NCBI GenBank assembly: GCA_030068145.1
Contig: JAPJBO010000571.1
Span: 62,001 to 126,000 of the forward strand
Origin: Diplonema papillatum
Taxonomy: Eukaryota; Euglenozoa; Diplonemea; Diplonemida; Diplonemidae
DNA length: 64,000 bases
Reading direction: 5' to 3'
The notes under the pieces are model-generated. The model was not told the origin of the DNA, did no database searches, and worked only from the letters and a program-made list of their open reading frames with translations. The translations under genes were made by a program, and so were the position numbers. The stretch's first letter is position 1. Every line of letters begins with the position of its first letter. This document shows positions 1 to 64,000 of this stretch, piece by piece.

Positions 1-3000
1 CTTACAGAGCTGGCTGGCTTACAGTGCTGACTGGCTTACAGTGATGACTGGCTTACAGTGCTGACTTACAGTGCTGGCTTACAGAGCTGGCTGGCTTACA
101 GTGCTGACTTACAGTGCTGGCTTACAGTGCTGACTTACAGAGCTGGCTGGCTTACAGAGCTGGCTGGCTTACAGTGCTGGCTGGCTTACAGTGCTGACTT
201 ACAGTGCTGGCTTACAGAGCTGGCTGGCTTACAGTGCTGGCTGGCTTACAGTGCTGACTTACAGTGCTGGCTTACAGTGCTGGCTGGCTTACAGTGCTGA
301 CTGGCTTACAGAGCTGACTGGCTTACAGTGCTGACTTACAGAGCTGGCTGGCTTACAGAGCTGACTGCAGTGCTGGCTTACAGAGCTGACTACAGTGCTG
401 GCTTACAGTGCTGACTTACAGTGCTGGCTTACAGAGCTGACTTCAGTGCTGGCTTACAGAGCTGGCTGGCTTACAGTGCTGACTTACAGTGCTGGCTTAC
501 AGAGCTGACTGCAGTGCTGGCTTACAGAGCTGACTACAGTGCTGGCCTACAGAGCTGGCTGGCTTACAGTGCTGACTTACAGTGCTGGCTTACAGAGCTG
601 ACTACAGTGCTGGCCTACAGAGCTGGCTGGCTTACAGTGCTGACTTACAGTGCTGGCTTACAGAGCTGACTGCAGTGCTGGCCTACAGAGCTGGCTGGCT
701 TACAGTGCTGGCTTACAGTGCTGACTACAGTGCTGACTTACAGTGCTGACTACAGTGCTGGCTTACAGTGCTGACTACAGTGCTGACTTACAGTGCTGAC
801 TACAGTGCTGACTTACAGTGCTGACTACAGTGCTGGCTTACAGTGCTGACTACAGTGCTGACTACAGTGCTGACTTACAGTGCTGACTACAGGTGCTGAC
901 TACAGTGCTGACTACAGTGCTGACTACAGTGCTGGCTTACAGTGCTGGCTTACAGTGCTGGCTTACAGTGCTGGCTTACAGTGCTGACTACAGTGCTGAC
1001 TACAGGTGCTGACTACAGTGCTGACTACAGTGCTGACTTACAGTGCTGGCTTACAGTGCTGACTACAGTGCTGACTACAGTGCTGGCTTACAGTGCTGGC
1101 TTACAGTGCTGACTACAGTGCTGACTTACAGTGCTGGCTTACAGTGCTGACTACAGTGCTGACTACAGGTGCTGACTACAGTGCTGACTACAGTGCTGAC
1201 TACAGTGCTGACTACAGTGCTGACTACAGTGCTGACTACAGTGCTGACTTACAGTGCTGGCTTACAGTGCTGACTACAGTGCTGACTTACAGTGCTGACT
1301 ACAGTGCTGACTACAGTGCTGACTACAGTGCTGACTACAGTGCTGACTACAGTGCTGACTACAGTGCTGACTTACAGTGCTGGCTTACAGTGCTGACTAC
1401 AGTGCTGACTTACAGTGCTGACTACAGTGCTGACTACAGTGCTGACTACAGTGCTGACTACAGTGCTGACTACAGTGCTGACTACAGTGCTGACTTACAG
1501 TGCTGACTACAGTGCTGACTACAGTGCTGACTACAGTGCTGACTACAGTGCTGGCTACAGTGCTGACTACAGTGCTGACTACAGTGCTGACTACAGTGCT
1601 GACTTACAGTGCTGATTACAGTGCTGACTACAGTGCTGACTACAGTGCTGACTACAGTGCTGACTACAGTGCTGACTACAGTGCTGACTACAGTGCTGAC
1701 TACAGTGCTGACTACAGTGCTGACTACAGTGCTGACTACAGTGCTGACTTACAGTGCTGGCTTACAGTGCTGACTACAGTGCTGACTACAGTGCTGACTA
1801 CAGTGCTGACTACAGTGCTGACTACAGTGCTGACTACAGTGCTGACTACAGTGCTGACTACAGTGCTGACTTACAGTGCTGGCTTACAGTGCTGACTACA
1901 GTGCTGACTACAGTGCTGACTACAGTGCTGACTACAGTGCTGACTACAGTGCTGACTACAGTGCTGACTACAGTGCTGACTACAGTGCTGACTACAGTGC
2001 TGACTACAGTGCTGACTACAGTGCTGACTACAGTGCTGACTTACAGTGCTGGCTTACAGTGCTGACTACAGTGCTGACTACAGTGCTGACTACAGTGCTG
2101 ACTACAGTGCTGACTACAGTGCTGACTACAGTGCTGACTACAGTGCTGACTACAGTGCTGACTACAGTGCTGACTACAGTGCTGACTACAGTGCTGACTA
2201 CAGTGCTGACTACAGTGCTGACTACAGTGCTGACTACAGTGCTGACTACAGTGCTGACTTACAGTGCTGGCTTACAGTGCTGACTACAGTGCTGACTACA
2301 GTGCTGACTACAGTGCTGACTTACAGTGCTGACTACAGTGCTGACTACAGTGCTGACTACAGTGCTGACTACAGTGCTGACTACAGTGCTGACTACAGTG
2401 CTGACTACAGTGCTGACTACAGTGCTGACTACAGTGCTGACTACAGTGCTGACTACAGTGCTGACTACAGTGCTGACTACAGTGCTGACTTACAGTGCTG
2501 ACTACAGTGCTGACTACAGTGCTGACTACAGTGCTGACTACAGTGCTGACTACAGTGCTGACTTACAGTGCTGGCTTACAGTGCTGACTACAGTGCTGAC
2601 TACAGTGCTGACTACAGTGCTGACTACAGTGCTGACTTACAGTGCTGGCTTACAGTGCTGACTACAGTGCTGACTACAGTGCTGACTACAGTGCTGACTA
2701 CAGTGCTGACTACAGTGCTGTCTACAGTGCTGACTTACAGTGCTGACTACAGTGCTGACTTACAGTGCTGACTACAGTGCTGACTACAGTGCTGACTACA
2801 GGTGCTGACTGCAGTGCTGACTTACAGTGCTGACTACAGTGCTGACTTACAGTGCTGACTACAGTGCTGTCTACAGTGCTGACTTACAGTGCTGACTACA
2901 GTGCTGACTTACAGTGCTGACTACAGTGCTGTCTACAGTGCTGACTTACAGTGCTGACTACAGTGCTGACTTACAGTGCTGACTACAGGTGCTGACTACA

Positions 3001-3925
3001 GTGCTGACTTACAGTGCTGACTACAGTGCTGACTTACAGTGCTGACTACAGTGCTGACTTACAGTGCTGACTACAGGTGCTGACTACAGTGCTGACTTAC
3101 AGTGCTGACTACAGTGCTGACTTACAGTGCTGACTACAGGTGCTGACTTACAGTGCTGACTTACAGTGCTGACTTACAGTGCTGACTACAGTGCTGACTA
3201 CAGTGCTGACTACAGTGCTGACTACAGTGCTGACTACAGTGCTGACTACAGTGCTGACTACAGTGCTGTCTACAGTGCTGACTTACAGTGCTGACTACAG
3301 TGCTGACTTACAGTGCTGACTACAGTGCTGACTACAGGTGCTGACTGCAGTGCTGACTTACAGTGCTGACTACAGTGCTGACTTACAGTGCTGACTACAG
3401 TGCTGACTTACAGTGCTGACTACAGTGCTGACTACAGTGCTGACTTACAGTGCTGACTACAGTGCTGACTTACAGTGCTGACTACAGTGCTGACTTACAG
3501 TGCTGACTTACAGTGCTGACTTACAGTGCTGACTACAGTGCTGACTACAGTGCTGACTTACAGTGCTGACTACAGTGCTGACTACAGTGCTGACTACAGT
3601 GCTGACTACAGTGCTGACTACAGTGCTGACTTACAGTGCTGACTACAGTGCTGACTACAGTGCTGACTACAGTGCTGACTACAGTGCTGACTACAGTGCT
3701 GACTACAGTGCTGACTACAGTGCTGACTACAGTGCTGACTACAGTGCTGACTACAGTGCTGACTACAGTGCTGACTACAGTGCTGTCTACAGTGCTGACT
3801 TACAGTGCTGACTACAGTGCTGACTTACAGTGCTGACTACAGTGCTGACTACAGTGCTGACTTACAGTGCTGACTACAGTGCTGACTTACAGTGCTGACT
3901 ACAGGTGCTGACTACAGTGCTGACC
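1..3925. repeat. 12/13-bp satellite array
   Basis: The whole stretch is a tandem array of GTGCTGACTACA (12 bp), with 13-bp variants GTGCTGACTTACA and GTGCTGGCTTACA. GAGCTGG variants are common in the first 700 bp. The right half is much more homogeneous than the left. Long open frames appear in several phases only because the unit lacks stop codons; there is no sign of a gene. Occasional units read TACAGGTGCTGAC, with one extra G. The array starts before the window and ends just upstream of the FAM20-like gene. Confidence 0.97.
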
Positions 3926-4017
3926 ACGCCAGCAAGTTTCGCTGTTCGTAAAACTACCTCTACCTAACCTTTATCTCTAGCTCCAACTTTACCTCTAACT
4001 CGGCGAATCACTGACTC

Positions 4018-5592
4018 ATGCAACACCCACAGGTGTGGGCAGGCTCGTGGCATGCCAAGGGGCAGTCACAAGTGCGGCCGAGCGTCCGTTCCGACCGCTT
4101 GCGCGGCGCGGCAGCAGGTGGCCGCAAAGCCGACTCCGGCGAAGGTGGGCCGCCGGCCTCGAAACGGCCCTCTTCTTCGCCTCAACCGAAGGCTAAAACC
4201 CGGCAAAAAAAGAAGAAGCACGCCGCCAGCGGCGAAGCTGCGGCCCACCACGACGGCACCACGGCCCACGACGGCACCACGGCCCACCACGACGGCACCA
4301 CGGCCCACGACGGCAGCACGCCGCCGGCGAAGCAGAAGCACGCCACCACCTCCAGACGGCCCAAAGCCGTCAAGCGTGTCCGGTTGCAAGACGAAGACGA
4401 CGACAAGCAGCGCACCGAAGCCGAGCTGTATTCGGCTGAATACACGCGCGGGTCGACGATAGAACAGCTCATCCGCGAACGCGTGCCTGAGAGCGCGTGG
4501 GGAGCCCCCGTAGTGGATGAAGCGGAGTGGAGGGATCTGAAGCAGAGCACCGGCTGCGACGTGTTCAGCGTCCCGTTCAACCCCGCCGGCGACGAGGGGT
4601 GCCTGGCGTACCTTGCGGACCCCAGCAACTGGGAGGCGGTGAAGCCGCTGCCGCAGGCGTACGACAAGCGGACGATCAAGTTCGCCGCCACCCTTGCGGG
4701 GGGGCTGCTGCAGGGCATCGTCAAGGTCCCGCAGCGGGCCTTCCCGCTCGAGGCGGCGGCCGAGGTGGGCGCCTTCGCTGCCGACCGGATCCTGCGCGTC
4801 AACCGCGTGCCGCCGACGGCGTGGGTGCGCCTCCCGATGGCAACCCTCGCCGCCTCCGTCCGCGAGAACGGCCCGTCCATGAAGCTCGTCGACAAGTTCG
4901 CCCGCGACTCCGGCTCCGCGTCGTTCGTCGACTGGGTCCAGAAGGACTTCGTCGCGTACTGCAAAGAGCACCGCCTCGTCTCCGCCGACGGCAGCGTCGG
5001 AGTCAGCGTCCAGCTGTTCGTCGCCGACGTGCGGCCGATGCTCGACTCGCTGCTGAGCATTCCTTACATCCCCCACAACGGATCGTGGGCACGCTGGCTC
5101 GACCCGCGGAACCCGTTTCCGGAGGAGATCCGGCCGTCGATCTACCACATCAGCGAGCTGGCGACGGTCGACTACGTCCTCGGAAACAGCGACCGATCGC
5201 CCAACAAGAACAACTTCGTCGTGGGCGGGTGCAAGGGCACCTGCAAGCGGAAGCCGGGGCGGCCGCCGAGGCACCCGGGGCCTCCTTCCTTCGTGCACCT
5301 CGACAACGGCATGTGCTTCTACGCCCCGCAGCGCAACCCGATCGGCGGCAAGCACTGGAAGATGTGCGTCTTCCAGGCCAGGATCGTGGCCCGGCTGAGG
5401 GCACTCCACGACGATGCAGCCGCTGCCGGCGGCGGCGGGTTCGCGCAGCAGCTGGGCAAAGCGCTGCCGGCAGACGTCGTCGCTGCCATCGGGAAGGCGA
5501 AGCTCAACCAGTGCCAGGCGCGCATCGGTGAGGTGCTCGCGAAGGTCGACGAGTGTCTCAGTACGTACAGTGCGGAAGTCGTCTTGCCTTGA
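4018..5592 (+). CDS. FAM20-family-like atypical protein kinase
   Basis: The 524-residue frame starts at ATG 4018 and ends with TGA. Residues 1-130 are basic and low-complexity, with repeated H-D-G-T-T-A units. The C-terminal two thirds resembles the FAM20 secretory-pathway kinase fold. K236 (GIVKVP) fits the nucleotide-binding lysine. E249 sits in AEVGAFAADRILRVNRVPP, a stretch very close to the family's AEIAAFHLDRIL...RVPP. D392 in GNSDRSPNKNN corresponds to the catalytic N-x-D-R-x-x-x-N/E segment. D429 in HLDNG corresponds to the metal-binding DFG-equivalent. FAM20 enzymes phosphorylate secreted proteins or proteoglycan sugars in the Golgi. No signal peptide or membrane anchor is visible, so an upstream exon may be missing: CACAG at 4028-4032 could be a splice acceptor and satellite DNA lies just upstream. 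A more distant HipA- or PI-kinase-like member is the alternative. Substrate unknown. Confidence 0.72.
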   Translation: MQHPQVWAGSWHAKGQSQVRPSVRSDRLRGAAAGGRKADSGEGGPPASKRPSSSPQPKAKTRQKKKKHAASGEAAAHHDGTTAHDGTTAHHDGTTAHDGSTPPAKQKHATTSRRPKAVKRVRLQDEDDDKQRTEAELYSAEYTRGSTIEQLIRERVPESAWGAPVVDEAEWRDLKQSTGCDVFSVPFNPAGDEGCLAYLADPSNWEAVKPLPQAYDKRTIKFAATLAGGLLQGIVKVPQRAFPLEAAAEVGAFAADRILRVNRVPPTAWVRLPMATLAASVRENGPSMKLVDKFARDSGSASFVDWVQKDFVAYCKEHRLVSADGSVGVSVQLFVADVRPMLDSLLSIPYIPHNGSWARWLDPRNPFPEEIRPSIYHISELATVDYVLGNSDRSPNKNNFVVGGCKGTCKRKPGRPPRHPGPPSFVHLDNGMCFYAPQRNPIGGKHWKMCVFQARIVARLRALHDDAAAAGGGGFAQQLGKALPADVVAAIGKAKLNQCQARIGEVLAKVDECLSTYSAEVVLP

Positions 5593-6150
5593 GCCCTGGT
5601 TACACCCGCGCCGGGAACAGTCGGCGGCTGGCTGTTGGCTGTGACTGGCGCGGTGGCTGTTGGCTGTGACTGGCGCGGTGGCTGTTGGCTGTGACTGGCG
5701 CGGTGGCTGTTGGCTGTGACTGGCGCGGTGGCTGTGACTGGCGCGGTGGCTGTGACTGGCGCGGTGGCTGTGACTGGCGCGGTGGCTGTGACTGGCGCGG
5801 TGGCTGTGACTGGCGCGGTGGCTGTGACTGGCGCGGTGGCTGTGACTGGCGCGGTGGCTGTGACTGGCGCGGTGGCTGTGACTGGCGCGGTGGCTGTGAC
5901 TGGCGCGGTGGCTGTGTGTGGCTGGTTATCGCCGAACGTGCGGCCGTTGTCGTCGCTTGACACTCGACGACCCAACCTCTTCCTCCGCGTGTGAGCTTTG
6001 ACTCGACGTTGCTTGCCTTCAGCCCTGAACCACCCGCGCCAGTAGCTGTCGGCAGCCGACGGTGTGTGTTTATCGCCGAACGTCCGGTCGTTGTCGTCGC
6101 TTGACACTTAACAATCTCAGTCCGCGTGTGACCTTGATTAGACGTTGTTT
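5583..6150. repeat. Two diverged copies of a ~150-bp sequence around the kinase gene 3' end
   Basis: The segment from about 5583 (CTTGCCTTGAGCCCTGG...CCCGCGCC...GTCGGC) continues at about 5928 (TATCGCCGAACGT...TTGTCGTCGCTTGACACT...CGCGTGTGA). It recurs at about 6012-6150 with substitutions. The first copy is split by the 18-bp minisatellite. It also contains the TGA stop of the kinase gene, so the last codons of that gene lie inside duplicated sequence. Confidence 0.65.
5617..5917. repeat. 18-bp minisatellite
   Basis: Tandem GCTGTGACTGGCGCGGTG units. The first few are expanded to 25 bp by an inserted GCTGTTG. The unit is a multiple of three and free of stops in several frames, which explains the repetitive open frames on both strands here. 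No gene is supported. Confidence 0.93.
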
Positions 6151-7356
6151 GGCTTGCTGGCCATTGCGTTGCTGAGGTCATCAATTTATGGCAGTCCCTA
6201 TGGGTCCAGACCTGTTAGATGGTTGAAGAAGAACGCGACGACACGATTGACCACGAGGTGGCAGGCGCGACCACCCAGACCCGAGAATGCGTCCGACGAC
6301 TTGATGAAAAGCTCGCTCCATCAGCAGCGGCAAGCATTGCCTCCGGAGGGAGACGCAGCGAAGCACATTTGAACAAGTCAAAGGGCGACCTCCACCGTCA
6401 GCTGGACCAGGCTCGATCCGGGGCGACTCTCTGGGAGGGACAGGGGCGGGGAGTGGCCACGTAGCAGCCAGGGCCTCTCCCCGTCCACTTGCATCAGCGC
6501 CGGTTACCGGCTTAGTATTAATGAACACGAGCTGGATGTGTTCGACTACATATTCAGTATTAATGAACACGAGCTGGATGTGTTCGACTACATATTTTCA
6601 TTCGTAGTTGGCTACCCGGGCCGACCTTTGCGTCTCCGCCTCTCGATGCTCTCGATGTCGAAAGAGAGGGCAGGCGGGGTGGCGAGGGGACACCCAACAC
6701 GAAGAAAGTGCAGCTTTCAAGGATAGTTAACCCTGTCCCGCGTGAAGCGTTTCAAGGGCCGACCCTTGCTTCAAAAATAGACGACTGCATCATCCGGGGC
6801 CTGTGGATATGGACATGGTCAACAGGATCGTCAATGTGTCACCGCTTCAGATCTCTGCATCCGGGTTGCGGAATGTTCACGCATTCCGTTTCGGCAATCC
6901 TGCACGTCCGACACAGGTGGCCACCCACACAGGTGGGCGTCGCACATTCGCGAACCCATCATTTACGAACGCCAGTCACTCGAACTCGCTTCCGCTAGAT
7001 CCGGTGACCGTGAACCCGTGTCGTATTCCGACCGCCGGCTATGCCGTTTAACTCGTTTCCGTGTTGCTCGCCACGCACCAGCTGCCGCCTTACCATCCTT
7101 GGGAGAGAGTGTGATGGTGAAGTAGAGAATGGATAAGTAAAGTGACAACAAAGAGTAGTGGCATTTGGTTGTTGCGGCCCCTCCCACCTTTTCTACACCT
7201 CTCGTGTCCCTGCACAAAGTCAGGCTAGAGTCAAACTCAACAGCGTCTTCTTTCCAAGTCCGTTTCCCTGACTGCTGCTTCGCCAGGCAGCGCCTCTGGA
7301 GACACGGGATGATGACACCAGGATACGATTAAGTTCAGTTTGGCGTTGGGGTACGC

Positions 7357-7405
<49 letters not shown>

Positions 7406-8013
7406 ATCACTGAGATTTCGTCGCGAGGTGACCCCTCGCCCGCTAAATTACCCTCTTTCAGGCCCTCACCCCTTCCTGTTCTGGCCCTTTCGAAAAAAAG
7501 GTTGAGCTTTGGGTCGGAGCCGGAGCTTCCCGGCGCGGAGAAGATTGGAGATGGAGGTGTTGCGCTCAGGTGCACAGGGTATCAGAGGCGGGCGCGTCGT
7601 TGCCAGGTGACTCGCTCTCTCCTCTCTCTCCCGCGTTTAGGTCCGGGCTCAGATTCAAGGTGTTGTGAACGGCGCTCTCGGCTGCTGCCCGCTACGCCCA
7701 ATTTCTTTATCTCAACCAGACCACTCGTCGACTGCCCGCGCCCCTTCAAATGACCGAGCACGATCCGCAAGTCTGGAAACATATCGATGTATCCACTGCG
7801 GCACAAAGCTGGTTCACCATTCGTGGGAGAAATAGGCCTCAGTATTCAAATGAGGCAGTGCTCCCAAAATCCAAACCTGAAACGGTAACATACCCGGTTT
7901 CACTGGAGTGCCCGTTCCCGGCGAGCTACGAGGGAACAAACCTGTAAGAGGGCCAACGCTACTCTTTCTATAACGTACATGTAAAAGGTGTCACGGGATA
8001 AGCCTGCAGCCGC
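6151..8013. other. Unassigned intergenic DNA with minor repeats
   Basis: No coding sequence is recognised. A perfect 42-bp direct duplication starting AGTATTAATGAACACGAGC lies at 6514-6555 and 6556-6597. A (GA)n tract runs from about 7361 to 7402. The short open frames are unlike any family I know and lack supporting codon structure. Confidence 0.6.
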
Positions 8014-8023
8014 TGCTTAACGG

Positions 8024-8055
8024 TCATGTACTTAAAAGAACTCAATGCTTAACGG
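8024..8055 (+). repeat. 32-bp sequence at left junction of truncated family-1 copy
   Basis: A 32-bp sequence beginning TCATGTACTTAAAAG and ending AATGCTTAACGG. It occurs exactly at 8024-8055, 10339-10370 and 18401-18432, bracketing the two family-1 elements. The 10 bases before it (8014-8023, TGCTTAACGG) equal its own last 10 bases, as if a tandem 32-bp unit had been interrupted. It is either a target-site duplication or the element's terminal repeat. Confidence 0.85.
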
Positions 8056-10301
8056 TCTGTCAGGCTGCTCTTTCGCGCCGGTGTCGAAGGTGGCTATGAA
8101 ACGGCTGACGACGTCGGTGATGGGACTGATCTGGGGTGGATCCAACCCGAAGCGCGCGAGGGAGATGGTCCTTAACTTTCAGGAGAAGGGCCACCTGACG
8201 GATCCCGGAACATGCCTAGCATATAGGGTGACGACAGCGTTTTACGCGGCGTGCGAGAGGTTGCCACGACTGCTGCCTCTGATGAAGAGCATCCGGGGAA
8301 GATACGCCGAGGGGGACCTACCCCTGGGGCCAGTTGGACTGGCGATGAGGAGCATGGAGGAGTGTGGACACGTATGGGGACCCGGGCCCCTGTCTCGCAC
8401 GCTGAGGAATGGTGCAACATTTGACCCGTTAACCTCGGCACCTTCGAAGAGGGGACATGAAGTTAGGGCGGACTTGAGGGCGAAGACGTGGTCCCGACTG
8501 GTGGCGAGGCGGCCGGGATTTGAGGGCGTACAGAGAGCCGATCTGGAGCGGACGAACTCCTTCTGGAGGACCCGCGCACACCGCGAGGCTTTTACGTGTA
8601 GCGTTGGCGGGGGGTGAACACAGCTGAGTTCACGTCGCAGATGAGGCAGGCCGGAGCTGAGCCGCAGGCGCCCAGCTGCAAGCACTGTGGAAGCGGCGAC
8701 ACCGAGGACGAGAAACACGTATTCTGGGACTGCGGAGCGTACTCGCACATACGGCGACGAGAGGCACATGCCGAGCTGATGGCAGCCAACCGGGCCGACT
8801 GGCCCAGATGCACGCTGGAACACGGAGTGGTAGTACCCGAGAATGCCCAATTCTCGAGGCGGCTCCAGGAGATGATGGCTGAAATCCTTGCGGAACGGGC
8901 TGGGCTCGAAGCACGTGGCTGGGTGGGCAGGAACCCCACGACCCCCTGGTCGAGAGCGGATGCGATGCCTGCCGAGAAATTTGACCACCCCTTCGCGCGG
9001 ATTGCCCCGGCATGGACGTGGGAGCGGAACAAGACCTGGGGACTACCGACGTTTTATGCGTTGGTAGCGTGGCTGTCGGACATGCAATGGACCGAGAACG
9101 GGCAGGCGTCAATGCTGGAGCTTGCGATCGACTTTGAACTCTTCTCGGGCCTCAGCATGCCGCTGCACGGGAATGCGCCGAAGGGGGTGAGAGAACGGGG
9201 AAACGTCCTGCGCTGCATGATGAGCGCGTTGGACAAGCTGGCGGCACAGCAAGGGCTGGGAAGCTGCATGAGAGGAGAGAGGGTGTGCCCGACGACGTCG
9301 CTGTCGTTCATGGGCATCACGGGGATATCGGGTATACGGCCCAGGCCACGCTTTCGCGAGGCACACACGGGGACGATACTTGAGGAACAAGTGAAAGGAA
9401 GCGATGTAGGGACGCAGTGCCCGGCGTACCCTGACTGGACGATCGGGAGAGCGGCGAGGTGGGCCCTGCCTGCCCCACCACAACTGCACCCAGACCCCGT
9501 GCATATGCCGGGTGTCGGTATAGAGAAGGCACTCGTCACGTGCGCGACCCATCACAAAGGGAAGTGTGAGGCGTGCAGAGCACTCGTCCGAAGGGACGTT
9601 CCCACGGTAGAGATGTGCTGCCGGCACCATCACCACGCGAACGATGGGCAGCCGATCGCGGTGTGCACAGAGCACAGCACGACGAAGTGCGGCGAGTGCA
9701 AGACGGCGGCGGCGTGTTGCCGCAGCGGGCATCATGCCTGCCGCACGCATGGCAGAGGAACCTGCCAAGAGTGCAAAAGGCTCCCTACGCTGACGCAGAG
9801 GCGACCGGCGGCATGTTGCAGCCGCGGCCACCACCAGTCCAACAAGCCGAACGTCCAGTCAACCCCCGGACGCAACAAGAAGAAGAGCCCTCCTCACCCA
9901 CCCAGGTGGACGTACAACGGGAAACGCCAGTAGGAAAGCGAGCGGCGCGAGCGCCGCTCGCGGCAACGAAAAAGGAGACGGCGACGACCGGACGGGCGAC
10001 CAAGAGGCCGCCACCAACGCCAGGAACCAGCGAACGACCAGCGCTGAAGAAGAGGGTGCTCGGCACCCCGAAGGAAGGCCCGATCGCCGGCCGCAAGCGG
10101 AAGAAGAAGGTACCGAGGGCAAGCAGCTCTCAGAAACGACCGGGGACCACGGGCACACCAATGCCCTCGAAAGTGGAAAACGGGCACACGTGCCCGCCCT
10201 CGTACTCGCCGACTCAGTCTCAGGAATCGCAAGAAAGCCAAACCCCGCTAGCTCCACAAATGCTCGACCTTGACGACGCAGGTGACGACGTCATCCGATA
10301 A
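8056..10301 (+). pseudogene. Broken C-terminal part of family-1 ORF2
   Basis: The fragment corresponds to the thumb/C-terminal region, the CCHC knuckle (C-x2-C-x7-H-x4-C near 8680) and the three C-x2-H-x4-C-x2-C...CC...HH fingers (9541-9840). A deletion/rearrangement around 8575-8615 shifts the frame and produces a TGA. A 1-bp deletion near 9888, relative to the full copy, shifts the frame again and gives a stop near 9933. About 45 bp of basic-tail coding sequence is missing near 10110. It cannot encode a functional protein. Confidence 0.9.
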
Positions 10302-10338
10302 CCTGGCTATCGAGGCAGTGCATGCTAATCCACGTGGT
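8056..10338 (+). mobile_element. Family-1 non-LTR retrotransposon, 5'-truncated copy
   Basis: This segment aligns colinearly with 16060-18400 of the full-length copy downstream. It starts inside the region C-terminal to the reverse-transcriptase core and runs to the element 3' end (GCAGTGCATGCTAATCCACGTGGT). Strong 5' truncation is typical of target-primed reverse transcription. The 32-bp junction sequence lies on both sides. Up to about 8850 the copy differs frequently from the full-length element. After that it is nearly identical, so its history looks mosaic. Confidence 0.92.
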
Positions 10339-10370
10339 TCATGTACTTAAAAGAACTCAATGCTTAACGG
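10339..10370 (+). repeat. 32-bp sequence between the two family-1 elements
   Basis: Second exact copy of the 32-bp sequence starting TCATGTACTTAAAAG. It follows the 3' end of the truncated element directly and precedes the first base of the full-length element's 5' region. Confidence 0.85.
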
Positions 10371-10524
10371 ACCAACGATTTAAAAGCTACAGTTTCTGTA
10401 CTTTATTGGCTGCTCACGCGGCCGGTAAAGTGCGCCCGGAATTCATCCAGGACAAACACCCTCCATAACACAACAGCGGTACCCATCCGCGAAAAGAACG
10501 CGGGCTACCCGTAGCTCCGTCAAA

Positions 10525-12384
10525 ATGGACAGGATTAACGCCCTGATCCAGGAAGCGCGCGGGATGGCGGAACGCGCCAACCGCGACCAGCTGGATGCCG
10601 TTTTCGGCATCCTCGACGTCGCCACGACGCTGCTCCGGCGTCAGATCGAGGCGAACAGCGGGGAGCCGGCGCAACAACGGCCGCCACTGCAGCAACAGCA
10701 GCAACCGAAGCAGCAGCAGCAGCAACCGAGGCAGCAGCAGCAGCCGAAGCAGCAGCGGCAGCAACCGAAGCAGCAGCAACAACCGAAGCAGCAGCAACCG
10801 CAGCAACAACCGCAGCAACCGCAACAGCAACAGCAACAGCAACAGCAAACGCAGCAGCGCCGCCCGCAGGAGCAGCAACAACCGCAACCGCAACAGCAAC
10901 AGCAACAGCAAACGCAGCAGCGCCGCCCGCAGGAGCAGCAACAACCACAACAGCGGCCCCGGCAGGGGTACGCGCCCACCTGGGCAGAAGTGACCAGGCG
11001 GCCCCCGCCACCCGGTAAAATCGACGCCGCCGACTGGGACGCGCCGGTACTCCCCTCCCCCGACTTCGAAGCTGTCGAAGCTGGCCTCTGGGTCGCCCCG
11101 AGCGCCGCCGCAGCCGAAGAAGCGAAGGGTCCCGCAGCAGATGCGGTGGACGTCGCAGAGCGCGACGGGAAGCGGGTGCGCCTCGGCGTGCTGTGCCGGG
11201 AGGCCTTCGACGACGCACGCCGGGGCCCAGTGCTGCTGGAAGGCGGGCGGGTACAGGATATGTACCTGTGGGCGGGCGGCGGGCCGGTATGCCAGCGGGG
11301 CCAGGTGAAGGTCCAGAAGATGCCCGTCAGCGCGGTGAAGCCGAACGCCGCGACGACGGTACTGGCCTTCGTCGTGGCCAGGAAGCACGCCTCGCCGGAG
11401 ACCTGGGAGTGCGTCGAGAGGGACCCGCGCACGGCCCTGACTCGCCTGTGCCGGAGGGCTGTCAAGACGGCCCTGAAGACGGAGGTCCGCGTCCCCGACG
11501 ACGCCATGTGGGGCGTGTCGTCGCAGCAGGGGAGGCGCGAGCTGGTCGTGCGGGTGCCCCGCGCGCAGGCCGAAGCGATCCTGGCCAGCTCCGGCCGGGA
11601 CGGCGGATTCTGGCGGTCGACGGAGAAGGCCTGCCGGGACGCCATGCCGGTGGTCGCCCTGCAAAAGGGGGTCACGAGGGCGGTCGCGCTGGCGGTAGCT
11701 GAGCGGGCAGGCGCGGCGGCAGCCGGTCTCGTGCTCACGGGCAGCCGCCTCCTCGTGCGCGCACGCAGCGGCGCTGTGCTGGAGGAGGTGCGTGCGGCGG
11801 CCGCCGAACACGCTGCTGCCCCCCTCGAGTCGAAGCCGCGCTTCCTCGTGGTGGGTGCGACGCCGCGGGAGCACGAGGCGGACGTCGAGTACGTCCTGCG
11901 GGAGGCCGGCTGGCAGGTCGACGTCGCCACGTCGTTCCTGCGAAGTGGGGCCCGGGTTTGCGTGGTGACGTCGGCGGCCGACCCTCCCTTCAGGGTGCTG
12001 CAGCGGGAGGGGGCACCCGACCTCCGGGTAAACCCGTACGACGGAGGTGAGCTGCCGAGGGAGCGGCGCAGGCGGCTCGCTGCCGCCCCCAGCGGGAAGC
12101 GGCGGATGGACGAGCTACCGCAGCCGGCGGCCCCGCCAGCGGACGCGGCCGGACAGAAGAAGAGGAAGACGCCGGAGCCGGCAGCGGACGAGCCGGAACC
12201 CGCTGGGGACGATGTCCCAATGGACGGTGCAGAGGCGGGCGGGCACGTCCACGCCTTCGGGAGCCCGGCGAAGGCCACCGCCGGTTTCTCCTGCGCCCTA
12301 TGCGGGAAGAAGAAGGCGAAGGGCCAGATCCGCACGACATGCGAGGGCTGCAACGTCGGCGCGTGCAAGGCGTGTGCGGGTTGA
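10525..12384 (+). CDS. Family-1 ORF1 protein
   Basis: 619 residues from ATG 10525 to TGA 12382-12384. The N-terminal 50 residues are predicted helical. A Q/P/K-rich tract (roughly residues 50-145) follows, then a globular part of about 350 residues that I do not recognise as a known RNA-binding fold. The tail is lysine-rich. The C-terminal 45 residues hold a cysteine-rich zinc-binding-like motif of CxxC pairs (CALC, CEGC, CKAC) that ends right at the stop codon. By position it should be the nucleic-acid-binding chaperone of the element's ribonucleoprotein. Because ORF2 continues in the same frame, readthrough would give an ORF1-AlkB fusion. Confidence 0.85.
   Translation: MDRINALIQEARGMAERANRDQLDAVFGILDVATTLLRRQIEANSGEPAQQRPPLQQQQQPKQQQQQPRQQQQPKQQRQQPKQQQQPKQQQPQQQPQQPQQQQQQQQQTQQRRPQEQQQPQPQQQQQQQTQQRRPQEQQQPQQRPRQGYAPTWAEVTRRPPPPGKIDAADWDAPVLPSPDFEAVEAGLWVAPSAAAAEEAKGPAADAVDVAERDGKRVRLGVLCREAFDDARRGPVLLEGGRVQDMYLWAGGGPVCQRGQVKVQKMPVSAVKPNAATTVLAFVVARKHASPETWECVERDPRTALTRLCRRAVKTALKTEVRVPDDAMWGVSSQQGRRELVVRVPRAQAEAILASSGRDGGFWRSTEKACRDAMPVVALQKGVTRAVALAVAERAGAAAAGLVLTGSRLLVRARSGAVLEEVRAAAAEHAAAPLESKPRFLVVGATPREHEADVEYVLREAGWQVDVATSFLRSGARVCVVTSAADPPFRVLQREGAPDLRVNPYDGGELPRERRRRLAAAPSGKRRMDELPQPAAPPADAAGQKKRKTPEPAADEPEPAGDDVPMDGAEAGGHVHAFGSPAKATAGFSCALCGKKKAKGQIRTTCEGCNVGACKACAG
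10686..10955 (+). repeat. CAG/CAA-rich tract in ORF1
   Basis: Irregular CAG, CAA, CCG and AAG codons encode runs of Q mixed with P, K and R. Mixed codons suggest the Q-rich segment is kept as protein rather than being a pure slipping microsatellite. A block encoding QQTQQRRPQEQQQPQ is duplicated at about 10840-10945. Confidence 0.85.
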
Positions 12385-12387
12385 CTG
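12382..12387 (+). other. In-frame UGA-CUG between ORF1 and ORF2
   Basis: ORF1 stops at TGA 12382-12384. The same frame is then open without interruption to 18363. The next codon is CTG, so the context is UGA-C, a +4 base known to weaken termination in several viral and cellular readthrough genes. No in-frame ATG lies between this stop and the AlkB active-site HxD; the first in-frame methionine is distal to it. Readthrough, or non-AUG initiation, is therefore inferred for the AlkB domain. Confidence 0.7.
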
Positions 12388-15300
12388 CCACCGCGACCCG
12401 TCCCCGGCGCCAGTTGTGGCCCCGCCAGGCCGGTGCAGGCCGCCCAGCGCGTGAGTCCCAGCACGCAGTTCGACGATGGAGCAGGCGAAGGTGGTGGCGA
12501 TCCCTCTTCTTCTTCTTCTTCTTTTTGCCCCCCTCTCTCCCACAATGCGCCAGGCCTCATTAGCCCGGGAAATTTACCCGCAGCGCACAAACAATCCCCC
12601 CACAAAGGCCAGCGTGCCTGCGGGGGGGGCCCTGTCAGGGTGGAGGGAGCAATCCCCGGACTAAGCTTCCAGACGATCCCTCGGGATCTTCTGGACAGAC
12701 TGAGCCGAGTACCCGAGCTTGGGCCGAAAGCCACTTGGAGGAGGCTGGGGGGAGAACAAAGCAGAGAGACCCAGCAGTGGGGACACGCCTACCGACAGGG
12801 CGGACCCCCGGTCAGACTGGAACGGGGTATCCCCGAGGGGCCCCTGAAAGAAGCGGCGGATCTCATACGTGACCGTCTCGGGTGGGAACCGGACCAGTTG
12901 CTGGCCAACTGGTACCGGAGGGGAGTGGGGATCAACCCCCACAAAGACCAGAGAGAACTGGGTCCGAGGGTAGCGACCATATCGCTCTTGAGCGACACGG
13001 TCATGGAGTGGGAGAGGGGGAGCCGGAGAGTGAGAACCCCCCTGCCGGTCGGCACACTGTGCCACATGGAAGGCGAGGCCAGGAGCCTGTGGACACACGG
13101 GATTCGTCCCGATGATGTCGCACGCGACCGGGTCTCGCTCACCTACAGGGCCGTGCGCGAGGCCGCCTCCCAACGTTTGCAAGGCCGGGACACCCCGCAA
13201 GAAACTCCCCCCATGCCCCCCCCGCCCCGCCCTCAGGCGTCCTCCCCACCCCCCCAGCAACAGTTCAGCCCCGCGCCACGTACTGACTTGTGTAATCGCC
13301 AAAGAACTCTTATATCTATTAAGGAAACTACTAGACAGCAGCTGTTAAGCGCTGGAGACATCGAACAGAACCCGGGCCCCGGCCGCACGGAGATGAAGTT
13401 CGCGACGTTGAACGTAACTAGCTTACTTCAATATCTCCCAGCGGCCGACGCGGTGGAAGCGGATCTTCTCTGCTGCCAGGAGGTGACACTCCTTCCGTGC
13501 AAACGGGCGCAGGCGGAGGAATACCTGCGGAAATGGTGCTGCCACTGGGGCCTGCCGCCTCCCGGAAGACTCTGTAGAAACTCCGGTAGTCGCTCGACGG
13601 TGAACGCCGCGAACGGAGGGCTCTCCACTCTAGTACTGAGACCGATACCTGCGTACGATACGATGACGGCGCTCTCGCACGCAGCAATACGGTCCCCGGA
13701 CCGAGTGAGCCATACGGTAGTAGCAACAGGGGCCGGCAACACGTTCGTGCACGTGTTCAATGTCTACTGCCCTTCCGGAAACGGGAGGGCGGAGAGCGAG
13801 GAGCGTGAGGACATGCTGGAGAAGATCCTCTTCGCAGCGGCAGATAGCCTCGGTGACGTCCCCATAATGGTGATGGGTGACCTGAACACGGAAGAAGACC
13901 GGTCCCCTGTGCTGCGGAAGGCACTAAGGAACGGATGGTCCGACGCAGCGGAACTGCACCATGCGCGTACCGGTGACACACCGCCACCACCGACCTTTAC
14001 CAGCGCCCGGACGACAGGCACGAGGATCGACCGCATACTCCTCAACCGAATAACGACGGGAGCTTTCCGTCAATGCGTCACCACCGCGGTGAACGTACCG
14101 GGACACCGGCTCGTGACAATGACCCTGGACATTGCGGCGCTGCGCCAAATCGTGTGGCGATTTAAAGTACCGCGGGAAATCCCTACCGAGGGGGGACCCA
14201 AGTGGGGCCTCTCGGACACAGAAGCTAACAGGGAAGCCGTACAGAGACTGACCAACTCCGATTTCGCAGAACGGCTGGCAGCACAGCGAGTGGAAGAGGC
14301 CTGGCTCGAGTGGTCACGAGTCAGTGAGCAGTACTTGCAGGATGCCTTCGGAATCCCTGCGGAAGAAAGGGGAAGGAGTACCGGCCGGGGGATAAAGACG
14401 TCGCCTAAGAGAGTCTGTATCACGGCAAGCACTGCGAGCGACGGGTCGGGGGCGGCGAACAGCAGACAGCTACGGCTCCGGAAGGCCATCCACAGGATGG
14501 AACGCATCTGCAGCTACCTTGCGCAGCGACGCGGGCCGGAGGCAGTTCCGCATGAAGTATCCCGTTGCTGGCAGAACAGCAGACGGCTGGCACAGGCGTG
14601 CATGAAAGGTGGCCAAGGGACAGAAGGATTCCCGGATCATGAGGAGGCGAAGCAGCTTCTCACGGCATTGCGGGAAGAGACGAGTAGGCTCGGAAGGGAA
14701 GGATCGGCGGCCAGGTTTACGAAGTACCGAGACAAGCTGAACGAGAGGGCCGATGCGAGCAGACGATGTCTGACAACCATCTGCGCCGGACGCGCTGAGC
14801 CGTCGGGGGTGTTGCGAACGGGGGCGGGAGTGACTGCAAATGTTGACGAGATGGACGAGGCGCTGAACACTGCGTGGGACCCTATCCTGCGTAAGTACAA
14901 GGACGGGCCAGAGCCGGAGTACGAGCCGTTTCGGGATCGGTTCCAGGATCACATCGGCCCACACTTGATGGAAGCCGGAACAATCACGGGGGAGGAGCTG
15001 CGAATTCTGCTGAGGAAGAAGCCGAAGAAAAGCGCGTCAGGGGTGGATGGCTGGCGCATGGCTGAACTGCGGGAGTTGCCGCTCCCCCTGCTGAATGCAC
15101 TTGCAGACGTCATGAACCTGGTCGAAGCGACTGGGGACTGGCCGGCAAGCATGACAACTGCGCTGGTGTCGATGGTGCCGAAAGATGAGAGCCAAGACCC
15201 GCTGCACACGAGGCCGATAACCGTCACATCCGCCGTGTACCGCTTGTGGGCCTGCCGCAGGCTTGCGGACATTGTCCTGTGGCAGGAGGGGTGGATCGAA

Positions 15301-18300
15301 GAAGGACAGAAAGGCTTTCGGCCGGGCCACCGGATCGAGGACGTCTTGATGGAGATAGGGCTCGAGGTGGAGGACGCCTTGCTGGACGGAGAGCCGCTCT
15401 ACGGAGTGGCGCTGGACTTCCGGAAGTGTTTCGACATGGTCCCGCGAGAGGTAGTGCTACGCTTGGCTGAGGACTTAGGACTGCACGGTCGGGTTCTCAA
15501 GCCGCTGAGGGCGATTTACAGTCTGCTCGCGAGACGCTTCAAGTTGCCGCTAGGGGTGGGCAGGGAGTTTAGTGTGACCAACGGTATCCTTCAAGGGTGC
15601 CCTGTGTCCGTCATACTCATCAATGCCCTGCTGTCGGTAGTGATGAAAGCGGTCAAGAAAGAAGCTGAGGGTGTGAGTCCTAAGTCGTACGCGGATGATG
15701 CCACACTACTGTCCAGGCTGTCGGAGGCCGCACTGCAAAAGGGAGTCGACATTGTTGACGAGTTCTGCACACTCACCGGAATGCAGCTAAACCTCGAGAA
15801 GACCATCGCATTCTCGACGAGGCAGAGGCACCAGTCGACGCTCAGACTCCGAAGCGGAAATGCGCTGCTGCGATTTAGCAAGTCCGTCACGTGTCTGGGG
15901 GCCCTAGTCTCAACGGCGAAGAACAGAAAGGAGAGGTCCGACTCTAAGAGGGTAGAGAGGGCGGCGGCCCTAGCGGAAGGCCTCCGCCACGCGCCATTCC
16001 GGTACGAAAAGCGGGTCCGTATTGTGCAGTCGAATGTGTTGCCGGCAGCGCTATCAGGCTGCTCCTTCGCGCCGGTGTCAAAGGTGGCGATGAAGCGGTT
16101 GACGACGTCGGTGATGGGTCTGATCTGGGGTGGAGCAAACCCGAAGCGCGCGAGAGAAATGGTCCTGAACTTCCAGGAGAAGGGCCACCTGACGGACCCC
16201 GGTACGTGTTTAGCGTACCGGGTGACGACGGCGTTCTACGCGGCGTGCGAGAGGCTGCCGCGACTGCTACCTCTGATGGAGAGTATCCGGGGGCGGTACG
16301 CCGAGGGGGACCAACCCCTCGGCCCAGTCGGGCTGGCGATGAGGAGCATGGAGGAGTGTGGACACATATGGGAACCTGGGCCCCTATCTCGCACGCTACG
16401 ACGGAATGGTGCAGTGTTCGACCCGCTGGCCTCGTCGCCCTCGAAGAGGGGGCACGAAGTGAGGGCGGACCTGAGAACGAGGACGTGGGCCCGACTGATG
16501 GCGAGAAGGCCAGGATATCAGGGGCTGGAAAGAGCCGACTTGGAGCGCACGAATGCGTTCTGGAAGACGAGGGAATGTTCCGCGCACACGGCGAAGCTAA
16601 TTCGAGTCGCGATTGCGGGGGGTGTGAACACGGCGGAGTTCACGTCGCGGATGAGGCAGGCCGGAGCTGAGCCGCAGGCGCCCAGCTGCAAGCACTGTGG
16701 GAGCGGCGTGACGGAGAACGAACAGCATATCTACTGGGACTGCGACGCATACTCACACATTCGCCGGCGGGAAGCACACGCCGGGCTGATGGCGGCCAAC
16801 CGAACCGAGTGGCCCCGATGCACGCTGGAACATGGTGTGGTTGTACCGGAGAACGCCCACTTATCGAGGCGGCTCCAGGAGATGATGGCTGAAATCCTTG
16901 CGGAACGGGCAGGGCTCGAAGCACGTGGCTGGGTAGCCAGGAACCCCACGACCCCCTGGTCGAGAGCGGATGCGATGCCTGCCGAGAAATTTGACCACCC
17001 CTTTGCGCGGATTGCCCCGGCATGGACGTGGGAGCGAAACAAGACCTGGGGACTACCGACGTTTTATGCGTTGGTAGCGTGGCTGTCGGACATGCAGTGG
17101 ACCGAGAGCGGGCAGGCGTCAATGCTAGAGCTTGCGATCGACTTTGAACTCTTCTCGGGCCTCAGCATGCCGCTGCACGGGAATGCGCCGAAGGGGGTGA
17201 GAGAACGGGGAAACGTCCTGCGCTGCATGATGAGCGCGTTGGACAAGCTGGCGGCACAGCAAGGGCTGGGAAGCTGCATGAGAGGGGAGAGGGTGTGCCC
17301 GACGACGTCGCTGTCGTTCATGGGCATCTCGGGGATATCGGGTGTACGGCCCAGGCCACGCTTTCGCGAGGCACACACGGGGACGATACTTGAGGAACAA
17401 GTGAAAGGAAGCGATGTAGGGACGCAGTGCCCGGCGTACCCTGACTGGACGATCGGGAGAGCGGCGAGGTGGGCCCTGCCTGCCCCACCACAACTGCACC
17501 CAGACCCCGTGCATATGCCGGGTGTCGATATAGAGAAGGCACTCGTCACGTGCGCGACCCATCACAAAGGGAAGTGTGAGGCGTGCAGAGCACTCGTCCG
17601 AAGGGACGTGCCCACGGTAGAGATGTGCTGCCGGCACCATCACCACGCGAACGATGGGCAGCCGATCGCGGTGTGCACAGAGCACAGCACGACGAAGTGC
17701 GGCGAGTGCAAGACGGCGGCGGCGTGTTGCCGCAGCGGGCATCATGCCTGCCGCACGCATGGCAGAGGAACCTGCCAAGAGTGCAAAAGGCTCCCTACGC
17801 TGACGCAGAGGCGACCGGCGGCATGTTGCAGCCGCGGCCACCACCAGTCCAACAAGCCGAACGTCCAGTCAACCCCCGGACGCAACAAGAAGAAGAGGCC
17901 CTCCTCACCCACCCAGGTGGGCGTACAACGGGAAACGCCAGTAGGAAAGCGAGCGGCGCGAGCGCCGCTCGCGGCAACGAAAAAGGAGACGGCGACGACC
18001 GGACGGGCGACCAAGAGGCCGCCACCAACGCCAGGAACCAGCGAACGACCAGCGCTGAAGAAGAGGGTGCTCGGCACCCCGAAGGAAGGCCCGATCGCCG
18101 GCCGCAAGCGGAAGAAGACGAAGGCGACCACACCCGACTCAGGGGTGCATCGAAGGAAGAAGAAGGTACCGAGGGCAAGCAGCTCTCAGAAACGACCGGG
18201 GACCACGGGCACACCAATGCCCTCGAAAGTGAAAAACGGACACACGTGCCCGCCCTCGTACTCGCCGACTCAGTCTCTGGAATCGCAAGAAAGCCAAACC

Positions 18301-18363
18301 CCGCTAGCTCCACAAATGCTCGACCTTGACGACGCAATGGCAGGTGACGACGTCATCCGATAA
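12385..18363 (+). CDS. Family-1 ORF2: AlkB-like dioxygenase / 2A / AP-endonuclease / reverse transcriptase
   Basis: Open for 1,992 residues after the UGA. Domains in order: (1) AlkB-like 2-oxoglutarate/Fe(II) dioxygenase at about 12650-13155, with NWYRRG, metal-binding H (12940) and D (12946), distal H (13096) in WTHGI, and RVSLTYR (13129-13149) matching the family Rx5R. (2) Proline-rich linker. (3) 2A peptide ending NPG/P at 13377/13378. (4) AP-like endonuclease from 13393, with N in TLNVTS, QE, GDLN (13876), RIDRI and a GHRLV histidine. (5) Reverse transcriptase, including LDFRKCFD, NGILQGCP and YADD (15688-15699). (6) CCHC knuckle near 16685. (7) Three CxxH-CxxC-CC-HH fingers at 17551-17850. 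(8) Basic S/T/P-rich tail. RNase H is absent. AlkB enzymes remove alkyl groups from nucleic acids. A role in protecting element RNA or cDNA is inference. Confidence 0.9.
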   Translation: MPPRPVPGASCGPARPVQAAQRVSPSTQFDDGAGEGGGDPSSSSSSFCPPLSHNAPGLISPGNLPAAHKQSPHKGQRACGGGPVRVEGAIPGLSFQTIPRDLLDRLSRVPELGPKATWRRLGGEQSRETQQWGHAYRQGGPPVRLERGIPEGPLKEAADLIRDRLGWEPDQLLANWYRRGVGINPHKDQRELGPRVATISLLSDTVMEWERGSRRVRTPLPVGTLCHMEGEARSLWTHGIRPDDVARDRVSLTYRAVREAASQRLQGRDTPQETPPMPPPPRPQASSPPPQQQFSPAPRTDLCNRQRTLISIKETTRQQLLSAGDIEQNPGPGRTEMKFATLNVTSLLQYLPAADAVEADLLCCQEVTLLPCKRAQAEEYLRKWCCHWGLPPPGRLCRNSGSRSTVNAANGGLSTLVLRPIPAYDTMTALSHAAIRSPDRVSHTVVATGAGNTFVHVFNVYCPSGNGRAESEEREDMLEKILFAAADSLGDVPIMVMGDLNTEEDRSPVLRKALRNGWSDAAELHHARTGDTPPPPTFTSARTTGTRIDRILLNRITTGAFRQCVTTAVNVPGHRLVTMTLDIAALRQIVWRFKVPREIPTEGGPKWGLSDTEANREAVQRLTNSDFAERLAAQRVEEAWLEWSRVSEQYLQDAFGIPAEERGRSTGRGIKTSPKRVCITASTASDGSGAANSRQLRLRKAIHRMERICSYLAQRRGPEAVPHEVSRCWQNSRRLAQACMKGGQGTEGFPDHEEAKQLLTALREETSRLGREGSAARFTKYRDKLNERADASRRCLTTICAGRAEPSGVLRTGAGVTANVDEMDEALNTAWDPILRKYKDGPEPEYEPFRDRFQDHIGPHLMEAGTITGEELRILLRKKPKKSASGVDGWRMAELRELPLPLLNALADVMNLVEATGDWPASMTTALVSMVPKDESQDPLHTRPITVTSAVYRLWACRRLADIVLWQEGWIEEGQKGFRPGHRIEDVLMEIGLEVEDALLDGEPLYGVALDFRKCFDMVPREVVLRLAEDLGLHGRVLKPLRAIYSLLARRFKLPLGVGREFSVTNGILQGCPVSVILINALLSVVMKAVKKEAEGVSPKSYADDATLLSRLSEAALQKGVDIVDEFCTLTGMQLNLEKTIAFSTRQRHQSTLRLRSGNALLRFSKSVTCLGALVSTAKNRKERSDSKRVERAAALAEGLRHAPFRYEKRVRIVQSNVLPAALSGCSFAPVSKVAMKRLTTSVMGLIWGGANPKRAREMVLNFQEKGHLTDPGTCLAYRVTTAFYAACERLPRLLPLMESIRGRYAEGDQPLGPVGLAMRSMEECGHIWEPGPLSRTLRRNGAVFDPLASSPSKRGHEVRADLRTRTWARLMARRPGYQGLERADLERTNAFWKTRECSAHTAKLIRVAIAGGVNTAEFTSRMRQAGAEPQAPSCKHCGSGVTENEQHIYWDCDAYSHIRRREAHAGLMAANRTEWPRCTLEHGVVVPENAHLSRRLQEMMAEILAERAGLEARGWVARNPTTPWSRADAMPAEKFDHPFARIAPAWTWERNKTWGLPTFYALVAWLSDMQWTESGQASMLELAIDFELFSGLSMPLHGNAPKGVRERGNVLRCMMSALDKLAAQQGLGSCMRGERVCPTTSLSFMGISGISGVRPRPRFREAHTGTILEEQVKGSDVGTQCPAYPDWTIGRAARWALPAPPQLHPDPVHMPGVDIEKALVTCATHHKGKCEACRALVRRDVPTVEMCCRHHHHANDGQPIAVCTEHSTTKCGECKTAAACCRSGHHACRTHGRGTCQECKRLPTLTQRRPAACCSRGHHQSNKPNVQSTPGRNKKKRPSSPTQVGVQRETPVGKRAARAPLAATKKETATTGRATKRPPPTPGTSERPALKKRVLGTPKEGPIAGRKRKKTKATTPDSGVHRRKKKVPRASSSQKRPGTTGTPMPSKVKNGHTCPPSYSPTQSLESQESQTPLAPQMLDLDDAMAGDDVIR
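13342..13380 (+). other. 2A ribosome-skipping peptide
   Basis: Codons read LLSAGDIEQNPGP, matching the canonical D-(V/I)-E-x-N-P-G-P consensus with the usual upstream leucine-rich context. The skip would fall between codons 13375-13377 (G) and 13378-13380 (P). It would release the AlkB-containing product from the endonuclease/RT product, which would begin with proline 15 nucleotides before the first codons of the endonuclease domain. 2A-like sequences at this place are known in trypanosome and some animal non-LTR elements. Confidence 0.93.
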
Positions 18364-18400
18364 CCTGACTTTCAAGGCAGTGCATGCTAATCCATGTGGT

Positions 18401-18432
18401 TCATGTACTTAAAAGAACTCAATGCTTAACGG
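18401..18432 (+). repeat. 32-bp sequence at right junction of full-length family-1 copy
   Basis: Third exact copy of the 32-bp sequence, directly after the element 3' region (CCATGTGGT) and before unrelated DNA. Confidence 0.85.
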
Positions 18433-19356
18433 CTTGTCACGTGGGCGGCCCTGAGATTACCCCCTCAGGTGACACCACTTTATCTTTAGCCATACTTCAA
18501 CCTTCTTGCAGCGAAGTGTCAGCTTCGTACTGTTACGAACAAGCGGAATCGAGTCGTATTAATTAAGCACCCTTGCAGAGCCGAAGCTGGTGAATACCGC
18601 CAATGCCGGAAGTGCGCCAAAGCATGCCACGGATTGAAGCAAGGGTGACTTTTCCACATGCTCGAGAGACACGGACGGAGTGCGTAAATTGTTGTCAGCG
18701 AGGCCAAGACCGATTGTCTCCTCCGCTGTCTGCAGACACTCAGGTTCCGTGCTGATGGTCCGCCTTTTGTATCCGTGAGTTGAAGAGGCATCTTCTGCTC
18801 AACCACAAAAACTACGACTTCCCCCCCTCGACCTTTGCAGTGACGAAAAGGGGTTAAAAACACCAACCCAAACAATCTTCGCCAGTAGAGAAGAACCTGC
18901 CTAAATAAACTCCGTTCGGGCGGGTCAGTCTGACGCCGTCGGGGAAACAGAAAAAAGAAAAGAAAAAGAAGAAGGCCGCCCTTACTGAGGACGGATGTCA
19001 TCAGCAAGGACGCAGCAATCGTCGCAGAGGTGGGTGAAGTTAGGGTCCGTCCACTTTGATATGGGTACTTCCAAGCACTTCCGGAAGGAGATGCGTCATC
19101 AAAGGATGCATTGTTGGCTTCTCTGATCTCGATGCGTTGACAGCGCACTCTTGCAGACTTGGCAGTGCTGGGCACAGTCCCGGTGGTGACGGGGAAACAG
19201 AAAATAAAAGGAAACTGCAGGCCATCGCAGCCTGTTGTAAGCAAATTAATACCTGACAAACAACCCAGTGAACGCTGTCACAGGCAACTGACTGAGCGAA
19301 TATCGCCCGATCCACAAAAAAGGGGGGGAGGGCAAGTCCCAAGGCTGTTTGCCGGC
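18433..19356. other. Unassigned DNA upstream of the decarboxylase gene
   Basis: No coding region is recognised. About 65 bp around 18723-18785 (CTGTCTGCAGACACTCAGG...) recurs at 41955-42018. This stretch should contain the promoter and perhaps a 5' exon of the decarboxylase gene, but no element can be pinned down. Confidence 0.5.
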
Positions 19357-20886
19357 ATGCCAGCGCCGGCGCCCGTCCCGCGCGACGGTGGGCAAACCAC
19401 CGGCGGAGGGCAGCTCTCGGCCGAGGTGTTCGAGAAGGAGTTTCCGTCGAATTTCGTGCGGGCGCCGCCGGTGAAGGAGGCGGACCCTTACTACAAGAGC
19501 CCGCTCGGCTTGTCGAAGTACATCGTCCACAAGACCGACCAGCCGCGGTTCCGCACCTTCGCTTCGAGGCTCGCGAAGGCGACCGCCGTGCTAGCAGCCG
19601 GGGTCGGGTATCTCGTCTACCGGATCGAAGCAAGCGAAGAAGGCGAGTACGTGGCATCGACGAACACGAGATACCTGCTGCGTTCCCTGCCGCTGCGCGC
19701 GCTGAGCAGGGGATGGGGTAGGCTTATGGAGTCCGAGTCGCTGCCTCCGTTCGCGCTTCGGCTTTATGCGTCGGTGTTCGTGCCGGATCTGTCGGACTCC
19801 GAGTACCCGATCGAGCACTACAAGACGATCCAGCAGCTTTTCACGAGGCAGCTGAAGCCCGGGTCGCGGCCGATTGCCGACTGCGCGTTCACCTGCCCGT
19901 GCGACGGGTACCTCGTGAAGTCTGGCGAGATCCACAGCGACAAGGGCGCGCAGTGGATCGACCAGATTAAAGGATACCGGTACGAAGTCGAAGACTTGCT
20001 CCGCTTCCGCCCGCAGCCGTCGCCGTCGGAGACGAAGAGAGTGTACGCTGTGTTCTACCTCGCGCCGGGGAACTACCACAGGTTCCACGTGCCGGTCGAC
20101 GACTGGAAGATCACCGCCCTGAACCACGTGTACGGCACGCTGCTGCCGGTGAATTCGCTGGGGTACAAGTTTATCGACGAGCTGTTTTGCCTCAACGAAC
20201 GCCTGGCAATCTGCGGGAACTGGAAGCACGGATCCCTATGCTACGTCGCCGTCGGTGCGTACAACGTGGGGTCCATACGGGTGACCTTCGACCGCGACGT
20301 GCAGACCAACCTCAAGAAGCAGGATCGCATCGCCCTCAACTCGGCGCACACGCGACAGCACTTCGCGACCGTCTACGAAACCCCTGTCGATCCAGGGCAA
20401 AAAGGTGACGAGCTTGGGCATTTCCGAATGGGTTCCACGGTATGTGTATGTGTGTGTTAAGTTAATGGCTTGAAGTGGGCAACGTATAAAGCGAAGTATA
20501 GCCTACTTGTCACGTTTACCAGTTGGCTTCGCGTGTTCAACGGGCTGCTTTTGGTTCCTGTGGCTCCTCTCCGAAGGGTGGGTGAGGCGGGATCCTCCGC
20601 GGACGGATAGAGCGTTGAAGGTTGTCAGCTGCACGTCGCCCATCATGCTGACAGTTAAGCAAGCGCACGTACCAGACTGGAATTTATCCGGGTTGTGACA
20701 CTGTGCTTATCTCTAGCTTTCATCCTGCGTATGTTCTCCCGGTGGGGACCCCAAAACCACCAACAACTACCACAGGTGGTGCTAGTCGCTGATGTTCCGA
20801 AGGAGTGGAACTGGAAGCACAAACAGGGTGAAGTTGTGCGGATGGGCGAAGCGTTGCTGGACACGCCATCGGCCTCCGATAGTTGA
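19357..20886 (+). CDS. Phosphatidylserine decarboxylase (two exons)
   Basis: The enzyme converts phosphatidylserine to phosphatidylethanolamine, classically at the inner mitochondrial membrane. Exon 1 is 19357-20439 and exon 2 is 20776-20886, giving 397 residues. A hydrophobic segment at about residues 72-90 fits the membrane anchor. CPCDG holds the catalytic-region aspartate, and APGNYHRFH matches the family's P-x-x-YHR-x-H histidine motif. FRMGST (G359-S360) is the self-cleavage site whose serine becomes the pyruvoyl group. The small alpha chain would be S360 to the end, almost all of it from exon 2 (VVLVADVPKEW...KQGEVVRMGEAL), as expected for the family. Exon 1 ends after the Thr codon at ACG|GTATGT and exon 2 starts after CCACAG. 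ATG 19357 is preferred; the frame is open upstream, so a longer N-terminus or 5' exon is possible. Confidence 0.9.
20440..20775 (+). other. Intron of the decarboxylase gene
   Basis: GTATGT donor at 20440, pyrimidine-poor ACTACCACAG acceptor ending at 20775, phase 0, 336 bp. Without splicing the frame reads a short (VC)n tail and stops at 20460, directly after the processing site. Confidence 0.88.
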
Positions 20887-22214
20887 AAGCCTGACAAAGA
20901 GGCGCTGGCGCGCCACATGTACTTCGGCTGATCTGAACCATGATACTGACTGTCTGCGTTTTCTGCACAGAAAAAGCGTCATCGTCTTCATCCACGTCGG
21001 AGTCGTGAACAGAGAGATGACAGAACCTTCTTTTTCTGGCGCTACCAATGGAAGATGTTGAGGGAGCGCCACTCCCCAGAAGCTACGAAGGCCAACCGTC
21101 TGAAGAGACCGTGGATCGGCGAGTATCAAAGGGAACACAAAAGAGATTACAGGTGCTTACCAGCAGATCCTCCCTACTCCTACTCGAGGAGCCGCGTAGC
21201 AGAACGAACTGATTTTATGAAAAGTCACCCCGTTGACCTTGAGACCCCTAGTTTTAAGAGACAAGCTCACTTCCCTAAAATCTGGAGTTTCAAGCTAGCT
21301 TTCTCCCGGCCCAACTACCTGAAGAAACGTAGCCGCATGGCACGCACACTTTGGGCATGCACTTTCACTTGTGGAAACGAGTCCACGATTAACAGTTAAC
21401 ACGTGTGCCGAGCAGGCATTTCCATCATTTCAAGACCTAGCTCCGAGGGCGCTTCCTTCGACTAGCTGACTCGAAGCAGAATCGCGCCCAAAGTTCATTC
21501 CAACCCCTATGGCGTCGCTTCCATTTGCCTCTTTCGGCGTGTTCTAGCCCATTTTCCTCCCCTTGTATCCCACCTTACCCGTTCTCAGAACCTCGCTCTC
21601 CTCCTGTGTGCGGTGTCTTGGACGAATTGGCTTCAAGGACCGAAACACGGTGACATAGGGCCAGCGCGGTGTTGAACATGCACCATTCCTAGCACATTCT
21701 AGCATCCCACCCCGGTCGTTCTGCCTATAACATTGATCGTAATTGGCCAGCAAAGCCGGCTTTGCTTCCAGGCTTCAAAGCAAACACTTATGCGGAATTG
21801 AGCACTTTGCCGGCGACCCACGGAAAAACAGGCGACTGCAACGTTTGCAACGGGGAAAATGCCGCCACAGCAGCAAATTTGAGAGAAGAGGAAAGTCGAT
21901 TCCAAGTCCCGTTGAAGAAAAGCCGCGCATATAAAAAGCTATGAATATCACTTTGATACTATTCCACACAAGCAGAAACCATGCGGAGCGAGCTGCAAAC
22001 ATGTAACCTGAAATGTGTTCGCCCCGCGAAGAAAGCAATACCTTCCGACGAAGTCAAAGGCCTGACTCTCGCATGCCTAGGGTCTAAGTGAACGGGGCAA
22101 GGGCTACTTATAGGGCGTTTTGTTCTTATACTGTCTACCGCTGTGTCCCGTGGGTCAGTGGGGAACATGGATGGCACATGATTGTATGGCTGCGTGCGCC
22201 AACCCGTGGACTAC
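20887..22214. other. Unassigned intergenic DNA
   Basis: A 115-codon ATG frame at 21055-21399 is basic and matches nothing I know; it may be chance. About 85 bp at 21628-21712 (AAGGACCGAAACACGGTG...GTGTTGA) is similar to 42024-42105, marking a dispersed repeat. The rest shows nothing recognisable. Confidence 0.5.
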
Positions 22215-22636
<422 letters not shown>

Positions 22637-23328
22637 TTTTGCAGTTGTTGAGAAGGTGAGGGTCACTGACGAGCTCATGTTGTAAAAATTTGTTGCATTA
22701 GTGTGTGGGCCTTTGAAGCGTGGATTATGTGCCTCTCGCGCTGCTCTCCTTGAGGTTCCTGGCTCATGCCAAAGCGCCGCCGACCGGGTGAAGGGGTTGC
22801 GGCATCAGGCGTGGGCCAGGGCCAGGGCAATTAGTTGCAGTAGTGTGATTGTCAGCCTTCGACTACCCTGAGCAACGCACTAGCTCATGTTTATCCTTTT
22901 CTGCAGGCGGATGGAAGCCGAAGAGGTGTCAGTTGGTCTGTTTGAAAGACCTGTCCTGAGATTCACCTGAGATGTCGGGTGCGGACGGAGCATGCTTTTC
23001 AGCATGGGTGTAACCAGCTTCTGAGGCTGGACTCTGCCGTGTAAGAAACCATGCGGGTTTCAGTTCTGGCCACTAAACCGATACAAATAAGAGCGAAAAG
23101 AAAATTGAAAACGCTAAAAGAAGAACGACTCGACGCTCAAACCTCTTCAGGCCCAACTCTGTAGACCAGTCTGACAGTTGATGGCGTGGGAAGAGGAATC
23201 ACTCTTCCGTGCGCCTTCTTCTCGGCAACGTCGGCCTGCGCTTCTTGCAGCGTCTTTACTACACAACCCGCCTCTCAGGTTTTTGCACGGGAAAGAAAGA
23301 CTCTCGAAGGCCGCAGCTGAAGGGGAAG
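22637..23328. other. 5' flank of the CLK kinase gene
   Basis: No gene is recognised. The region should contain the kinase promoter. The kinase frame is open back to 23209, but no family similarity begins before the ATG at 23329. Confidence 0.5.
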
Positions 23329-24867
23329 ATGGTGGGGATCTACCACGACCGGCGCCCGAGCCAGCTGCTCTTTGACGCGCGGCCCCATCAGGTGGTGGCT
23401 GGGCGGTACAGGGTCATGCACGAGTGCGGCACGGGCAACTTCGCACGCGTGTTCAAAGCCGTCGACCTGCGGACCGGCGAAGCGGTGGCGTTGAAGGTGC
23501 TGAAGCGGCAGTACGCGCGCGACGCGCGGTCGGAGGCGGAGCTGCTGAAGGCGATCAACGCGAAGGACCCCGACAGGCGGCAGAAGCTGGCGCACATGCG
23601 CGGGTTCATGACCGTCGAGGACCACCCGTGCTTCATCTTCGACCTGCTCGGACCGTCGCTGAAGTCGCGGAACCTGGCCAACCTGCCTGTGTCACGGCGT
23701 GACCTCGCACACTTCATCATCGACATCGCTGGCGCCCTTCGCTTCCTCCACTTCGAGTGCCGCATTGTGCACACAGACCTCAAACCCGAGAACATCCTTC
23801 TCGACGCGCACGTCCCGTCGGGCCTCGGCAAGTCTTGGAGCCTCTGCGACTTCGGCAACGCGTCCACCTTCGGCCCCAACCCGGACCGCGACTTGGTCTC
23901 GACCCGATTCTACAGGGCGCCAGAAGTCATCTTCGGGATGCCGTGGTCCTACGCCGTGGACATGTGGTCGCTCGGCTGCATCGTCTTCGAGATTGCGAAG
24001 GGGGCGGTCCTGTTTTCGGGCACAAGCGACGAAGCGCACGCGGCGGAGCTGGAGAGGCACGTGGGGGCCATCCCCGGGTGGATGGCCGGGTTCGGCGGGG
24101 GGGCGAGGGCAAGGAAGTTGGGGGTCGGCGAAGGCCGCAGGAGGCCTGCCGGTGAAGGGATTCGCCCGACGACGCTCGAGGCGATGCGGGCCGACGATCC
24201 GACGATCGGCGACATGCTCTGCCGGATGCTGCAGTACGATGCGGCCCTCCGCATCCGGGCCGACGAGCTGCTGCACCACCCGTTCGTCCTCAAAATCCAA
24301 CCGGCGCCGCCGCCGCCGCTGCTGCAGTCGCTGCCGCCGAGCGGCTACACGTCGCTGGCCATCCGCACCCCCGGCGCGGTCGCCCTGTCCGAATCGTTCC
24401 GGCGGACCCCCTCCTGTACACAAGGTGGTGCACAAGGGACCACACAAGGGGCCACACAAGGGGCCACACAAGGGGCCACACAAGGGACCACACAAGGGGC
24501 CACACAAGGGGACTGCACCCAACAAGGAGGGGGGGGGCACACGTTCGCTGCCCCCGTCTGTTTGGAAACGCCGGCCCGGCCGCTTCTCGATCGCGCGAGC
24601 AAAGTCAAAGCCGTGCTCTCCGATAGATACGACGGCAACGTCATCGCGTCGCAAGCCAACGGCAACAACAGCGCCGTGGCGAAGCGGTCGACGTCGGAGC
24701 CGGCGATGCTGCGGTACCGTGTCATCTCGACGACGCCGCTTCTTAGCCGGAAGGTGCCGGCAGACACACAGACAGGGCTCACCCTCAACAGCTGCATTGC
24801 CCATCACAACTACCAATACTCGCACTCGAGCCGCCCTGTCCCCCGCATCGTTAAACGACCGTGCTGA
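23329..24867 (+). CDS. CLK/LAMMER-type dual-specificity protein kinase
   Basis: 512 residues from ATG 23329; no intron is needed. Kinase landmarks: glycine loop GTGNFARVF (34-42), ATP lysine K56 (ALKVLK), alpha-C glutamate near 69-71, catalytic HTDLKPEN with D150, metal-binding DFG with D174, and activation-loop end STRFYRAPEVI. HTDLKPEN, DFGNAST and STRFYRAPE are typical of CLK kinases. The LAMMER motif region is present but degenerate (AELERHVGAIPGWM against the usual EHLAMMERILGPIP). CLKs phosphorylate SR splicing factors in the nucleus. An unusual G/R-rich insert follows the LAMMER-like motif. After the kinase domain, a 12-bp repeat at about 24415-24515 encodes TQGA units, followed by a low-complexity S/T-rich tail. 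DYRK or PRP4 is less likely. Confidence 0.88.
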   Translation: MVGIYHDRRPSQLLFDARPHQVVAGRYRVMHECGTGNFARVFKAVDLRTGEAVALKVLKRQYARDARSEAELLKAINAKDPDRRQKLAHMRGFMTVEDHPCFIFDLLGPSLKSRNLANLPVSRRDLAHFIIDIAGALRFLHFECRIVHTDLKPENILLDAHVPSGLGKSWSLCDFGNASTFGPNPDRDLVSTRFYRAPEVIFGMPWSYAVDMWSLGCIVFEIAKGAVLFSGTSDEAHAAELERHVGAIPGWMAGFGGGARARKLGVGEGRRRPAGEGIRPTTLEAMRADDPTIGDMLCRMLQYDAALRIRADELLHHPFVLKIQPAPPPPLLQSLPPSGYTSLAIRTPGAVALSESFRRTPSCTQGGAQGTTQGATQGATQGATQGTTQGATQGDCTQQGGGGHTFAAPVCLETPARPLLDRASKVKAVLSDRYDGNVIASQANGNNSAVAKRSTSEPAMLRYRVISTTPLLSRKVPADTQTGLTLNSCIAHHNYQYSHSSRPVPRIVKRPC

Positions 24868-26146
24868 TCTCCCACCTCTTCGGGTTTGGGCAGCCGTCAG
24901 TCACGCAACGGCGTAACGGCGTACCCCCAACCGCTCCACCAGAGCCGACTCCTTTGCCGAGACTGATCCAAAACCAACCGGCCAGCCAGCGGTGAGCCAG
25001 TCTGCGCGACAACCCCCATGTCTGCAGCTGCAATCAAATGACGCCAGCCAGATTTACAGGGTTGCTCTCTCACGTGCATCAAAACACTGTGCGCTGTGGG
25101 TACGGTGCTCAACTGCTTCTTCCTGGCTTTCAGATGACTTTCAAATGTGCCGTATTTTGATTTGCAAGTACCCCCAGCGGCCAGGCTTCGAGACTGGGGT
25201 CGTTGAATGCCCTTCGATATAAGTTCGTCCAGAGCTTCTCTCACTTCGTTACGAAGTTCTTGATCCCTCCCTCCCTCCCTCTCTCTCTCTCTCTCTCTCG
25301 GGAATGGTCAGCGCAGTAGCGATGTCCACTCCGCATACCCTACATGCACACCGTCGTACTATGCCAGAATCTTTCTACCCAAACGGCCCCCTCCCCCTTT
25401 TGGCATCGTCTCATACCGATTTTCGCCGTGTCTCAACAGAATGGATACGGACTTCGCTTCTCGACCGCAACCTGGACTCATGGCTCGGCAGCTGCACAAC
25501 CACCACTATTGCCCGCATTCGAGCAACTACGCATGTCGACCCGTGGTACGTGTTGTAGACAGCCGCCGTGAGACTGCTTGCCCTTATCAGCTACTTGTTC
25601 GTCACAACCACCACCACACGCCCCCATTGGTATACGCTATTACCACGTACTACACGTACACCACTGCACTTTCCTTCACAACCACCACCACCTGCATCCG
25701 AACAACTTTACAGAAGACATCAAACGCACACCCACATAGACACACACACCCATACCCGTGCGAGCGAGTCTCGGAACAGGACTCGAAACTGTGACGCGGG
25801 TAGCGACTGCGGCCCGCCTGTGTAATGTCTTCTCTTACGATCCCCCCTCCGCCACCCCTTAACTCGTTGCTGACTGCTTCCTTTACAGGATTTGCACCGC
25901 CAACGACACGCAACGAACTTGAACAAAGGGTTGCCACTCTCCCTCTTCCTCTCATTTTCTTCTTGCCGCCCTGTTCTGCTTTGGAGCAGCGAGAAGAAAA
26001 CTCTTTACCGTCCCCCTGGGCGCCCCCTCTCCAAAGGTAAAAAGCGGCAAACCCAACCCCAGCTGTTTTTTTTTTTTTGAGTGGGATAAACACGCAGTCT
26101 TTTTCCCTCCGAGGTTTTATTGTCGCAAACGAATCCCCGTGTGCAG
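24868..26146. other. Unassigned DNA between kinase and retroelement fragment
   Basis: It contains a (CT)n tract at about 25265-25299 and short CAC-rich patches at 25600-25760. A T11 run near 26068 precedes the retroelement fragment. No coding sequence is supported. Confidence 0.5.
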
Positions 26147-26459
26147 CCCTTTCCCGAAGAAGCCGCCGTTGAGAACGAAGGAGGAGATGAAGAGTGCACT
26201 GACCACGGCCTTGGATCGCAGCCGTGCGGCCAGCGGGGCAGACGGGGCGCTGAGAAACGCATCAGAAGTGGCGGATGCCTACCTGATTGGCCTGCACCGG
26301 AAGAGCCTCCCGCCAGGATCGACCGCCTACCGGGGCAGGGCTGGTGGATTCACCACTCGGAAGGCGCACGAGTCCGCAAGGCAGGCGTGCACGACAAGGG
26401 GTGCGACGGATTGGTCCGTGAGACAGCGAGACAGAGTACTTGGGATACTACGCACGTTC
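26147..26459 (+). pseudogene. Inverted fragment of family-2 ORF2
   Basis: The plus-strand reading (PFPKKPPL...EEMKSALTTALDR...ERVLGILRT-like) matches the minus-strand copy A segment at about 36640-36955, just after the endonuclease domain. It begins about 10 codons after the point where the minus-strand copy B fragment stops (29510). The two pieces are therefore parts of one ORF2, now in opposite orientation and about 3 kb apart. It ends abruptly and joins a 49-bp tandem array. Confidence 0.85.
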
Positions 26460-26512
26460 GCTGCTCTATTTCTTTTTCGGGAAAAATGCAGGATCGGCAC
26501 GGCGACTCCAAG

Positions 26513-26835
26513 AGGTACCTCTTGTATTCGATCCCCCCCCAGTAAGGTACCTCTTGTATTCAAAGTACCTCGTGTATTCGACCCCACCCAGTAAGGTACC
26601 TCTTGTATGCCAAATACCTCGTGTATTCGACCCCACTTAGTAAGGTACCTCTTGTATGCAAAATTCCTCGTGTATTCGACCCCACCCAGTAAGGTACCTC
26701 TTGTATGCAAAATACCTCGTGTACTCGACCCCACCCGGTAAGGTACCTCTTGTATTCAAAGTACCTCGTGTATTCGACCCCCCCCAGTAAGGCACCTCTT
26801 GTATTCAAAATACCTCGTGTATTTGACCCCCAGTG
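26513..26835. repeat. ~49-bp minisatellite
   Basis: About seven units of AGTAAGGTACCTCTTGTAT followed by ...TACCTCGTGTATTCGACCCC. A remnant (AAGGTACCTCCGACCCCC...CCAGTAAGAG) lies beyond the TIR element at 29355-29390, so that element inserted into this array. Confidence 0.9.
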
Positions 26836-26837
26836 TA

Positions 26838-29352
26838 CACGGTGCACTAGTAAAAGTGAAAAAGGTGTTTTGACTAGTCATTTTACTAGTGAAAAAGCAT
26901 GACTAGTGCACTAGTAAAAATGACTAGTGCACTAGTAAAAACACTAGTAAAAATGACTAGTGCACTAGTAAAAATGACTAGTGCACTAGTCAAAATGACT
27001 AGTGTCCTAGTAGAAATCCACCTGTTCCGAACCGAAATCTGGGCTATTTTGTAGATTTCAGAGGGTCCCAGGGCACAACTGTACCCTACCGTTGCGCTTA
27101 CAACCGTGTTCGGAATAATGTTGGACCGGGAAAAAGTCGAAGTACTTTTCAAAACCCCCAAAAGTCCAAAAAAGTTCCGGTTCAAATATTTTACAGTAGG
27201 GTTCACGCCCACAAGGAAGTTTAGAATCCAAGAATACGATAAGATATGATACATGTGGTGTCTACAGTCAAGGGCGCGCCCAAGTCCGTTAACAGCGCCC
27301 TACAACTTGGAGGTCGCTACTTTAGCCAGACGCAGAAGGTGGCGAGTCGCTGAGCGTAGTCGGCACGGGCCATACGGAGCAAGGCCGGCGGCATGCCCGC
27401 GGAAGGACTCGACCTCGGCGAGCTCGCAGTGAAGCGAGCGTCGCTGAGTGAAGGCGACGTCCTGGCCGCCGAGTGGCGGTCACGCGCGTTTTTGACGGTG
27501 GATGCCGACGACAGCGGGCTGCTGGCGTTCAAGGAGTTGATCAAGTATAGCCGGTCCCGGACGTCGTGTTCCGGCACGTGGTCGGCGACGGGGGCAATCT
27601 CATGAGTCGCCCCGCCATGCTCACCCGAGCTGCTTGTCTACGCGACCCAGGCTACGCCCATAGTCATGATCGTGCAACCGCGAGTTTTAAGGACGAACAG
27701 AAACTAAAGGTAACCTGAACCAATTTGGACGCGTTTGCGGCCCGGAACTCGGGAAGCTTTGGAATGTTCGCACAATCTGCCGGTCCCATCATTGGTGTAA
27801 CGGAAACATGAAACGCAAAAGCTGCTTCGGTCAGACTTCAAAATACCGCCAAAAAGTGAAACCCCCAGGGAAAAGTCCAAAACTTTCAGAACCTCCAAAA
27901 GCCCAAAACTTTAACTCTAAAAAGTCCAAAAAAATTCCGGTCCAAAGAAGTTCCGGTCCAATATTTTTCTGAATGCGGTTGACGAAAGCTGGGGGCCATG
28001 TCTGCCACGAGCGTCATTCAACAAAGCCAGTTCTGCAGGAATAAGTTACGATTACTCGTCGGTTTGTGTTTTGCGGCTGAACATGCAGAACTGTGATCGC
28101 TTTTTTGGTGGGCTCTTCCCCCACAGGAATCGGGCTGAGTATTGAGTTCTAGAAAGTGCAAGTGCCATGAAGGCAAGCAGCACCACAGCCGAGGACGGGG
28201 AGTTTCTGGGAACTTGTTGCCTACTGGGAGCGTTATACAGCTTGCCTGCCTCATGCTCTTCCGCACTTACTACTAGTAGCTCTCAATGCCCGATAGACAG
28301 TGCGTTGTGAATTCAAGCTAATCCGAGGCGGTGATTTTTATTGTCGTTGTGAACAACCGAAGATGCGAAAGAAGCTGCTTTCACAAATAGTACACCGGCT
28401 ACGCGATTGCGGTAGACCCGACGAGTAGAAACCAGAACCTGCTGGTGTCCCACCCGACGAAAGGTTTGAGCAGTTGATCGGTGGGCTCAATGGTCGTTAG
28501 CACGTCCCGAAACGACAAAGAAACGTGACTTCCAGGCATTCGAAATGCCTGGACAAAGCACCACGACGTGTTGACTGGTACACAACGCGCGCACCACAGG
28601 CTACAAGACTGGTTTTCCGCGGCGGCGTGAAAGAGGAAGCACGCAATGGGAGAGTGCCTCCAACACTAGAAAGCGGAGCACATAGCAGTGAGCAACGACA
28701 CTATTTGTGGAATGTGCGCAACACAAAGCCTTGCATGCAAACAGTTCACAGGCGGACAAAGCCAGCACCTGTTGCACATTCATGTTGGGAAGCTCGGCAA
28801 GAATCGTGGGTTTTAGGGAACCCACTACTGTAAATGCACTGTGTCCGGTGCGATGCCAAGGCGATAGGAGCGCCATGAACGACAAGCCGAATCTACGGAC
28901 CAGAGTTTGAATGTGGTCGGAAGCCCGCATTATTCCAGTGTCTGAAACCTGTCACGACATGTCTCTGACCTCACCGTGCAGGGATAGCACTGTCGTTTGC
29001 ACTATGTTTGCTTAGCCATACAAGCTCAGGGACTTTCCCAAGAAACCAACCAAAACCCTCGCAACTCGGCCTGTCTCGCGAAAACTGGGGTTGCCCAGGT
29101 GGTTTGTGGTGTCTGGGCACCGGTGGTCACGGTAGTGCCGTGGAACCCCTCGAAAACTCTCAAAACACCCAGGACTTGGGTCCAGGTTAGGTGGATTTTG
29201 TCTAAATCACTAGTCATTTTTACTAGTGCACTAGTCATTTTTACTAGTGCACTAGTCATTTTTACTAGTGGCACTAGTCATTTTACTAGTCAAAATTTTG
29301 ACTAGTAAAACCACTAGTCAAAGTCAAAAAAGTCCTTGACTAGTGCACCGTG
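26838..29352. mobile_element. Non-autonomous TIR element 1 (CACTA-like termini)
   Basis: 2,515 bp bounded by perfect inverted ends CACGGTGCACTAGT (26838) and ACTAGTGCACCGTG (ending 29352), each flanked by TA. Arrays of the word ACTAGTGCACTAGT, in both orientations, occupy the terminal 180 bp on the left and 150 bp on the right. Terminal CAC, a short duplication and two-way subterminal word arrays are the hallmarks of CACTA/EnSpm-type elements. No transposase is visible, so it must depend on an enzyme supplied elsewhere. Superfamily assignment is inference. Confidence 0.75.
27393..27605 (+). pseudogene. EF-hand-like fragment inside TIR element 1
   Basis: The plus-strand translation contains a canonical 12-residue EF-hand loop, DADDSGLLAFKE (D1, D3, S5, G6, E12), preceded by a plausible helix (EWRSRAFLTV). 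The frame stops soon after. One lone EF-hand in a non-autonomous transposon suggests a captured host exon. A chance match cannot be excluded. Confidence 0.4.
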
Positions 29353-29511
29353 TAAGGTACCTCCGACCCCCCCCCCCCCCAGTAAGAGCGGTTCACGAAA
29401 GGACTGCATGCAAATCTTTTGGCAGCGAGTACATCTCGATACTGACGAACGGCTTTTTGAGTACGAAAGCTTCTGCTTCTGACGTGATCCTCCAGTTTTT
29501 TTCTAGACGGC

Positions 29512-30922
29512 GGTGTGGATGCCGGGATGCTGAGCGTAGCAAACACTGGACAGTGCGTCGGGATGTCGTGTTCTCCTGCCTTGGCAGTTTCCACGGCCAC
29601 CAGCGTCCGCGCTGCTGCGGCGTTCAGAAAACACATGTCTATGCGAGAGCCTGCTGCCCCTGCCCAGCAGGTGGGTGGAGGGGCATTTGAACCCTCCTGG
29701 GCGGCTGCTGCCGCATCTACCCATCCATTTTGGCAGGCAGCCGCCAGGGACATGCTTTCCCCTGCTGGTGTGTTAAAATCGCCCAAGACAGCTATCGGCA
29801 CTTGCCCGAGTCCTGCAGCCATCTCGAACACTTCGGCAAGGAGCTTCTCCCGTTCCTGGACTACCGCTTGCTCCCTGCCAACAGGCGCGTACACCGATAG
29901 AACATGTAGCACCATTCGCGCATTGCCTGTTGCTACAACGGCATGTGCGACCCGTGTGCTTTTCGCCAACCGCTTCTCCAACTCCGTGGTAGGCTGTGCG
30001 ACTTTGGCCACTAACCCGCGGGTGGTGACCGCTGTGCCGCCCGGCACCCGCTGTCCGATTCCGTTCGCGCCGACAACAATCGGTACGTCTTCTCCCCAGT
30101 GGCAGTCCCATCCGTACGCTCCTAGAAAGAGCTCACTCGTCCTCTTCGCTTCTGGGCCCGCCCTGGTTTCTTGTAGGGCAACAATGTCCGCCGGCAGGTT
30201 CGCCACCGTCCGACACCTCGCGCTTATGGACCCAATGTTCGCCGTCGCGAGCACTATATCCTTACAGGACGCATCTCCATTGCGAACTGGGTGGCGAGGC
30301 GCTTGCTCCACGGCTGTTAGCCTGCTCAAGGGAATCTGAGACACCTCGGGGGCGGTTGTCGCCAGTTGCCGGAGGATGGTATGCGGCACGTTCAATGCGT
30401 CGTAATGTTGCGGCCGGTAGGTCAAGACTATTACGCGTGACGCATTTGGCGCCCGTCCCTCACACCTGAGGAGTGCCGGGTGCGTTGTTGAGAGCACCCA
30501 CACTGTCGCTCTGAGCACCTCAGCAGCTGCTTGCAACGTGAGGTGGTCACCGTATTGCCCGTCTCCGGCTACGGTGAAGAGGTATTCCGATAGCGTCACA
30601 TCAGCGGGGATGAACGCTACCGGCGGGTTGTGACGAAGCTGCCAGGTGACCTTCTGCCGTAAGGAAGTAGCCGAAAGACTCAGCTTACTCCCACGGAGCA
30701 AAGCGGCAAACTGGCAATTGCCTTCTTTCTCAACTGGGACCCGTCTCGCACAAATGGTCGCAGCCGCCTCGTCCAGCTGCGCGTCGCCGCTTGTTGGTTG
30801 ATGAAAAAATGATGATGATGATGGCCTCGCACTCGCGACTTCTCCCTCTCGTCGGGTCTGGTTGTTTGTACCAGGGTTGGCGCACCGGGTAGCGCCAGTT
30901 GACGTGTTTGTATTGTTTGCCG
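29512..30922 (-). pseudogene. Family-2 ORF2, copy B N-terminal part (OTU-like and endonuclease)
   Basis: Contains the OTU-like segment with EGNCQF (copy A has DGNCQF), QYGDHLTLQAAAEVL and PQHYDALN, then the full AP-endonuclease (ATANIGS, QET, GDFN, SRIDM, HCPVF). The endonuclease is nearly identical to copy A. The frame then runs into non-homologous sequence and stops near 29340. Copy B ORF2 lies one base off from ORF1, whereas copy A has both in the same frame. Confidence 0.85.
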
Positions 30923-32236
30923 TCAGTTCTTGCCCGGTGCGCCCAGCCCCCCTTTCTTCTCCAACGGGCTGAAACGATTGGCGGTTCCAATCATCTCAGT
31001 GAGCAGCTGCTGTTTGCCGCCGCCTTTTCCTCCTTTCCAGCCGACACCGGCCGCCTTGTCGCCTCGGTCAGCTGTTTGAGTTGCTCGTCCAGCTCCCTCG
31101 CGTCTGCCTCTTTCCTTGCCTTCTTCCCTTTTCTCGTGCTTGGGTTTTGTGCGGCGGCTTGACCTGGAAGTGGCTCCTGTGCGGCGCCTTCTAAAGGCTC
31201 GGGCGGCGAGACAGCCGGCTGTGAGGCTTCGACGGGCGGTGGTGGCTGTGAGGGGGCTGCTGGCTGTGAGGAAGGTTCTGGCTGTGAGGAAACTGCTGGC
31301 TGTGAGGAAGCCGCTAGCTGCGGGGGTACCGCCGGCTGTGGAAGTGCCATTAGTCTCACGAGCACGCAATTCAACGCGGGCGTTCATTTCTTCGGTCACG
31401 CCGGCCAGTTTCTGCTCGACATCCGCCATCCACAGCAGCTGGCGTGCGTACGTCGCTTCCTCGCGTTGCGTCGCGACTTGGGTCCGTGCGTCTGCCCAGC
31501 TCATCAAGCGCTTCTCGAACGCTAGCTCCCAGGTTACGCGGGCGTTAGCCCGCTCCTTCTCCCACACCTCACGCTGCCTCCTCTGCTGCTCCTCCCATGC
31601 AGTCCAGGCTGCCGTTGTCACGTCGCTGCGGATTTCGTTCCGCATCTCTACGTCGTTGGTGTCACGCGTTGCGGGCTGCAGCTCATCAAGTTGGGCCTGA
31701 AGGCGCTTCTGCTGCCTTTTCTTGGTCTCTCCATCGGCCTTGACCGCCTGTCTCCATTCGGCCTCTCCCCTCTTCTTCCCGAACTCTACCAAGAATTCCG
31801 TCTTGGTGTATCTGGGGCCCCTTGGCTGCTTGTTGTCCGGCAGCCGGCTCGGAGGCCCGGCCGCTGCCAGGCGTTCAATCTCCTCCTGGAGCTTGCGGAC
31901 CCGCTCCTCCTTCTTCGCTTCCTGTTCAGCGAGAATTCGCTCTTCCACGTCAACGATCTCGGCCTCTTCATCGCCGACCCGCACCTTCTTGGCAGGCGGG
32001 GGTGCCGTCGCTTCTACGTGCGCGGTGCCTCGCCTAACCCGCACACGCGCTCCGGACCACCCCAACTGCTCAATCAGGCGCTCATAAGCACCCGCCCTTC
32101 CCTTCAGCACCTCGAGCCGTATCGTGTACTCTCGGGTTTCGGGCAGGTGCACCACCCGCACTCCTGCGAACCTTTCGTTGCCCGGGGCGTTCACCCCGGG
32201 TTCCAGGGGGACCGCGTGGAGGTTGTTCGCATCCAT
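30923..32236 (-). CDS. Family-2 ORF1 protein, copy B (partly frame-shifted)
   Basis: 437 residues from ATG 32236. The N-terminal part is a compact domain (LPETREYTIRLEVLKG). A long E/K/R-rich coiled-coil-like stretch follows, then a Q/P/S-rich part and a basic tail. Relative to copy A there is a 1-bp insertion near 31362 and a 7-bp deletion near 31035. The roughly 110 residues between them are read in the wrong frame, while both ends remain in frame. As in other non-LTR elements, it should bind element RNA. No known RNA-binding fold is recognised. Confidence 0.75.
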   Translation of the reverse strand: MDANNLHAVPLEPGVNAPGNERFAGVRVVHLPETREYTIRLEVLKGRAGAYERLIEQLGWSGARVRVRRGTAHVEATAPPPAKKVRVGDEEAEIVDVEERILAEQEAKKEERVRKLQEEIERLAAAGPPSRLPDNKQPRGPRYTKTEFLVEFGKKRGEAEWRQAVKADGETKKRQQKRLQAQLDELQPATRDTNDVEMRNEIRSDVTTAAWTAWEEQQRRQREVWEKERANARVTWELAFEKRLMSWADARTQVATQREEATYARQLLWMADVEQKLAGVTEEMNARVELRARETNGTSTAGGTPAASGFLTASSFLTARTFLTASSPLTATTARRSLTAGCLAARAFRRRRTGATSRSSRRTKPKHEKREEGKERGRREGAGRATQTADRGDKAAGVGWKGGKGGGKQQLLTEMIGTANRFSPLEKKGGLGAPGKN

Positions 32237-32273
32237 AATTTTAAAGTTTGTGTAGTGCGTTGTGGATTTCCCC

Positions 32274-32534
<261 letters not shown>

Positions 32535-32593
32535 GCGGACCCGTTTTAACGTGGTGCCTCCCTTTACGAAAGTACGACCACGCTCATTTATGG

Positions 32594-35500
32594 CTAGGTA
32601 ACGGCCGATGCACCCTCGGGCTGGGAGTGGGGGTCTCTGTTCGCTCTTCTGTTTGCATGGTGCTTCGGGCAGCAGCTGGCTAATGCTTCGTTTGCTACTA
32701 CGCAGTCGCCGCAGCGTCCTAGTCTGTGTGCTGTGCAAAAGTGCATCCGCGGCCTTAGACCATCCGATCCGTGATGATGCTGCTTGAGGCGACAGCAGGT
32801 CTCCGCCGGTAGGCGCTTTTTGACGCACTCCCTGCATCGCGGCTTCCTGTGATGCGAGCAAACCACTCCGGGGCGGGAGGTATTCACCGCGCCTTCTGGG
32901 GCCTCGAACGGGGGGGCTCCTTCGCACGGTTCCGTGCTTGAGCTTCTTCCTGCCGCTTCAGCCTTCGTCTTCCAATCCGGCTTTCCCTGCGTCCACCCTG
33001 CCGGATAGGCCTCCTCTGGCAAAAAAGTTGCGGCCCATCCCAGGTGCGGAGGGAACGGGCTGTTTTCTTGTTGGTCTGGCCGATTTTCTCGTGTGTGTTC
33101 GCGTATCTTCATGATCACATCCTCGGTCGCGGTCAATAACTGTGCACGCCTCGAAACACCCCGCACAACCGTTCCTCCCACAGATGTCAAAACGGTGGTG
33201 GAGTATTCATGGCCGCAGAACCACGGCTGTGCAACCACCTTCCCATACGCCTTCCCCATTTCGATGAGGCTGAGCGCTTTTCCTAGACCGGACCGACGGA
33301 AGTTTGCCAGCATGGTCTCTTGTTGCTGCCGGGTGGGCCTTTGGCGTTGCACCAGGTCCATGGCGGCGTTGCTGAGCGCGTCCGCGTCTGTGTTCAGCTC
33401 CCGCGCAACGTGCTCAATGTGCAGTGTCAGCCGTCTCTGCAGGGACGACACCTTCAAGGCCGCGCGCGTCAGATACGGCTTCAGTTCCTCTGAACATGCC
33501 ATGCGTCGTGCGAGGTGCCCGACAACCAGCGCCGAGTCGCCTCGCACCGTGCATTCCTCTCCTTCCGCTTCGCCTGCATCCCCCAGCAGGTGCAGGCCCG
33601 CTAGCAGTCCTTCGTACTCTGCTACGTTGTTGCTGCGCACGGTCGGCAGTGGCAGGACCACTTCTGCCACTTTCACTCCATCGCGGTACACGACTGCCCC
33701 CGCCCCGGCAACGGCGAAGGCGGTCCCATTCGCTCTCGCCCCGCCATCGAAATAAACCAGGAGCCTGCTGTCTCCCATTTCCCGGGCCGGTAACGTAGCG
33801 CGGGCTGCCGTTGCCTTGCCTGTTGGTGCTTGTGGAGGAGCTGAGTAGAACCTACTCTTCAGGTCAGGGAGTCGCCGTCCTGTGTACAGCTCGAAATCCA
33901 CTGCCAGTTCGATGAAACTGGTTCCCAGCTCATCGTGCCCTGGGGGGGCCCACTTCGTCTGCTGCAGCCAGTCGGTAAATGCCATCCACATCTCTTGGCC
34001 ATATTTCCACTTCGTTCCGACGGCGGAAGGTGCAATGGCAGGGACCGTGAGTCTGTGTGGTTCTGATGGCTTCCACCCACGCGGGTAGTCCACGGTCCTG
34101 TGATGCCTGGCGGACCTGTCAAGCAGGCCGTCTGCTTCCTGACGTCGAGTTAGGACCTCGACGAAGAAAAGGTGTAGCCGCTTTAGTACACGCAACCTTT
34201 CTTCCCTAGCTGCCGGCAGCCCGGGGATCGCTTCGTCTCCTCGTACAGCTGGGGCCACCCCGCACAAGCGTAGGCACGGGGGCCAATTCCTTTGCACGTT
34301 TACCAAGTCTCCGTGCTTCGATCGACTTCGTTCCCAGGCTGGGCACATCCAGAACAAGTGCTCTACCGTCTCCCGGTCCTGTGTGTCGCAGTACGGGCAG
34401 TTTCGTTCACCCAACCCCGTTCGCCCGGTTGCCGGTGTGGCCCCCGCAAGTACCGACTTCAGCATGCCGGCTTCGTACGCGGTGAGGGGGGAGTCCCGCA
34501 TTTCTAGTAGGTGCCGGGTTGCCTGGTGGTCTACCCCGTTCTGCACACCCCCGAAGTCCGCTGCTCGCCGCGCTGCGAGCTGAGCCATCTCACGCAGCCT
34601 CAGCGCGTGCCGCAAGTCGTGTTGAAAGATTCGGGTGCAGCCTTGCGCCGCTGCATCGTGCACTACCTCGTCTCCGGCTTCGTTCGTGTAGGCAATGCTG
34701 GTCGGTGCCACCCAGCGCCACTGGAGCCCATCCAGAGCTCTCTTGAAAAGGGCTAGGGGCCCTCTCAGCATTAGTAGCGTGTCGCTTTGCTCCCATGCCG
34801 TCCGGGACAGAGTCCGCGCGGACTCCCACTTCTCGACTTGAACAGCCCAGGTGGTTATTCTCCGGTAAACGGGCACTACTACCGGGTCGAGTCTGTGCCC
34901 GTGGTGCAGTATGTGCAGCACGGCCTCCTGGGCTCGCCGCGGCGGTCCCGTCCACACCGCGTCAGTAAACAGCCTTCGTAGGCGCACGATGTCCCGCTTC
35001 CTGAGTTCGGACACTGCGGTGCCGTAGTACCGCTTTGCCCCTGCCGTCATACTAACGACCAGGTCTCTTGCGTCGCCTGGAAGCGGGAGACAGCTAGCCC
35101 TTTTCAGCACGAGCTCGGCTTCAGCGTTTCTCTCCAAGATACGCCTTGACGGTTGTATCGCCTCCCCCGGCGGCACCCGATCCGTCGTTATCATCGCCCC
35201 CAGGGCATCAAATGTTGTGCGCCTCCGTATCAATTCGGTCTGCTCGCTGTTCCCCTCCTCGTCTTTGCTCTCCGCGTATTCGATCGTTTGCGGAGCGTCC
35301 GGCGCCGTTGTGAAGAAATGCGATTTCTTCTGCGTGCAGACTTTCATCCCGGTCAGCCCTGCAAACCGTCCTGACCGCCTGGCCGCCTCCTCCAGGTTTG
35401 CGAGTGACTTCAACATCGCATACACATCGTCGACATACGAGAGTGGTATCGCTGCTTCGATGTCTGCTATGTGTCGCATCCAAACGCTAATCAGGACGTT

Positions 35501-38446
35501 GATGAGAATGACACTTAGGGGGCATCCCTGCATGATCCCGTTCGTCGGAATGAAGCCCTCACCTACTGTCGCTCCCATTCGAAAGTGGCGCTGCATGCTG
35601 GCGTAGGCCACCCGCAAGGTCCGCAGCACAACCTCGTTGAATCCAAGCTCCCCAGCCAGCTTAAAAGCTATCTCAATCGGGACCGAGTCGAAGCACTTCT
35701 TGAAGTCTAACGCAAGGCCGTAGAGTGGTTCACCTGTCAGGTGCGCCTCCTCAATGAGTGCTGCCAAGTGCCATATTAGGTCGTCCGTGCCATGCTCCTT
35801 CCGGCAGCCATGCATCCCGCTTGGCGCGATCTCGTCCATCCACGCGAGTGCTTCTTTCGCCCTTATCGCTGCCCAGATCCGGTATAGGACGGGGGTTATG
35901 GATATGGGCCGTTGCGACAGGGGATCTCCGGTGCTCTCGGGCTTCGGCAGGAGGTGTATTATTGCGTGCATGAGTTGCTCCGGCCATAGTCCTTCGGTTT
36001 CCACTGCGTTCATGGCATCGGCCATTAGCTCCAGGATTTCAGGCGGCAGTTGCCTTAGCTCATGCACACGCCATCCGTGTAATCCGGGGGATGTTGTCTT
36101 CTTCATCTTCTTGAGGGCCGCATCCACATCGGCCGCGCCGATAGGTCTGCATTCCATCGCGTGCGGCGCAGGGAGGTACCGGGCGTAGTGAGTCTTGAAG
36201 GCCTCCCATTGGGGCTCCGGGATGTCCGTGTATTTTTGAAATATTCCGCCCCAGGCTTCAGGTCCTCTCAGCATCTCGTCGATTTCCCTCGGGCATGCAG
36301 TCAGAGTCCCGTCCCCTCGCCGCAGGAACACCGATGGGCTTCCCTGCTGTCCGGCCAGGAAACGGTAGATCGCACCCTTCTCTTGGCTGCCCCACGCTTT
36401 CTGGATTCTCTCTTTCCAGAGGCGAGAACGCTCCGTCTTCAGCTCTGCTACAGCTTCGCGTTGCGTCCCTACCAACTTCTCTGCTGTCGCCACGAGGTAC
36501 TGCAACTCATCCTCGTCCCCGGTGCAGGGGTGCTGCGCCAATGACTCTTCAGCAGTACACCGATGCAAAGCGTTTCTCGCGTTCCGTTCCGCAACCGTCA
36601 TTGCGCTAGGCTGGCCAACGCTCAGCCTCTGCCTCGCCTCGGCAATCACAGTGCGTAGCATCCCAATCACCTTGTCCCGCTGTCTCACGGACCTATCCGT
36701 CGCACCCCGTGCCGTGCACGCCTGCCTTGCGGACGCGTGCGCCTTCCGAGTGGTGAATCCACCAGCCCTGCCCCGGTAGGCGGTTGATCCTGGCGGGAGG
36801 CTCTTCCAGTGCAGGCCAGTCAGGTAGGCTTCCGCCACTTCCGATGCGTTTCTCAGCGCCCCGTCTGCTCCGCTGACCGCGCGGTTGCGGTCCAAGGCCG
36901 TGGTTAGTACACTCCTCATCTCCTCCTGCGTCATCAACGGCGGCTTCTTCGGGAAAGGAGTGGGTATCCAGTGACCGCGCTCGGGCGGTGTAGATGCCGG
37001 GATGCTGAGTGTAACAAACACTGGACAGTGTGTCGGGATGTCGTGTTCTCCTGCCTTGGCGGTTTCCACCGTCACCAACGTCCGCGCTGCTACGGCGTTG
37101 AGAAAACACATGTCTATGCGAGAGCCTGCTGCCCCCGCCCAGCAAGTGGATGGAGGGGCATTTGAGCCCTCCTGGGCGGCTGCTGCCGCATCTACCCATC
37201 CATTTTGGCAGGCAGCCGCCAGGGACATGCTTTCCCCTGTTGGTGTGTTAAAATCGCCCAAGACAGCTATCGGCACTTGCCCGAGTCCTGCAGCCATCTC
37301 GAACACATCGGCAAGGAGCTTCTCCCGTTCCTGGACTACCGCTTGCTCCCTGCCAACAGGCGCGTACACCGATAGAACATGTAGAACCATTCGCGCATTG
37401 CCTGTTGCTACAACGGCATGTGCGACCCGTGTGCTTTTCGCCAACCGCTTCTCCAACTCCGTGGTAGGCTGTGTGGTTTTGGCAACTAACCCGCGGGTGG
37501 TGACCGCTGTGCCGCCCGGCACCCGCTGTCCGATTCCGTTCGCGCCGACAACAATCGGTACGTCTTCTCCCCAGTGGCAGTCCCATCCGTACGCTCCTAG
37601 AAAGAGCTCACTCGTCCTCTTCGCTTCTGGGCCCGCCCTGGTTTCTTGTAGGGCAACAATGTCCGCCGGCAGGTTCGCCACCGTCCGACACCTCGCGCTT
37701 ATGGACCCAATGTTCGCCGTCGCGAGCACTATATCCTTACAGGACGCATCTCCATTGCGAACTGGGTGGCGAGGCGCTTGCTCCACGGCTGTTAGCCTGC
37801 TCAAGGGAATCTGAGACACCTCGGGGGCGGTTGTCGCCAGTTGCCGGAGGATGGTATGCGGCACGTTCAATGCGTCGTAATGTTGCGGCCGGTAGGTCAA
37901 GACTATTACGCGTGACGCATTTGGCGCCCGTCCCTCACACCTGAGGAGTGCCGGGTGCGTTGTTGAGAGCACCCACACTGTCGCTCTGAGCACCTCAGCA
38001 GCTGCTTGCAACGTGAGGTGGTCACCATATTGCCCGTCTCCGGCTACGGTGAAGAGGTATTCCGATAGCGTCACATCAGCGGGGATGAACGCTACCGGCG
38101 GGTTGTGACGAAGCTGCCAGGTGACCTTCTGCCGTAAGGAAGTAGCCGAAAGACTCAGCTTACTCCCACGGAGCAAAGCGGCAAACTGGCAATTACCATC
38201 TTTCTCAACTGGGACCCGTCTCGCACAAATGGTCGCAGCCGCCTCGTCCAGCTGCGCGTCGCCGCTTTCCGCTGGCGTTGGTTGATAAACTGCGGCTTGA
38301 AAAAGTGATGATGATGATGGCCTCGCACTCGCGACTTCCCCTTCTCGTCGGGTTTGGTTGTTTGTACCAGAGTTGGCGCACCGGGTAGCGCCAGTTGACG
38401 TGTTTGTATTGTTTGCCGTCAGTTCTTGCCCGGTGCGCCCAGCTCC
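32594..38446 (-). CDS. Family-2 ORF2: OTU-like protease / AP-endonuclease / reverse transcriptase / RNase H
   Basis: About 1,950 residues, open from just after the ORF1 TAG. Domains in order: OTU-like cysteine protease with catalytic-type DGNCQF (Cys codon 38189-38191), GDHLTLQAAAEVL and PQHYDAL (His near 37880); AP-endonuclease (ATANIGS, QET, GDFN, SRIDM, HCPVF); reverse transcriptase (LDFKKCFDS, NGIMQGCPLS, YVDD at 35426-35437); CCHC knuckle (C-x2-C-x7-H-x4-C); RNase H (YFDGGAR near 33745, AEYEGLLAGL, RGDSALVVGHL, ELNTDADALS); two C-x2-H-x4-C-x2-C...CC...HH fingers at the C-terminus. No in-frame ATG lies between the ORF1 stop and the OTU cysteine. OTU enzymes cleave ubiquitin chains; in an element the domain could process the polyprotein or evade degradation (inference). 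Confidence 0.9.
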   Translation of the reverse strand, partial: GAGRTGQELTANNTNTSTGATRCANSGTNNQTRREGEVASARPSSSSLFQAAVYQPTPAESGDAQLDEAAATICARRVPVEKDGNCQFAALLRGSKLSLSATSLRQKVTWQLRHNPPVAFIPADVTLSEYLFTVAGDGQYGDHLTLQAAAEVLRATVWVLSTTHPALLRCEGRAPNASRVIVLTYRPQHYDALNVPHTILRQLATTAPEVSQIPLSRLTAVEQAPRHPVRNGDASCKDIVLATANIGSISARCRTVANLPADIVALQETRAGPEAKRTSELFLGAYGWDCHWGEDVPIVVGANGIGQRVPGGTAVTTRGLVAKTTQPTTELEKRLAKSTRVAHAVVATGNARMVLHVLSVYAPVGREQAVVQEREKLLADVFEMAAGLGQVPIAVLGDFNTPTGESMSLAAACQNGWVDAAAAAQEGSNAPPSTCWAGAAGSRIDMCFLNAVAARTLVTVETAKAGEHDIPTHCPVFVTLSIPASTPPERGHWIPTPFPKKPPLMTQEEMRSVLTTALDRNRAVSGADGALRNASEVAEAYLTGLHWKSLPPGSTAYRGRAGGFTTRKAHASARQACTARGATDRSVRQRDKVIGMLRTVIAEARQRLSVGQPSAMTVAERNARNALHRCTAEESLAQHPCTGDEDELQYLVATAEKLVGTQREAVAELKTERSRLWKERIQKAWGSQEKGAIYRFLAGQQGSPSVFLRRGDGTLTACPREIDEMLRGPEAWGGIFQKYTDIPEPQWEAFKTHYARYLPAPHAMECRPIGAADVDAALKKMKKTTSPGLHGWRVHELRQLPPEILELMADAMNAVETEGLWPEQLMHAIIHLLPKPESTGDPLSQRPISITPVLYRIWAAIRAKEALAWMDEIAPSGMHGCRKEHGTDDLIWHLAALIEEAHLTGEPLYGLALDFKKCFDSVPIEIAFKLAGELGFNEVVLRTLRVAYASMQRHFRMGATVGEGFIPTNGIMQGCPLSVILINVLISVWMRHIADIEAAIPLSYVDDVYAMLKSLANLEEAARRSGRFAGLTGMKVCTQKKSHFFTTAPDAPQTIEYAESKDEEGNSEQTELIRRRTTFDALGAMITTDRVPPGEAIQPSRRILERNAEAELVLKRASCLPLPGDARDLVVSMTAGAKRYYGTAVSELRKRDIVRLRRLFTDAVWTGPPRRAQEAVLHILHHGHRLDPVVVPVYRRITTWAVQVEKWESARTLSRTAWEQSDTLLMLRGPLALFKRALDGLQWRWVAPTSIAYTNEAGDEVVHDAAAQGCTRIFQHDLRHALRLREMAQLAARRAADFGGVQNGVDHQATRHLLEMRDSPLTAYEAGMLKSVLAGATPATGRTGLGERNCPYCDTQDRETVEHLFWMCPAWERSRSKHGDLVNVQRNWPPCLRLCGVAPAVRGDEAIPGLPAAREERLRVLKRLHLFFVEVLTRRQEADGLLDRSARHHRTVDYPRGWKPSEPHRLTVPAIAPSAVGTKWKYGQEMWMAFTDWLQQTKWAPPGHDELGTSFIELAVDFELYTGRRLPDLKSRFYSAPPQAPTGKATAARATLPAREMGDSRLLVYFDGGARANGTAFAVAGAGAVVYRDGVKVAEVVLPLPTVRSNNVAEYEGLLAGLHLLGDAGEAEGEECTVRGDSALVVGHLARRMACSEELKPYLTRAALKVSSLQRRLTLHIEHVARELNTDADALSNAAMDLVQRQRPTRQQQETMLANFRRSGLGKALSLIEMGKAYGKVVAQPWFCGHEYSTTVLTSVGGTVVRGVSRRAQLLTATEDVIMKIREHTRENRPDQQENSPFPPHLGWAATFLPEEAYPAGWTQGKPDWKTKAEAAGRSSSTEPCEGAPPFEAPEGAVNTSRPGVVCSHHRKPRCRECVKKRLPAETCCRLKQHHHGSDGLRPRMHFCTAHRLGRCGDCVVANEALASCCPKHHANRRANRDPHSQPEGASAVT

Positions 38447-39734
38447 CTACTTCTTCTCCAACGGGCTGAAACGATTGGCGGTGCCAATCATCTCAGTGAG
38501 CAGCTGCTGCTTGCCGCCGCCTTTTCCTCCTTTCGCCTTTCCAGCTGGCACCGGCCGCCTTGTCGCCTCGGTCAGCTGTTTGAGTTGCTCGTCCAGCTCC
38601 CTCGCGTCTGCCTCTTTCCTTGCCTTCTTCCCTTTCCTCGTGCTTGGGCTTTGAGCAGCGGCTTGGCCTGGGAGTGGCTCCTGTGCGGCGCCTTCTAAAG
38701 GCTCGGGCGGCGAGACAGCCGGCTGTGAGGCTTCGACGGGCGGTGGTGGCTGTGAGGGGGCTGCTGGCTGTGAGGAAGGTTCTGGCTGTGAGGAAACTGC
38801 TGGCTGTGAGGAAGCCGCTAGCTGCGGGGGTACCGCCGGCTGTGGAAGTGCCATTAGTCTCACGAGCAGCGATTCAACGCGGGCGTTCATTTCTTCGGTC
38901 ACGCCGGCCAGTTTCTGCTCGACATCCGCCATCCATAGCAGCTGGCGTGCGTACGCCGCTTCCTCGCGTTGCGTCGCGATTTGGGACTGTGCGTCTGCCC
39001 AGCTCATCAAGCGCTTCTCGAACGCTAGCTCCCAGGTTACGCGGGCGTTAGCCCGCTCCTTCTCCCACACCTCACGCTGCCTCCTCTGCTGCTCCTCCCA
39101 TGCAGTCCAGGCTGCCGTTGTCACGTCGCTGCGGATTTCGTTCCGCATCTCTACGTCGTTGGTGTCACGCGTTGCGGGCTGCAGCTCATCAAGTTGGGCC
39201 TGAAGGCGCTTCTGCTGCCTTTTCTTGGTCTCTCCATCGGCCTTGACCGCCTGTCTCCATTCGGCCTCTCCCCTCTTCTTCCCGAACTCTACCAAGAATT
39301 CCGTCTTGGTGTATCTGGGGCCCCTTGGCTGCTTGTTGTCCGGCAGCCGGCTCGGAGGCCCGGCCGCTGCCAGGCGTTCAATCTCCTCCTGGAGCTTGCG
39401 GACCCGCTCCTCCTTCTTCGCTTCCTGTTCAGCGAGAATTCGCTCTTCCACGTCAACGATCTCGGCCTCTTCATCGCCGACCCGCACCTTCTTGGCAGGC
39501 GGGGGTGCCGTCGCTTCTACGTGCGCGGTGCCTCGCCTAACCCGCACACGCGCTCCGGACCACCCCAACTGCTCAATCAGGCGCTCATAAGCACCCGCCC
39601 TTCCCTTCAGCACCTCGAGCCGTATCGTGTACTCTCGGGTTTCGGGCCACCACCCGCACTCCTGCGAACCTTTCGTTGCCCGGGGCGTTCACCCCGGGTT
39701 CCAGGGGGACCGCGTGGAGGTTGTTCGCATCCAT
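38447..39734 (-). pseudogene. Family-2 ORF1, copy A (5-bp deletion)
   Basis: ATG 39734 opens the same protein as copy B. A 5-bp deletion near 39645, relative to copy B, shifts the frame after about 30 residues. From 39613 down to the TAG at 38447-38449 the correct frame is open: coiled-coil-like E/R-rich region, then Q/P/S-rich segment, then a K/G-rich tail ending SPLEKK. This frame is the ORF2 frame, so only the TAG separates the two. Confidence 0.85.
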
Positions 39735-39772
39735 AATTTTAAAGTTTGTGTAGTGCATTGTGGATTTCCCCC

Positions 39773-39795
39773 CTGTGTGTGTGTGTGTGTGTGTG
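39773..39795. repeat. Short (TG/CA)n at 5' end of family-2 copy A
   Basis: About 11 TG units directly adjoining the GGGGGGAAATCC 5' end of copy A (minus strand). This is the same junction as at 32275/32276 for copy B. Confidence 0.9.
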
Positions 39796-42422
39796 CTGCA
39801 CTCGTGTTTGCACAGTGTCTGAGGGATCACTTGATTAAGTCGGGAGTGGCGGCGTTGGGCAGCTGGATGGGCTGACAAAGGCGTGTCGTCGTCGGTCGCA
39901 ATCGGTTGCGGAGGTGTGCGAGGTGTCGCGGGTTCGCCTTACGCACCCGAGTGTACGTCCATCCTCCGATCCCGTTTACTCCATCTCTTGCACCCCTTCA
40001 CCTGTCTGGTGGACAAATGACCGCACATCAGACACCGGTTCATTGTTTCCAGTGACATTTCATCTGTTTATCTGCACTTCAGGGTGGTGAAGCGGAGATT
40101 GTGTCATTTTTTCTGGAATTTCAGTAAGTCTGACCATCTATGTAGTGATTCTGACCAGCTATTTAGTGAAACCGACCAGCTATTCAGTGAATCTGGCCGG
40201 CTATTTAGTACAAGATCAGGACCACAGGTGCTGCACAAGGCAACTTGTGACAGTGACCGAGGCCTATAAGGGGCTGAAAATACCTCATAAAAGGCACAAG
40301 AAGGCACTATTATGCACTGCAGACTGCCAAATGCCCCCCACAAAGTCATCATATGTGCTGAAAAAGGGAGTTGATTTTCAAAGATTGACCTAAAATGCAC
40401 TATAACGCGAGAAAAAGGCTAAGTGGCGAAGAAAACAGAGTTTGCCCCCATAACTTAGGCTAAGGGGCAGTAAAGGTGGGCCACTCTTCGTAGGATGCGC
40501 AATGCAAGCGAGTATGATCATACCGAAGCAACTGTGTTCAAGATTTACTGCAGTTTGGCTGAACAACAGCAGGACGTCAAGAATGTGACAACAGGGAGGC
40601 ACCAGCATGCACGCAACCCAGGGTGAGCCTCATCTCCTCGGCACTTGTCGACGTTTGCATGTGTCGCTGGGCTGAATGCCGGCATATTAGCCGTTTTCCT
40701 GATGGCGCGTCGTATCTTTACTGGTGCCGCTAGTCATCCCAGACGTGTCGCCTCAGAAAATGAAGCCAAACGAGGGGGTGTGATGCCATTTTTTCGGGGA
40801 CATTTACCCACCGTTCAGGTGTCTCAGGCACATCCTTTCACTTGGCAGGAGTTCGCCGTGCGCTGTGTCAGAATGCTAGGCGTCAATAGGGGAAGGGAGA
40901 TCCAAATCTGCCACGCTCCGTGAAGCAGACGAAAGCGCGGGCCAGCAATGTCGCGTCTCCCTTTCTCTTCAGAGTTGATTCACCCATCGAGGTGTATTAC
41001 CTGTTTGCTCAGACACAGTTGTAGAGACCTTCTCCTCGAGACGGACTTGCCTGTGCACTTGTGGCATCGGTGGTCCTGGCTGTGACTAGCTACGAGCTGC
41101 CTGGCAAACCAGACGTAAATCGTTGAGTGTTCTCTTGTTTTCTTTTTCTTCGTTTCTCTTTTCCCGTCTTTAACCACCACTCGTCGTTTTGTCAGCCAGA
41201 ACCGTTTTTAGCTTTGTAGGAAATGCTTGAGGAGGCTGCCAGTTGCGATAGATCAAAGGAGGTAACACCGACGCACACAGGTAAATCTGGTTTAGTGGCG
41301 GGCGTAAGCGTTCAACAATCAGTTCCCTGAGTGGGACCCACCGATGGTGGAACAAACGATTCGATTCCTGGACGAGAGGTGTAACAATCACAATACGTTG
41401 ATACTGCTACACAGCAGGGCAATGCAGCTCTCAGTACGAGACGAATTAGCTACGACTCTACTGTGACGGGTTACACAGCAGTGCATGGTGGAACTGCACT
41501 ACCACGTTGTTCGTTGGTTTAAGCAACATGATGGCGAGGATGAGCTGAAGAAGCTTTGAACAAACGACTGCTTTCCACGTCCATCCAGTGCCGGCCATAG
41601 GCACAGTCACGCAGGACCATGCTCAGCGGATTAATGAGCGACGCCTCGGGAGCGAAGCGAAGAACCCGCTTACCAATGTGACCAGACAGACAACGATCAG
41701 CATAAATGAAGCTCAAAAGTATTGGGCTATTTTTCATCATTCCCGTATTGACAGCTCCGCCCAGGCGTGGCCGAAACGGCTGGGAAGGTCTGCGAGGCTG
41801 TATTCCCCCCCGGAACTCGTTCGAACCCGCGCTGACCCTCAATCTCGCTAGCCGCGCCCAGAAGGCGTGGACAGTGGGGATCAGGAGTTCTGCAGCTTTC
41901 GTTCACCCCATGGATGACTACTCCGCACCCTGCCTGACAAACCAGACTCACACCGCTGTGCTGTCTGCAGACACTCAGGTTCCGCGCTGATGATGATGGT
42001 CCGCCTTATGTGTCCGTGGCTTAAAGGACCGAAACACGGTGCAGAATGGACCAGTGCGGTGTTGAGCACATACCCATTCCAAGCACGTTCTTGCAATCCC
42101 CCACCCCCCCAGCAAGCGAACTTCCACTCTATAGAATCTACCGCAGGTCTCACTCCGGCGCGCGGGCGAACAGATCGCCGCCATCCCCCCCTCCTCCTTT
42201 CGTCTGTCCCTCGTTTTCCAAAAGAACGACAGACAATCCCCCGAAGAAGGGTGGGAAAGGGTCAACCAAGTTCCCCTGGGAACCACAGACCCCACAGACC
42301 CGCTGTGGATCGTTGCTTCCACTGATATATATCAAAGAAGGCACCCTCGACTGCTCGACTGCTGAGTGGCCGAACAACTGTGGCACTGAAGAAGTTACTG
42401 CGGCAGCGTCGTCGACCCGGAA
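39796..42422. other. Unassigned DNA with small repeats
   Basis: Four diverged ~22-24-bp units (CTGACCAGCTATTTAGTGAA) lie at about 40130-40208. Sequence at 41955-42105 resembles two separate pieces near 18723 and 21628. Open frames at 40645-40923 and 41588-42153 show no recognisable family. The right end should hold the promoter of the gene starting at 42423. Confidence 0.5.
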
Positions 42423-45400
42423 ATGACAACGACGGCGTCACAAGCACGACAGGTGATGATGGCATCGCACCTGCGTGCCGCGGGCAACAGTCCATACAAT
42501 CTGTGTCCATCCCTTCCCAAGCTGTCGAAGGAGCAGCTGAACAAGAGTGTGGAGCGATTGCACAAGACAAAACAGCCGCCCAAAGACCCCCCACCCATCG
42601 TCGAGACGAAGCAAATTCCGGGCCCCCAGCTGCACAACAGCATCGAGCGGCTGCACTCGCAGGCGCACCAGCGCGAAAAGGCGCGGAAGGCCGCCTTGGA
42701 AAAAAAACTCGGTATTGCCCTTTCCGCTCGTTTGCAGACGAAATACGGACTTATAAACGGTCACGTTTCTTCGCGGGTAGGGGCTAGCCACGGCTACCGC
42801 GTCCCACTTCATGACCCCTCTCGCGCTCTGTGTCTGCTTCCAACTGTTAGCAGCGCGTTTCCTGATGCAACTCACGTTCTCACTCGAGCGGGTCGTGGAC
42901 GCCATGCAGCCTTTAAAGACTGCAAGACTGCACTGTAAGGATGCTATCGGCTTCGACAAGGCATGATAGCCGTGCGTTTCTGACGACGGTTTCAGTTCTG
43001 TGCGGGCTGTCGGCACGTGATAGGTACACTCCCACAACGCCCGATATAACTTGGCGGGGTGATGCTTGGCATCGCCCGATAGAACTTGGTGGGGTGATTC
43101 TTGGCATCGCCTGATAGAACGTGGGGTGATGCTTGGCATCGCCCGATAAAACTTGGTGGGGTGATGCTTGGCATCGTCCGATATAACTTGGTGGGGTGAT
43201 TCTTGGCATCGCCTGATAGAACGTGGGGTGATGCTTGGCATCGCCCGATATAACTTGGTGGGGTGATGCTTGGCATCGTCCGATATAACTTGGTGGGGTG
43301 ATGCTTGGCATCGTCCGATATAACTTGGTGGGGTGATGCTTGGCATCGCCCGATATAACTTGGTGGGGTGATGCTTGGCATCGCCCGATATAACTTGGTG
43401 GGGTGATGCTTGGCATCGCCCGATAAAACTTGGTGGGGTGATGCTTGGCATCGTCCGATATAACTTGGTGGGGTGATTCTTGGCATCGCCTGATAGAACG
43501 TGGGGTGATGCTTGGCATCGCCCGATATAACTTGGTGGGGTGATGCTTGGCATCGCCCGATATAACTTGGTGGGGTGATGCTTGGCATCGTCCGATATAA
43601 CTTGGTGGGGTGATTCTTGGCATCGCCTGATAGAACGTGGGGTGATGCTTGGCATCGCCCGATATAACTTGGTGGGGTGATGCTTGGCATCGTCCGATAT
43701 AACTTGGTGGGGTGATGCTTGGCATCGCCCGATAGAACTTGGTGGGGTGATTCTTGGCATCGCCTGATAGAACGTGGGGTGATGCTTGGCATCGCCCGAT
43801 ATAACTTGGTGGGGTGATGCTTGGCATCGTCCGATATAACTTGGTGGGGTGATGCTTGGCATCGCCCGATATAACTTGGTGGGGTGATGCTTGGCATCGT
43901 CCGATATAACTTGGTGGGGTGATTCTTGGCATCGCCTGATAGAACGTGGGGTGATGCTTGGCATCGCCCGATATAACTTGGTGGGGTGATGCTTGGCATC
44001 GTCCGATATAACTTGGTGGGGTGATGCTTGGCATCGCCCGATATAACTTGGTGGGGTGATTCTTGGCATCGCCCGATATAACTTGGTGGGGTGATGCTTG
44101 GCATCGCCCGATATAACTTGGTGGGGTGATGCTTGGCATCGTCCGATATAACTTGGTGGGGTGATTCTTGGCATCGCCCGATATAACTTGGTGGGGTGAT
44201 GCTTGGCATCGCCCGATATAACTTGGTGGGGTGATGCTTGGCATCGTCCGATATAACTTGGTGGGGTGATTCTTGGCATCGCCTGATAGAACGTGGGGTG
44301 ATGCTTGGCATCGCCCGATATAACTTGGTGGGGTGATGCTTGGCATCGTCCGATATAACTTGGTGGGGTGATTCTTGGCATCGCCTGATAGAACGTGGGG
44401 TGATGCTTGGCATCGCCCGATATAACTTGGTGGGGTGATGCTTGGCATCGTCCGATATAACTTGGTGGGGTGATTCTTGGCATCGCCTGATAGAACGTGG
44501 GGTGATGCTTGGCATCGCCCGATATAACTTGGTGGGGTGATGCTTGGCATCGTCCGATATAACTTGGTGGGGTGATTCTTGGCATCGCCTGATAGAACGT
44601 GGGGTGATGCTTGGCATCGCCCGATATAACTTGGTGGGGTGATGCTTGGCATCGCCCGATATAACTTGGTGGGGTGATGCTTGGCATCGCCCGATATAAC
44701 TTGGTGGGGTGATGCTTGGCATCGTCCGATATAACTTGGTGGGGTGATGCTTGGCATCGTCCGATATAACTTGGTGGGGTGATTCTTGGCATCGCCCGAT
44801 ATAACTTGGTGGGGTGATGCTTGGCATCGTCCGATATGACTTGGTGTAACTTGGTGGGGTGATGCTTGGCATCGCCATCAAATTAATGGACGGTCTGATT
44901 GCGCAGATTTAGCGTGCATCTTCGATTTCGGTACTGCCTCCGTGATCGTCGCCCCCTAGGCGTCTCCACCTTTTACTTGGTCGAAGAGCACTAGACTGCA
45001 ATTCCCCCACCCTTTTCTTGCCATCGGGCTCCTTCCAAACCCCCAACGACCACTCTCCCCCCTGTGTTCCCTCTGGAAACCTCGGTTCACGTTGAACACT
45101 CATAAAACAGTGGACGAAGCGGCACTCGCGAAGACGCTGCCCCCCGAGGAGTTGGAGGAAAGTCTGCGGAAGGTGTTTACGCAGGCGATCAAGTCGAAGC
45201 AGGCTAACCGTGCGGCTTTAAAGGCGAAGTATTGCATCGACCAACCAAAGCGGAAGCTGGAGAAGGAGCAGCAGAAAGAAGCCAATGAGCGGCTTTACAA
45301 CAAGCAGATGGAGCAGCGCAAGGAGCGCGCCATCAAGCTTGAAGAAAAGTACATCGTCGGTACGCTCAAGCCGCCAGCGAAGAGGACCAACAGAGACTGG

Positions 45401-45436
45401 GAAGCCACCATCGGACGCCTCACCACCCCGAAGTAG
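42423..45436 (+). CDS. Helical protein with repeated R-L-H/Y motifs (two exons)
   Basis: Exon 1 is 42423-42711 and exon 2 is 45111-45436, giving 204 residues ending in TAG. The donor is CTCG|GTATTG and the acceptor AAAACAG|TGG. The join gives GTG (Val) and keeps phase (289 + 326 nt, divisible by three). The protein is charged and helical. It has recurring motifs LNKSVERLHKTKQ, LHNSIERLHSQAHQREKARK and ANERLYNKQMEQRKERAIK. Similar R-L-Y/H plus basic-residue repeats occur in uncharacterised conserved proteins of several protists (recollection, not checked). No enzymatic domain is seen; a cytoskeletal or flagellar role would be a guess. The intron is unusual: 2.4 kb, mostly minisatellite. Confidence 0.75.
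42712..45110 (+). other. 2.4-kb intron containing a minisatellite
   Basis: GT at 42712, AG ending 45110, phase 1. About 330 bp of unique sequence precedes the array and 230 bp follows it. Confidence 0.75.
43038..44876. repeat. 35-bp minisatellite within the intron
   Basis: About 53 units of CGATATAACTTGGTGGGG followed by TGATGCTTGGCATCGCC, with shorter units (CGATAGAACGTGGGG). The variants GCCC, GTCC and GCCTGATAGAACG alternate in a recurring order, giving a higher-order period of about three units. All three minus-strand frames are open for more than 600 codons. This follows from a stop-free unit whose length is not a multiple of three, and is not a gene. Confidence 0.97.
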
Positions 45437-45815
45437 CTCAGAACCTGCATGCGAGTTCAGTGTCCGGCAAAAAAGACACGCTAGCTCTCCTTTCAGCATT
45501 GTTTCAAAGTGTGGCACTACACGCGTTCTCTGCAGCGTTGTTTCAGTACCACGTCGTTGGTGTAGTCCTGCAACTGCATGCGTTCTTTTCGATGTTGTTT
45601 GATGGCGTTGTGAAACTGCACGCGAACAGCTCATCGGCAGGAGACTCAGGATTCAGGAACCAAAGTGACGAACTGTCAAACAGGTTTCAAGCCCTGGCAG
45701 TGTCCGAAGATGCTTTTTAGTCGACGCGCCACACATCGCACATAGGCCGTAACGAACGAACGTGCCTACACGACAAAACACATCAGGTCAAAGTCCTGAG
45801 TGAGAAAACAACGTA
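45437..45815. other. 3' flank of the helical-protein gene
   Basis: No gene is recognised. The right edge is a TA dinucleotide (45814-45815) next to TIR element 3. Confidence 0.5.
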
Positions 45816-47909
45816 CACCACGTACTTGTTATGCGTATGACAAGTACGTTGTACTTGTCATATGACAAGTACGTTGTACTTGTCATATGACAAGTACAAT
45901 GACAAGTACAATCCATGACAAGTAGGTACTTGTCATATGACAGGTACATGTACTTGTCATATGAGACGATGCCAAACCCCCCCCCCCTTTGCACTAATAA
46001 AATATTTTTTGACGTCACTCCATACTGGCCCCGAACCCCCATCTGTGTGGCCCAAAACGGGTCCCAAACGGTTTTTGACGGGCTGAGTCGAGGTAAAGGG
46101 GTCTCTGAAGGCCCACGAATGGGCCCAGGTGGGCCCAGGTGGGCCCCGGAGCGGGCTCTCAGTGCGAGGGGGTGTGCCCCCAAAATGGGGTCATTTTCAA
46201 AGCCTCGCCACTACTCAAGCTAGTCAAACACCTTCTGGCCTCCAGCGGGAAACCCAGACTACACAACGACAAGATCGGCTGTGTTCCGCTGTAGACAGCC
46301 ACCAGCGGGTCCTCTTGAAGCCGAAGAGTGTTCTCAGGGGTCACAGATAGCCCTACTTGGCCACCCCGCCTGCAGCGCCTGCAGTGGGCAGGCACACATT
46401 GTAAATAGAGTGGGTGCAGCAGGTGCACCCTGCCTTTACCAGCAGTACTAATTAAGAATACAGGTTGACCCAGGAAAACGGAAACTAAGAGAGGGGAAAA
46501 TGCCAAAGATCACGGGTCTGGAGTTCGTGGAGTCATCGGTGCGAGCAATGCAGAAGTTATCGCCGTTTCATGAGGAAACAAGACGTGGTCAGTCCATGCA
46601 GAGACGACTCGTAGCCAGCAGGACCTTTTGTGAAAAGGTCTCTGGTGACGACCTGATCGGTTTCTTTCTCGCCCTAATGACAGAGGAGGAGAAGGTTGAC
46701 ATCTGGAAGCGCCTTCGCAGCACTTCGGAGCCATCAGCAGGAAACTGGAGATGGTGTCCAAGTCCACAGACATTCTGAACCTCGGGCAAGTTAAAAAAGC
46801 CATCGAACAGATCCGAAACACAACGGCGCCCAAGCTTTGCCTTCGCAGCCAGGTTGCTGAATTTGAGGTGCTCGACATACCGAACCTCATGATGATTTCT
46901 TCTTTCGAGCGAGACCCCCTGACAGGTGCCTTATCGGTACACGAGCACTCTGGCGACAATGGCTTTCTGCTCAAAAAGCGAGTCCACGTCATAAAGTTCA
47001 AGTTTGTTGCCAAGGTTTCGGACAAACTGCCACTGGGCGAGTCAGATACTGACTGCTCAAGGTGTTCAGACGACATTGGCTCAAGTGCTTCCAGTGATGA
47101 ACAGGAGACCGTGGCCGAGAAGATGCAGAAAAAGAGGACAAAGAAGAAAGAGATGTTTGCCAAGATGGCAGACCAGGAAATAAAAAACAGGGCCCGGGGA
47201 AAACATCCACCCAAGGAGAAGCCATCAGCAAAAGCCCAGGCCAAACCGCGTCCAAAGACATCCAAGTCCAGTGAACGGAGTTCAGATGCAGCCCCTCCAA
47301 GCAAGCGTCAGAAAAAGTGAAGTCGCCATCTCCACCTCTTGGTTCTTTTGCATTTTTCCACCTTATATTCTGCGTTTTCCTGGTAAGCACTGTGTTCTCA
47401 AAAGCGGGTGAAGCCGGATTCTAGGCAGGGCGCACTTGCACACCGCACATTCTAAGCGTGTGCCTGCCCACTGCTGGCGCTGCGCACATGGGGCTAACTG
47501 TGACCCCCGAGAGCATTCTTCGGCTTCAAGAGGACCCGCTGGTGGCTATCTACGGCGGAACACAGCCGATCTTGTCGTTTTGAAGTCTGGGTTTCCCGCT
47601 GGAGGCCAGAAAGTGTTTGACTAGCTTGAGTAGTGGCGAGGCCCGAAAATGACCCCATTTTGGGGACTCTCCCCCTCGCGCTCCAGGGGCCTACCTGGGC
47701 CCACCTGGGCCTATTCGTGGGCCTTCAGAGACCCCTTTACCTCGACTCAGCCCGCCAAAAACCGTTTGGGAACCGTTTTGGGCCACACAGGTGGGGGTTC
47801 GGGGCCAGTATGGGGTGACATCAAAAAAAGTTTTATTAGTGCAAAGGGGGGGGGGGGGTTTTGGCATCGTACCATATGTACTTGTCATACGTATGACAAG
47901 TACGTGGTG
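45816..47909. mobile_element. Long-TIR element 3
   Basis: 2,094 bp with inverted ends CACCACGTACTTGT (45816) and ACAAGTACGTGGTG (ending 47909). Subterminal words (ACAAGTACGTTG, CATATGACAAG) occur in both orientations. The inverted repeats are long: about 45816-46400 on the left pairs with about 47455-47909 on the right, including CCCGAACCCCCA, GGCCCACCTGGGCCC and GGTCCTCTTGAAGCCGAAG. TA lies outside the left end. The right end abuts element 2 directly, with no TA between. The unique centre carries open frames. Confidence 0.75.
46500..47320 (+). CDS. Uncharacterised protein carried by TIR element 3 (frame disrupted)
   Basis: The first frame runs 46500-46778 (FVESSVRAMQKLSPFHEETRR...DLIGFFLALMTEEEKVDIWKRL). 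From about 46730 the neighbouring frame looks coding (FGAISRKLEMVSKSTDILNLGQVKKAIEQIRN) and continues to 47320. It ends in an acidic/serine patch and then a K/P/A-rich tail that resembles nuclear-localisation signals. Codon structure suggests one protein of about 270 residues, interrupted by a frameshift or by a very short intron around 46715-46740. It does not resemble a transposase with a recognisable DDE signature. It may be element-specific or a captured host gene. Confidence 0.45.
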
Positions 47910-48978
47910 CACGGTGGACCGGTCAAGGGCTGGTGCGGTGAATGACCGCACCACGCTGACCGCAACAATGTTGACCGGTACCTTGCGGTCATTGACCGGT
48001 AGGGTACTGGTCATTGACCGCACCCATGCGGTCATTGACCGCACCCATGCGGTCATTGACCGCAACGTTGCGGTCAATAACCGGTACTTATGAAAGTTTG
48101 CAAGGTAAAATAGGCAGCAAAGTGTACCCACGCAAGGCCTAATTCTCGAAGTACGCACTTACAACTATACGTACCCCCCCCCGTGTAAGTGGCTCACCGT
48201 TTTTACCCGTGAAAGCGTCTCAAACCGACCTCGCAGAGGAGTGAGACACTTTCACGGGCAGCTGACAGTTTTTTGATTGGCAACGAGCCTGGTGGTGTAG
48301 CTCTCTCAAACGATGCGACGGTGAGCCCGTGCGAAGAAAGACACGGGACGCCACGCACCTTTCCATCGTAACAGACGATGTAAAACCCAAGGTTGACTGT
48401 CGACCTTTGCAAACTCTTCGATGCAACGAGTGCCTCCAGTCTCGCAAACAGTTGTGTACCGGCGTACACAAAAATTAGTGTGGCGTCCACTACTATGAGA
48501 ACAGATGATTTCAACAGGAAGGCAGCCTTTGCAAATAGCACAATATCTCTTCAACGAGAGAAAGTGCGAACAAAGGCTGCGAGCGCACAAACAAAGGCAA
48601 GTTGTCGACAAAGATTCTACTTGTCGACAGCGGAGTCGCAAACTTTGCCGTCGTCAGCTCGGCAAAGAAGATGTGCTGCGGGACATCTCTACGGGGCCCA
48701 CATCGCCATGGAGTTTCTTCTGCTCTTCGTATTGTCTGACGAGAACTGCCCAGAAGAAAGGGAAAAGTAAGAACACGTCTTTGTAACATTTGTGATATCA
48801 CTAGCGCAAGGGAATGTTGAGTGACTGCCTTAACCCGGGAAACGAGCTTGGGCGAGGTCACCTTCCATCCACCACAACGCCAGTGAGAAACTGCCTCACC
48901 GTAAGTACAATCGAATCGAGCTTCAGCACCAATCATGGTCAGCGGATTGAGGGAACCGATTACTGACTCGGTTTCCAC

Positions 48979-49239
48979 ATGAGGGGAAAACGTTGCTCGC
49001 CACGTATCGTCAAAGCGACAAAGAGCACACCCGGAATGCTACCTGAAGCAGCAGAAGACAACCAACATCAGAGACTCGCAACATCAACATTAAAGCCAGC
49101 GGCGAGGGTCAAGAAGACGGCACTGACGCGAGCGAAGAAGCGGACGAACTCTGCGTCGGAGCCGACAACAAAACGGCGTAGAAGAGCGCCCATCGAAGCG
49201 CGGCCATCGCCCAAGGGGGCTAAAGAGGCGAAAACATGA
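48979..49239 (+). other. Small basic open frame in element 2
   Basis: ATG frame of 86 codons, rich in K, R, A and P (PTTKRRRRAP). No family is recognised. It could be a decayed tail of an element protein or chance. Confidence 0.2.
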
Positions 49240-49927
49240 CACATCACGTGCGAACCGGCGATGCAGATTATCGCTACAGATTCTTGCATGCTATCCCAAA
49301 TCTCTTTTCGACTTTCGTGGTGCATCAACTCCCTGAGTGCAACTGTGAGAGCCCACCAGTCCCTGCGTGCCGGCATCGGACCACGCCTCCACGAGGGTGC
49401 AGCTTCGAGTCGAAGCCGACCCACCGGTTGTCCGATAGACGCCGGCTCACCCCCGCAGGAACGAAACGATATCGTCGCTCACGCGGACTAGCGACTCGGG
49501 TCACCATCCGCAAGCACTGGGCTCACCCTGCAGTGCAGTGTGCCCCATACCATCCACGCTCAAATTGCGGTCTCGACGACTTCCAGACGCCGCGCAGAGT
49601 CATTTGCGTCAAATCGACCGAGCAAAAGAGGAGGTGCGGCTTCTGCACCCACCCTTGCTTCAGCCGGTACCTCTTCGCTGCGAAGTCGAACTCGACTCCC
49701 AGGACAACCGGCGTCGAGCTGGGCTCGAGGACAGACTTCTCGTCCTTGCTCGAGGACAGACTACTCGTCCTTGACCATCATGCGCACCATACGGGCATGC
49801 TGCAGGACCCGGTTGCGCACAGCGCGAAGCGCGCCCGGACAGGCAACGACGAGGGCCCAGTCGTCGTACCAGACTATCCTGTCGTCCCCGGCAACCTCCG
49901 TGATAACAAAATCAGAGTCCTGCGCAA

Positions 49928-50371
49928 TCATAGAAAACGACCTGCCCAGGCGCCACCAATACAGAGCCACGCCCCCGTCGGGTCTCCTGGTCCGAAGCCC
50001 GAAGAAAGCGCCGTCTTCCCGACCTTCGCTGCTGAAGTCGATGTCGATGTTGCGGGTCCTCGCTCGCCTTCCGCTGCTTCCGGCAGAACGAGCACCACGC
50101 TCTCACGCTTCGCCTGTCTCGGCGCTGACGCGGGGCCCTCCGGCTCCGCTTTCCTCTTCTTCGTCGTTGATTCTTCTCCTCTCGCCACGGCCGCCCGGTG
50201 GTGCCCTTTCCTGCAGCAGTGCCCGCGTCTCCTACTCCTCAGGTCGGCGTGTTTCTTGCAGCTGTCGCACGTCGGCATCTCATGGTCGAGACATCGGTGG
50301 TGATGGTTGCGACAGCATTCCGTTGTCGTCTTACATGTGGTGCACTGCGTCATCCGGTGCTCGGCACACAT
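49928..50371 (-). pseudogene. C-terminal fragment of a family-1-related ORF2
   Basis: The minus-strand translation from 50371 carries two fingers of the C-x2-H-x4-C-x2-C...CC...HH type. The gaps between CxxC and CC are 5 and 13 residues, the same as fingers two and three of family 1. A K/R/P-rich tail and a stop follow. A stop lies just upstream, and the GC-rich region 50400-51050 has only broken frames, so the rest of the retroelement is decayed. It lies wholly inside TIR element 2. Confidence 0.65.
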
Positions 50372-52319
50372 TTCCGCTCACCCCACTTTTCGTGTCGGGA
50401 AATCCCTTCCGGTACGAGCCACGGGTCTCCTCCGACAACGGCCGACTTCTTGCCCTTCTTCTTCTCCGTGGTGTCGTCGAAGGCCGTCCATCTCGCTGCA
50501 CGCTCCGCCCTCTCTCTTCTGTACGTCGGGAAAAGGTCCATCCCCCACGCCTCGCCTTCAGCTGCGTCTCAGAGACCCCCATCGTCTCCTCGCCGCCGCG
50601 GAAAATTGGCCTCATCTCGTAGCCTGTTGGGCTCCCCGGCGTCGGCCGTCCTACTGGGAATTGGAAGAAATAGGACTTCAGGTCCCGAGCAGTTGTTGGT
50701 ACTCGTGGCCCGGGAAAAGCAGGAGGTTCGGGCCCGAGATCCCATCGAGGTGCCGCAGCACGATGCGGACAGAGGAGCGGCAACGAGTCCGCACCGCCCC
50801 TTGCCACATCAAAGCCTGGGCGGCGGCCGTCGGCCAAGCTCCCCAGGCAGTGATCTGGTCTGCCAGGTTCTTCGGCGGCGACGGCACCGAGTCCAGAAAA
50901 ATCTGAAAACTCGTTAACACCGTCCGGGTGGCAGCTGAGTGATGGCCGCCGCACCCAAGCTGCGCCATGTACTGCGCCATCTGCAGGGGGTCGTCGGTGT
51001 TCACCCCTGAGACCGATAAAGCTGTCCCCTTTGGCTCTGATCTTCACCCGTCGATGAAGATTCGGAGGGAGCTCTGGGATGCCTTTATCCTCTTCTGCCG
51101 CTCTCCCACAGACGAGTCGAGGAGTCGCCTCGCTCGCGGCTGAGAACGGATCTACCTGGAAAACAGTAGAAAGTGTGTTCTATGCCCGTCCCTGTCGGGC
51201 TCCTGGAGCGCTCCGGGGCTGAGCCCCGGGCACCGACCAGCCCCGGGGCTCCCTGCTCCGAGAGCCACGGACACAGGCCCAAGTGTCGAGGCATGGGCGT
51301 CGGGCCCTACGGTGGCGGTGGTCGCCTGTTGCTGATGGGCGACAATGGGCCTATGGGGTGCCCCTAAACATCATGGCGTCCGTGCTGGCGGAGAACAAAG
51401 CGGCGGCGTGTGTCCTCGACGACCCGCTCAATGAAAGAGCGTGAGTAGGATGATGGCTGTCCTCAGGAGGAGTCGCCGGACCCACGGCGGGCGAAGCCGC
51501 CGGGCGTGAAGGAGTTCAGGACGATCTTCGATGCCGTCCATGACCACGGCGCTGCTCCCCAGATTCTGGGCGAGTTTCTGGCGCTGCTTAGAACCTCGAG
51601 TATGCGGGCGTCCAGGGCGCACAAGGTTCTTGACGTATGAGGCCATAAATTTGATGCCTCCGCTCGCGCCCTGACTGCTTGGCACAGATCGGAGCGCGAG
51701 CGGCCAGGCGAGTCCTGGTCAAGACCGCGGCACTCCAACGTCTACAACTTCGAAGCCATCTAAACTTTACACAGGTGCAGGTGTGACACCCGCAAAATGG
51801 ACTGCACAGTTCACCCGGTGCCGGAGCACACCGTGTGATTGTGACCTCAGAAATCCCACCAAAAAGCCCTGTATGTGACACCCAACATACCTTTTCTCCA
51901 ACCAGCGTTTCTGACCCCCGAAACGCAGAAGCACGTTTACCAGAAAAGAGAGAGACCGAGACCGGGTGATTTTCAACCCAAAAAGGCAGGAATCCTTGTG
52001 GCTTACCACAGGATACGTTCAATGACCGCAAGGTATGCGGTCAATGACCGCATAACTTTCTCAGATGACCGGTCAAAAACTGACCGGTCAAACATGCGGT
52101 CATGACCATGACCGGTCCACCGTGTAGACTACTGCACAGTAGGACTGGACCTGGGTCTGGCTTGCTGCGCTCTGGCAGTCTCTGCTAACAATGCTGGTAG
52201 ACTTGTATCGTAGGGCCTGGGGGAAAACCCGTCGCACCACAAACAATCCTTTTCATTTCCGGGTCCATTTCTCGCATCGGAGCTGATCGCGAGCAGGTAA
52301 TTAATTCGAAAGTCTGCCA

Positions 52320-53190
52320 CGTGGAGTCACGGTGGACCAGCCAAGAAATGTCACCAGCCAGGGATCGATTCCTGTCCTTCCCACTGCAAACCTGGTGCGG
52401 TTCCCACGCCCGGTGCCTGCATTGTAAGGACGCACATACTGGATGGTCCCTGTCTATTTTTCACGGATCTCTTCATCGGAGCTGTTCGCAAGCAAAAATT
52501 CGTCGGAAAAGGTCTGCTATGTGGACCAGCGGGAAAATGTCGCCAACCAGGGGATCGAATCCCGTTCTTCCCAATGCACACCGGTGGTTTCCACGCCCGG
52601 TGCCCTGCATCTTGCACGGACCCACGAACAATGCACATACTTTTTCGTTTCCGGGTCTATTTTTCACAGTTCTTTTCATCGGAGCTGATTGCGAGCAAAA
52701 ATTCGTCGAAAAAGGTCAGCTACATGGACCAGCGGGAAAAAGTTACCAACCAGGGGGTCGATACCCGTCTTGCTCGATGCCCACCTGGTGGTTTCCACAC
52801 CCGGTGCCCTGCATCATGCACGGACCCACGAACCACGCGCATACTTTTTCGTTTTCGGGTCTATTTTTCACGGATCTCTTCATTGCAGCTGATCGCGAGC
52901 TAAAATTCGTCGAAAAAGGCCTGCCGCGTGGTCCGGCGGGAAAATGCCACCACCCAGGGGATCGATTCCCGTCCTTCTCAATCCACACGTGGCGGCTTCC
53001 ACGCCCGGCGCCCTGCAACTTGTAAAGGGCCCCGAACCACGCACATAGTTTTTCGTCTCCGGGTCTATTTTTCACGGATCGCTTCATCGGAGCTGAAAAC
53101 GAGCAAAAACTCGTCGAAAAAGGTTTGCTACATGGACCAGCGGGAAAATGTCACCAGCCAGGAAATCGATACCCTGCACACGCCGTGACA
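52320..53190. repeat. ~0.2-kb tandem repeat, about five copies
   Basis: Units begin near 52332, 52519, 52725, 52928 and 53132 with TGGACCAGCGGGAAAATGTC. They share GGGATCGAATCCCGT, CGCCCGGTGCCCTGCA and TTTTTCACGGATC blocks. The GGGATCGAATCCC block resembles a tRNA T-arm / pol III B-box (GWTCRANNC), but no complete tRNA can be folded. Several units are open in frame, but variation between copies includes frameshifts, so coding is not supported. Confidence 0.85.
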
Positions 53191-53335
53191 CGGCCCGGAG
53201 AGGGCGGGGGGGGGTACCAGGGGGGGGTTGGGCAACTCTGAAAACGAGAACGAGGCAGAAACTCTGGTTTCGTCGCAATTTTTTTGCATTTTTGGGTACC
53301 TACCTGAGGTTTTCTGACGAAAAAGACGTGAACAT

Positions 53336-53418
53336 ATTTGCAGTCGTCTGGGCAGCTATTTTAGCTATTTTTAGCTATAAATAGCTAAAAATAGCTAGCT
53401 GGCCAAATAGCTAGCTAA
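53336..53418. repeat. Palindromic AGCTATTT/AAATAGCT word array
   Basis: TTTTAGCTATTTTTAGCTA, then ATAGCTAAAAATAGCTAG and AAATAGCTAGCTAA. Short words occur in both orientations, like the subterminal arrays of the TIR elements, but no partner end was found in the window. Confidence 0.6.
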
Positions 53419-53481
53419 GTCTCACACTGTCCGGAAGCAACCGGATACCGGCAGCCCCGCTGTACCAAGTAGCCCGGTACA

Positions 53482-53988
53482 GTGTCCCGCGCTCCAAAAA
53501 AAAAAAAAAAAAAAAAACCGGAAAGCGAACTGCGAGTCTTCCCCGTCTACGGGCTCAAGCCAGACGACCCCAAGTTTGTCGCTTATGTCGTGCGAGGGCT
53601 GGGGGCTATAGACGAGGCCGAGCTCGCAAGAAAGGGGTTTCAGTCCCCCTTCGGCACGGTGCTGCGATTCGGAATGGTCGAAGCGCTGATGAGGCCGGCG
53701 GAACCCATAAACGACCGTGATGAAGGCACCCCAAGCGAGATGGAGAGCCTGGCAGAGGGATAGCGCTCCGTTGACGAGGCAGCGGCTACACCGCCAGCCA
53801 GCCCGGCGCCGCAGCCGAGTGCTTTGTCGACGGGCGCCCAGCCCAGTGAGCCGGCGAGCAACGCTGTCCGAGAGCCAACCGGAGAGGCGAACAGCGCAGA
53901 GGTAGAACAACTCACCGGCAGCAAAAGAGGCAACCCAAGCGAGCCAGGCCTCTCTCCACCAAACAAGACGCCGGTCAAACGGCTGTAG
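53482..53988 (+). pseudogene. ORF1 remnant of third non-LTR lineage
   Basis: The frame opens at GTG/Ser codons beside a long A run (encoding lysines). It reads ELRVFPVYGLKPDDPKFVAYVVRGLG and continues in frame to TAG 53986-53988. A TAG at 53761-53763 interrupts it after SLAEG; the reading after it (A/P/S-rich, then SPPNKTPVKRL) is clearly the same frame. The N-terminus is missing. Whether this TAG is decay or another readthrough codon cannot be decided from one copy. Confidence 0.55.
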
Positions 53989-54011
53989 CGATGTAAACAA
54001 GCAGCGCCACA

Positions 54012-56070
54012 GTGTCTACGGCGACGACGAAATCCCACGACGACGTTAACAATCAATCGCACAATGGAGCTGCAGCGAGGACTGGCGCGAGTGCGGCCGA
54101 GCTGGGGCTGATGCCACCGAAACCCGCCGCTATCCCACTGATCCTTCCCTGCAACCCACAACCACATCAGCAACGACCAACCCATGTCAGGGTCGCCACA
54201 AACACTTCGCATTCTAACCCAAACCATGTCAGCACATCAGCATCAGAAACAAGAGAACATCAGTCTGCATCCATCACACGCCCCCTGTCCGGCAACCTAG
54301 TTCCCACCCTCCCCCGACCAGCTCCGAACGTTCCCCTCCTCCCACTGCCCGATCAAACCCGTCTTCCTCGCCAAACCACAAACCTTCAAGCAATACGACG
54401 CCAGTTAGACGATAATAATTTGTCATCACCTTGCCACCTCCTCGAATCGATTACTCAACATCTCCACGCCGTGCCTATCCTGCCGCAGCCAGCCCAACCA
54501 ACCGACTCAAACCTCCAAACCGGCGCAATCCCATCAACCGCGTCACCCGGAAACACCACGGTTTTCCCGCCACGACTCAGTATCCCGCCCCTCTCCCAAG
54601 CGACGCTACCACGCACAGCTGCTCGAATGGGAAGCAAGGTGAGAATCGTGAGCTGCAACGCCTGCGGAAAAAAAGACCTAGCAACGTACTTTGACCTACA
54701 ACCCGAAGCCCACATACTAGCGACATGCGAAATTGGACGGCAGAAGCAAGTCTTCGACGACATGGCGCGGCACAAGGGATGGAACGTAGTAGCCGTTGCA
54801 GCTGACGAAACAGAAATCGCGCGGAGTGCAGTCTCAATCCGGGGAGAAAATTTGCACACTCTGCGAACGGGATCGCACCGCACGGCCTGCTATGCGGACA
54901 TCAAGCTAGGGGAACGGGTGCTTAGGGTGATAAGCGTCTATGTACCCACCATGCTACGACGATCAGAAGCGGAATCCCTAGCAGGATGGATATGCAACAC
55001 GATGCGAAGGGCAACCGATGAGTACGTCGTCGTCGGAGACTTTAACTGCAACACCGTGCCTGCGTGCGAAGCGATTGTGCGCTCATGCGCCAGCCGAGAA
55101 TTGGTCGGGCAGAGGGGAACCTTTCGACGGAGGAACTGCGAGACGTCGATTGACAGAGCCTTTGTGCCACGCGGGTCGAACTGTTCATTAGAAGCCGTAA
55201 GGTTTACGGGAGGAAGCGACCATGCGGCGATATGCCTACAGTACGACCACTGTATCAAAAGGGTCATACCTCCTATGACTTACCCAATCGGTCGGCGACC
55301 AGAGGCAGCCTCATTTGACGACCTCATCCGAGGCATGGCAGGCTCCAACATGCACCACCCACCGAAAAGGCGCACGACCAAGGTAGCTAGACTGCAGCTC
55401 GCCATGAACAAACGACTGTTGCAACGGAGTACGACACCGAACCAGGAAGTCAGACGCCAGCTCAATGTGGAAGTCGCATCAATACGACGGAAGATCACGT
55501 TAATTACCAGAGGTGAGACGAGCAACCAAGTGGCACCCAAACGCCATCCGTACGAGCCACCTATCATTCCTAACGTACCGGCCGTTATGGAGTACTACCG
55601 AGAGCGCTACAATGCCGTCTTATTCAAAGCCGTCAACAACGCATCCACTCCATCAAACGCACCGAAGGAAGCCTTTCGCGACGCTGTGCACAGAAGAAAA
55701 GAGAGACCAGCGAAGATCGTCGACATCGAAAGCGCAGACGTGAAGAAGGCCATCGACGCCCTGAAGAAGACCGCAACAACGACGGACTTTTCCGCAACTT
55801 TCCTCACCACCATCCGACCTGCAGAAATAGACATAGTTACAACACAGTTCAACAGATGGATTGCAGAAGGGATACCGGAAAAACACGCGCTCTCGTGGAT
55901 TTTTCTCATCCGGAAGATCGGCCACAAACGCACGTCCGCAGCGGGATACCGGCCTATAGCCATCATGCCCCTTATGGTGAAACTACTGCACGTGTGTCTC
56001 TACCTCAAACGAGATGGCAAGCTTGCACGAACGCGTTCGCCACGAAGGATCCGCTCCCCCTCACAAATTT
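54012..56070 (+). pseudogene. ORF2 of third non-LTR lineage (endonuclease and partial RT)
   Basis: An N-terminal ~200-residue P/T/S-rich region has its first ATG at 54111; the frame itself opens just after ATG-TAA at 53991. AP-endonuclease from about 54627 (VRIVSCNACGK, ATCEIG, VYVPT, GDFNCN, SIDRAFV, GGSDHAAI). An RT N-terminal segment follows (IDALKKTATTTDFSATFL, GYRPIAIMPLMVKLLH). Near 56003 the expected RT reading (MASLHERVRHEGSAPPH) moves to another frame, then stops. The catalytic RT motifs are lost. Confidence 0.8.
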
Positions 56071-56497
56071 TGAGGTGTCCTGTTTTGCGCACTCTAGCGG
56101 TGTATTGTGCGCCACAGAGCACTCGGTCGGCAAAGTCCTTAGGAAGCGCAGCGGTGCCCAGGTTCAGGTGGTTATTTGTATTCCGGACACCCGCACAATT
56201 GACAGTCCTCTGGGTCACTTCTTTCTCGTTCGCGGCGTACCCAGCGAACCGCGATCTCAAGTTCAAACCCAAGTATCTTCTTCGGTGGCATCGTCTGCTC
56301 TTCTGCAGCCTTCGCCTACGGAAGGCTTTGTTCGAAACGCGCCCCGCGCGATGCCTAGGAGCGTTTCACTTAAGGCCAAAGCAAAAAAGGGACCCCCTTC
56401 GGACAGTTCAAGCTCATCATCCGACTCATCATCCGACTCATCGTCCAGCAGTTCCACAGCCCATACTTCTCCATGCAAAAAACGAAGAAAACAGTGA
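56070..56497 (+). other. Sequence related to the 60-64-kb tandem units, with an open frame
   Basis: A plus-strand frame reads VICIPDTRTIDSPLGHFFLVRG, then a serine/aspartate run and a basic KKRRKQ end (TGA 56495-56497). About 300 bp (56160-56460) matches, in inverse orientation, 60235-60480, 61990-62250 and 63795-63995. In those copies the equivalent frame has stops, so either this is the intact member of a small gene family or the frame is accidental. The conserved words include GTTCGCGGCGTACCC and GTGGCATCGTCT. Confidence 0.5.
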
Positions 56498-56519
56498 TCC
56501 ATCTGCCATGATGATCTGA

Positions 56520-59500
56520 TCTACTTCGTGGTCTAGTATACTAGCTTTCACACGGAGCACAAAATTTCATCCTTTCCGGTCTAGCGTGTGCCTGATGGTC
56601 ACGCTCTTCCGTATTCTTAGGTTTGCTTCCGCTCTTCAGTGCGCTGTTTCCCCTGTGTCGGCGCCTCTTTTCCGCGCATTTCGATCACGACGACGGCCTT
56701 CGAACAACCTTGTGCACGCATCATTTCCATTGCATTGATTCAGGTAGAACCATGTCCTCTTCACACCGTTCTCCTTGCAAACGTGAGAATTTTACGCTAA
56801 GACGGCAGCTGCCACACAACGCTCCCTGCAGCGGGAAGGGGGGAGGAGCCAACAACAGGCACGAAAGAGTCAAGACGGGCCGGCCAGTAGAGCATAATGT
56901 AACCCATGGGTATGCAGAAAGTTTTGCGGCAAAAGTTTTTTTTTTCTGAAAAGTTTTTTTTTTGCGCGCGCGCGCGTAAATTTCTGGGGCCGATCGGACA
57001 TGGGCCAAAAAAAAAAAAACCGTCTACCCTAAGGTCGTGGAGATTTCAGGCTTCGCGGTGGATTTTGCCACGTTTCATGATCGTCTGGTGCTCGTGGGGG
57101 TTTGTCCCGCACTTTGCGGTCCCTCGCCCTTCTGTCATAATCAGCCTACGGGCTTCGGTATCGTGTATATTTTGTCGGTTTGAGGCCCCTTCCGTAGCTT
57201 GGAAAACGGAAAGAGAAGCAAGCATCTCCATCGATTCAGAACGAGGGACAGAAGTTCCCACGCTCAACCCGCTCGGCTGTGCCATCGGAACAGAAGTCGG
57301 CAACAAGCGGTTCGGACGGGCGGGTTCCCCGCCCATCAAGTACAACCGGTTTTCCCTCTCGCCTAGAAGGTGCTGTCGGATGGCTAAAGATGGCCTGAGC
57401 AGACTGCTACCTTTGGTTCCGCATCCTTTCAAACTGTGGCTGACCAAGCCGCTGTTTGAGCTCTGCAGGGGTTTCGATGCACTCCAAAATGCGGGTACCA
57501 ACAGCCCCGGCAGCTGGAAGGAATGGCTACCGAGCATGGGTGCGTGGCGCATAGCTGTCAGCCACAAGATAGCCACTAGTGGCTAATTGGGAGCCACAAA
57601 GTAGCCACAAACCTTGTGGCTACCTTTGTGGCTAATTATGCAAAATTTTGGTACCCAGGAAAACCACGTGAAACTAGCTTTTCCGGCCAGAAAATGCATC
57701 TGAAACACAATTTCTGACGATTTTGACAGGTTTTTGAGCCAGCATTTTGATAAGCTGCTTCGCCCTGGCCTCGGTATCCTCAGCCGCGAGTCAGCGGCAA
57801 CGTTGGCAACTCTATCAGTAATTTCGTACAACACCGAAGCAATTCAAGGCTTGAAAAGTTCAGAAAACAACAACAAACTGCTGCATCGTGCCAACACGGT
57901 CGAAAAACTAATGCTAATGCCATAATTCTAGTACATTTTGAGTCGGAGAGTGCACCGGAGGAAGACGAACCCGTCGAAAGCGAAGTTGATAGTTCAGACA
58001 GCAGTCAGTGCGAAGCCGCCAATGCTTCTGTTGACAGGTTTTGGAGCAGGCAAGGAATCAATTTAGTTCAAAGGGTCTCTTGTCGGTTGTCAGTTGCGGG
58101 GGTTCATAGTCTCCAACTTTTCCTGCCAAAGGACCTAACCACGCAGGTGGTGACAACCGTGCCAGGTCCGTGGTCTAAGGTTACTAGTAACGACGACAAA
58201 GCACGCTGATATTCTGGGATACGCAGGAGGACAGCAACGACCCAGCAAACGGCAGAGCATTGCACAATTACGACAGCTCTTCTACTCGGTGTGCAAGCTA
58301 CCCCGTCACCAGCGAGTTTGCTTGCTTGCTTGCTTGCAAAGTGCGCAGTGCGCGGCCGTTGAGCGCAACTACACGGCAGCAGGCATAGGACAGCAGGAGC
58401 ACGCTGACAGTGTGACTGACTCCCTGTACCCAACAGCTGTCACTGAGTGGCACTGTTACACTTGTTGCAATCAATGTCCGAAAGAGTTCAAGAAGGAGCC
58501 AAGAAAAGTATCCGAGAAAAGTAGCGGGGGCAATCTCTCACACGTCTTGAAAATTCCTCGCGGGCTCCTGTAGCACCCCAGCCAGGGCACAAGGGAAATG
58601 GCTTCTGGTGGCTGACTTGCCGACAATACCAGTCCCAGCCTGCCGGGCAGCACGGGCCGCAGGCCCGCGGCAGGGAGCCGAAGCATGCAAACAAGCGTCA
58701 CGCAATTAGCAGAGGCAGGTCACCACTCGGAGTTAGCATTAGCTCAATGTGTCGGGAGCAGTAGTTGTCGACTGAAAAGTACCGCGGATGCAGAACATCG
58801 ATGCAGACGATGATGCCGCAAATGCAGCTTTCTGCGAGCAGGCAAGATGGCAAGCGAGAGAGCGTGCCGTACCCCAGGCAGGTCGCTCGAAAACGGCGAC
58901 CCGAAATGGAAAATTCACCCCCAGGAACAATACCCAGCGGACTGGAAGCGCAGGCAGGCCCGGATGGAAGCATGAGGTGAAGCAGATGGGACAGAGGAGC
59001 GGAAAAACGGGGCCGCACCAGTGGCAGACCCGGACGTTGGGGTTAAACAATCGAAGAAGAAGTCTCGGGAGAAGACTCGGGCACACCGGCCGAGAACAGC
59101 CAATCATGGAACCCAGGGCACAATGGAGGCTACGGCGCGGTGGTGAAGTAACGAAGCTCGCTCGCTAGCATCCGGCAAGAGCCAGCATGACACATGAATT
59201 TGGAATTGATGCTTCATTTGGAAACAGCGAGGGCAGAGGGTTAATCTGCTTGTACTAGGCTCCTCGGTTCCCGTAGTATCGGGGGAGTTTGAGGCAATTG
59301 CTGGCTGGTGGTCGGTTGTAGTCCGTTGCGTCAAGCACAACCGGGCTTGCCCTCTGGAGGCTTTGGAAAATAGTGGTTCCTGTCTGTCAGAGATGTGCAT
59401 TCAGCGCTGCAATGGCAAAGCATTCCAGGTACCTTCTGCGGTGGACCTACATATTAATTGGTGTTGGTTTTTACTCGACAGGACCCTGGTGCCGTCGGTT

Positions 59501-59640
59501 TAGCTTTATTGCAGCGATCACCTGCCATAACCTGAAGGGGTAGTGCAAAATAAAAAATCGGACCCCCCTTGAGTTTTTCCGGGTTTGTGCCGGGTTTGTG
59601 CCGGGTTTGCACCGGGCATATGGATCACACCATTTTCAGA
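56520..59640. other. Unassigned DNA
   Basis: No gene is supported. Features seen: inverted copy at 56925-56965 of the A/T-tract block found at 61206-61250 (GCAAAAGTTTTTTTTTTC and its complement), a CG-run, and the words CATGGGCCAAAAAAAAAA near 56999. A palindromic TAGCCACAA word array lies at 57565-57635. An ATG frame at 57734-57925 follows a TTTTGACAG acceptor-like site but matches nothing known. Confidence 0.45.
57565..57635. repeat. Palindromic TAGCCAC/GTGGCTA word array
   Basis: TAGCCACTAGTGGCTA is a perfect palindrome, followed by AGCCACAAAGTAGCCACAAA and TTGTGGCTACCTTTGTGGCTA. The style resembles subterminal arrays of the TIR elements; no partner array was found. Confidence 0.6.
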
Positions 59641-59684
59641 AAAAAAAAACTTTTGCCACAAGACTCTCTGCTACTGGATGTCAC

Positions 59685-60205
59685 ACCGTATGTACCGGCT
59701 ACACACCGCTTCACACCGTATGCCGGCTACACACCGCTTCACACCGTATGTACCGGCTCTACCTACCGCTTCACACCGTATGAACCGGCTCTACCTACCG
59801 CTTCACACCGTATGTACCGGCTCTACCTACCGCTTCACACCGTATGTACCGGCTCTACCTACCGCTTCACACCGTATGTACCGGCTCTACCTACCGCTTC
59901 ACACCGTATGTACCGGCTCTACCTACCGCTTCACACCGTATGTACCGGCTCTACCTACCGCTTCACACCGTATGTACCGGCTCTACCTACCGCTTCACAC
60001 CGTATGTACCGGCTCTACCTACCGCTTCACACCGTATGTACCGGCTCTACCTACCGCTTCACACCGTATGTACCGGCTCTACCTACCGCTTCACACCGTA
60101 TGTACCGGCTCTACCTACCGCTTCACACCGTATGTACCGGCTCTACCTACCGCTTCACACCGTATGTACCGGCTCTACCTACCGCTTCACACCGTATGTA
60201 CCGGC
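59685..60205. repeat. Minisatellite of macrosatellite unit 1
   Basis: Repeats of ACCGTATGTACCGGCT followed by CTACCTACCGCTTCAC (32 bp). Shorter forms containing ACACACCGCTTCAC (28-30 bp) occur at the left edge. Open in several frames because the unit lacks stops; not a gene. Confidence 0.95.
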
Positions 60206-61264
60206 TATACTACTGGCCGGTCCGCTGTTGGCACTTTTGTTGGTGGAATTCCTGGACGATGAGCTCAAAGATGAATGTGGTGAGCTTGATGTGTCCGAGG
60301 GGTTGCGGTGGCAGTCTAGAGTTCAACAGTTCCATAGTCGAAGGCTGCAGAGGATAGACGATGCCACAGGAGAAAAAACACTCGGGTTTAAACTCGAGAT
60401 CGCGGTTCGCCGGGTACGCCGCGAACGATAAAGCAGTGAACCAGAGGACTGTCGATTGTGCGGGTGTCCGTCAATCTTGTATCTCTCTTCTGACATGCCC
60501 CATTGCGATGTCACGGTCCGAGTGCCGTTTTCTTCGCAAATATACCTCGGCACAAGCATTGCCGCCGGTCAAGTGCAAAGCACTATGTCGCAAGCACCGC
60601 GAACGCATCGCTTGCCCTGCGTCCTTTTAATGCCTCCTCAGTCGAGTCTCAGATACGTCCCTACTAGTAGCTGCTCCAGGCGTCGGAAGGCATAGACGCG
60701 TGCACTGCCCGCGGACTGGTTCTGTGTGATAATCGCACCACAGCGGCAAAAAAACCCCCCGACATGCCTTGCCGGTAAAACCGCGCACGGTTTCGAGGCT
60801 GAGGCTGTGCTTGTATCCCGCGTGCTTCGACTGCGTCCAGCAGGAGCTGGCTAAAGCTACGCAAATCTTGCTGTTTAGATTGGCACCAACGTCAAAGTAT
60901 CACGATATTGCTTGCCCAGCGCACCAACCCAGCACCGGGCATAGTCGGCCTCAAAGTCAATACACACTGAGGTAAACAACGTCTACGCGATTTGCATCGC
61001 CGTGAAGTATCGGTGTGATGAACAGGTTTTCGACTTTTCCCGAGCCGGACACGCTCGTGACTACGCCTGCAGTCGCTCTCACGACCGGTTCCAATGCACA
61101 GATCCCAAAAGTTTTTTTTTTGCAAAAGTTTTTTTTTTCCGGGGGGTTCCAAAAATTTACGCGCGCGCGGACATGGGCCAAAAAAAAAAAACCGCCTACC
61201 CTAAGCAAAAAAAAAACTTTTCAGAAAAAAAAAAACTTTTGCCACAAGACTTTCTGCTACTGGA

Positions 61265-61968
61265 TGTCACACCGTATGTACCGGCTACACACCGCTTCAT
61301 ACCGTATGTACCGGCTACACACCGCTTCATACCGTATGTACCGGCTACACACCGCTTCATACCGTTCATACCGTATGTACCGGCTACACACCGCTTCATA
61401 CCGTATGTACCGGCTACACACCGCTTCACACCGTATGCCGGCTACACACCGCTTCACACCGTATGCCGGCTACACACCGCTTCACACCGTATGTCGGCTA
61501 CACACCGCTTCACACCGTATGTACCGGCTACACACCGCTTCACACCGTATGCCGGCTACACACCGCTTCACACCGTATGCCGGCTACACACCGCTTCACA
61601 CCGTATGTACCGGCTCTACCTACCGCTTCACACCGTATGAACCGGCTCTACCTACCGCTTCACACCGTATGAACCGGCTCTACCTACCGCTTCACACCGT
61701 ATGAACCGGCTCTACCTACCGCTTCACACCGTATGTACCGGCTCTACCTACCGCTTCACACCGTATGTACCGGCTCTACCTACCGCTTCACACCGTATGT
61801 ACCGGCTCTACCTACCGCTTCACACCGTATGTACCGGCTCTACCTACCGCTTCACACCGTATGTACCGGCTCTACCTACCGCTTCACACCGTATGTACCG
61901 GCTCTACCTACCGCTTCACACCGTATGTACCGGCTCTACCTACCGCTTCACACCGTATGTACCGGCTA
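61265..61968. repeat. Minisatellite of macrosatellite unit 2
   Basis: The same repeat types as unit 1, ordered from 30-bp ACACACCGCTTCAT forms on the left, through 28-bp forms, to 32-bp CTACCTACC forms on the right. Confidence 0.95.
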
Positions 61969-63024
61969 TACTACTGGCCGGTCCGCTGTTGGCACTTTTG
62001 TGCCCGTTGTTGGTGGAATTCCTGGACGATGAGCTCAAAGATGAATGTGGTGAGCTTGATGTGTCCGAGGGGTTGCGGTGGCAGTCTAGAGTTCAACAGT
62101 TCCATAGTCGAAGGCTGCAGAGGATAGACGATGCCACAGGAGAAAAAACACTCGGGTTTAAACTCGAGATCGCGGTTCGCCGGGTACGCCGCGAACGATA
62201 AAGCAGTGAACCAGAGGACTGTCGATTGTGCGGGTGTCCGTCAATCTTGTATCTCTCTTCTGACATGCCCCATTGCGATGTCACGGTCCGAGTGCCGTTT
62301 TCTTCGCAAATATACCTCGGCACAAGCATTGCCGCCGGTCACTATGTCGCAAGCACCGCGAACGCATCGCTTGCCCTGCGTCCTTTTAATGCCTCCTCAG
62401 TCGAGTCTCAGATACGTCCCTACTAGTAGCTGCTCCAGGCGTCGGAAGGCATAGACGCGTGCACTGCCCGCGGACTGGTTCTGTGTGATAATCGCACCAC
62501 AGCGGCAAAAAAACCCCCCGACATGCCTTGCCGGTAAAACCGCGCACGGTTTCGAGGCTGAGGCTGTGCTTGTATCCCGCGTGCTTCGACTGCGTCCAGC
62601 AGGAGCTGGCTAAAGCTACGCAAATCTTGCTGTTTAGATTGGCACCAACGTCAAAGTATCACGATATTGCTTGCCCAGCGCACCAACCCAGCACCGGGCA
62701 TAGTCGGCTTCAAAGTCAATACACACTGAGGTAAACAACGTCTACGCGATTTGCATCGCCGTGAAGTATCGGTGTGATGAACAGGTTTTCGACTTTTCCC
62801 GAGCCGGACACGCTCGTGACTACGCCTGCAGTCGCTCTCACGACCGGTTCCAATGCACAGATCCCAAAAGTTTTTTTTTTGCAAAAGTTTTTTTTTTCCG
62901 GGGGGTTCCAAAAATTTACGCGCGCGCGGACATGGGCCAAAAAAAAAAAAACCGCCTACCCTAAGCAAAAAAAAAACTTTTCAGAAAAAAAAAAACTTTT
63001 GCCACAAGACTTTCTGCTACTGGA

Positions 63025-63770
63025 TGTCACACCGTATGTACCGGCTACACACCGCTTCATACCGTATGTACCGGCTACACACCGCTTCATACCGTATGTA
63101 CCGGCTACACACCGCTTCATACCGTTCATACCGTATGTACCGGCTACACACCGCTTCATACCGTATGTACCGGCTACACACCGCTTCACACCGTATGCCG
63201 GCTACACACCGCTTCACACCGTATGCCGGCTACACACCGCTTCACACCGTATGTACCGGCTACACACCGCTTCACACCGTATGTACCGGCTACACACCGC
63301 TTCACACCGTATGCCGGCTACACACCGCTTCACACCGTATGCCGGCTACACACCGCTTCACACCGTATGTACCGGCTCTACCTACCGCTTCACACCGTAT
63401 GAACCGGCTCTACCTACCGCTTCACACCGTATGTACCGGCTCTACCTACCGCTTCACACCGTATGAACCGGCTCTACCTACCGCTTCACACCGTATGAAC
63501 CGGCTCTACCTACCGCTTCACACCGTATGTACCGGCTCTACCTACCGCTTCACACCGTATGAACCGGCTCTACCTACCGCTTCACACCGTATGTACCGGC
63601 TCTACCTACCGCTTCACACCGTATGTACCGGCTCTACCTACCGCTTCACACCGTATGTACCGGCTCTACCTACCGCTTCACACCGTATGTACCGGCTCTA
63701 CCTACCGCTTCACACCGTATGTACCGGCTCTACCTACCGCTTCACACCGTATGTACCGGCTATACTACTG
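63025..63770. repeat. Minisatellite of macrosatellite unit 3
   Basis: The same left-to-right order of variants as unit 2. GAACCGG and GTACCGG forms alternate in the 32-bp part, which shows independent turnover after duplication. Confidence 0.95.
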
Positions 63771-64000
63771 GCCGGTCCGCTGTTGGCACTTTTGTGCCCG
63801 TTGTTGGTGGAATTCCTGGACGATGAGCTCAAAGATGAATGTGGTGAGCTTGATGTGTCCGAGGGGTTGCGGTGGCAGTCTAGAGTTCAACAGTTCCATA
63901 GTCGAAGGCTGCAGAGGATAGACGATGCCACAGGAGAAAAAACACTCGGGTTTAAACTCGAGATCGCGGTTCGCCGGGTACGCCGCGAACGATAAAGCAG

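What the first reader, a model, noticed from the sequence alone, without database searches (positions are those of the whole stretch)
12650..13155. AlkB-like dioxygenase domain built into a non-LTR retrotransposon
Seen: upstream of the endonuclease, the ORF2 frame carries NWYRRG, HKD (12940-12948), WTHGI (His 13096) and RVSLTYR (13129-13149), in the order and spacing of AlkB family 2-oxoglutarate/Fe(II) dioxygenases. Known: AlkB enzymes repair alkylated RNA/DNA, and plant RNA viruses carry such domains. Inference: the element may demethylate its own RNA or cDNA template, or counter a host modification defence. I do not know of a characterised retrotransposon with this layout, but novelty was not checked.
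Basis: partly seen in the sequence, partly recalled or inferred. Interest (0 to 1): 0.92.

Follow-up and report, generated by a model that had tools for sequence, protein, structure and literature searches.

The report
AlkB enzyme cassette in diplonemid LINEs
A jumping gene in a marine protist carries a built-in enzyme of a family that strips methyl groups from RNA and DNA, and the same enzyme cassette has spread into quite different kinds of jumping genes in that genome, which suggests a shared tool against chemical damage or host control.

The parts
10371..18432 (+). Full-length LINE (non-LTR retrotransposon) copy carrying AlkB; the 3' limit is uncertain, as the match to copy L054 runs on to 18512
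   Evidence: Shared 3' tail ending GCTTAACGG on both sides; ORF1, ORF2 with EN and RT
10525..12384 (+). ORF1 (619 aa, Gln-rich N-terminal part, Cys-rich C-terminus); only a sub-threshold Pfam match (Presenilin, 16.5 bits) on the low-complexity part
12382..12384 (+). TGA stop of ORF1, followed by CTG, in the same frame as ORF2; TGA-CTG or TGA-CTA in 5 of 5 (sub)families looked at (window, L073, L074, L075, L077; not all independent)
12385..12639 (+). Linker between the ORF1 stop and AlkB; open frame without ATG; holds a polypyrimidine tract (about 12502-12541); omega 0.58-0.71
12640..13167 (+). AlkB-type 2OG/Fe(II) dioxygenase domain
12643..13162 (+). Cassette shared at DNA level (82%, 520 bp) with the R2-like OTU/RT element L071:1459-1969
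   Evidence: blastn
12940..12948 (+). HKD: Fe(II)-binding HxD
13096..13098 (+). Distal Fe(II)-binding His (WTHGI)
13129..13149 (+). RVSLTYR: 2-oxoglutarate-binding Arg pair
13327..13380 (+). 2A (StopGo) motif TTRQQLLSAGDIEQNPG|P between AlkB and endonuclease
   Evidence: sequence; DVEQNPGP in L073, L074 and L054; motif recalled, function untested
13408..14049 (+). APE-type endonuclease (PF03372, residues 326-539 of the frame)
15202..15816 (+). Reverse transcriptase core (PF00078, residues 924-1128); best solved relative LINE-1 ORF2p
18424..18432 (+). GCTTAACGG near the 3' end; same 9-mer at 8015, 8047 and 10362 lies at the other LINE junctions of the window
8057..10370 (+). Older 5'-truncated LINE copy, 91% identical, lying head to tail upstream of the full copy

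Best explanation
The stretch encodes a working AlkB-family 2OG/Fe(II) dioxygenase that is a genuine, selected part of an active or recently active LINE of Diplonema papillatum, and one member of a cassette lineage that has moved between unrelated mobile elements (APE LINE, R2-like OTU/RT element, Helitron). Shown by computation: domain, catalytic residues, predicted fold, purifying selection, sharing of the cassette between element classes, and an OTU-like domain in the same slot of a related LINE. Inferred: AlkB is made from the ORF2 frame, probably as an ORF1-AlkB product by readthrough of (or reinitiation after) a UGA-CUR stop, and is parted from endonuclease-RT by 2A; it then removes methyl groups from nucleic acid that all these elements have, their own mRNA or single-stranded intermediates, so undoing host RNA methylation (an m6A writer-like gene and YTH readers are present) or methyl lesions that block copying.
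Confidence: 0.68

Rival explanations
1. Template repair: AlkB removes m1A/m3C-type alkyl lesions from element RNA or nascent single-stranded DNA so that RT (or Helitron rolling-circle copying) is not blocked; no host defence is involved. (This and the next four divide the open question of substrate and role within, or against, the best explanation.)
For: AlkB family repairs such lesions (recalled; the orchid paper cites an RNA-repair idea for plant viruses); would serve LINE, R2-like element and Helitron alike because all have single-stranded intermediates (elements; intermediates recalled).
Against: The slot can hold an OTU-like domain instead, which looks like a host-facing toolkit rather than copying chemistry; such lesions should matter for every LINE, yet L077 shows no AlkB there.
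Confidence: 0.27
2. Epitranscriptomic counter-defence: AlkB erases m6A placed by the host on element mRNA, escaping YTH-reader-linked decay or silencing.
For: Host has one MT-A70 match (36.8 bits) and seven YTH matches on four contigs (best 4.4e-30); VIA-align ranks the m6A eraser ALKBH5 first; an orchid Gypsy AlkB demethylates m6A in vitro (PMC9289625); the alternative slot content is an OTU-like domain.
Against: By sequence nearest to ALKBH8, not ALKBH5; Z differences are small; the host MT-A70 match is partial (positions 8-106) and its target is unknown.
Confidence: 0.38
3. DNA-directed: AlkB acts on modified DNA bases (6mA or others) at element loci to relieve silencing.
For: NMAD-1, named a DNA 6mA demethylase in the PDB, is second by VIA Z; Helitrons are DNA elements; the genome paper infers 5mC and base J pathways (PMC10161547).
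Against: AlkB enzymes are not known to me as efficient 5mC or base J removers (recalled); no 6mA data for this host seen.
Confidence: 0.17
4. AlkB is a passenger: a captured host fragment kept open by GC-rich composition and recent spread, without function.
For: Copies of one subfamily are nearly identical, so open frames alone prove little.
Against: Between subfamilies and in Helitrons synonymous changes exceed nonsynonymous ones per site (Fisher p 1e-11 window-L074, 2e-10 window-L054, 3e-18 L051-L052), about as in the endonuclease, while adjacent linkers are lax; the catalytic residues are invariant in the seven-row element alignment.
Confidence: 0.04
5. Regulatory role on host RNA or tRNA (ALKBH8-like wobble-uridine hydroxylation or similar) that favours translation of element mRNA.
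For: ALKBH8 is the best sequence relative in three searches.
Confidence: 0.12

Closest known systems
Orchid (Phalaenopsis) Ty3/Gypsy elements with an ALKBH5-like ORF2 (PMC9289625; passages read)
   Same: A retrotransposon carrying an AlkB 2OG/Fe(II) domain with intact HxD..H and Arg residues, kept as an accessory enzyme
   Different: LTR element with Gag-Pol; AlkB is a separate ORF and ALKBH5-like; here an APE LINE, AlkB within the ORF2 frame before a 2A, nearest ALKBH8 by sequence, and shared with an R2-like element and Helitrons
AlkB domains of plant RNA viruses (Alphaflexi-, Betaflexi-, Closteroviridae; named in PMC9289625)
   Same: Mobile genome with an RNA stage and an embedded AlkB domain
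2A-bearing non-LTR retrotransposons such as trypanosome L1Tc and CR1-like elements (recalled; 2A papers seen only as listing)
   Same: 2A motif in an APE-type LINE
   Different: No AlkB domain that I know of before the 2A
Dualen/RandI LINEs and Helentrons with OTU proteases (Dualen recalled; Helentron passages read in PMC4067079)
   Same: Mobile elements with an OTU-like cysteine protease
   Different: Here OTU-like domain and AlkB are alternatives in one slot of related LINEs, or occur together in the giant R2-like element L071
Cellular ALKBH8 / ALKBH6 / ALKBH5
   Same: AlkB domain, catalytic residues, fold
   Different: Encoded by mobile elements; no RRM or methyltransferase; element AlkBs form their own clade

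Membership tests
AlkB-type 2OG/Fe(II) dioxygenases (PF13532) | Profile match over the curated cut-off | tested here: met
   49.9 bits vs 31.2, E 6e-13
AlkB-type 2OG/Fe(II) dioxygenases (PF13532) | HxD...H iron triad and C-terminal Arg pair for 2OG | tested here: met
   Invariant in the 7-row element alignment; intact in 60 of 63 fetched element loci with an AlkB match
AlkB-type 2OG/Fe(II) dioxygenases (PF13532) | Double-stranded beta-helix AlkB fold | tested here: met
AlkB-type 2OG/Fe(II) dioxygenases (PF13532) | Oxidative demethylation or hydroxylation of nucleic acid | not testable with these tools
   needs biochemistry
ALKBH8 subfamily | RRM before and methyltransferase after the AlkB domain (recalled) | tested here: not met
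   Only AlkB, EN and RT found in the ORF2 product at E <= 0.1
ALKBH5 m6A erasers | Nearest solved relatives by sequence are ALKBH5 | tested here: not met
   ALKBH8 E 2e-18, ALKBH5 about 2e-5 with the element profile
APE-type non-LTR retrotransposon (LINE) | APE endonuclease and RT in one ORF2 product | tested here: met
   PF03372 and PF00078; RT nearest LINE-1 ORF2p, E 1.4e-19
APE-type non-LTR retrotransposon (LINE) | No LTRs; 5'-truncated copies; common 3' end | tested here: met
   Self-comparison of 10000-18800 with the window (matches over 150 bp shown) gives only the truncated upstream copy and an internal Gln-type repeat; the 3' tail occurs 3759 times in the genome, control 0
2A / StopGo | D(V/I)ExNPGP motif (recalled) | tested here: met
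   GDIEQNPGP at 13354-13380; DVEQNPGP in L073, L074, L054; DVGQNPGP in the OTU-bearing L075
2A / StopGo | Cotranslational separation in vivo | not testable with these tools
   needs reporter or peptide data
Orchid AlkB Ty3/Gypsy elements | Gag-Pol LTR element with ALKBH5-like separate ORF | tested here: not met
   LINE-type EN and RT, AlkB in frame with them

The most novel reading that the evidence does not exclude
D. papillatum mobile elements share a horizontally exchanged accessory toolkit: one AlkB cassette lineage, interchangeable in LINEs with an OTU-like domain, moves between APE LINEs, R2-like retroelements and Helitrons. It would let RNA- and DNA-based elements alike erase host methyl marks (or methyl damage) on their nucleic acids: an anti-silencing module passed between transposon classes inside one genome.
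Probability: 0.4. Interest if true: 0.92.

Novelty: new variant of a known kind. Interest (0 to 1): 0.78.

Why it matters
It points to RNA or DNA methylation (or methyl damage) as something that transposons of a marine protist evolve tools against, and it shows one enzyme cassette passing between element classes with different replication chemistry. Because related LINEs carry AlkB or an OTU-like domain in the same slot, the role of each module can be compared directly. It also bears on the genome paper's inference, from a dozen AlkB-type genes, that the host uses dynamic demethylation (PMC10161547, passage): many AlkB copies in this genome belong to mobile elements. Whether those dozen include any was not checked, as supplements could not be read.

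Tried and rejected
Passenger or chance ORF: rejected on selection and residue conservation. Separate acquisitions of AlkB by each element type: disfavoured by the single clade, though the stem is long, only 5 host-type AlkB loci were put into that tree (others fetched, such as L031-L034, L037 and L040, were left out) and no cellular donor was found. AlkB kin outside D. papillatum in long proteins: the protein search with the LINE region gave 3 hits, all D. papillatum; with the Helitron N-terminal region none; a scan of viral contigs gave 47 pattern matches, none confirmed. These searches need shared short words, so distant cases may be missed. NCBIfam gave only sub-threshold AlkB hits. L053-type loci carry AlkB but I could not name the element. 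A neat rule 'every LINE copy starts right after GCTTAACGG' did not hold on checking: it fits the window and L073, but in L054 the copy starts some 26 bp further on and L076 has only GCTTAAC.

Ten text searches listed no AlkB LINE or AlkB Helitron. Five lists were capped: 30 of 96, 15 of 31 (69), 15 of 927 (84), 15 of 19 (85), 10 of 48 (89). The library lacks most subscription journals and preprints; Repbase was not searched. Papers: PMC9289625, PMC10161547, PMC4067079 and PMC6875170 were seen as passages, the last without use; all others only as search listings. Dualen, L1Tc, the ALKBH8 layout, substrate chemistry of AlkB enzymes and the 2A consensus are recalled.

Full report

Host. [quoted passage not shown] in the passages I saw it does not connect the two.

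The element. The LINE lies at about 10371-18432 (3' limit uncertain; the match to L054 runs to 18512): ORF1, a TGA, then ORF2 with linker, AlkB, spacer, 2A motif (DIEQNPGP), APE endonuclease, RT and a Cys/His-rich tail by eye. Its RT matches LINE-1 ORF2p best (E 1.4e-19). In the genome 124 of 763 candidates were scored and 124 match, mainly in classes of about 100, 81 and 73% identity, 123 of 124 without a stop in the match (best candidates only).

Selection. Between the window copy and subfamily L074 the AlkB core has omega 0.144 and the whole domain 0.179 (Fisher p 1e-11); the endonuclease has 0.155; the linker 0.61 and the spacer 0.42. Against L054, AlkB has 0.146, endonuclease 0.150, RT 0.080 and spacer 0.47. 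Against L073 AlkB has 0.22 and the endonuclease 0.11, with few changes. Less favourable: LINE against L071 gives 0.27-0.30, and L074 against L054 gives 0.40 on 9 changes. Fe- and 2OG-binding residues are invariant in the seven element AlkBs aligned. These are few pairs, not independent of each other, by a simple counting method (NG86).

A cassette in unlike elements. A Pfam scan of the genome (150 of 250 candidates scored) shows AlkB in frames other than the LINE's. Helitron: L051 and L052 carry AlkB near the N-terminus of the frame that encodes Helitron_like_N (8.5e-38 and 6e-38), in L052 also PIF1 (4.5e-42). R2-like element: L071 carries AlkB, OTU (E 8e-4, below cut-off) and RVT_1 (2.4e-21) in one frame reported at about 4080 codons; its RT is nearest R2; L072, which continues the frame, has a UCH match (3.8e-8). 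In one search (150 of 330 candidates scored) 23 matches are of this type or close to it (82% identity or more). In a tree of 90 AlkBs (9 from elements, 5 from host-type loci, 76 from the database) the element AlkBs form one clade (100/99); the LINE ones group together (97/97), with L071 as their neighbour on weak support (88/49). Between window 10000-18800 and L071 the DNA matches only over 12643-13162 (82%), apart from simple Gln-type repeats, and L072 not at all, while the RT regions align at 20% identity, E 0.013. In Helitrons too, Rep is 98% identical between L051 and L052 (dS 0.08) but AlkB only 67% (dS 1.29), so their N-terminal part has probably been exchanged.

A slot. In L075 the stretch between the ORF1 stop and the 2A is an OTU-like domain (20.1 bits, just below the 23.3 cut-off; E 1e-3) instead of AlkB; the last 215 bp of that locus, from just upstream of the 2A into the endonuclease, are 98.6% identical to the AlkB LINE L073, and the endonuclease there is 98% identical to the window's. 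The OTU-like domain belongs to another large LINE group (150 of 1061 candidates scored), of which L077 has an endonuclease (9.8e-14) and an OTU-like stretch (17.3 bits, below cut-off) but no AlkB and no NPGP in the part read. So related LINEs differ in the domain carried at this place.

Expression. ORF1 and ORF2 share a frame, parted by TGA-CTG or TGA-CTA in 5 of 5 (sub)families (L075 and L077 are related to each other, as are the other three) and by TGA-CTG in 28 of 30 copies of the window's subfamily; the other 2 have another sequence there. The window copy and L073 have no in-frame ATG between that stop and the AlkB HxD; L074 has one 32 codons after the stop, before AlkB; L075 and L077 have one within 6 codons. 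Readthrough would give an ORF1-AlkB product, with the 2A then freeing endonuclease-RT; reinitiation, non-AUG start or a trans-spliced start remain possible. This is inference.

Mechanism. The elements that share this AlkB have in common an mRNA and single-stranded intermediates, not reverse transcription. The host has one MT-A70 match and seven YTH matches on four contigs, so m6A is possible. An orchid Gypsy AlkB removes m6A from RNA in vitro (PMC9289625, passages). I judge erasing of methyl marks or lesions on element RNA or single strands most likely, with m6A counter-defence somewhat ahead of lesion repair. The rivals listed divide this substrate question.

Novelty. AlkB in a retrotransposon is known from the orchid elements, which by that paper are ALKBH5-like and so probably a separate case. 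The rows listed showed no AlkB LINE, no AlkB Helitron and no cassette exchange of this kind; several lists were capped.

Searches were made to recheck stop contexts, start codons, junctions and L077.

Noticed in passing
8015-8023, 8047-8055, 10362-10370, 18424-18432: The 9-mer GCTTAACGG (4 found, 0.39 expected) lies at each LINE junction in the window, where LINE copies stand head to tail, as if the LINE prefers this site or its own 3' ends. L073 fits too; in L054 the copy starts some 26 bp further on, and L076 has only GCTTAAC.
   Followed up: partly
18433-18512: Flank CTTGTCACGTGGG after the 3' tail resembles the flank of copy L054 (CTTATCACGTGGG), so the LINE may end later than 18432 or both copies sit in one repeated target.
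   Followed up: partly
G000 whole genome: The LINE 3' tail GTACTTAAAAGAACTCAATGCTTAAC (up to 2 mismatches) occurs 3759 times, control 0.
   Followed up: no
L071:784-7998 with L072: R2-like element with AlkB, OTU (below cut-off), RT, a CCHC/restriction-like region (by eye) and a UCH-type deubiquitinase match in one very long open frame.
   Followed up: partly
L075:868-1458; L077: Large LINE group with an OTU-like domain in ORF2; L075 looks like a recombinant of this 5' half with the AlkB LINE's 2A-endonuclease part.
   Followed up: partly
L076:387-1499: A separate OTU match over the cut-off (28.2 bits) upstream of a 5'-truncated LINE copy.
   Followed up: no
L034: Host-type AlkB gene whose frame begins with a ubiquitin-like stretch by eye.
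   Followed up: no
L046, L047, L053, L065-L067: A further AlkB-bearing repeat, about 47% identical to the LINE AlkB, in an element I could not classify.
   Followed up: partly
P0002 (DIPPA_14024): Annotated host protein model that ends in a piece 97% identical to the LINE AlkB: exonised LINE or faulty gene model.
   Followed up: no
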